Of a stretch of DNA of 28,243 nucleotides, positions 1 to 28,243 are shown in pieces; the first letter of the stretch is position 1; the number at the start of each line of letters is the position of its first letter. The stretch is from assembly GCA_009929095.1 (NCBI GenBank), contig SABF01000004.1:1-28243 (forward strand). Reading direction: 5' to 3'. The notes beneath the pieces are model-generated. The model was not told where the DNA came from, searched no databases, and saw only the letters and a program-made list of their open reading frames with translations. Source of the stretch: Erysipelotrichia bacterium (GTDB lineage: Bacteria; Bacillota_I; Bacilli_A; Erysipelotrichales; Erysipelotrichaceae). The translations under genes were made by a program, and so were the position numbers.

Positions 1-4
1 TCTC

Positions 5-1774
5 ATGACTTTTTTTATTATTATACTGGTTCTTGTGATGAGAGGCTGCAGTGCTGGCGGCAGCACTGTAAAGAATACAGTTACTTCAACAAATCGTCTT
101 GCCCTGTCTGACAGTTTCTCTCTCTACGTATCAGATGACGGAAGTGTTAAGTCAAATGGCAATGCACCAAGCATTGCGGACTTTACCAATATCACGCAGG
201 TCAGTGCCGGCGGAGATTTCGCGCTTGGACTGAAGAAGAACGGCAGTGTCGCATGCAGCGGCAATACTAACGCCTGCAATGTGAGCGGCTGGAAGAATAT
301 CACCATGGTTGCGGCAGGAACCAATCATTCTGTTGGATTGAAGAGTGACGGCACCGTGGTATGTACCGGCAGTTCTGCTGCCTGCAGCGTGGATAAATGG
401 ACAGACGTATCCAAGGTTTATGCCGGCAATGAGATTACGATTGGACTGAAGAAGGATGGGACTCTGAATGTCAGCGGTTCATTCTCTTCCAGTGCACAGG
501 TTTCCGGCATGACAGGAGTCAGCGATGTTGTAATCGGCGCGAATCAGATTGCGATTATACAGGATGGCAAGGTGAACTGCTATGCCGTTGGATCCGGCAG
601 TACATCCAATACATCTTCATGGACCAATATTGCTCAGGTCGCACTGGGTGATGATTTTGCGGCAGCTCTGAGCAAGAGCGGCACCGTACAGATTGCATCT
701 ACAAATCCTGTTTATGCAAAGACATCTGACAGCTGGACGAATATCAAGTATATCGCTGGCAGAGGAACAACACTGATTGCTGTCGGCTCTGACAATTCCA
801 TTATCGGCTGCGGTGACAATTCCAAGAATGTATACAGCGGCAGCGGTGTGGCCAGTGCATCTCCATCGGCCTCTGCTTCTGCGTCTGCCTCAGCCTCAGC
901 TTCTGCATCTCCCAAGACCGATAAGCTGACTAAAGTAAGCAACTTCAATTATTCATTTGACAGCAACGGAATGAATCTGTCCTGGAATAAAGTTAATGGA
1001 GCACAGTATTATGAAGTAACGATCAATACCAATCCATCAACAACAGTAAAGACAGCGGATGCCGGAACAAAAATATCCAAGGATAAATTGAAGAGCGGAA
1101 CAACCTATACCGTGTCAATTGTCACTGTCGCTTCCACTTCTGCAAATAACAGTGATGCATATACATACAATGTCCCATATAATGCGGTTGCCGCAAAACT
1201 GGCTGCCGTACAGAATGTGAAGTGTTCCATTTCCGGAACCACACTGACAGTGAACTGGGATAAAGTTGCCAATGCCGATGCCTATACCGTTGTCTTTCTG
1301 AAAGACGGAGTTCAGTTCGGTGATTCACAGTCAACTGGCGGGGCTTCTGCAACAATTGCGATAACCGATAGCGGAACCTACAATGCAACAGTGCAGGCTA
1401 CCAGCAATAACACTGCTTCATATACAGCCGGTGATGTAAGCAAAGGAAACGATGCAGCATATACTGCACCGGCAGTAAAACTGGCGACGCCGAGCATTCA
1501 ATCAATCAGCATCACAAGTATTGAAAACGGAAAATCTGTTAATATCAGCTGGGGCGCTGTGAGCAATGCAACAGCATATAAAGTCACCTGCGGTTCCAGT
1601 ACACAGACAGTTACAAGCACAAGTGTTTCATTCTCGTATACGAAACCAGGCGACTATAAAGAATCAATCACAGTTACGGCGATTGGGGATGGAGCTGGCG
1701 GCAAATATCAAGACAGCAGTGAAGCATCCACCACTACGGATCAGTTCACGGTTGAAGAATTGGTGGAGGGGTAA
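5..1774 (+). CDS. RCC1-like repeat / Ser-Ala linker / fibronectin-III-like surface protein (5' end uncertain)
   Basis: A secreted or surface-anchored repeat protein, 589 aa as read from the ATG at 5. The N-terminus is a short hydrophobic stretch followed by Arg-Gly-Cys, which may be an imperfect lipobox; the frame is open to the window edge, so the true start may lie upstream. Residues ~40-280 carry RCC1-type blades: repeated units of the form Ala-Gly, x-His/Phe-x-x-Gly-Leu-Lys-x-Asp/Asn-Gly-x-Val, about 40-45 residues apart. A Ser-Ala-Pro linker follows (~285-305). The rest is three fibronectin-III-like modules, each with an x-Leu-x-Trp-x-Lys/Ala-Val-x-x-Ala-x-x-Tyr core. Such architecture suggests adhesion or glycan/protein binding outside the cell; no enzyme motif is visible. 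The GYF_2 gene follows 12 bp later and probably shares the transcript. Fold class is fairly sure, function unknown. Confidence 0.8.
   Translation: MTFFIIILVLVMRGCSAGGSTVKNTVTSTNRLALSDSFSLYVSDDGSVKSNGNAPSIADFTNITQVSAGGDFALGLKKNGSVACSGNTNACNVSGWKNITMVAAGTNHSVGLKSDGTVVCTGSSAACSVDKWTDVSKVYAGNEITIGLKKDGTLNVSGSFSSSAQVSGMTGVSDVVIGANQIAIIQDGKVNCYAVGSGSTSNTSSWTNIAQVALGDDFAAALSKSGTVQIASTNPVYAKTSDSWTNIKYIAGRGTTLIAVGSDNSIIGCGDNSKNVYSGSGVASASPSASASASASASASASPKTDKLTKVSNFNYSFDSNGMNLSWNKVNGAQYYEVTINTNPSTTVKTADAGTKISKDKLKSGTTYTVSIVTVASTSANNSDAYTYNVPYNAVAAKLAAVQNVKCSISGTTLTVNWDKVANADAYTVVFLKDGVQFGDSQSTGGASATIAITDSGTYNATVQATSNNTASYTAGDVSKGNDAAYTAPAVKLATPSIQSISITSIENGKSVNISWGAVSNATAYKVTCGSSTQTVTSTSVSFSYTKPGDYKESITVTAIGDGAGGKYQDSSEASTTTDQFTVEELVEG
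857..918 (+). repeat. Ser-Ala repeat tract encoding an interdomain linker
   Basis: About 60 bp of alternating Ser (tct/tca) and Ala (gcn) codons encode a low-complexity Ser-Ala linker with Pro at both ends, separating the RCC1-like part from the fibronectin-like part. The quasi-repeated hexamer could change length by slippage in multiples of 6 bp without breaking the frame. Confidence 0.75.
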
Positions 1775-1786
1775 TTGGGAGGAGTC

Positions 1787-1975
1787 ATGGATAAAATCTG
1801 GTATTACACAGCAGACGGTGACGAGAAGTTCGGACCATATACGGATGCAGAACTGATCAGACTGATTCAGCAGGGAATCATTTTGAAAGATCATTATATC
1901 TGGATGGTTGATCTATCAGGGTGGATCAAGGTCAGTGATTCGATCTACAGTGTCTATCTGCCGATAGCTGCATAA
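1787..1975 (+). CDS. GYF_2 (DUF4339) domain mini-protein
   Basis: A 62-residue protein that is essentially one GYF_2/DUF4339 domain: Trp-Tyr-Tyr near the start, a Phe-Gly-Pro-Tyr turn, an acidic Leu-rich helix (DAELIRLIQQG), and a closing Trp-Met-x-x-x-x-x-Gly-Trp. GYF_2 domains are usually protein-protein interaction modules attached to membrane or zinc-ribbon proteins, so a free-standing copy is unusual. I chose the ATG at 1787, with GGGAGGAG just upstream; a TTG at 1775 is also in frame and would add four residues. It lies 12 bp behind the RCC1/Fn3 protein and is followed at once by a terminator, so the two genes probably form an operon and may work together. Partner and role are unknown. 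Confidence 0.75.
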   Translation: MDKIWYYTADGDEKFGPYTDAELIRLIQQGIILKDHYIWMVDLSGWIKVSDSIYSVYLPIAA

Positions 1976-1986
1976 TCAGGCAAAGT

Positions 1987-2021
1987 GCCTCGGAGTAAAC
2001 ATGCTCCGGGGCTTTTCTTTT
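1987..2021 (+). terminator. Rho-independent terminator of the RCC1/GYF operon
   Basis: The stem GCCTCGGAG pairs with CTCCGGGGC (one G-U pair) around a 7-nt loop and is followed by TTTTCTTTT. It sits 11 bp after the stop of the GYF_2 gene. Confidence 0.85.
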
Positions 2022-2145
2022 GGCATGAACTGAAGCAGCGATCTGAGTATCAGCAGACGGGATCTGTTGAATCGGGAATGGAATTGCAGCACTTCTGACT
2101 GCCTTCATATGCATGCAGGGCGTGACAATACGGTTATGATTGGAA

Positions 2146-2194
2146 TTTTAATGTGATTTTAACGCTGACCTGCAGCCCTTAACCTCGTCTTAAC
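2146..2194 (+). promoter_or_regulatory. Putative PhoB/OmpR-type response-regulator box (paired 11-bp direct repeats)
   Basis: Two pairs of direct repeats occur: TTTTAA at 2146 and 2157 (11 bp apart), and TTAAC at 2179 and 2190 (11 bp apart), with the pairs 20 bp apart. Half-sites of the TTAAC kind spaced one helical turn apart are typical operators for PhoB/PhoP/KdpE-class winged-helix regulators. A weak -10 (TAAGAT, 2206-2211) follows at the right distance for activation in place of a -35 element, and the TPR gene starts at 2233. The regulator is not in this window; its identity is inference. Confidence 0.5.
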
Positions 2195-2232
2195 GGCGTG
2201 TTCACTAAGATATCATTGAAAGAGGTGCGAAT

Positions 2233-2556
2233 ATGAGTGAACAGCTGAATATAGTGATTTTACAGGCGAGACATATGATGGACCGAAAAGAATACAGGCA
2301 GTGTGAACAGCTGCTGAAGAAGTCAATGGCTGAATGTCCTGATGATGCAGTTCCGCACAATCTGATGGGACTTCTGTATGAGAAACAGAATAATCATATT
2401 GGAGCGATGAAGCACTTCAGAGCAGCCTGGGCGCTGGATCCAACCTATCGTCCGGCTCTTATGAATCTGGACAACTTCGGAACAGTGCATGCAAATCAGA
2501 CCTATGTTTTCAGTGAAGATCAGATACAGCAGAACTGCGGCAGGGAAGCAGTATGA
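2233..2556 (+). CDS. Small tetratricopeptide-repeat protein
   Basis: A 107-residue cytoplasmic protein with no signal peptide. Residues ~5-75 form two TPR units: helix pairs with the Ala/Gly/Tyr pattern of TPRs, seen as 'QCEQLLKKSMAECPDDAVPHN' shortened to its core (Leu-Leu-x-x-Ser, Pro-x-Asp, Asn-Leu-x-Gly-Leu-x-Tyr-Glu) and then 'GAMKHFRAAWALDPTYRPA'. The C-terminal tail (Asn-Phe-Gly-Thr ... Val-Phe-Ser) is not TPR. The start is supported by GAGGTG 6 nt upstream. It is a single-gene unit, convergent with the DUF218 gene and preceded by the paired 11-bp repeats, so it is probably part of a two-component regulon. TPR proteins are adaptors; the partner is unknown. Confidence 0.8.
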   Translation: MSEQLNIVILQARHMMDRKEYRQCEQLLKKSMAECPDDAVPHNLMGLLYEKQNNHIGAMKHFRAAWALDPTYRPALMNLDNFGTVHANQTYVFSEDQIQQNCGREAV

Positions 2557-2655
2557 ACTTGTGCATCACGATTGTGGAGATGTGAATGGCTTGGCAGACA
2601 GCCGCCAGCGGCAGCCAAGTTCTGATGTCACTGACTGGTTCAGCATCTGTATACG

Positions 2656-2689
2656 AAAAAGGACCCGGAGAGGAAGACAGGCCCTTTGG
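2656..2689 (-). terminator. Terminator of the DUF218 gene (minus strand)
   Basis: Read on the minus strand, AAGGGCCTG pairs with CGGGTCCTT (two G-U pairs) and is followed by TTTTTCG. It lies about 20 bp beyond the stop of the minus-strand DUF218 gene. Confidence 0.7.
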
Positions 2690-2708
2690 CTCAATCGTAT
2701 AGAATGCT

Positions 2709-3746
2709 TCAGCGAGAACCAAGAAACAGGATCATGAGCGGCAGTTCGCACAGGATTGCACCTGAGACATACCAGAGCAGATACTCTTTCATCAGGGCAA
2801 TGAATTCCCGTATCATGGCACTTGGCCAGTAGTACATTGCCACATGAGAACCAAAGCCGGTACAGTCAAGATTAAGCTTTGCAGTATAGATAAGCGCCCG
2901 CAGTACATGATAATTGGAAGTGACCAGAGCGATCTTTGTACGGCCGCCGCGATGCTCAATCATTTCCTTGGAGTTCTTCAGGTTCTGAATCGTTGTAAAG
3001 GAACCGTCTTCCATCAGGATATCTGATTCGGGAATGCCGTGGGATATCATATACTCCTTCATGGCATCCGCTTCTGAGATTTCCTCATCAGGACCTTTTC
3101 CGCCGGAACAGATCAGTTTGCAGTCAGACATTGATCTTCGGTATACTTTCATGCCTTTCTGAATTCTTGCGGCAAGAAGATGTGAAACTTCCCTGCCGTG
3201 AATCAGTCCGCAGCCATGGACAATCACATAGTCAAATGTTGTTTCTTTTGGAATCCAAGAACTCAGGACGGAATAAAGAAGGAATGCAAGAAAGATGATG
3301 CAGGTATACAGAATCAGAATGCCGAATGCCAGGATTGCAAAATGTGACAGCGAGCTTTCAAAAGGGATCAGAGCGTCAAACAGTGCATACTCACCAATGA
3401 ATACCATGACACCAAAGGCAAAGGATAACAGATTCGCGATTCTGAATCCTTCATGCCAGATCATAATAAAGCCATTGACGATTAGCAGAAATGGCAGGAT
3501 GAGAAACAGAAAGATGCTGAATAGGACAAAGAACAGAAGAAGCAGGACTCCGAAAGAAGTACCCCAGGTGGATATTACCAGCAGTATTCCCAAAGCGCCA
3601 AGATGAAAGAGCAGATAGAAGCAGTTGCGGAATCTGCGGCGGTCGATGATCATGGAAATCACCAGAATGGCAAGAGTGATCCCCCACAGCCAAAAAAAAG
3701 CCGTCTGGATCAGATTGGGAATAACTGAGTTTCCGGTATTGAACAT
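2709..3746 (-). CDS. Multi-pass membrane protein with YdcF/SanA-like DUF218 domain
   Basis: A 345-residue membrane protein. Residues ~10-165 contain about five hydrophobic segments. Residues ~175-310 form the DUF218 (YdcF/ElyC/SanA) domain: it starts with a beta strand ending Val-His-Gly-Cys-Gly-Leu, has the Cys-Ser-Gly-Gly-Lys-Gly-Pro-Asp-Glu loop, the Ser-Glu-Ala-x-x-Met helix, the Asp-Gly-Ser-x-x-Thr-x-x-Asn motif and the Val-Thr-Ser-Asn-Tyr-His-Val-x-Arg-Ala motif. A last hydrophobic helix ends the protein. DUF218 proteins are linked to envelope functions in several bacteria, but the reaction is unsettled. The ATG at 3746 has no clear Shine-Dalgarno and lies 6 nt after a TATAAT, so a leaderless mRNA is possible. 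The gene is monocistronic and divergent from the YjdF-like gene. Confidence 0.85.
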   Translation of the reverse strand: MFNTGNSVIPNLIQTAFFWLWGITLAILVISMIIDRRRFRNCFYLLFHLGALGILLVISTWGTSFGVLLLLFFVLFSIFLFLILPFLLIVNGFIMIWHEGFRIANLLSFAFGVMVFIGEYALFDALIPFESSLSHFAILAFGILILYTCIIFLAFLLYSVLSSWIPKETTFDYVIVHGCGLIHGREVSHLLAARIQKGMKVYRRSMSDCKLICSGGKGPDEEISEADAMKEYMISHGIPESDILMEDGSFTTIQNLKNSKEMIEHRGGRTKIALVTSNYHVLRALIYTAKLNLDCTGFGSHVAMYYWPSAMIREFIALMKEYLLWYVSGAILCELPLMILFLGSR

Positions 3747-3752
3747 AATCCA

Positions 3753-3780
3753 ATTATATTGCAGGATTGTTATTTATGAA
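3753..3780 (-). promoter_or_regulatory. Promoter of the DUF218 gene (minus strand)
   Basis: On the minus strand, TTCATA (3780-3775) and TATAAT (3758-3753) are separated by 16 bp. Initiation about 7 nt after the -10 would fall on or beside the ATG at 3746. Confidence 0.5.
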
Positions 3781-3786
3781 TAAAAT
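3759..3786 (+). promoter_or_regulatory. Promoter of the YjdF-like gene
   Basis: TTGCAG at 3759-3764 and TAAAAT at 3781-3786 with a 16-bp spacer. The GGGGTGG Shine-Dalgarno and the ATG at 3808 follow. It overlaps the divergent minus-strand promoter. Confidence 0.45.
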
Positions 3787-3888
3787 TAATACAGATCGGG
3801 GTGGAAAATGAATAAAAACAAAGTAAAGACGAAGTGACCTGATAATGATCGTGTCAGCGGTCTGCTATTCAAGTTTGTCAATATCACC

Positions 3889-4602
3889 ATGTGGTCTTCC
3901 GTTGTCATCATCACATATCTGATGATTAAGGCACCTTCAGCAGTAACTGCCGATATGCCGGAATATATTCATCCCAAGGCATACTATACACTGATGCTTT
4001 CTGAGTCTATTCTTGGCTGCATCGTTATGCAGGCCGCAAGAAAAGTACAGGGCTGGATCAGTATTCCAAGCTGGATGCTTATCCCGTTTGTGATATTCCT
4101 TTACTGTGCCATCTTTCTTGGAGAAGTCAGGATGTTCTATTACCGGGTTAGCAGCTGGGATACATTCCTGCATTTCTTCAGTGCCGGCATGCTTGGCTCT
4201 CTTGCCTTCTCCATCGTTTCCATATTGAATCAAAATGATCGCGTACCGATTCAGCTTTCACCGGCATTTGTGGCAATCTTTGCCTTCTGTTTTGCAGTTG
4301 CCTGCGGTGCAATCTGGGAAATCTATGAATACACTTTTGACGGCGTTCTTGGACTGAACATGCAGAAATTCATGCTGGAAGATGGAACTAAGCTGATCGG
4401 AAGAGCGGCGCTGAGCGATACGATGAAAGATATCATCACTGACGTGGCAGGTGCAGGCGTGGTTGCCTTTGGCGGCTATTTTGCCATGAAGAAGGATTCT
4501 ATTCAATGGCTCAATTCCATCCAGCTTAGAATGTCCCATCCTAAAACGGAAAAGAAGTCAGAGAAGAAAACCGCTGAATCAGGAAAGACGAAAGCCTCCT
4601 GA
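3889..4602 (+). CDS. YjdF/DUF2238-like multi-pass membrane protein, interrupted at codon 10
   Basis: The open part encodes 237 aa with about five membrane helices and a Lys/Glu-rich cytosolic tail. Family signs are Trp-Asp-Thr-Phe-Leu-His-Phe-Phe-Ser-Ala-Gly in one helix, Gly-Ala-Ile-Trp-Glu-Ile-x-Glu-Tyr-x-x-Asp, and Asp-Thr-Met-Lys-Asp-Ile-Ile-x-Asp-x-x-Gly-Ala; these resemble YjdF/DUF2238 proteins of unknown function. The natural start is almost surely ATG 3808, which has a good Shine-Dalgarno (GGGGTGG) and is in frame, but codon 10 (3835-3837) is TGA. The ATG at 3889 has no Shine-Dalgarno and cuts into the first membrane helix, whose beginning is encoded at 3862-3888. The gene is therefore a recent pseudogene, a sequencing error, or a gene with a poor restart. 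Confidence 0.7.
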   Translation: MWSSVVIITYLMIKAPSAVTADMPEYIHPKAYYTLMLSESILGCIVMQAARKVQGWISIPSWMLIPFVIFLYCAIFLGEVRMFYYRVSSWDTFLHFFSAGMLGSLAFSIVSILNQNDRVPIQLSPAFVAIFAFCFAVACGAIWEIYEYTFDGVLGLNMQKFMLEDGTKLIGRAALSDTMKDIITDVAGAGVVAFGGYFAMKKDSIQWLNSIQLRMSHPKTEKKSEKKTAESGKTKAS

Positions 4603-4645
4603 TATCAGCTGAAAGATTCTTTCAAAGCTTCCGCATGCAGGATGT

Positions 4646-4674
4646 TTGATCGTCAGACGCACATCGTTTATACT
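4646..4674 (+). promoter_or_regulatory. Promoter of the cysS operon
   Basis: TTGATC (4646-4651) and TATACT (4669-4674) with an ideal 17-bp spacer. Transcription would start near 4681, exactly where the T-box leader begins. Confidence 0.75.
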
Positions 4675-4680
4675 GAATGA

Positions 4681-4891
4681 CAGAAACCGGTGAAGGAAAC
4701 GGAGCCGTCTGAGGAAGAGTGATTTGTCAGCGAGGGCAAAATTAGGGTGCAAGGGCCTGGGTCACTTCAGATGGACATGCATTCCCAAGGGCCTGCCAAA
4801 CACAGGACGCATTGACAGCACGTTACGCTGTAAGAGTACAAAGAAAAGTGGAACCGCGCTGAGGCGCCTTTTTGTGAAAAGAGGCGCTTTT
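4681..4891 (+). promoter_or_regulatory. T-box leader (tRNA-Cys specific) of cysS
   Basis: The leader before cysS has the hallmarks of a T-box riboswitch. GAAGAGTGA (~4714) resembles the 5' side of the specifier loop; CAGCGAG and GGTGCAAG (~4729-4752) match the distal Stem I motifs. The specifier is probably TGC at 4778-4780, followed by the usual A, which reads cysteine. The T-box itself, AGTGGAACCGCG, is at 4847-4858. Uncharged tRNA-Cys would pair with the specifier and, through its NCCA end, stabilise the antiterminator, allowing cysS transcription. The competing terminator is at 4864-4891. Class is sure; exact Stem I pairing was not folded by program. Confidence 0.9.
4864..4891 (+). terminator. 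Regulated terminator of the cysS T-box
   Basis: GCGCCTTTTT pairs with AAAA(G)AGGCGC around a GTG loop and is followed by TTTT. It is mutually exclusive with the T-box antiterminator and ends one base before the out-of-use ATG at 4892. Confidence 0.8.
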
Positions 4892-4915
4892 ATGTGCCTG
4901 GAGGAGAAAGAGAAA

Positions 4916-6253
4916 ATGATCAGACTGTATAACACCAAGGATTTGAAAATCGAAGAATTCAAGCCGATTCATGAAGGTCATGTGGATATGTATGTTTGCG
5001 GACCAACAGTATACAATCATGCTCATATTGGAAATGCCCGACCGATGATTGTATTTGATGTTCTCAAGAGGCTGTTTGAAGCACACGGATATACCGTCAC
5101 ATATGTGTCCAACTTTACAGATGTAGATGACAAGATCATCAAAAAAGCTGCGGAAGAGAATACAACTGAGGCGGTAATTGCCCAGCGCTATATTGATGCT
5201 TACCAGGATGTCAGAAAGATGCTGAATACGAAGCTGCCGGATATTACGCCGCGAGTAACAGAGACGATGCCGGAGATCATTGACTTCATCTCTCAGCTGA
5301 TGGCATCCGGTCATGCTTATGAGGCAGGCGGAGATGTGTATTTCTCAGTGGACAGTGTGCCGGAGTACGGAGCGATCAGCCATCAGAAATTGGAAGAACT
5401 GGAAGCAGGTGCCCGTATTGAAACCAATGATCAGAAGAAGAATCCCTATGATTTTGCACTGTGGAAGAAAACTGACATGGGCATCAAGTGGGACAGCCCC
5501 TGGGGAGAAGGAAGACCGGGGTGGCATACAGAATGTGTTGTGATGATTAATAACAATATGGGCCCGCTGATTGACATTCACGGCGGCGGAATGGATCTGA
5601 AGTTTCCTCATCATGAGAATGAAGCAGCTCAGCAGGAAGCGATGCATGGAAATGAACTGGCCAATTTCTGGCTTCACAATGCCATGGTGAATATCAATGG
5701 AACAAAGATGTCCAAGTCGCTTGGCAATGTCATGTGGGCTAAGGATATCATCGCTGAACTTGGTACGCCGCTGACCCGCTGGCTGATGAGTTCTGTCAAT
5801 TACCGTAAGGAACTGAACTTCAGTGATGAGACAATTGAGGCTGCTCGAAGAGAACTGGAACGGGTTATGAATCCGATGAAGCAGGCTGATGTGAAAGCCG
5901 CATTGAATGGTGCAGCATTTGATTCCTCTATTGATGAAGAGGAGTGGAAGCAGTTCCTTGATGCAATGGATGATGACATGAACACACCGAATGCCTACGC
6001 AGTGATCTTTGACACCGCCAAGAAATTGAATGCTGCTCTGCGCAGCCGCGAGATTGACTGGGCCGCGGTAGGAAAATATCGCAGCGCAGTGGAAAAGATG
6101 CTGAATCTTCTTGGCATTGATGTAGAAAAGATAGAAGTGACAGAAGATGACAGAGCGATGTTTGCCAAATGGAATGAAGCCAAGGCAGCGAAAGACTTTA
6201 CTGCGGCTGATGAGTGCCGCAAAGCACTGACAGAGAAGGGGCTGCTTCAGTGA
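4916..6253 (+). CDS. cysS: Cysteine--tRNA ligase
   Basis: Class Ia synthetase that charges tRNA-Cys in the cytosol. The protein has 445 aa, normal to slightly short for the family. Seen motifs: zinc ligand Cys28 in Cys-Gly-Pro-Thr-Val-Tyr; the HIGH-type motif His-Ile-Gly-Asn at 37-40; Trp-His-x-Glu-Cys and the His-Gly-Gly-Gly-x-Asp-Leu-x-Phe-Pro-His-His-Glu-Asn-Glu block, which complete the zinc and substrate site; Lys-Met-Ser-Lys-Ser at 264-268; and the C-terminal anticodon-binding helices. I set the start at ATG 4916 because GGAGGAG lies 9 nt upstream; the frame is open back to 4724, but that stretch is the T-box leader. mrnC overlaps its stop by 4 bp. Expression is controlled by the Cys T-box. 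Confidence 0.97.
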   Translation: MIRLYNTKDLKIEEFKPIHEGHVDMYVCGPTVYNHAHIGNARPMIVFDVLKRLFEAHGYTVTYVSNFTDVDDKIIKKAAEENTTEAVIAQRYIDAYQDVRKMLNTKLPDITPRVTETMPEIIDFISQLMASGHAYEAGGDVYFSVDSVPEYGAISHQKLEELEAGARIETNDQKKNPYDFALWKKTDMGIKWDSPWGEGRPGWHTECVVMINNNMGPLIDIHGGGMDLKFPHHENEAAQQEAMHGNELANFWLHNAMVNINGTKMSKSLGNVMWAKDIIAELGTPLTRWLMSSVNYRKELNFSDETIEAARRELERVMNPMKQADVKAALNGAAFDSSIDEEEWKQFLDAMDDDMNTPNAYAVIFDTAKKLNAALRSREIDWAAVGKYRSAVEKMLNLLGIDVEKIEVTEDDRAMFAKWNEAKAAKDFTAADECRKALTEKGLLQ

Positions 6254-6624
6254 GGTATCAGGAAGTATCAGGAAGAGCACTTGCTTTTCTGGGCGATGCT
6301 GTCTGGTCGCTGCTGGTGCGGGAAGATCTGATCCGTCAGGGTTATTCAAATGGCAAAGTACTGCAGAAAAAAAGCGTAGAGCAGGTCAATGCCAAAGCTC
6401 AGGCCAGGGCATATGATGCCCTTCATCAGGAAGGGTTCTTCACCGAAGAGGAAGAGCAGATTTTCAAACGGGGAAGAAATGACAGCGCTGGTACGGTACC
6501 GCGCAGTACACCGGCACCCATATACCGGAAATCAACGGGCTTTGAAGCAATCATCGGAGCTCTGCAGCTGATGGAGAATTCGGAACGAATACAGACGATC
6601 TGGGACAAAGTCCGGACTCACTGA
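6250..6624 (+). CDS. mrnC: Mini-ribonuclease III
   Basis: Mini-III is a small RNase III-type dimeric enzyme without a dsRNA-binding domain; in Bacillus it matures 23S rRNA. The 124-aa product shows the catalytic signature Ala-Phe-Leu-Gly-Asp-Ala-Val-Trp near the N-terminus and the C-terminal Tyr-x-x-Ser-Thr-Gly-Phe-Glu-Ala-Ile-Ile-Gly-Ala-Leu motif, plus the Arg-Gly-Arg-Asn loop. The start is GTG 6250, which overlaps the cysS stop as GTGA; AGAAGGGG lies 8 nt upstream within cysS. An in-frame ATG at 6214 is less likely. Translational coupling with cysS and the cysS-mrnC-rlmB order are as in Bacillus. Confidence 0.93.
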   Translation: MRYQEVSGRALAFLGDAVWSLLVREDLIRQGYSNGKVLQKKSVEQVNAKAQARAYDALHQEGFFTEEEEQIFKRGRNDSAGTVPRSTPAPIYRKSTGFEAIIGALQLMENSERIQTIWDKVRTH

Positions 6625-6634
6625 AAGGATGAAC

Positions 6635-7345
6635 ATGGCACAATTGGTCTACGGAAAGAACGTGGTGAGGCAGATCCTCACAGATGAACAGGGGCAGGCA
6701 GAACAGATTTATCTGGTTTCTCATGATGTACAGATCGAAGATCTGGCACGGAAAAAACGGATTCCGGTCAGGATGGTCGATCGAAGAGCACTGGACAAAA
6801 TGACCAGGAGCGATCATCACCAGGGCATTGCGGCTGAAATTAAAGACTATCGGACATACTCTATTGCGGAACTGACCGCCGCAAAGAAGGGCACCTACGG
6901 TCTTCTGATCCTGCTGGATGAACTTGAGGATCCGCACAATCTTGGCGCAATTCTGAGAACAGCGGATGCCTGCGGTGCTGATGGGGTCATCTTTAAAAAG
7001 GATCGTGCTGTCGGACTGACACCGGCAGTTGCCAAGGTTTCTGCCGGAGCAATTGATACTGTGAAATGTGCAGCGGTTACCAATCTGAGCCGAACGATAG
7101 AAGAACTCAAGAAAGAAGGCTGGTGGGTAGTTGGAACCGCCATGGACGGAGAAGATTACCGATCTCTGAAATATGACTTCAATACCGTGCTTGTCATTGG
7201 CAATGAAGGAAAGGGTATTTCCCGACTGGTCAGAGAGAAATGCGATTATGTTGTGACTCTTCCAATGCGCGGAAAGATACAGTCTCTGAATGCTTCAGTA
7301 AGTGCCGGTATTCTGATGTATGAGGTTAGCAGTCACCACTTCTGA
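6635..7345 (+). CDS. rlmB: 23S rRNA (guanosine-2'-O-)-methyltransferase RlmB (TrmH/SpoU family)
   Basis: A SPOUT-class SAM-dependent methyltransferase, expected to 2'-O-methylate a guanosine in the 23S rRNA peptidyl-transferase region. The 236-aa protein has an N-terminal L30e-like substrate-binding domain (~1-75) and a C-terminal knotted SpoU domain. Visible motifs: motif 1 Glu-Asp-Pro-His-Asn-Leu-Gly-Ala-Ile-Leu-Arg-Thr-Ala, motif 2 Val-Ile-Gly-Asn-Glu-Gly-Lys-Gly, and motif 3 Leu-Pro-Met-x-Gly-x-x-x-Ser-Leu-Asn-Ala-Ser-Val-Ser. Two ATGs are close together (6629, 6635); 6635 has the better spacing to AAAGGA. It follows mrnC by 10 bp in the same operon. TrmH-family paralogs cannot be fully separated by eye, but the genomic position supports RlmB. 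Confidence 0.92.
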   Translation: MAQLVYGKNVVRQILTDEQGQAEQIYLVSHDVQIEDLARKKRIPVRMVDRRALDKMTRSDHHQGIAAEIKDYRTYSIAELTAAKKGTYGLLILLDELEDPHNLGAILRTADACGADGVIFKKDRAVGLTPAVAKVSAGAIDTVKCAAVTNLSRTIEELKKEGWWVVGTAMDGEDYRSLKYDFNTVLVIGNEGKGISRLVREKCDYVVTLPMRGKIQSLNASVSAGILMYEVSSHHF

Positions 7346-7382
7346 TTTCCGAGCAGCCCAAGAGGGAAGAGGAGAGAGTATC

Positions 7383-7985
7383 ATGCTGAACTGCTATGAG
7401 TATCTTTATATGCTTCGATCCGGTGATGATTATGGATATGAAAAACTGTATGATCTGTTTCAGGAAATGATCCGTGCTTCTGTAGGCGGAGTGGTGGGAA
7501 AATACTATCCGCTGCATATATACAGGGAAGATTTTATTCAGGAGGCACGCATTGCCATGGCTTCTGCAGTGGAATCCTATCGTGAGGATCAAGGCGCATC
7601 ATTTGCGACATATTCTGAACTGCTGATTAAGCGCCGTCTGTATTCTCTGATGCGTCATCTGGTATCACCGTCATTCGCTCATATGCACAATGCCCGCAGT
7701 CTGGACTGCTGTCCTGAAGATCGGGAAACGCCCTATGACACGATGATGACAAACGATCATATGACGGAACCGGAGTATCGTTTGAACTATGTTCTTGCGG
7801 AAGACCGACTGACCAGGGTGCTTCAGGAAATGAATGCCATGGAACTGGCAGTTTACAGCTGCTGGCAGAATGGCCGCAGCTATCAGGATGCCGCAGATTC
7901 ACTGAACGTTACTTATAAGTCATTTGACGGACGTCTGCAGCGGGTCAAGCACAAGGTCAGATCGGCGATTATCAGTCCCTGCTGA
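7383..7985 (+). CDS. sigH: SigH-like RNA polymerase sigma factor (sigma-70 family, sigma-30 type)
   Basis: A 200-aa alternative sigma factor. Region 2 is seen at ~30-85 (Asp-Phe-Ile-Gln-Glu-Ala ... Ala-x-x-Ser-Tyr-x-Glu-Asp-Gln-Gly-Ala-Ser-Phe-Ala-Thr-Tyr) and region 4 at ~140-195, where Gly-Arg-Ser-Tyr-Gln-Asp-Ala-Ala and Lys-Ser-Phe-Asp-Gly-Arg-Leu-Gln-Arg-Val-Lys-x-Lys match the SigH C-terminus well. In Bacillus SigH drives transition-state and early sporulation or competence genes; whether this organism sporulates cannot be told here. The start ATG 7383 has GAGGAGAGA upstream. The gene sits where sigH is expected, 37 bp after rlmB, but yacP (rae1), normally between them, is absent, and rpmG does not follow. 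Confidence 0.85.
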   Translation: MLNCYEYLYMLRSGDDYGYEKLYDLFQEMIRASVGGVVGKYYPLHIYREDFIQEARIAMASAVESYREDQGASFATYSELLIKRRLYSLMRHLVSPSFAHMHNARSLDCCPEDRETPYDTMMTNDHMTEPEYRLNYVLAEDRLTRVLQEMNAMELAVYSCWQNGRSYQDAADSLNVTYKSFDGRLQRVKHKVRSAIISPC

Positions 7986-7994
7986 TTAGCATAT

Positions 7995-8040
7995 AAAAGA
8001 TGTGGCTCTCCGATATCTATTCCGGGAATCACATCTTTTT
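7995..8040. terminator. Bidirectional terminator between sigH and the LuxR pseudogene
   Basis: AAAAGATGTG pairs with CACATCTTTT around a 25-nt loop, with T runs on both strands. It ends the cysS-sigH operon and overlaps the last codons of the minus-strand LuxR gene. Confidence 0.8.
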
Positions 8041-9401
8041 AAATTTTACAGCCAGTTCAGTCCGGTTGACACAGCTGGTTTTCTTCAGCACATTCTTCAT
8101 GTGAAACTTGACAGTGCTTTCTGAGATGTACAGATCATTGGCAATTTCACCGTTGGCTCTTCCCTTGACAGCAAGCCGGAATACCTCACATTCTCTTGCC
8201 GAGAGACCATACTGCATTTCAAATGCACTCAGCAGCTTTTCCTCATTCTGTTCCTGGGACAGAACAGGAACGTAAAGAATGTGATAGAGCTTGAAGAACA
8301 GAATCACAGTAGCGACAAAGAGTACAGCGGCAATCAGAACCAGAGCGACCTCATTCTGCTCCAGCAGCATTCCGCCCGTGGTTCCAGCCGCATCTCCGAT
8401 TTGGCCAGGCAGGAGCCCGAACCCGGCAGTCCAGATCAGGCTGCTGTTTTAGCGGCAATATCGCAGAATACTGAAATTCGGTAGACCGAGAAGAAGCCGA
8501 AGAACACATAGCCGAGAATCCAAAGTACCGAAGCAGCGGCTGGAACATCCTTCAGAACAAAAGAAATGAATGGGAATACCAGTGCGGCTAAACAGCAGAC
8601 TGCCACATACTTTCGATTGCGGTCACCGATCAATCCTGCAGAGATAAGACCGGCCGCATAGAAAGCCCGTGAGAATTCCAAACTGATGGTACCGCCGACA
8701 GACTGTGAGAGCGGGAAGCAGAAGCCGAGTCCCTTGACACCCGACAGAAGTATGATAACCGCAGCGATCAGCGCAACCTGCGGTTTTCTGAATGTCGAAG
8801 ACGAATTGACATTCTCCTGAGAGAGTTCCTGTTTCCCGCGGTCATTTACTGCAATGATCAGCAGAATCAGGATCAGGTAAACTGTCAGACAGAATGCCGA
8901 ACGCAGGAAATGATGATTCATGGGAATGGATAATTGTCAGGTGGCGATACTGCCAAGACCGTAGCCAAAGCCGAAGACAATGCATTTTTTCTGCTGCGGC
9001 ACATAAAGAGCCAGCTTGGTCAGATAGACGCCCGCGGTCATGCCATGCAGAAGATTCATCACCAGACCGATGATCAGCACAGCTTCCCGAGAACCTGCAA
9101 GCATCATGACAGTGATTACAATGCCATCCAGAGTGATCACTGCCGGCAGAAAGCGGCGATTGGCTGCTGCGGCCGGTCTGTACTTTACCAGAAGGGCAAA
9201 CAGGAACAGACCAAGTGCCTGTATGAGATAGCCGACGCCTTCCGACAGAAGATCGGCCTGGCAGCTTCCGAAGAAATCAGTCAGTCGATACAGTCAGGAA
9301 ATATATGCTGATCCGGCAAACAGAAAGCACAGGAAAATGAGCAGGAAAATGCGGAGTTCAGTCTGGTTCTGTTTTATACATCTTTTTTGTCCGGCAGTCA
9401 T
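8029..9401 (-). pseudogene. Broken MFS-type membrane / LuxR-HTH regulator
   Basis: Read on the minus strand from ATG 9401, the product would be a ~455-aa membrane-bound regulator: about 12 hydrophobic segments followed by a LuxR/GerE helix-turn-helix (near the C-terminus: Leu-Ser-Ala-Arg-Glu-x-Glu-Val, Ser-Glu-Ser-Thr-Val-Lys-Phe-His-Met-Lys-Asn-Val). Three lesions interrupt it. Codon 36 (9296-9294) is TGA, codon 155 (8939-8937) is TGA, and near 8440 the frame changes: the membrane part ends at a TGA at 8436-8438, while the sequence continuing into the HTH is open in another frame (Ile-Trp-Thr-Ala-Gly-Phe-Gly-Leu-Leu-Pro-Gly-Gln). The open pieces are 8937-9140 and beyond, 8436-8921 and 8029-8370. 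Homologous MFS-LuxR proteins are usually intact single genes. No Shine-Dalgarno is evident at 9401. Decay seems likelier than three sequencing errors, but I cannot exclude the latter. Confidence 0.8.
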
Positions 9402-9503
9402 CTTAGAAATGTTATATCACGGAATTGATCAGCTGGAGAAGCCGGAATGAATGGCTGAACCGGATATGTTCAGCCTGCCTGAAAACCTATCCCAAACCTG
9501 TCT

Positions 9504-9531
9504 TTGATATATGAACTGAGTTATCTATGAT
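9504..9531 (+). promoter_or_regulatory. Promoter of the envelope-protein operon
   Basis: TTGATA (9504-9509) and TATGAT (9526-9531) with a 16-bp spacer, about 30 bp before the M4 peptidase start. Confidence 0.6.
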
Positions 9532-9561
9532 GAAGCTGCAGGCAGTATGGAGGGAACAGGT

Positions 9562-11361
9562 ATGAAAGCATGCGGGAGACTGTCAGTTTTTGTGATAGGA
9601 GCACTTCTTTTGTGTGCCTGTTCAGAAAACTGCGGCACTTATCAGATCAGCACGCCGAACAGCAGGATAAATACAGAAGCGCAGTACAGCAATTCTGTTC
9701 AGCACAACAGCACGGTGCAGCTGAGTGAAGAAGATATTCAGAACATGAATGATCATCATGCACTGTTTGCCTACAGTGATGAAGGCTATGTGACATCTTT
9801 GGTGGGCAGATACTCAGAAGATAAGATTGAAGACTATGAAGATGCTGTGGCCTCCCTCAATGGAGTGGCTGCCTTGATCGGACTGTCAGAAGGATCGGAA
9901 TTCTTCTGTGTATATGGTGAAAAAGATAATGACGGATATACCTACTATACCTTTCAGCAGAGATACGGCGGCTATACGCTGAAGTATGCGACACTGAGGG
10001 TCGTTGTAGACCCGCAGGGATATACTGCCGGCCTGTCTTCCTCCTTTACACCGAATATCGGCATTGCCGCTGAACAGTCCAGCATCACAGCAGAAGAAGC
10101 AGAAGACATTGTCAGAAGTGCATATCAAAATGATGATATGATTCTCTGCCATGACTCCACAAAGCAGCTGGCACTGACACTGAACAATCAGACCGTAAAC
10201 TGCTTTGCGGTATATACCTCCAGCCCGAATGTATCAGCTGAATTCGACATGCTGTATCTGGAACACTTCGTCGCTTTCACCGGAGAGTATCTGACGTGCA
10301 TTCCGACATCTTCTCTGAATACCGAGAATACCAATGCGTATAAGACAGATGCCTACTTTGAGAATCTGACTGCAGCTGCCTATACCGGAACCGTCACGCT
10401 GTATGACGGAACAGTCAGGACAATTACCGTCCCGGTTGCCTATAACTCAAAGGACGGGAAATACTACCTGGCGGATATCGACAGAAAGATCATGGTCGCA
10501 GACTGCTATGATTTCAACTATGAATATAAACTCAGCGGTATTACGAGCCCGGACAATTCGGGATGGCAGGACAGTCATCTGCTGGCCTATGCAAATTATA
10601 TTCAAGCCTATGATTTCTACGCGTCCATGGGGATCTATTCCGTGGATGGATTCGGCACCCCGATATTAATTACCGTGGACTGGTGTGACAAGGATCATAA
10701 TTCGGTCAACAATGCCTGCTACTACGGTGTCATTGATGGCTGGGCATGTTTTGGTGTATCCCGGTCCAATCGCTACTGCGACGCTCTGGATATTGTTGTG
10801 CATGAATTTACACACGGGATAACTGCCAACTCCATGCAGGGAAGCTTCTACCAGAATGAGACCGGAGCGATCAATGAAGCTTACAGCGATATCATGGGAA
10901 ACCTGATTGAGATGCGCAGCGGTGCAACGGATGATACGACCTGGCTGGTTGGTAAAAATTCCGGCACGCCGGCTAGATGTATGAGTGATCCCGGCAGCTG
11001 TCATCAGCCGGAATATGTCGGAGATATCTATTACCTGCCAGAGGTATATAGACCGGATTACTTTACCAATGACTATGGCGGGGTGCACATGAATAATTCT
11101 CTGGCTTCCAATGCGGCGTATCTGCTGCATGAAGCAGGCATGAGACTTGAGGATGAATGTTCACTTTATCTGACCTCAATCGAACTGATGACTCCATATG
11201 CAGATTACGATGACCTGTATACCTCTCTCATCTTCAGCTGCAGAATCAACGGCTTGAATCGATATGAAGACAGGATAACTGAAATTTCAGAGAGAAGGGA
11301 CTGCTCGGAAATCGAATCGAGAATGCCCGGACTGCCGCGAGAGATGGCTATGGCAGAGTGA
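9562..11361 (+). CDS. M4-family (thermolysin-like) metallopeptidase lipoprotein, frameshifted near its C-terminus
   Basis: A secreted zinc endopeptidase anchored as a lipoprotein (lipobox Leu-Leu-Cys-Ala-Cys). Residues ~50-200 resemble the FTP/PepSY propeptide. The catalytic part holds His-Glu-Phe-Thr-His at 414-418, the third zinc ligand Glu439 in Gly-Ala-Ile-Asn-Glu-Ala-Tyr-Ser-Asp, and the active-site histidine His509 in Gly-Gly-Val-His-Met-Asn-Asn-Ser, so the core looks active. ATG 9562 is preferred over 9547 because GGAGG lies 8 nt upstream. The last ~27 residues, from about 11280, do not resemble the family; in another frame the sequence reads Asn-Phe-Arg-Glu-Lys-Gly-Leu-Leu-Gly-Asn-Arg-Ile-Glu-Asn-Ala and runs on to 11636. 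A one-base indel near 11281 is the likely cause. First gene of an operon reaching 16090. Confidence 0.88.
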   Translation: MKACGRLSVFVIGALLLCACSENCGTYQISTPNSRINTEAQYSNSVQHNSTVQLSEEDIQNMNDHHALFAYSDEGYVTSLVGRYSEDKIEDYEDAVASLNGVAALIGLSEGSEFFCVYGEKDNDGYTYYTFQQRYGGYTLKYATLRVVVDPQGYTAGLSSSFTPNIGIAAEQSSITAEEAEDIVRSAYQNDDMILCHDSTKQLALTLNNQTVNCFAVYTSSPNVSAEFDMLYLEHFVAFTGEYLTCIPTSSLNTENTNAYKTDAYFENLTAAAYTGTVTLYDGTVRTITVPVAYNSKDGKYYLADIDRKIMVADCYDFNYEYKLSGITSPDNSGWQDSHLLAYANYIQAYDFYASMGIYSVDGFGTPILITVDWCDKDHNSVNNACYYGVIDGWACFGVSRSNRYCDALDIVVHEFTHGITANSMQGSFYQNETGAINEAYSDIMGNLIEMRSGATDDTTWLVGKNSGTPARCMSDPGSCHQPEYVGDIYYLPEVYRPDYFTNDYGGVHMNNSLASNAAYLLHEAGMRLEDECSLYLTSIELMTPYADYDDLYTSLIFSCRINGLNRYEDRITEISERRDCSEIESRMPGLPREMAMAE

Positions 11362-11636
11362 CATTCAATGTGTCATCCGATCTCAACGAGCTGGCAAGTA
11401 CCGTCTACTGCCTGGATGCGGCAGATAACGAAGAAATATGTTCTACTGCTCCGGACATTGACGGAACTGTATCCGCACTGCTTCCGGAAGGAGAATATGG
11501 CATCGCATTTCAGTATTACGCAGATAATTCAAGCATTGTCTGCTGCTATCAGGAAGACACGTGGGCGGTCGGAACCGTCTATGATCCAATCCGGATAACA
11601 GCAGGTGAAACAACTTCAATCAATGATCTGAACTGA
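11358..11636 (+). pseudogene. Displaced C-terminal beta domain of the M4 metallopeptidase
   Basis: This 92-codon frame begins with a GTG that overlaps the M4 stop as GTGA, but the frame is open further upstream to about 11283 and its upstream codons read as a sensible M4 C-terminus (Glu-Asn-Ala-Arg-Thr-Ala-Ala-Arg-Asp-Gly-Tyr-Gly-Arg-Val-Thr-Phe). I therefore read it as the tail of the M4 gene after a frameshift. The domain is rich in beta-type sequence, with a Leu-Pro-Glu-Gly-Glu-Tyr turn typical of carboxypeptidase-regulatory-like or collagen-binding B-type sandwiches, and would sit outside the membrane. An independent small translated protein is possible but it would lack a signal peptide. 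Confidence 0.6.
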
Positions 11637-11655
11637 CAGAAAGGACAGAAGAGTC

Positions 11656-12198
11656 ATGGATGAATCAGAGAATAAAAAGCCGTCAGAATCTCAGCAGGAG
11701 TCAAAGCCTATGGCATCAGAAAGTGAATGGTACTGCATTAAGTGCGGGTCAAAGAATACCGGGAAGTTCTGTCTTTCCTGCGGAACTGCAAAACCGATAT
11801 TGGCAGAACGGATCGAGCCGGAACCGAAATCTGCTGCCGAGTCATTGCAGACAGAATCAGCTGAACCAGAAGCCGAACAGGAGCCTGTATCTGATGAACC
11901 TGAGATGATTCAGACGGAAGAACCGGAAAAGACTGAATCTGAGGATTCAGAGGCACCAAAACAGGAAGAGATGAAATCATCAGAATCAGCGACAGCAGCC
12001 GGCAGTGTGTGGCATTGTGCGAAATGCGGGGCAAAGAATACCGGCAGATTCTGCACCAACTGTGCAGCCCCAAGACCGGCGTCAGAAAAAACGAAAGGAC
12101 ATGAAGCAGAACCCGGGCCGAAAGCATCAGAAAGAAACTTCCCGGAGCATATAGAATTATTTCAATTGTTTTGGCAGCTCTTGCTGTGCTGTATCTGA
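11656..12198 (+). CDS. Double zinc-ribbon protein, N-terminal part of a frameshifted membrane protein
   Basis: The frame encodes 180 aa: two zinc ribbons with the same pattern Trp-x-Cys-x-x-Cys-Gly-x-Lys-Asn-Thr-Gly-x-Phe-Cys-x-x-Cys (Cys27/30/39/42 and Cys121/124/133/136), separated by a ~75-residue Glu/Ser/Pro-rich linker. The last ~20 residues look unnatural. In the frame of the next gene, the codons from about 12129 read Arg-Lys-Lys-Leu-Pro-Gly-Ala-Tyr-Arg-Ile-Ile-Ser-Ile-Val-Leu, the start of a membrane helix that continues into 12171-13763. One base missing in the A-rich run at ~12131-12137 would rejoin them. I infer one gene: cytosolic ribbons, acidic linker, one membrane helix, extracellular domains. 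Start ATG 11656 follows GGACAGAAGAG. Confidence 0.75.
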   Translation: MDESENKKPSESQQESKPMASESEWYCIKCGSKNTGKFCLSCGTAKPILAERIEPEPKSAAESLQTESAEPEAEQEPVSDEPEMIQTEEPEKTESEDSEAPKQEEMKSSESATAAGSVWHCAKCGAKNTGRFCTNCAAPRPASEKTKGHEAEPGPKASERNFPEHIELFQLFWQLLLCCI

Positions 12199-13763
12199 TT
12201 GCGTTAGTTGTTCAAGATCAGAATCATGGAAATTATACAGTCAATCAGCTGCCGGAAGAGAAAAATGAACTCGGGGTACCGGACGGATATGCCGCATTTG
12301 ATTATGGCTTTGTCGGTCTTGATACAGAGGTGTCATTTCTATATCCGGAATCAGGCTATGTAAGCTACTCGCCGGATCGAAGTCTTTATATATATTCTTC
12401 AGAAGAAATGAACATGCCCTATATCACAATCTATTCAGCTGAAATAAAGGCTGTCTCACCCGATGCCTATTTCGATTGTTATAAAACGCGGCTTACATCC
12501 AGATACCCAGATGCGAAGATGTCCAAGATAAAGAAAGTTCAGGCCGAAGACAAAACCGTATATATGACTAGTGCGTCAGTCAAGGATGATGAAGGCACTC
12601 TGACAATTAAACGGTACCTGGAAATCTATCCGGAAATGAATATTCAGTATACGCTGAAAACCCATGATCCAGAACAGGATGAGTCAGTGCTTTATTCCTT
12701 TATCAGCAGTCTGAAACCGTATGAATATGCCTATGAATATCCGGACTATATGAAGGATATCCTAAACGGCAGCAGTACAGATAACAGTGATGAAACAGAA
12801 GATCCAGCAAAGGAATCGAATCAGGAAAATGAGATTGAAACTGTAACGAATGACTCGATGGGAATTTCTATGTCACTGCCGGTTTCGGTAAATGGAAAAT
12901 CTATAGCAGTCGGCGTCTATGGATCAAGTGAGAATTATACATTCCTTGCCTCTTATATGAACACAGATCCAGACGGTGCAATGATTTACAGCAAGGATGA
13001 CTTCATGATTCGCTGCCCGGAGGACATTAATCTTCTTGCCAGGCAGCTAGGTGCAGATCAGGCCGCTGCATCCAACGGATCCACAGTGAAGCTGAATGGT
13101 CAGGATGCCTTTCAGCTTGATGTGGAAGAAGTGACAGGGAGCTATCACGGCAAGGGAAAACTCTATGTTCTGAACGGCGATAATATCGGCATCTATCTTG
13201 TCTACTATACGGTCAGTACAGATGCATCGGATCAGAAGAATCTGACATCTCCGGCAGATCAGTGCATCGCTGACTTTGATCATTCAGCCGGTGTACAGGG
13301 ACTCAGGACATTTGAACAGATGACCTATGAGAAACTGCATGCAGTGTTCGTGCTTGAAAAGGGAGCCCTGAAGTACGGCACACAGGATACCGGTTCCGGT
13401 CTGGCACTGTATGTCAGCAGTGATGATACAAATGAACCGATTACGGTCGAAGGAAAATCTGCCGAGACGGTCGGAACATCAGACCCATCAGAATACATTC
13501 GGCAGACATATGCACAGTTTCAAAGCAGCAGGTACTATACTCCGTCGAAGACGGACATCACAGCCTGCGGTCTGGGCAGATACGGCGCAGTAACAGCAGA
13601 CATTACCTATCACTTTAACGATACTGACTACACCTGCAGAGTGACTGCATTTAAGGATTCCGGCGGACTGATGTGGATGATTCGCTATACAGTGCCCACA
13701 GCAATGCTGTCTGAATATGAAACAATCGGCAATGATATTGTCTGGTCATTCGCACTGTATTGA
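12171..13763 (+). CDS. Membrane-anchored extracellular protein with PsbP/DcrB-like domains (C-terminal part of the zinc-ribbon protein)
   Basis: A 530-residue frame that opens with a membrane helix (Ala-Ala-Leu-Ala-Val-Leu-Tyr-Leu-Ile-Ala-Leu-Val-Val) and continues as an extracellular region. By sequence rhythm I see three similar domains (~35-180, ~215-370, ~375-530), each with a strand containing Phe/Leu-Tyr-Pro or Met-Ser-Leu-Pro, several strands with Tyr-x-x-x-x-Tyr, and a terminal helix ending like Phe-Ile-Ser-Ser-Leu; this resembles PsbP/Mog1/DcrB-type folds, but that is inference. The TTG at 12171 is not a convincing start: the helix begins upstream in this frame, which is why I consider it the distal part of the gene at 11656. 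It is followed by a lipoprotein 20 bp away, on the same transcript. Confidence 0.7.
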   Translation: MAALAVLYLIALVVQDQNHGNYTVNQLPEEKNELGVPDGYAAFDYGFVGLDTEVSFLYPESGYVSYSPDRSLYIYSSEEMNMPYITIYSAEIKAVSPDAYFDCYKTRLTSRYPDAKMSKIKKVQAEDKTVYMTSASVKDDEGTLTIKRYLEIYPEMNIQYTLKTHDPEQDESVLYSFISSLKPYEYAYEYPDYMKDILNGSSTDNSDETEDPAKESNQENEIETVTNDSMGISMSLPVSVNGKSIAVGVYGSSENYTFLASYMNTDPDGAMIYSKDDFMIRCPEDINLLARQLGADQAAASNGSTVKLNGQDAFQLDVEEVTGSYHGKGKLYVLNGDNIGIYLVYYTVSTDASDQKNLTSPADQCIADFDHSAGVQGLRTFEQMTYEKLHAVFVLEKGALKYGTQDTGSGLALYVSSDDTNEPITVEGKSAETVGTSDPSEYIRQTYAQFQSSRYYTPSKTDITACGLGRYGAVTADITYHFNDTDYTCRVTAFKDSGGLMWMIRYTVPTAMLSEYETIGNDIVWSFALY

Positions 13764-13783
13764 GAAAGAGAGGAATATAACTG

Positions 13784-14821
13784 ATGAAGAAGACGGTATC
13801 AATTCTAGTTTCCGCATTGATGGCATTGTCCATTGTCGGCTGTAAATCGAAGGATGTTTATCCGAATGATAAGACAGCTGATCTAGGGGATGACAATCTG
13901 TCAGAAACGCTTGATGCGATTCAGAAGAATTCACAATCATCCGCAGACACTGAGAAAACGGATCAATCAATTACAGAAGTGACGGATCCGAGTAAACTGA
14001 TCACTCAGAACATTTCGTCAAGTCTCGATGAAGCAGTACCGGAATTTTCCAACAGGCAGGAATCCGATGTCCAGACAGCTGTCAGAAACAGCGGTCTGAA
14101 ACTGGTAACCTACTCTACGGATGATTACTCCATCACGATGCCGAAGGGCTGGACTCTGGTCACCTGCGGACAGTATGCATCCTTTGGATTCAACATATTC
14201 AATCCGAATAACACGGCTTATCAGATCTTCCGGTATGGAGCATTAGCTCCATTCCTGAAGAACTGGGATTCCAAGCAGCTCCATCAGAAATACAGTCCGG
14301 GATTCCTGACCGATGCACCGGTGATGACAGATCGAAGTGCCAAGGGCCTGCTGAATATCTGGAATGACTGCATCAGCTATCAGAAGGCATATTCTGATTT
14401 CATCTTTCCATACCTTGATGATATCTGCGTACAGAACAGTGCAACCTACAAAGGCCTGTACACTCAGTGCGGAGGCAGTGAGTCAACGGTGATTGCGACT
14501 GGCACGACCGGCAGAAAGGATGTGCAGTGCATCATGTCCACAGCAGTATTTGATCCGGGGACAAGCTATAACGCCGGTGTCGATACCGGATATCTGATTC
14601 TTTATGAGACAGTTGGTGTTTTCGCACCGGCAGACGCATCTGCCGCAGATATTCAGGCAATGCTCAAGTGTGCTTCAAGCGTTGAGTTCTCTGAGGACTA
14701 CGTAAAGGAATCCAAGAAGGCAAGCGGCGAAGCGCTGGCGAGTGTAACTGCTCAGCTTTCTGAGAACAGAGTGCTCATGGAAGCTCTGCAAATGCAGTGG
14801 AATGAGTACATAAATGGTTAA
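13784..14821 (+). CDS. Lipoprotein of unknown function (PsbP/DcrB-like C-terminal region)
   Basis: A 345-residue lipoprotein: Lys-Lys N-region, hydrophobic core and lipobox Ser-Ile-Val-Gly-Cys at Cys20, then a ~75-residue low-complexity Asp/Ser/Thr linker. The folded part (~105-310) starts with Tyr-Ser-Thr-Asp-Asp-Tyr-Ser-Ile-Thr-Met-Pro-Lys-Gly-Trp and contains Phe-Gly-Phe-Asn-Ile-Phe-Asn-Pro-Asn-Asn and Ile-Phe-Arg-Tyr-Gly-x-Leu-x-Pro-Phe-Leu-Lys; I remember similar uncharacterised lipoproteins in Clostridia but know no function. The C-terminus is a helical Gln/Leu tail. GAGAGGA precedes the ATG. It lies between the zinc-ribbon membrane protein and a small cytosolic protein in a tight operon, which argues for a shared envelope role. 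Confidence 0.8.
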   Translation: MKKTVSILVSALMALSIVGCKSKDVYPNDKTADLGDDNLSETLDAIQKNSQSSADTEKTDQSITEVTDPSKLITQNISSSLDEAVPEFSNRQESDVQTAVRNSGLKLVTYSTDDYSITMPKGWTLVTCGQYASFGFNIFNPNNTAYQIFRYGALAPFLKNWDSKQLHQKYSPGFLTDAPVMTDRSAKGLLNIWNDCISYQKAYSDFIFPYLDDICVQNSATYKGLYTQCGGSESTVIATGTTGRKDVQCIMSTAVFDPGTSYNAGVDTGYLILYETVGVFAPADASAADIQAMLKCASSVEFSEDYVKESKKASGEALASVTAQLSENRVLMEALQMQWNEYING

Positions 14822-14832
14822 TCGAGGCAGTT

Positions 14833-15120
14833 ATGGCAATACATGAAGAAAGAGCTTATCCGTATTCCCGGGAAATGATGCTGAATGTTATTTACGATAC
14901 GTTGGAACGGCTGAATATCTTTCTGATCAGTGTCAACAGCGAACGTGGAATGGTGGGGTTTGAAACACAGCCGAACTCGGAAGGTATTCTGCGTGTGGAA
15001 TCCGTCTATCCGAATATGACATCTGCTGTCTGTCTGCAGATTGAAGACAGCGAAACGGAGTTTGCCAATGCACTGTTTGATGAAATCGATTCCATAATTG
15101 CCATATCAAAAATGTCCTGA
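14833..15120 (+). CDS. Small soluble protein of unknown function
   Basis: 95 residues with no signal peptide or membrane segment. The predicted pattern is helix-strand-strand-strand-helix: a first amphipathic helix (Met-Met-Leu-Asn-Val-Ile-Tyr-Asp-Thr-Leu-Glu), two strands around Gly-Met-Val-Gly-Phe-Glu-Thr, and a C-terminal helix (Phe-Asp-Glu-Ile-Asp-Ser-Ile-Ile). I do not recognise the family. It starts 11 bp after the upstream lipoprotein (GAGGCAG Shine-Dalgarno) and ends 13 bp before the next one, so it is part of the operon; as a cytosolic product among secreted ones it could be a regulatory or assembly factor, which is speculation. Confidence 0.75.
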   Translation: MAIHEERAYPYSREMMLNVIYDTLERLNIFLISVNSERGMVGFETQPNSEGILRVESVYPNMTSAVCLQIEDSETEFANALFDEIDSIIAISKMS

Positions 15121-15133
15121 GGAGGTGCTGCAT

Positions 15134-16090
15134 ATGACCAGAAGAACAGGTCCGATTGCTCTGGTACTGGCAATCCTGCTGGCAGGATGCGCAGTTTTGG
15201 CAGAATCAGACAGAAAGGAAACTGCCATGAGTACTGAAACGCCGGCTGTCAGTGAAACAATAGGAACTTCCTTTCTGGATTTTGTGAGAGAAGATTCGGG
15301 CAGAAAAATTGATCTTTCCAGTACTGCCTATCTGCTTGTGAGTGTGAATCACTGTGAATATGGCGAGCCAACTCAATGCATAGCAGATTCCGATATTATT
15401 CATCAGGCGATACAGGCTGTGACAGATATGCGCATGATCGGCATGAAGGATCATGTCAGCAGCACAGGCGACAGCTCCGGGGTGGGCTTCTATGACGAAA
15501 ATGATAAGCGTCTGGGATCCTTTACATTTCAGGATGGGCTGTATGTCGGAAAGCAGGCGAGATACTCTGTTTCCGGCACGGCAAAGCTCTGGGACATTGA
15601 AGGCATTATGGGTATTGATCAGTGGGATGCGTACTGGGAGCTTGAAGAAGAAAAAGAGAGCTCGTATGAGTATGACTATAAACTGCTCTATCCGGCCGAT
15701 ATCTTCAGTATAAGCGGCTATCACCAGAATAAACTGAACGGCATTGCAGTATCAGATATTCTTGCGGTTTCCGTCAGTCTGAAGTCTCAGGAAAAAGAAT
15801 TAGAGACAGCTGATCCTTCAGTTATTGAGGCGGTATATCATGCATTATCAAATATGCAGGCGGTCAGTCAGAAGATTACTGACAGCAGCAGCTCTGACTG
15901 GTATATCCGTATTGTCTATCAGAATCCAGGCGAAACATTCGCCAGCAGTACCTATCTGTCATTTCTTGGCAGGGTTCTGGTCGGTGATCTGGTGGGCAAA
16001 GATGACAGGGTATATGCCGTTACCGGCATGGATGAACTGCTGGACTGTGACATGGAAAACCTGAAATATCTGAAAGAAAAGCTGAAATAA
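15134..16090 (+). CDS. Lipoprotein with an internal duplication, function unknown
   Basis: A 318-residue lipoprotein. The ATG at 15134 is chosen for its strong GAGGAGGTG Shine-Dalgarno; the signal peptide ends at the lipobox Leu-Leu-Ala-Gly-Cys. Two halves look like copies of one alpha/beta domain (~55-165 and ~205-310). Each has a Val-Ser-Val strand, an acidic Ala/Asp-Ser/Pro turn followed by a helix (Ile-x-x-Ala-x-x-x-x-Leu/Val), a Met-x-x-Ser/Gly segment, a strand, and an ending Val-Gly-x ... Tyr-x-Val-Thr/Ser-Gly. They are linked by a Glu-rich stretch. The fold is unknown to me; DUF5301-like modules are a candidate. It is the last gene of the operon and is followed by a terminator. Confidence 0.8.
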   Translation: MTRRTGPIALVLAILLAGCAVLAESDRKETAMSTETPAVSETIGTSFLDFVREDSGRKIDLSSTAYLLVSVNHCEYGEPTQCIADSDIIHQAIQAVTDMRMIGMKDHVSSTGDSSGVGFYDENDKRLGSFTFQDGLYVGKQARYSVSGTAKLWDIEGIMGIDQWDAYWELEEEKESSYEYDYKLLYPADIFSISGYHQNKLNGIAVSDILAVSVSLKSQEKELETADPSVIEAVYHALSNMQAVSQKITDSSSSDWYIRIVYQNPGETFASSTYLSFLGRVLVGDLVGKDDRVYAVTGMDELLDCDMENLKYLKEKLK

Positions 16091-16095
16091 GATTC

Positions 16096-16153
16096 AAAGG
16101 CCCCGGGGGAAAATCAGACTGATCATTCGACAAATACTGTGTGGGCCTTTTTT
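16096..16153 (+). terminator. Terminator of the envelope operon
   Basis: AAAGGCCC (16096-16103) pairs with GGGCCTTT, followed by a T6 run. The loop is long (about 39 nt) and may fold further. It separates the envelope operon from rpmG. Confidence 0.75.
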
Positions 16154-16161
16154 CCTTGTCA

Positions 16162-16191
16162 TTGACGGCGTTTGACAGATTGTGATACAGT
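16162..16191 (+). promoter_or_regulatory. Possible promoter of rpmG-secE-nusG
   Basis: TTGACG (16162-16167) and TACAGT (16186-16191) with an 18-bp spacer. The rpmG-secE-nusG group needs its own promoter because a terminator precedes it; the -10 match is moderate. Confidence 0.45.
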
Positions 16192-16218
16192 ATTGGAGCA
16201 CTAAAAAGAGGTTTTTAT

Positions 16219-16371
16219 ATGCCGAAGAGCGACAAGGTAATTCTGACATGCACCGAGTGCCTGTCAAGAAATTACACAACAACCCGCAGCAAGTCTTCGA
16301 AGACACGCCTGGAGCTGTATAAATACTGTCCCAAATGCGGCAGAAAAACACTCCATAAAGAGACCAAGTAG
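16219..16371 (+). CDS. rpmG: 50S ribosomal protein L33
   Basis: A 50-residue basic protein of the large ribosomal subunit. It has two Cys pairs (Cys-Thr-Glu-Cys near residue 11 and Cys-Pro-Lys-Cys near residue 37), i.e. the zinc-binding C+ form, with the family's Arg-Asn-Tyr-Thr-Thr-x-x-x-Lys core and Leu-Glu-Leu-x-Lys-Tyr-Cys-Pro. The ATG at 16219 follows AAGAGG. secE starts 15 bp later and its Shine-Dalgarno overlaps the rpmG stop (TAGGAGG), so the two are translationally linked. The rpmG-secE-nusG order is typical of Bacillota. C- paralogs may exist elsewhere in the genome; they cannot be seen here. Confidence 0.95.
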
Positions 16372-16386
16372 GAGGTCCAGTAAAAC

Positions 16387-16572
16387 ATGGATAAGACATT
16401 CAGCTGGAGCGGCATCAAGAAAGAAGCCAAGCGCGTTCGCTGGCCAAAGATGAAGGATACTTTCCAGAGTTCGAGTGAGGTTCTGGCTTTTACCGTGTTC
16501 TTTGCACTGTTCTTCGTGCTGTGTGATTTTGGCGTTCAGTTTCTGCTGAAGGCACTTGGAATAGGAGCTTAA
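16387..16572 (+). CDS. secE: Preprotein translocase subunit SecE
   Basis: A short SecE (61 aa) with one membrane helix, the usual form in Gram-positives. The N-terminal amphipathic region ends with Lys-Arg-Val-Arg-Trp-Pro (the conserved Trp-Pro motif), followed by the membrane helix (Val-Leu-Ala-Phe-Thr-Val-Phe-Phe-Ala-Leu-Phe-Phe-Val). SecE clamps SecY in the plasma-membrane translocon. It is placed between rpmG and nusG, with GGAGG upstream, and nusG starts 5 bp after its stop. Confidence 0.95.
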   Translation: MDKTFSWSGIKKEAKRVRWPKMKDTFQSSSEVLAFTVFFALFFVLCDFGVQFLLKALGIGA

Positions 16573-16577
16573 GATCA

Positions 16578-17174
16578 ATGGCAAATGAAATGAATCTGAC
16601 ACAGGAAGAACTCGAGAGCGTAACAGATGACAAGAATATCAAGCGCTGGTACGTCGTCAATACATATTCCGGTCACGAAAACAAAGTCAAGGAAAATCTG
16701 GAGAAGCGCGTTGAGTCCATGGGAATCAGCGACTGCCTGTTCCGGATTGTAGTTGCGGAAGAACCCGAGATTGAAATCAAGAACGGCAAGCAGGTTGAGA
16801 AGATGCACAACATGTTTCCGGGCTATGTCTTCGTGGAAATGAAGATGACAGATGAAGCCTGGTATGTTGTACGCAATACTCCGGGCGTCACCGGATTTAT
16901 CGGATCATCCGGCGGCGGAGCCAAGCCATTCCCGGTATCCCCGGATGAAATGGAAAGCATTCTGCGCCGTATGGGCCAGAGTGACAAGAAGGTTGTCGTA
17001 GACTTCAAGATCGGCGATACTGTACGTATTCTGACCGGTCCGTTCGGCGGCATGGAAGGACAGATCTCCACCATGAACGATCAGACACAGATTGCCAATA
17101 TCCTGATCAATCTGTTTGGTCGTGAGACACCTACCGATATTAACTATAACGATCTTCAGAAAGTGTCTGACTGA
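16578..17174 (+). CDS. nusG: Transcription termination/antitermination factor NusG
   Basis: A 198-aa NusG. The NGN domain begins around residue 23 (Lys-Arg-Trp-Tyr-Val-Val-Asn-Thr-Tyr-Ser-Gly-His-Glu) and contains Met-Phe-Pro-Gly-Tyr-Val-Phe-Val and Val-Arg-Asn-Thr-Pro-Gly-Val-Thr-Gly-Phe; the KOW domain is at the C-terminus (Ile-Gly-Asp-Thr-Val-Arg-Ile-Leu-Thr-Gly-Pro-Phe-x-Gly-Met-Glu-Gly). It binds RNA polymerase and modulates pausing and termination. An acidic N-terminal extension of ~20 aa is a mild oddity. A terminator follows at 17186, so unlike in many bacteria rplK-rplA are not downstream. Confidence 0.97.
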   Translation: MANEMNLTQEELESVTDDKNIKRWYVVNTYSGHENKVKENLEKRVESMGISDCLFRIVVAEEPEIEIKNGKQVEKMHNMFPGYVFVEMKMTDEAWYVVRNTPGVTGFIGSSGGGAKPFPVSPDEMESILRRMGQSDKKVVVDFKIGDTVRILTGPFGGMEGQISTMNDQTQIANILINLFGRETPTDINYNDLQKVSD

Positions 17175-17185
17175 TCACAAAAACA

Positions 17186-17216
17186 AAGCCCTGCATTCAA
17201 GTGCAGAGCTTTTTTA
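17186..17216. terminator. Terminator after nusG, shared with the MerR gene
   Basis: AAGC(C)CTGCA pairs with TGCAG(A)GCTT around a TTCAAG loop, followed by T6. On the minus strand it gives CTTTGTTTTT, so it can also end the convergent MerR gene. Confidence 0.85.
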
Positions 17217-17227
17217 ACAGACTCGAT

Positions 17228-18052
17228 TTATCTGGCTCCTTGATCCACAGTGTCATTTTCTTCGATGCATGCCCGAATGCGAAAGCAGTAAACAGGCACT
17301 TCAGCGTCCATATGAATGCGGATCAGATATCCGGTTGTTCCGCTGACAAATGGCTTGTGCAATTTCTTTGCATAATCCATCATCGGCTTCAGCTGCAGAA
17401 CGTTGATCTTTTTCAGATCTTTCAGCATGACTACTTCGGAAAGACAGATGCCATTCGGGACCTTTCTTGCATGAGAGGGAATTGGAATCTGATTCTGATT
17501 CAGGATGTACCGATAAGTTCCGACCCCCACTTCCAGGGATATGATGCGGTCAGTGCAGTCTCCGTTCAGGACTTCTTTGGAGATGAACAGGGTCGGCGTA
17601 CTCATTCGATAAAGACTTGTTCTGGCTTTCATGGATAGAGCTTTTCGATTCTGCAGCAGATCATAGAAATCAAACTTGTCATCGATCGACTGAAATTTCA
17701 ATACATTGGATTCTCCAGTGGAAAAGCTCTCCTTAATGTGTCTTCGCTCAAACTCCAGAAAACGAAGCTGTTCCTGCAGATCGGCAATTTCTCCTTCAAT
17801 ATTTCGGGTTTCCCGATCAAGAGCAGACAGCTGCTGCTCCGTACTGCCGGTGTTGATAATGCATTCAATATCAGATGCAGAAAGAGAGATGGATCTCATC
17901 TTTCGTACATACAGAAGAGATACATAATCTTCAGATCCATAGTCATAATAGCCGTTTTCCAGCCTGGTCGGATGAAGCAGGCCTTTAACGCGCCATGAAC
18001 GGATAGTTTCGGCATTAATGCCGGTCAGCTGTGAAAGTTCATTGATTTTCAT
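17228..18052 (-). CDS. MerR-family transcriptional regulator with a large C-terminal ligand domain
   Basis: A 274-aa DNA-binding protein. Residues 1-70 are a MerR winged helix (Asn-Glu-Leu-Ser-Gln-Leu-Thr-Gly-Ile-Asn-Ala-Glu-Thr-Ile-Arg-x-Trp, then Tyr-Asp-Tyr near 37-39 and Tyr-Val-Arg-Lys-Met-Arg), residues ~75-125 are the dimerising coiled coil, and ~135-265 form a two-lobed region that could be a GyrI-like ligand-binding domain (strands with Arg-Ile-Ile-Ser-Leu-Glu and Ile-Arg-Ile-His-Met-Asp-Ala-Glu). The start has AGGAGAT upstream. It is divergent from the flavin reductase and the spacer holds a MerR-type operator, so it probably senses a substrate or redox ligand and controls that gene and itself; ligand unknown. 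Confidence 0.88.
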   Translation of the reverse strand: MKINELSQLTGINAETIRSWRVKGLLHPTRLENGYYDYGSEDYVSLLYVRKMRSISLSASDIECIINTGSTEQQLSALDRETRNIEGEIADLQEQLRFLEFERRHIKESFSTGESNVLKFQSIDDKFDFYDLLQNRKALSMKARTSLYRMSTPTLFISKEVLNGDCTDRIISLEVGVGTYRYILNQNQIPIPSHARKVPNGICLSEVVMLKDLKKINVLQLKPMMDYAKKLHKPFVSGTTGYLIRIHMDAEVPVYCFRIRACIEENDTVDQGAR

Positions 18053-18071
18053 GGATCTCCTCTGAATGCGC

Positions 18072-18102
18072 TTGACCCTGTAAACAATACAGGGTTTATA
18101 AA
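18072..18102 (+). promoter_or_regulatory. MerR-type promoter and dyad operator of the flavin reductase
   Basis: -35 TTGACC (18072-18077) and -10 TATAAA (18097-18102) are 19 bp apart. Between them lies a perfect inverted repeat, ACCCTGT (18075-18081) and ACAGGGT (18089-18095), with a 7-bp centre. An over-long 19-bp spacer with a dyad inside is the hallmark of promoters that MerR proteins activate by untwisting DNA. Its place between the divergent MerR and reductase genes makes the link strong, though experimentally untested. Confidence 0.85.
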
Positions 18103-18105
18103 TAT

Positions 18106-18134
18106 AGTATATCTGTTTGTGAATGACAGCACAA
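18106..18134 (-). promoter_or_regulatory. Promoter of the MerR gene (minus strand)
   Basis: On the minus strand TTGTGC (18134-18129) and TATACT (18111-18106) are 17 bp apart. The dyad operator lies just downstream of its start point, so binding would repress the regulator (autoregulation). Confidence 0.55.
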
Positions 18135-18153
18135 ATTGATTTGGGAGGAAAGA

Positions 18154-20700
18154 ATGAAGAAGACAGTAAAAGGTATTTTATCTGCCCTCATGGCCCTCAG
18201 TATGGTTGGATGTTCTGCATCCACTGCAGCCGGCGGAAAGTTCAAAGCCGGCAAATACACGGGAACCGGAAAGGGAAACAATGGAGACATCACTGTAGAA
18301 GTGACACTTTCCAGCGATGCAATCACTGACATTAAGGTTACAGATCAGAAGGAGACAGCAGGCATCTCAGATGATGCGATTGCCAATATCCCTCAGGAGA
18401 TCATTGATGCACAGTCTGTGAATGTAGACACCATCAGCGGTGCTACACATTCATCAGAGGGCATCATCGAGGCAGTTACCAAAGCGCTTGAATCAGCAGG
18501 CGTTGATGTGAGCACACTGGGAAATGCCACAGCATCTGAACACAAGAATGTACCGGTTGCTTATACCGCAGGAACCTATACCGGAACCGGTTCCGGTTAT
18601 AATGGCGATGTTGTTCTGGATGTAACATTCAGCGAGGACGGCATTACTGATATTACAGTTAATTCATCCAAGGAGACAGAACATGTCGGTACTGTCGCAT
18701 ATGACTATCTGTTTGATGACATCAAGAATGCCAATGGAACAGGTGTTGACAGTATTTCTGGCGCAACTTTCACCAGCAATGGCGTCAAGAAAGCAGTCAA
18801 TGATGCGGCTGAACAGGCCAAGGCATCTGATCTTGACGGTTTCAAGAACAATACAGTGACACTGACTGCATCTGATCCAATTGAAGACAGCTGGGATGTT
18901 GTCATCGTTGGTGCCGGCGGAGCTGGCATCGCAGCAGCAGCTCAGGCTGCTCAGGACGGAAACACAGTACTGGTCATTGAGAAGAACGCTGAAATCGGCG
19001 GAAATACACTGGTGTCCGGCGGTCAGTATCAGAGCGTTATGCCGTATCTGGTATGGGATTCCACAGATCCGGATGCGACAACAGGTGTTGGCTACGATGG
19101 CAATACTTATAACAAGGTTACGTCCGTGCAGGGATGCATTGACGAACTGAAGACCATTCTGAACTGGTCTGAAGACGAATTCGATTCTGACTACTACAAG
19201 ACACATGATTTTGTGGCAGGTGATATTGAAGAACTTTCCAAGCATGGTGTTGTAGCGGAGTATCTCCCGACACTGCAGGCACTGAAGAAAGAAATCAAGG
19301 CATATCTTGACTGGGCTGAGCCAAAGCTGAAGGCCGGCACACCGGAAAGTGAGATCACTCTGTTTTCCACAGTCAATCTGCACATTTTCCAGACATACTA
19401 TGGCGGACTTCGTCCGAATGCAGATATGACAAAATGGGAATATGGAAGTTATGATCTGGTCAGCCAGTTCATCAAAGATGGTCAGGATCTGAAGCCATGG
19501 CTGGAAGCACAGGGATCTACTTTTGTGGAAGATACCCAGCCGACATTGATCGGTGCACTCTGGTACAGAGAGAATCAGTTCATCGGCGCAAATGTAGATA
19601 CTGATGGCGATGGAAAGACGGAAGAGTATAAAGGCAGATGGGGCACTTACTTTGTCGCTCCGCGTCAGACAATGCTTAACGCAGACGATCATAATCAGAT
19701 CATGCTGAGAACAACAGCAGACAGCCTGATTACAGATGGCGATGGCAAGGTAACAGGAGTCAAAGCCACAAAGTATGACGGCACTCAGGTAACTGCCAAG
19801 GCTAATAAGGGTGTCATCATTGCGACTGGCGGCTATGCTGCAAATCTCCAGGAAGTCGTAGATACCAATGAATACTGGTCTTCTGACTATCTGTCCACCA
19901 GCACCAAGACAACCAACCGTTCCTCTCTGCAGGGTGACGGTATCGTCATGGGTGAAGATGCAGGAGCCTCTGTCACCGGCATGGGCTGGACACAGATGAT
20001 GCCGATCAGCTGGATTGATGACGGAAACCTCGCATTCGGCGGCGGTGACTATGCAGTCTATATCAATCCGACAACCGGCAAGCGTTTTGTCAACGAGACT
20101 TCAGAACGTGACGTTCTGTCATTGGCAGAATTCAAGAACGGCATTGATGTTGATGGTGTCAAGGGCGTATTCCTTGAAATTGCCAATGCGGAAGCACCGA
20201 TCCCTGGACCGTATCTGTACAAGGATGAAGATGTTAAAATGAGACAGTATGTTCGCACAGTAGATGAACTCGCAGATCTGTTTACCGAGATGGGCATGCC
20301 TACTGATGCGGCAACAGTGAAAGAAACAATTGAAAACTATGACAAGGCAATCATGGCTGGCGAACAGCCGGCTGATGTAGCTAAGTCTACAGCCAGCAGA
20401 CTGATCGGCAGTGCCGAACAGAATGCAGATGGTTCTTATAATCCAGATACCTATACCCTGGATGGTGTGAAGCTGCGTGTCCGTGTCATGGCACCTTCAA
20501 CACATCATACAATGGGCGGCCTGACAGTTGATACTGCACGCCACTGCATCGACAGCAAGGGAAATCAGATCAAGGGTCTCTATGCTGCAGGTGAAGTAAC
20601 TGGCGGCATTCACGGCGGCAACCGTCTTGGCGGCAATGCCATTGTTGAGATATTTGTCTCTGGCCGTACTGCAGCTAAAGCGATCAACGCAGATAACTGA
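18154..20700 (+). CDS. FMN/FAD flavoprotein reductase lipoprotein (fumarate/urocanate-reductase type)
   Basis: An 848-aa extracytosolic lipoprotein (lipobox Ser-Met-Val-Gly-Cys at Cys20). Two FMN-binding domains (~30-120, ~130-220) each carry the flavinylation motif: Asp-Thr-Ile-Ser-Gly-Ala-Thr (Thr98) and Asp-Ser-Ile-Ser-Gly-Ala-Thr (Thr205), which ApbE-type transferases modify with FMN. The FAD_binding_2 domain starts at 248 (Gly-x-Gly-x-x-Gly at 253-258); substrate-site signs are His-His-Thr-Met-Gly-Gly at 784-789 and Gly-Gly-Ile-His-Gly-Gly-Asn-Arg-Leu-Gly-Gly-Asn-Ala at 817-829. The family reduces C=C double bonds such as fumarate, urocanate or related unsaturated acids, taking electrons through the FMNs. 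ATG 18154 follows GGGAGG. It is monocistronic and probably MerR-regulated. Substrate not determinable by eye; a duplicated FMN domain is uncommon. Confidence 0.9.
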   Translation: MKKTVKGILSALMALSMVGCSASTAAGGKFKAGKYTGTGKGNNGDITVEVTLSSDAITDIKVTDQKETAGISDDAIANIPQEIIDAQSVNVDTISGATHSSEGIIEAVTKALESAGVDVSTLGNATASEHKNVPVAYTAGTYTGTGSGYNGDVVLDVTFSEDGITDITVNSSKETEHVGTVAYDYLFDDIKNANGTGVDSISGATFTSNGVKKAVNDAAEQAKASDLDGFKNNTVTLTASDPIEDSWDVVIVGAGGAGIAAAAQAAQDGNTVLVIEKNAEIGGNTLVSGGQYQSVMPYLVWDSTDPDATTGVGYDGNTYNKVTSVQGCIDELKTILNWSEDEFDSDYYKTHDFVAGDIEELSKHGVVAEYLPTLQALKKEIKAYLDWAEPKLKAGTPESEITLFSTVNLHIFQTYYGGLRPNADMTKWEYGSYDLVSQFIKDGQDLKPWLEAQGSTFVEDTQPTLIGALWYRENQFIGANVDTDGDGKTEEYKGRWGTYFVAPRQTMLNADDHNQIMLRTTADSLITDGDGKVTGVKATKYDGTQVTAKANKGVIIATGGYAANLQEVVDTNEYWSSDYLSTSTKTTNRSSLQGDGIVMGEDAGASVTGMGWTQMMPISWIDDGNLAFGGGDYAVYINPTTGKRFVNETSERDVLSLAEFKNGIDVDGVKGVFLEIANAEAPIPGPYLYKDEDVKMRQYVRTVDELADLFTEMGMPTDAATVKETIENYDKAIMAGEQPADVAKSTASRLIGSAEQNADGSYNPDTYTLDGVKLRVRVMAPSTHHTMGGLTVDTARHCIDSKGNQIKGLYAAGEVTGGIHGGNRLGGNAIVEIFVSGRTAAKAINADN

Positions 20701-20711
20701 GTCTGTTCAGT

Positions 20712-20764
20712 AAAAAAGCCCGCCTGTACTGGGAGTGTCATATTCCGGTACGGGAGGGCTTTTT
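20712..20764. terminator. Terminator after the flavin reductase
   Basis: AAAAAGCCC(G)CC-TGTAC pairs with GGTACGG-GAGGGCTTTTT, with T runs on both strands. Confidence 0.85.
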
Positions 20765-20791
20765 ATCTGAATATCTTTGTTAAGATAAGAA

Positions 20792-20800
20792 TGATATAAT
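20792..20800 (+). promoter_or_regulatory. Extended -10 promoter of ktrBA
   Basis: A perfect TATAAT (20795-20800) preceded by TGA, an extended -10 (TGnTATAAT). No good -35 is visible at 16-18 bp. Confidence 0.65.
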
Positions 20801-20826
20801 CGTCTCATTGCGAAGGGAAGATAGAA

Positions 20827-22164
20827 ATGCGGATTACACGGTTTTTCTTGAAACAAAGATATTCCTCATTCAGGATTATCCTGATGGGGTTCTTGGGACT
20901 GATTCTTGCTGGAACACTATGCTTGATGACACCAATGGCCTCCAATGCACATATATGGACTTCATTCATTGATGCGCTGTTCACTTCTACTTCGGCTGTC
21001 TGCGTGACAGGACTGGTGGTACGTGATACCGGAACCTATTGGTCAATGTTCGGACAGACGATCATTCTGCTGCTGATTCAGATCGGAGGCGTCGGAGTTG
21101 TAACTGCGGCAGTGTCCATTGCCCTGTATTCCGGACGCAAGATAGGCCTGATGCAGAGAAGCATTATGCAGGATGCGATTGCGGCACCGCAGGTTGGCGG
21201 TATTGTCCGGATGACCGGATTTATCATCAAAGCCACCGTGGCAATTGAACTGCTTGGTGCGGCGATTATGGCACCTACATTTATACGCGATTTCGGATTC
21301 TGGCGCGGTGTCTGGTTTGCCGTGTTTCATTCTATTTCAGCTTTCTGCAATGCCGGCTTTGATCTGCTGGGAGTCCGAGAACAGTATTCCTCGCTGACCA
21401 GTTATGCTTCAAGCCCGGCAATTAATCTGACCATTATGTCTCTGATTGTTATTGGCGGTATCGGTTTTCTGACATGGGAAGATATTCATAAGTTTGGCCT
21501 GCGGATTCGCAAGTACAGACTGCAGTCGAAGATCATTCTTACGATTACGGCAATTCTGATTGTTGTTCCGACAGTTTACTTCTATTTTGCGGAATTTACA
21601 GCCGGTGCTCGCGGCACAAGATTTCTGGAATCAATGTTCATGGCAGTTACACCGAGAACGGCAGGCTTTAATACGGTAGATCTGACCAAGATCAGTGAAG
21701 CAGGACAGTTTCTGACAATTCTGCTGATGCTGATAGGCGGTGCACCTGGTTCTACTGCAGGCGGAATGAAGGTCACCACAATCTCAACATTGTTTCTCTC
21801 TATGCGCTCAAGCATGCTTCAAAAAAGATATGCAACGTGCTATGGAAGACGCCTGGAAATGGATATTGTTCACGCGGCGGCGACAGTGTTCTTCCTGTAT
21901 CTGTCATTGTTCTTCATCGGTTCAGTTGCAATTTCAAGAATCGAAGGTCTTCCGATGATGGCCTGTCTGTTTGAAACAGCTTCTGCTCTGAATACGGTTG
22001 GTCTTACACTTGGTATTACAACAAAGCTTCATACTGCATCAAGAATTATTCTGATATGCTATATGTACATCGGCCGGGTTGGCGGAATGACGCTGGCATT
22101 TGCCGCTCTGAAGAGCAGCTATGTGGCATCCAAGATGCCGGCAGAAAAGATCATGATTGGTTAA
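20827..22164 (+). CDS. ktrB: Potassium uptake channel subunit KtrB/TrkH
   Basis: A 445-aa integral membrane protein of the SKT family with four membrane-pore-membrane repeats. Pore loops with the selectivity glycine are visible: Thr-Ser-Ala-Val-Cys-Val-Thr-Gly-Leu, Ser-Ala-Phe-Cys-Asn-Ala-Gly-Phe, Thr-Pro-Arg-Thr-Ala-Gly-Phe-Asn-Thr and Thr-Ala-Ser-Ala-Leu-Asn-Thr-Val-Gly-Leu. The gating loop motif Gly-Gly-Ala-Pro-Gly-Ser-Thr-Ala-Gly-Gly-Met-Lys is intact. It imports K+ (Na+-dependent in the Ktr type) with its cytosolic RCK partner KtrA, encoded 18 bp downstream. Length fits KtrB rather than the longer TrkH. GAAGGGAAG precedes the start. Confidence 0.95.
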   Translation: MRITRFFLKQRYSSFRIILMGFLGLILAGTLCLMTPMASNAHIWTSFIDALFTSTSAVCVTGLVVRDTGTYWSMFGQTIILLLIQIGGVGVVTAAVSIALYSGRKIGLMQRSIMQDAIAAPQVGGIVRMTGFIIKATVAIELLGAAIMAPTFIRDFGFWRGVWFAVFHSISAFCNAGFDLLGVREQYSSLTSYASSPAINLTIMSLIVIGGIGFLTWEDIHKFGLRIRKYRLQSKIILTITAILIVVPTVYFYFAEFTAGARGTRFLESMFMAVTPRTAGFNTVDLTKISEAGQFLTILLMLIGGAPGSTAGGMKVTTISTLFLSMRSSMLQKRYATCYGRRLEMDIVHAAATVFFLYLSLFFIGSVAISRIEGLPMMACLFETASALNTVGLTLGITTKLHTASRIILICYMYIGRVGGMTLAFAALKSSYVASKMPAEKIMIG

Positions 22165-22182
22165 GGAGAAAGAAGAAAGACA

Positions 22183-22836
22183 ATGCAGAGTATCTTATTG
22201 GTAGGACTTGGCCGCTTTGGCCGCAGCTGTGCATATAAACTGAATGAATTGAATCAGCAGGTCATGGCAGTCGATATAAATGAAGAGTGCGTCAACAAAG
22301 TATTATCCTTTGTCACTCATGCGGAAATTGGTGACGGAACTGATGCAGATTTTTTAAGGTCTCTTGGCGTCGGTGACTATGATGTATGTATTGTGGCTAT
22401 CGGTGATAACTTTATTTCATCGCTGGAGACAACTTCTCTATTAAAGGACTTGGGAGCAAAGCATGTCATTGCACGAGCTGCATCGCTGACTCAGGAAAAG
22501 TTTCTGCTGAGAAATGGCGCTGACGAGGTTATATTCCCGGAGAAACAGCTCGCGCTGTGGACAGCTATCCGCTGCAGTTCTCGAAACATCCGCAATTATA
22601 TTGAACTGACAAAAGGATATTCCATCTATGAAGTGGATGTTCCGGAGGAATGGGTAGGTCATACCATCGGGAACTTGGATATCCGTAAGAAATACGATAT
22701 CAATATTCTCGGTACCCGCAATCGGAATGCCAAGCATTACAGCATGTCGGTATCACCGACCATGCAGCTGACAGATGATCTGTCACTGCTGGTGCTTGCC
22801 AAGGATGCTGATTTGCAGAAGTGCTTCAAGATATGA
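22183..22836 (+). CDS. ktrA: Potassium uptake regulatory subunit KtrA (RCK/TrkA-N, TrkA-C)
   Basis: A 217-aa cytosolic protein with an RCK_N Rossmann domain (Gly-Leu-Gly-Arg-Phe-Gly-Arg at 8-14; acidic end of beta-2 Ala-Val-Asp at ~28-30; Gly-Asp-Gly-Thr at ~47) and an RCK_C domain (~135-217, Tyr-Glu-Val-Asp-Val-Pro-Glu-Glu-Trp ... Gly-Thr-Arg-Asn). It forms an octameric ring on the KtrB dimer and gates it with ATP/ADP; RCK_C domains in Bacillota often bind c-di-AMP. It starts 18 bp after ktrB with AAGGAG, so the two are one operon; a terminator follows. Confidence 0.95.
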   Translation: MQSILLVGLGRFGRSCAYKLNELNQQVMAVDINEECVNKVLSFVTHAEIGDGTDADFLRSLGVGDYDVCIVAIGDNFISSLETTSLLKDLGAKHVIARAASLTQEKFLLRNGADEVIFPEKQLALWTAIRCSSRNIRNYIELTKGYSIYEVDVPEEWVGHTIGNLDIRKKYDINILGTRNRNAKHYSMSVSPTMQLTDDLSLLVLAKDADLQKCFKI

Positions 22837-22863
22837 TTTGCGTTCAGTCAATTTAGCAGATAG

Positions 22864-22900
22864 AAAGAATACCTGGTCAGCTGACGGGTATTCTTTTTTT
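22864..22900 (+). terminator. Terminator of ktrBA
   Basis: AAGAATACC pairs with GGGTATTCTT around a 12-nt loop that is itself partly palindromic (TCAGCTGA), followed by T7. Confidence 0.85.
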
Positions 22901-22902
22901 CA

Positions 22903-23136
22903 GTGAGCTTAACCAGAATTTTTAAAGAGTCTGCAAAATCACAAATTAAAGACTTGCAGCAGAAGGCTATACAAGAATTGTCAGAACATGCAGGTCTGAA
23001 CATTTTAAATTGGTCTGGCGGTAAGCAGCATATGAAGCACTGGAAGATCCGTGCATGGAATCATGCCGGCAATATTGAAAAAGGACAGAGGATGATCAGC
23101 TCCTCGGGTTCGATTCTGCATCTGCCGTTATTATGA
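22903..23136 (+). CDS. Doubtful small ORF or gene remnant
   Basis: A 77-codon open frame between the ktrA terminator and the end of the MFS gene. It would start at GTG 22903 directly behind the terminator T run, with no Shine-Dalgarno and no promoter, so expression looks unlikely. The predicted sequence is Lys/Gln-rich with one Trp-x-x-x-x-x-Trp stretch (Lys-His-Trp-Lys-Ile-Arg-Ala-Trp-Asn-His-Ala-Gly-Asn-Ile-Glu-Lys-Gly) that looks protein-like; I do not recognise it. It could be a remnant of a lost gene. Otherwise I see nothing in 22901-23130. Confidence 0.25.
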   Translation: MSLTRIFKESAKSQIKDLQQKAIQELSEHAGLNILNWSGGKQHMKHWKIRAWNHAGNIEKGQRMISSSGSILHLPLL

Positions 23137-24291
23137 CGATTGCAGCGTCGCATCATTCTGTCTGCTCAGAACAATGTAGAGAAGCAGCCCAAGCACAGAT
23201 AGCACTGCGCCGAATACAAATGAGAGATTCAGATTTTTGTTCGCAAGTGCTCCAAAGACGGGATCAATGCATGCGGCCAGGCTTTCCATCAGCAAGGCAT
23301 TCATACTCAGAATCATTGCCCTCTGTCTGCTGCTGATCATATCGTTCTGGAGAGTGCTGCTCAAAGGCAGAAACAGATTGGCGGCAAGTCTGATGATGGA
23401 AATACACAGGATGCACAGCAGTGTGTTCTGGGTCATGGTCAAAACAATACAGGAAACACAGACTGCAAGGAATGAGAGGATACCGGTATGAGCTGTTCCA
23501 AATCGTTCGGTGATTCTTGCAGAGCAGATGCCAAGCATTCCTACACCTGTCATGACAGTATAAGCTAAGCCGGTCAGTGCATTACTCATTCCGATTGACG
23601 CATACTTCATTTGGCTGATGAAAACGGTGAGCATCTGAGAAGTTTCGGAAATAAATGCAGTGGCAAGCAGAAGACAGATCAGCTTTCTGCTGTGCAGCGA
23701 GAACTTCAATGTGCAAACCATATCACTATAGGAACACTTCGGGTCCGCGGTTTTTGATTTTATGTCATGCAGCCCAAGCGAGAGAAGAAAGGCGGCGGCA
23801 TAGCTGAAAATGGTCAGCAGAGCTGCCAGCCGGTAATTGTGCCTGATCAGCACAGAATATATCATGCTGGATATCAGAAGTCCGCCAGTGGACAGATTCT
23901 CATATATGGAGAAGCTGCGCTGACTGTGCCCTGGTTCAGAAGATAGATAGAGCAGTGAAACATCTGTTCCAGACAGTCCTGAGCAGACAACAGCAAGCAG
24001 AATTCGTTCGATGAGAAATCCCAAGAAGTTGCTGGCCTGCCAGAAGATGATTTTGGAAATTACATAGATAAAACAGCAGATGATAATGGTTCTTCGATAT
24101 CCTGCCCGTTCCGCAAGCACTCCCCAGGGCAGTTCCAGAGACAGGGAAAGAATGAGGGAAATACTCTCTATCAAGGTTATCTGAAAGATAGTAATGCCGC
24201 AGACCTCGCGATACAGGGTGGCAATGGAGGCGTAAAAAACCATCCCCTGCAAAAATGCAATGGCATACAAAAGAATTCGATTGTGTTTCAT
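23131..24291 (-). CDS. Major facilitator superfamily transporter
   Basis: A 386-aa membrane protein with about 11-12 hydrophobic segments. The cytosolic loop 2-3 carries the MFS motif A in the form Gly-Val-Leu-Ala-Glu-Arg-Ala-Gly-Tyr-Arg-Arg. The central loop after helix 6 is Lys/Asp rich as in the family. The ATG at 24291 is preferred: it is followed by Lys-His-Asn-Arg and the first helix, and AGAAAGGA lies 9 nt upstream; a start at 24336 would add 15 basic residues without a good site. The substrate is unknown; drug or metabolite efflux is typical of this size. It is a single-gene unit with its own promoter (24408-24435) and a ~110-nt leader. Confidence 0.88.
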   Translation of the reverse strand: MKHNRILLYAIAFLQGMVFYASIATLYREVCGITIFQITLIESISLILSLSLELPWGVLAERAGYRRTIIICCFIYVISKIIFWQASNFLGFLIERILLAVVCSGLSGTDVSLLYLSSEPGHSQRSFSIYENLSTGGLLISSMIYSVLIRHNYRLAALLTIFSYAAAFLLSLGLHDIKSKTADPKCSYSDMVCTLKFSLHSRKLICLLLATAFISETSQMLTVFISQMKYASIGMSNALTGLAYTVMTGVGMLGICSARITERFGTAHTGILSFLAVCVSCIVLTMTQNTLLCILCISIIRLAANLFLPLSSTLQNDMISSRQRAMILSMNALLMESLAACIDPVFGALANKNLNLSFVFGAVLSVLGLLLYIVLSRQNDATLQSS

Positions 24292-24407
24292 CAAAATGAT
24301 TCCTTTCTTTCTGAGAAGAAGAGAAAAACACCGCATGGGCGGAAATGAGAGACTGTTTTTTTAAATATCTCAGATTGAAAGGCACATAATGAATTACTCC
24401 GTAAACC

Positions 24408-24435
24408 AGTATACTAATTTCAGCAGCAACTGCAA
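24408..24435 (-). promoter_or_regulatory. Promoter of the MFS gene (minus strand)
   Basis: On the minus strand TTGCAG (24435-24430) and TATACT (24413-24408), 16 bp apart. Confidence 0.6.
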
Positions 24436-24538
24436 GTTTTTTCAGCAACAGTCATATGTTTTTTCATCACAGATTGCGGATTAAGCAATTTACTGGACAG
24501 ATATCCAGAAATCAAGCCACACGAACGGTTTAATCGAG

Positions 24539-24544
24539 TATAAT
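24539..24544 (+). promoter_or_regulatory. -10 element of the glmU-prs promoter
   Basis: A perfect TATAAT 20 bp before the glmU start. The -35 region at 17 bp (GCCACA, 3/6) is poor. The short 5' leader contains GGAGGT. Confidence 0.5.
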
Positions 24545-24564
24545 ATTGCCCGTGGAGGTCTTTA

Positions 24565-25494
24565 ATGCCAATTAAAAACGCAATAGTGATGGCTGCCGGG
24601 AAAGGCACACGTATGCATTCTGATCTGCCCAAAGTACTGCATCAGGTATGCGGCATGTCTATGGCAGAACTGATTGTTCACAGTCTCAGGGAGGCTGGTG
24701 CAGATCGGGTGGTAACCATTGTCGGCTTCGGACACGAACAGGTAGAAAAGACCCTTGAAGGACAGTGTGAATTCGCACTGCAGGAGCCTCAGCTGGGAAC
24801 CGGCCATGCAGTGATGCAGGCAGTTCAGCTGGAAGAAAGCGAAGGACTCACGGTTGTCGCAAATGGCGACGTCCCATGCATGCGCAGCGAAACCTATAGC
24901 AAACTGTTTGAGGCAGTGCAGGATTCAGATATGGCCGTGCTGACAGTATCTCTTGAAGATGCAGCGGCTTATGGAAGAGTGGTCACCAGCCCGGATGGCA
25001 GTGTAGAGAAAATTGTGGAGTTCAAGGATTGCAGTGCATCTGAAATGGCAATTCATGAAATCAATACAGGCATTTACGCCTTTGATAATAAAAAATTATT
25101 TGAGTGTCTCAAGCTTCTTAAAAATGATAATGCTCAGCATGAATACTATATTACCGATTTGGTTGAGATTTTTCGTTCAAAGGGATATCGCGTCAAGGCG
25201 GTTGAAGCGCTGGACAAAGAGGAAGTGCAGGGTGTCAATGACTGCCTGGAACTGTCAGAGAGGCAGACAGTGCTGCGTCGGAGAATAAACTCTGAATGGA
25301 TGAAAAAGGGAGTGACCATAGTCAATCCGGAAAATACAGATATCGGACCGGAAGTAGTAATTGGAAAAGATGTCATTATCTATCCCAATGTTATCCTTTA
25401 CGGAAAAACGGTTATCGGCGATGGTACAGTGATTTACCCGGGATCATTCCTCGAAGATGAAATCATTGCTGATCATCAGATTATCAGCAGGTAG
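24565..25494 (+). CDS. glmU: GlmU-like N-acetylglucosamine-1-phosphate uridyltransferase, lacking the acetyltransferase half
   Basis: GlmU makes UDP-GlcNAc for peptidoglycan. This 309-aa protein has the complete pyrophosphorylase domain: Ala-Ala-Gly-Lys-Gly-Thr-Arg-Met at 10-17, Asp-Leu-Pro-Lys-Val-Leu-His, Gln-Leu-Gly-Thr-Gly-His-Ala, Asn-Gly-Asp-Val-Pro, Tyr-Gly-Arg-Val-Val and Glu-Ile-Asn-Thr-Gly-Ile-Tyr. Only the first turns of the left-handed beta helix follow (Ile-Gly-Pro-Glu-Val-Val-Ile-Gly, Val-Ile-Gly-Asp-Gly-Thr-Val-Ile) and it stops where the usual ~450-aa enzyme goes on to the acetyltransferase site. The spacer to prs (66 bp) has no room for the missing part. So either a separate acetyltransferase exists or the gene was shortened. 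GGAGGT precedes the ATG; glmU-prs order is as in Bacillus. Confidence 0.9.
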   Translation: MPIKNAIVMAAGKGTRMHSDLPKVLHQVCGMSMAELIVHSLREAGADRVVTIVGFGHEQVEKTLEGQCEFALQEPQLGTGHAVMQAVQLEESEGLTVVANGDVPCMRSETYSKLFEAVQDSDMAVLTVSLEDAAAYGRVVTSPDGSVEKIVEFKDCSASEMAIHEINTGIYAFDNKKLFECLKLLKNDNAQHEYYITDLVEIFRSKGYRVKAVEALDKEEVQGVNDCLELSERQTVLRRRINSEWMKKGVTIVNPENTDIGPEVVIGKDVIIYPNVILYGKTVIGDGTVIYPGSFLEDEIIADHQIISR

Positions 25495-25560
25495 GCATCA
25501 GCCGGACCTGCTGCAGGTCTGTTAGTCATATATTTTTTAGGAGAGAGAGGAATCGAAACC

Positions 25561-26550
25561 ATGGTTAAGGAAACAATGATCTTAGCACTGACATCCAGCA
25601 CTGATCTTGCAAAGCGTATCGCAAAAGGACTGAAGCTGCCGCTCAGCGAAGTACAGGTTGATCACTTCGCAGACGGTGAGATTCTCGTAACACCGCGGGA
25701 AACAGTGCGCGGCCGCTCGGTATTCATCATCCAGTCCACCTGTACGCCGGTGACGGAACACCTGATGGAAGTACTGGTATGCATTGATGCATGCAAACGG
25801 GCAAGTGCCGAGGAAATCACAGTTGTCATGCCTTATTACGGATATGCACGTCAGGACCGCAAATCTGATGCACATCAGCCGATTACAGCTAAATTGGTCG
25901 CTGATCTTCTGCAGACCGCAGGAGCTAACCGCATTGTAACAATTGATCTGCATGCCGCACAGATTCAGGGATTCTTCAATATTCCGATTGATGATCTGAC
26001 AGCAGTTCCTCTGCTGGGTCATTACTTCTGTGAAAAGAAACTCCCGATGGATCAGATTGTTGTTGTTTCTCCGGATCACGGCGGTGTAGTAAGAGCGAGA
26101 AGACTGGCAGATATGCTTAATGCACCAATTGCCATTGTTGATAAGAGACGTCCTCGCCCGAATGAAGTTGAAGCGCAGAATATTATCGGGGATGTAAATG
26201 GCAAATACTGCATCATTGTAGACGATATCTGTGATACAGCAGGTTCCCTGGTTGCTGCATGCGAGATACTGAAGAATCATGGTGCTAAACAGATTTATGC
26301 ATCTGTCACTCATGGCATTTTCTCTAAAGATGCAATTGAGAAAATCGAAAACTCTCCGATTGATGAGATAGTCATCTCAGATACAATACCTCTGATGGCA
26401 GATAAGCTTGCGAAATCTAAGAAGGTCAAGGTGCTCACAGTAGCAGATATGCTTACAGAGACAATCAACGCAATTCAGAATCATCGCTCGGTGTCTCATG
26501 TATATGACCGCTATGATACAGTGAAAAAGCCAAAACCAGAGAAAAGATAA
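25561..26550 (+). CDS. prs: Ribose-phosphate pyrophosphokinase
   Basis: Makes PRPP from ribose-5-phosphate and ATP for nucleotide, His and Trp synthesis in the cytosol. The 329-aa class I enzyme shows Phe-Ala-Asp-Gly-Glu near residue 36, the flexible-loop Tyr-Tyr-Gly-Tyr-Ala-Arg-Gln-Asp-Arg-Lys, the metal-binding Asp-Leu-His-Ala-Ala-Gln-Ile-Gln-Gly-Phe-Phe, and the PRPP loop Val-Asp-Asp-Ile-Cys-Asp-Thr-Ala-Gly-Ser. A ~15-residue Lys/Pro-rich tail is extra. The start ATG 25561 has GGAGAGAGAGG upstream. It follows glmU by 66 bp and probably shares its transcript; the hairpin at 26626 may end it. Confidence 0.96.
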   Translation: MVKETMILALTSSTDLAKRIAKGLKLPLSEVQVDHFADGEILVTPRETVRGRSVFIIQSTCTPVTEHLMEVLVCIDACKRASAEEITVVMPYYGYARQDRKSDAHQPITAKLVADLLQTAGANRIVTIDLHAAQIQGFFNIPIDDLTAVPLLGHYFCEKKLPMDQIVVVSPDHGGVVRARRLADMLNAPIAIVDKRRPRPNEVEAQNIIGDVNGKYCIIVDDICDTAGSLVAACEILKNHGAKQIYASVTHGIFSKDAIEKIENSPIDEIVISDTIPLMADKLAKSKKVKVLTVADMLTETINAIQNHRSVSHVYDRYDTVKKPKPEKR

Positions 26551-26569
26551 TTAAGTACTATAAGGGTCC

Positions 26570-26600
26570 TGTACTGAAGTGAACCCAATTAGTTGGACAC
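26570..26600. mobile_element. Orphan terminal inverted repeat of an IS3-family-like element
   Basis: The stretch starting TGTACTGAAG and containing CCCAATTAGTTGGACAC resembles the terminal repeats of IS3/IS150-type elements in Bacillota, which end in ...AGTTGGACA. No transposase gene and no second copy of the repeat occur in the window. It starts 20 bp after the prs stop. I recognise the pattern from memory, so the family is tentative. Confidence 0.5.
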
Positions 26601-26625
26601 AAAATTAAGCACTTAGGCTTAACTG

Positions 26626-26665
26626 GGATTGATTCCTGTATTGTACAGGGGTCAATCCTTTTATT
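26626..26665 (+). terminator. Strong hairpin at the IS remnant; likely terminator of prs
   Basis: GGATTGA pairs with TCAATCC and, inside, CCTGTA pairs with TACAGG around a TTG loop, with a TT/GG internal loop; TTTTATT follows. Such hairpins near IS ends block transcription into the element; here it can end the glmU-prs mRNA. Confidence 0.7.
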
Positions 26666-26789
26666 AGGAATAAACGAAACTTTGGAACAGATTTCTGCAA
26701 TCACAAAGCAGTTAAGCACAATGGATCAGACAGCTTCTGTTCTGAACGACCGATTGAATCTCAGCCCGGCTCAATCTGCATACGGCTGA
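26661..26789 (+). pseudogene. Short coding remnant of unknown origin
   Basis: A 42-codon open stretch ending in TGA at 26787-26789. It reads as plausible protein (Asn-Glu-Thr-Leu-Glu-Gln-Ile-Ser-Ala-Ile-Thr-Lys-Gln-Leu, then Val-Leu-Asn-Asp-Arg-Leu-Asn) but has no proper start codon or ribosome site. It could be the end of a gene cut by the IS, or the heptad-like N-terminus of a transposase of another family. The remaining spacer 26790-26903 holds nothing I recognise. Confidence 0.3.
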
Positions 26790-26903
26790 AGGCATGGAAG
26801 TGATCGATATATTCATCAGAAAAATAATCGCATGATAAAGGCGCATCTGGACCATTGTATATGCATGCATGTAAGAAACTGAATATCAATGTGATAGAAT
26901 GAC

Positions 26904-28178
26904 ATGGTAAATGCTATGACAACTTTGTGGAAAGAGTCAAAACCGCTTGCGGATGATACAGTGCTGCCGGAATCAGATCTGGTTGGCATGCTGAAAAACG
27001 CTGCTGACACAGTATTGATTGAAAAAGCAGAAATGCTGGCAGAATGTACAGATATTGGACAGGCAGAGCAGACAGTAATAGATAGAAGTGTTGGTCTGCT
27101 GGCTCTCTTTTCTGCGTCCAATGATATGGAGAAGGCAAAAGAGTCATGCCCCGAAATTCCTTCCGCCCGGGATTTTTCCCAGCTGCAGAATGTCGTAAGA
27201 TTGGCACTCCTTGAAATACAGAAGGATGAAAGCAGCACATCATTTACTGCCGCAAAGGATCTGTTTCTTAAGACCCGGGCAGAGCTGAATGAAATGAAGA
27301 ATGTCCGTACAGCGAAGCAGTCAGAGTATCGAAGAGCTGTTACGGCACTGAAAGGTCTCAGAACAACGGATGCCTGGCTGAGCAAGGAGAATATCCGCCA
27401 GATTAACAAGGTCACAGCTATGGAACGCGAAGTAAGAGATTTCACTGACGGCCGTCATAAGGAAGAGAAAAAGACAGCAGTATATCAGGCACAGCTTGAA
27501 CAGCTGAAGAATGTACTTTTGGAAACTGAAGTAAAGCAGCAGAATTTGAATGATCGGATTCTTACAATTCAACAGGACCTAAGTGAGCTGAGCGCTTATA
27601 TCAATATGACAAATCGGGTATTCCAGCATGCAAAATGGCAGGAGTCCAAAGATCTCAAGGAACAGAAATCAACTGAACTCAAGACACTGGAAGATGCGCG
27701 TATGGATACAGAACAGCTTTTGAAGCAGCAGCGTCAGGAAAAAGAAGATCTGAACCAGTCCATCTATGGATCGCAGATTGAAGTTCAGCGTCTGGAGCGG
27801 GCCAAGACGGAATCCGCAAAGAATCTGATTAAGGAAAGACAGGGTTATGCCAGCGGTGAAAAGATGTATGGCGAGAGCCAGGACCGAATTCACGAACTGG
27901 AGAAGCGCATTCGCAGTCTGGAAGCGCCGTTGGCACAGAGCGGATTGGACTATGCAGAAGCAGCCAGACATGAATTGCCAACAGCCGCTGCACTGGTAAA
28001 GAGTTTTATCGTATCCTCTTCAAATTTTCAAAAAAAGATTGAAGATTTTCTGACTGCTGAGAGTCTTGAACAATCAGAAGACGGCATGGTTACAGCCGCA
28101 TTGTTTCTGCTTCCGGGATTGATGGTGTCTGGCTCAAAAGCCGCATCCAGTTTTTCTTCTTTGAGAAGTGTTTCTTGA
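26904..28178 (+). CDS. Long coiled-coil protein of unknown function
   Basis: A 424-aa, mostly helical protein. Residues ~1-100 form an acidic helical head; ~105-350 are nearly continuous heptad-type coiled coil rich in Glu, Lys, Gln and Leu, with few Gly or Pro; ~355-424 is a less charged tail with a short hydrophobic segment (Ala-Ala-Leu-Phe-Leu-Leu-Pro-Gly-Leu-Met-Val) that is weak as a membrane anchor. No ATPase or nuclease motif and no signal peptide are present. Neither ATG (26904 or 26916) has a good Shine-Dalgarno; a TAGAAT at 26895-26900 might be the -10, which would favour ATG 26916 on a near-leaderless mRNA. The family is unknown to me. A possible next gene starts 35 bp later. Confidence 0.75.
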   Translation: MVNAMTTLWKESKPLADDTVLPESDLVGMLKNAADTVLIEKAEMLAECTDIGQAEQTVIDRSVGLLALFSASNDMEKAKESCPEIPSARDFSQLQNVVRLALLEIQKDESSTSFTAAKDLFLKTRAELNEMKNVRTAKQSEYRRAVTALKGLRTTDAWLSKENIRQINKVTAMEREVRDFTDGRHKEEKKTAVYQAQLEQLKNVLLETEVKQQNLNDRILTIQQDLSELSAYINMTNRVFQHAKWQESKDLKEQKSTELKTLEDARMDTEQLLKQQRQEKEDLNQSIYGSQIEVQRLERAKTESAKNLIKERQGYASGEKMYGESQDRIHELEKRIRSLEAPLAQSGLDYAEAARHELPTAAALVKSFIVSSSNFQKKIEDFLTAESLEQSEDGMVTAALFLLPGLMVSGSKAASSFSSLRSVS

Positions 28179-28213
28179 TGTGCTACGTACCGTTCTTGGA
28201 TATGTAGGTTAAT

Positions 28214-28243
28214 ATGAGAAAATTTTTCGTGAAAAAGAGGGAA
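28214..28243 (+). CDS. Possible start of the next gene (cut by the window end)
   Basis: ATG 28214 opens a frame Met-Arg-Lys-Phe-Phe-Val-Lys-Lys-Arg-Glu that runs off the window. TAGGTT lies upstream at reasonable spacing. A basic N-terminus with Phe-Phe-Val hints at a membrane protein or secretion signal, but ten codons are too few to say more. Confidence 0.35.
   Translation, partial: MRKFFVKKRE

Follow-up and report, generated by a model that had tools for sequence, protein, structure and literature searches.

A regulator and a reductase encoded back to back raise the question of which compound the one senses and the other reduces, and of how the two are connected. We addressed it for an uncultured Solobacterium-like bacterium, in a 28,243-nucleotide stretch of DNA referred to here as the window, where the gene of a MerR-family regulator (17228–18052, minus strand; 274 aa) diverges from that of a lipoprotein reductase (18154–20700, plus strand), as the earlier note on this DNA had reported. 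With a probability of about 0.6, the pair is understood as a self-contained inducible electron-acceptor module for an unsaturated monocarboxylic acid.

Operator and co-occurrence of the gene pair

The intergenic DNA contains a MerR-type reductase promoter (18072–18102, plus strand), composed of a −35 element TTGACC (18072–18077), a 19-bp spacer and a −10 element TATAAA (18097–18102). It includes the candidate MerR operator (18075–18095), a dyad ACCCTGTA-AACAA-TACAGGGT whose arms (18075–18082 and 18088–18095) are 5 nt apart; the dyad is perfect, as previously described, but its arms are one pair longer than the 7+7 then given, hence 8+8. The pattern of −35 element, dyad and TTTATA (3 mismatches or fewer) has a single match in the window, and 100 shuffles gave no match. 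According to PMC9909328, target promoters of the MerR family carry a dyad within a spacer of 19–20 bp, an architecture also found in the window promoter. A generic promoter scan of 16500–21000 gave 7 sites compared to 7.2 expected, with neither promoter described in this work among them; the scan is powerless here because its spacer limit is 16–18. The promoter consensus used is of the E. coli type.

Among 70 genomes of the Bulleidia/Solobacterium group, 28 contain a MerR orthologue, delimited by a clear gap (worst 1.1e-55, next 2.4e-14), and the reductase is divergent from it in all 27 loci fetched besides the window. The reductase occurs in 40 of the 70 genomes, namely in 28/28 with MerR and in 12/42 without (Fisher 2.5e-10, with genomes counted as independent of kinship); MerR without reductase has no case in the genus. 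Twelve of the 40 reductase-bearing genomes lack MerR, and the reductase is therefore not dependent on the regulator. Comparison of 29 module promoters (the window, 27 genus loci and L115) shows TTGAC and the dyad (5–7 of 7 arm positions) kept in all of them; 28 also have, at the 19-bp distance, a −10-like hexamer that agrees at 4 or more of 6 positions. The operator pattern is present in 28/28 module genomes compared to 2/42 other genomes of the genus. With the operator at every module promoter and no genus MerR found apart from a reductase, the MerR-type control proposed earlier is well supported by sequence comparison, and the MerR protein very probably turns on the divergent reductase.

Outside the module, operator-like sites of the 70 genomes are at background level, and a wider MerR regulon was rejected (4 off-module sites at one mismatch or fewer, compared to 6 matches of the reversed control). 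One such off-module site, in G046, adjoins another MerR-like gene (464 aa) and one in G050 falls within an open frame. The design is repeated by a MerR relative in another genus and by one in a Lachnospiraceae MAG (L148). The reductase opposite the MerR relative and operator of G138 is a different one, with 37% identity and a single FMN_bind, and has the signature TQ[LM]MPI...LA.G.G in common with the window reductase. The titles and abstracts searched contained no published pairing of MerR with such reductases.

Regulator-facing promoter and leader palindrome

The second promoter that the earlier note placed toward the regulator is a weakly supported candidate (18095–18123, minus strand). Its elements, TTCACA (18123–18118) and TATAAA (18100–18095) at a spacing of 17, score 10/12, which is equalled in 4/200 mononucleotide shuffles of the stretch; against it, TTCACA is found near the same offset (43–46) in just 11/29 module promoters and, in the window, constitutes half of a palindrome in the reductase leader. 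The transcript from this candidate would start within the dyad, from which we infer possible autorepression by MerR.

The leader palindrome (18111–18140, plus strand), which the earlier note had missed, lies between the −10 element and the ribosome-binding site GGGAGG of the reductase (18143–18148, plus strand), and it can be drawn as an RNA hairpin as well. In about half of the loci it resembles an operator of Rex, the sensor of NADH/NAD+. Inside the window palindrome, the Rex-like site TTGTGAATGACAGCACAA (18117–18134) agrees with the TTGTTAANNNNTTAACAA-type operator at 12/14 positions of a consensus that we relaxed from the one quoted in PMC9600882. For comparison, 29 leaders were used, those of the window, 26 genus loci (not L048), L115 and L148; one of the set, L052, is wrongly bounded, with its 60 nt extending into the gene.

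Two uses of the palindrome come into consideration. Rex could repress at this site while MerR activates, so that expression would require both available substrate and an over-reduced cell. Consistent with such two-input control, no other site in the window is as strong as the 12/14 match, 15/29 leaders reach p ≤ 0.05 compared to 200 mononucleotide shuffles (combined chi2 163.9, 58 df), and the Rex N-domain is encoded in 64/70 genus genomes, that of the window among them. Genus loci chosen around reductases, 580,151 bases in all, contain 3 sites scoring 13/14 or more, each of them at the promoter of a module or a reductase, when five control palindromes average 0.6. We nonetheless consider Rex control rather doubtful: the other 14 leaders miss p 0.05, several (L031, L035, L040–L042 and L045) have a palindrome without the Rex letters, enrichment upstream of MerR-less reductases is slight (10/64; chi2 158.1, 128 df), and the RNF/ApbE and NusG_II loci L214–L216 and L218 have no site of at least 12/14. 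An RNA hairpin that protects the reductase mRNA or tunes its translation is a possible, if tentative, alternative. The palindrome is directly 5′ of the ribosome-binding site, its arms vary between species yet remain paired, and, with 100 mononucleotide shuffles per leader, the inverted repeat is significant in 13/29 (combined chi2 161.5, 58 df). That 16/29 leaders miss p 0.05, that those of L047 and L051 (24 and 23 nt) are too short for the palindrome, and that about half of the sites resemble one DNA motif all argue against it. At the other end of the gene, a terminator-like hairpin (20723–20754, plus strand) 3′ of the reductase is a consensus match only, one of 4 such sites found compared to 3.4 expected.

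Sensor fold and reductase active site

The regulator comprises an N-terminal MerR winged-helix HTH (MerR_1 profile, 50.9 bits; cut-off 21.6), a coiled coil and a C-terminal domain predicted to adopt the GyrI-like fold typical of the BmrR/GyrI-like MerR subgroup. The predicted structure resembles BmrR, the MerR-family multidrug sensor of Bacillus subtilis, along its length at 13% identity, with the proviso that structure chains whose match is confined to the first 68 residues score almost as high (Z 12.4). Profile matches to PDB chains are confined to the N-terminal part, the C-terminal domain having been searched only within the whole protein. The structure prediction suggested in the earlier note for the C-terminal region thus supports, at the level of a model, a sensor of the organic-ligand type, and its statement that this region is not a Cys-rich metal site agrees with our alignment. 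The C-terminal cysteines (Cys262 in 46/53, Cys203 in 32/53, Cys166 in 15/53) form no conserved cluster, and metal or iron-sulphur sensing is not favoured. For comparison with the glutamate by which the BmrR/GyrI-like subgroup selects cationic drugs, the conserved charged residues here are D124, K126, D128, R258 and R260, with the two arginines near the C-terminus nearly invariant; the orthologue set used comprised 25/28 sequences (L044, L046 and L053 left out). The target of BmrR is an efflux pump, that of the window regulator a flavin reductase.

The reductase (ATG at 18154; 848 aa) has a lipobox LSMVGC, two SGAT motifs and, by Pfam, two FMN_bind domains and FAD_binding_2. We compared 82 sequences, all of at least 780 aa, after setting aside the four duplicates L166, L176, L177 and L180 and 18 module loci that had been counted before; by their record titles (RUG, rumen), many are presumably from ruminant guts. 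The predicted flavinylated residues Thr98 and Thr205 are present in 82/82 and a Cys in the lipobox column in 59/82. With [S/T]GA[S/T] in FMN_bind, an export signal and FAD_binding_2, the protein has the sequence features of an extracytosolic flavinylated reductase. Its best PDB sequence matches are the Shewanella urocanate reductase UrdA (1.9e-42) and the flavocytochrome c3 fumarate reductase FccA (1.1e-31), and it scores 208.8 bits on the NCBIfam flavocytochrome c model TIGR01813, below the curated cut-off of 285.45. It has the FAD_binding_2 catalytic domain in common with UrdA, from which it differs by its two FMN_bind domains, and is distinct from FccA in having no haem domain.

Because the structural model is of low quality around the active site (pLDDT <50 at 621–632 and 821–827), it was rejected as evidence there and the residues were mapped from sequence alignment. 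R652, H784/H785 and R824 correspond to the catalytic Arg and one carboxylate clamp: the residues aligned with UrdA Arg411 and its carboxylate binders His520/Arg560 are conserved, as are FccA Arg402 and the proximal clamp. In FccA, His365, Thr377 and Glu378/Arg381 make up the distal clamp and the proton path, the latter being the role of Glu and Arg. The reductase has M616, F628 and G629 in place of FccA H365, T377 and E378, with a gap at the Arg381 position, and M616, G631 and Q291 in place of UrdA Y373, D388 and E177. In the comparison with both enzymes that the earlier note had proposed, the catalytic Arg and proximal clamp are kept and the distal residues absent. Residues defining fumarate and urocanate reductases were taken from PMC10882135 and PMC4427408.

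A conventional reductase of fumarate or urocanate, substrates put forward earlier, might be supposed from the top PDB matches and from the source annotation of two relatives as urocanate reductase and fumarate reductase. We consider this highly improbable. Both substrates are unlikely because Met/Phe/Gly and Met/Gly replace the respective His/Thr/Glu and Tyr/Asp in 82/82 sequences, all of which lack the distal residues of either enzyme, and either identity was rejected on this basis; moreover, a paralogue in the same genome (C369) keeps the fumarate set. An unsaturated monocarboxylate of the cinnamate or acrylate type fits the aligned residues best. By description, the methacrylate reductase Mrd of Geobacter sulfurreducens AM-1 is similar: it is reported (PMC4427408) to be without fumarate reduction, to reduce monocarboxylic acrylates and to have lost both distal clamp residues (Trp and Val instead) while keeping the proximal Arg residues, as here. 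It differs in working with a separate cytochrome c, and its replacing residues are not those of the window enzyme. HcrB, the hydroxycinnamate reductase of L. plantarum, is likewise comparable by description, being a flavin reductase under dedicated control that acts on unsaturated acids of plants (PMC10295242); its regulator HcrR is of the LysR type, not MerR, and the enzyme is described as requiring NADH and FMN.

Electron supply and physiological role

ApbE is encoded in the genome of the window (C301) and in 67/70 genus genomes. The RnfD family is found in 69/70; the window's own assembly, 74.6% complete, gave no RnfD match. A relative of the reductase (L193) lies in a gene run of RNF, ApbE and reductase. 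Together with lipobox and FMN motifs, these findings support the extracytosolic electron acceptance suggested in the earlier note, as far as gene content allows. In the module reading, MerR would sit on the 19-bp-spaced promoter, holding it closed, until an organic ligand binds the BmrR-like C-terminal domain and the spacer is distorted, turning on the divergent reductase. The reductase would be exported as a lipoprotein, flavinylated twice by ApbE and supplied with electrons from a membrane flavin system, most likely the RNF complex, and at the cell exterior would reduce an unsaturated monocarboxylic acid, most likely a cinnamate- or acrylate-type compound, at its double bond. MerR would probably bind this acid or what its reduction yields; alternatively, a redox state may be the signal. 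A cytoplasmic sensor and an outside enzyme require uptake of substrate or product; comparison of neighbours across loci assigns no transporter to the module.

Alternatively, MerR could sense a toxic compound, either a plant phenolic or a drug-like one, that the reductase neutralises outside, any energy gain being incidental. A predicted fold nearest to that of a multidrug sensor, a single-gene target with no respiratory partners adjoining and hydroxycinnamate reduction in lactobacilli likewise under a dedicated regulator (PMC10295242) would suit such detoxification. It appears unlikely to us, given that the characterised fumarate-reductase-like enzymes with FMN_bind covered in PMC8238504 are extracytosolic and respiratory and that a relative is located in the RNF–ApbE gene run. 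Also unlikely, as a combined proposition, is that a BmrR-fold MerR was recruited as sensor of a respiratory acceptor and that its promoter is a MerR/Rex AND gate. If true, MerR would signal the presence of the unsaturated acid and Rex the need for an electron sink, and the MerR ligand would reveal the substrate of the reductase type with invariant active site.

For the preferred module reading, the tie of one sensor to one outside reductase turns the substrate question into a screen for the compound that switches the promoter. The key active-site residues are equal in 82/82 sequences and the type is found in several anaerobe lineages (Erysipelotrichaceae, Lachnospiraceae, Treponema and Synergistaceae), so that one answer would annotate many genomes and could bear on which ruminant-gut microbes hydrogenate plant acids. 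The substrate acid is perhaps of plant origin.

The gene surroundings were also considered. Neighbour genes of the module are common only to close relatives and were set aside as a substrate clue. The reductase frame was not recovered in 10/94 loci. The L154 reductase is preceded upstream by genes of a TetR regulator, an ABC transporter and an ABC_sub_bind protein, with no substrate named by them. At reductase loci without MerR (50/58 used, omitting six duplicates and two wrong frames in module loci, L144 and L172), the nearest upstream gene is NusG_II in 6/50, ApbE in 3/50, TetR in 3/50 and another MerR_1 in 2/50; NusG_II proteins include EetA.

Regulator, reductase and intervening operator

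In the window, which is contig C75 of an assembly of 2.1 Mb in 507 contigs (74.6% complete), the MerR gene (17228-18052, minus strand) lies divergent from the gene (18154-20700, plus strand) of a flavin reductase comprising a lipobox, two FMN_bind domains with an SGAT motif in each, and FAD_binding_2. The intergenic reductase promoter consists of TTGACC (18072-18077) and TATAAA (18097-18102) at 19 bp spacing, with the operator dyad ACCCTGTA/TACAGGGT at 18075-18082/18088-18095. The combined promoter/dyad pattern matches once in the window and in none of 100 shuffles. The divergent arrangement described in the earlier note, with a dyad in a 19-bp-spaced reductase promoter, is confirmed. The regulator-facing promoter claimed there is present as TTCACA-17-TATAAA, yet as a candidate it is only moderately supported.

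The module is real. A full-length MerR orthologue occurs in 28 of the 70 genus genomes (E ≤ 1.1e-55; next match 2.4e-14). Apart from the window, 27 such loci were fetched, and in every one MerR is divergent from the reductase or, where a contig ends there, from its start. The reductase is found in 40/70 genomes, comprising 28/28 with MerR as opposed to 12/42 without it (Fisher 2.5e-10, kinship ignored), and MerR and reductase distances are correlated (r 0.71, 24 pairs; equalled by 0 of 2000 permutations). Twenty-nine module promoters were compared, from the window, the 27 genus loci and one locus of another genus. The operator was found at each, always with TTGAC; the dyad arms match at 7/7 positions in 12, 6/7 in 13 and 5/7 in 4, and a hexamer with at least 4 TATAAT matches is placed at 19 bp in 28/29 (only 3 matches in L029). 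Genome-wide, with up to one mismatch allowed, the operator turns up in 28/28 module genomes versus 2/42 others. Four sites lie outside the module in the 70 genomes, as compared to six for the reversed pattern, hence no excess; by these counts MerR has essentially one strong target. Given additionally that flanking genes are common to only a few module loci, the pair behaves as a two-gene unit. With the operator at every module promoter and the reductase in every MerR-bearing genome, the previously proposed control of the reductase by MerR is upheld as probable, with support close to the most that sequence comparison can give. To the main explanation, an inducible electron-acceptor module under MerR control whose outside reductase would act on an unsaturated monocarboxylate, we assign a probability of roughly 0.6, held down in part by the indirect fold evidence for the C-terminal domain of MerR. 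That a predicted BmrR-like sensor is recurrently paired with a flavin reductase outside the cell appears to be new: targeted literature searches, whose coverage excluded the key 2024 gut flavin reductase paper, returned no paper on MerR paired with such an enzyme. In genome G013 (locus L048, 9019-10773), a DDE transposase gene separates merR from the operator, which is kept with the reductase.

Active site and likely substrate

Sequence alignment with UrdA and FccA shows that R652 is kept as the catalytic Arg, and H784/H785 and R824 as the proximal carboxylate binders, whereas FccA His365/Thr377/Glu378 correspond to M616/F628/G629, and UrdA Tyr373/Asp388/Glu177, whose roles are described in PMC10882135, to M616/G631/Q291. 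The compared residues are identical in 82/82 sequences, window included, except for Q291 (76/82). Fumarate and urocanate, the earlier note's model substrates, are disfavoured by this replacement of the distal residues. Both distal clamp residues are likewise lost in methacrylate reductase, which is reported not to reduce fumarate (PMC4427408). We infer as substrate an unsaturated monocarboxylate whose far end is apolar. Residues W620 and F628, together with the ruminant-gut origin of many relatives (several genus members among the 80 of 279 matches listed are from rumen or other ruminant-gut samples), make cinnamate-type acids a tentative first guess, followed by small acrylates. A reductase of the window's own genome, on contig C369, retains the fumarate set; its locus, with the full fumarate-reductase clamp, lies near a response regulator. 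On contig C161, another flavin reductase is followed by a LysR regulator.

Electron supply and the reductase leader

ApbE is encoded in 67/70 genus genomes, the window's own included, an RnfD-family protein in 69/70 (missing only from the own, incomplete assembly) and NusG_II proteins in 63/70. ApbE adjoins RnfC at a contig end in the own genome; in the near relative G036, ApbE and the RnfD-family gene are about 2 kb apart within a longer rnf-like run, the rest of which was read by eye. Locus L193 presents two Rnf-Nqr membrane subunits, a ferredoxin-type protein, ApbE and then the reductase. Based on these genus-wide genes and the L193 run, an RNF-linked electron path to the reductase is likely, though inferred.

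The leader contains a palindrome (18111-18140, between the -10 and the ribosome-binding site) absent from the earlier note, with a Rex operator and an RNA hairpin as candidate readings. An inverted repeat is significant in 13/29 leaders (combined chi2 161.5, 58 df), and a Rex-like site, defined by our relaxed form of the consensus quoted in PMC9600882, is significant in 15/29 (combined chi2 163.9), both chi2 values being overstated because related leaders are not independent. Rex itself is present in 64/70 genus genomes, and all three sites scoring at least 13/14 across 580,151 bases of loci chosen around reductases in the genus are at reductase or module promoters. Against Rex, however, several leaders retain a palindrome with other letters, none of the RNF, ApbE or NusG_II loci inspected has the site, and upstream of reductases that lack an accompanying MerR it is only slightly enriched (10/64). 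Among orthologous leaders, the palindrome is Rex-like in about half and hairpin-like in some others.

Occurrence beyond the genus and other window genes

The family search matched 30/272 genomes: the 28 of the genus, G138 (full-length relative) and G174 (N-terminal match). MerR searches of the order (29/315 matching), of relatives of G138 (3/294) and of an even phylum sample (3/392) yielded none additional. In G138, a MerR at 30% identity faces, across the operator TTGACTCTGTAATAAATACAGAGTTTATAGT, a reductase other than the window's (one FMN_bind, 37% identity), which has the active-site signature TQ[LM]MPI...LA.G.G in common with the window type. The Lachnospiraceae MAG locus L148 has MerR (36% identity), operator and double-FMN reductase. 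Among the 80 of 279 reductase relatives listed, genus members are titled Solobacterium, Erysipelotrichaceae or Bulleidia extructa; others belong to Lachnospiraceae, Oribacterium, Treponema, Synergistaceae and Holdemania.

In Holdemania massiliensis (L188), a 19-bp-spaced MerR-like promoter, TTGACCTGTAAGCCGCTAACAGGTTTATAAT, precedes an orthologous reductase upstream of 7920, with a second reductase divergent at it and no adjoining MerR. In G065 (L128), a different MerR-like gene (8596-9408, about 25% identity) is directly upstream of the reductase in the same orientation, with a Rex-like site between them. In the Hungatella-like locus L154, a TetR gene and an ABC transporter precede a reductase relative, along with an ABC_sub_bind protein that is a possible substrate clue; L153 and L162, also Hungatella-like, have the same TetR/ABC arrangement by position, as judged from gene length and first residues only.

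Lastly, two further window genes were read by eye: 24565-25494 encodes a GlmU-like protein that is just 309 aa long and seems to be missing most of the C-terminal acetyltransferase domain, and 9547-11361 a secreted M4-type (thermolysin-like) metallopeptidase with an HEFTH motif.
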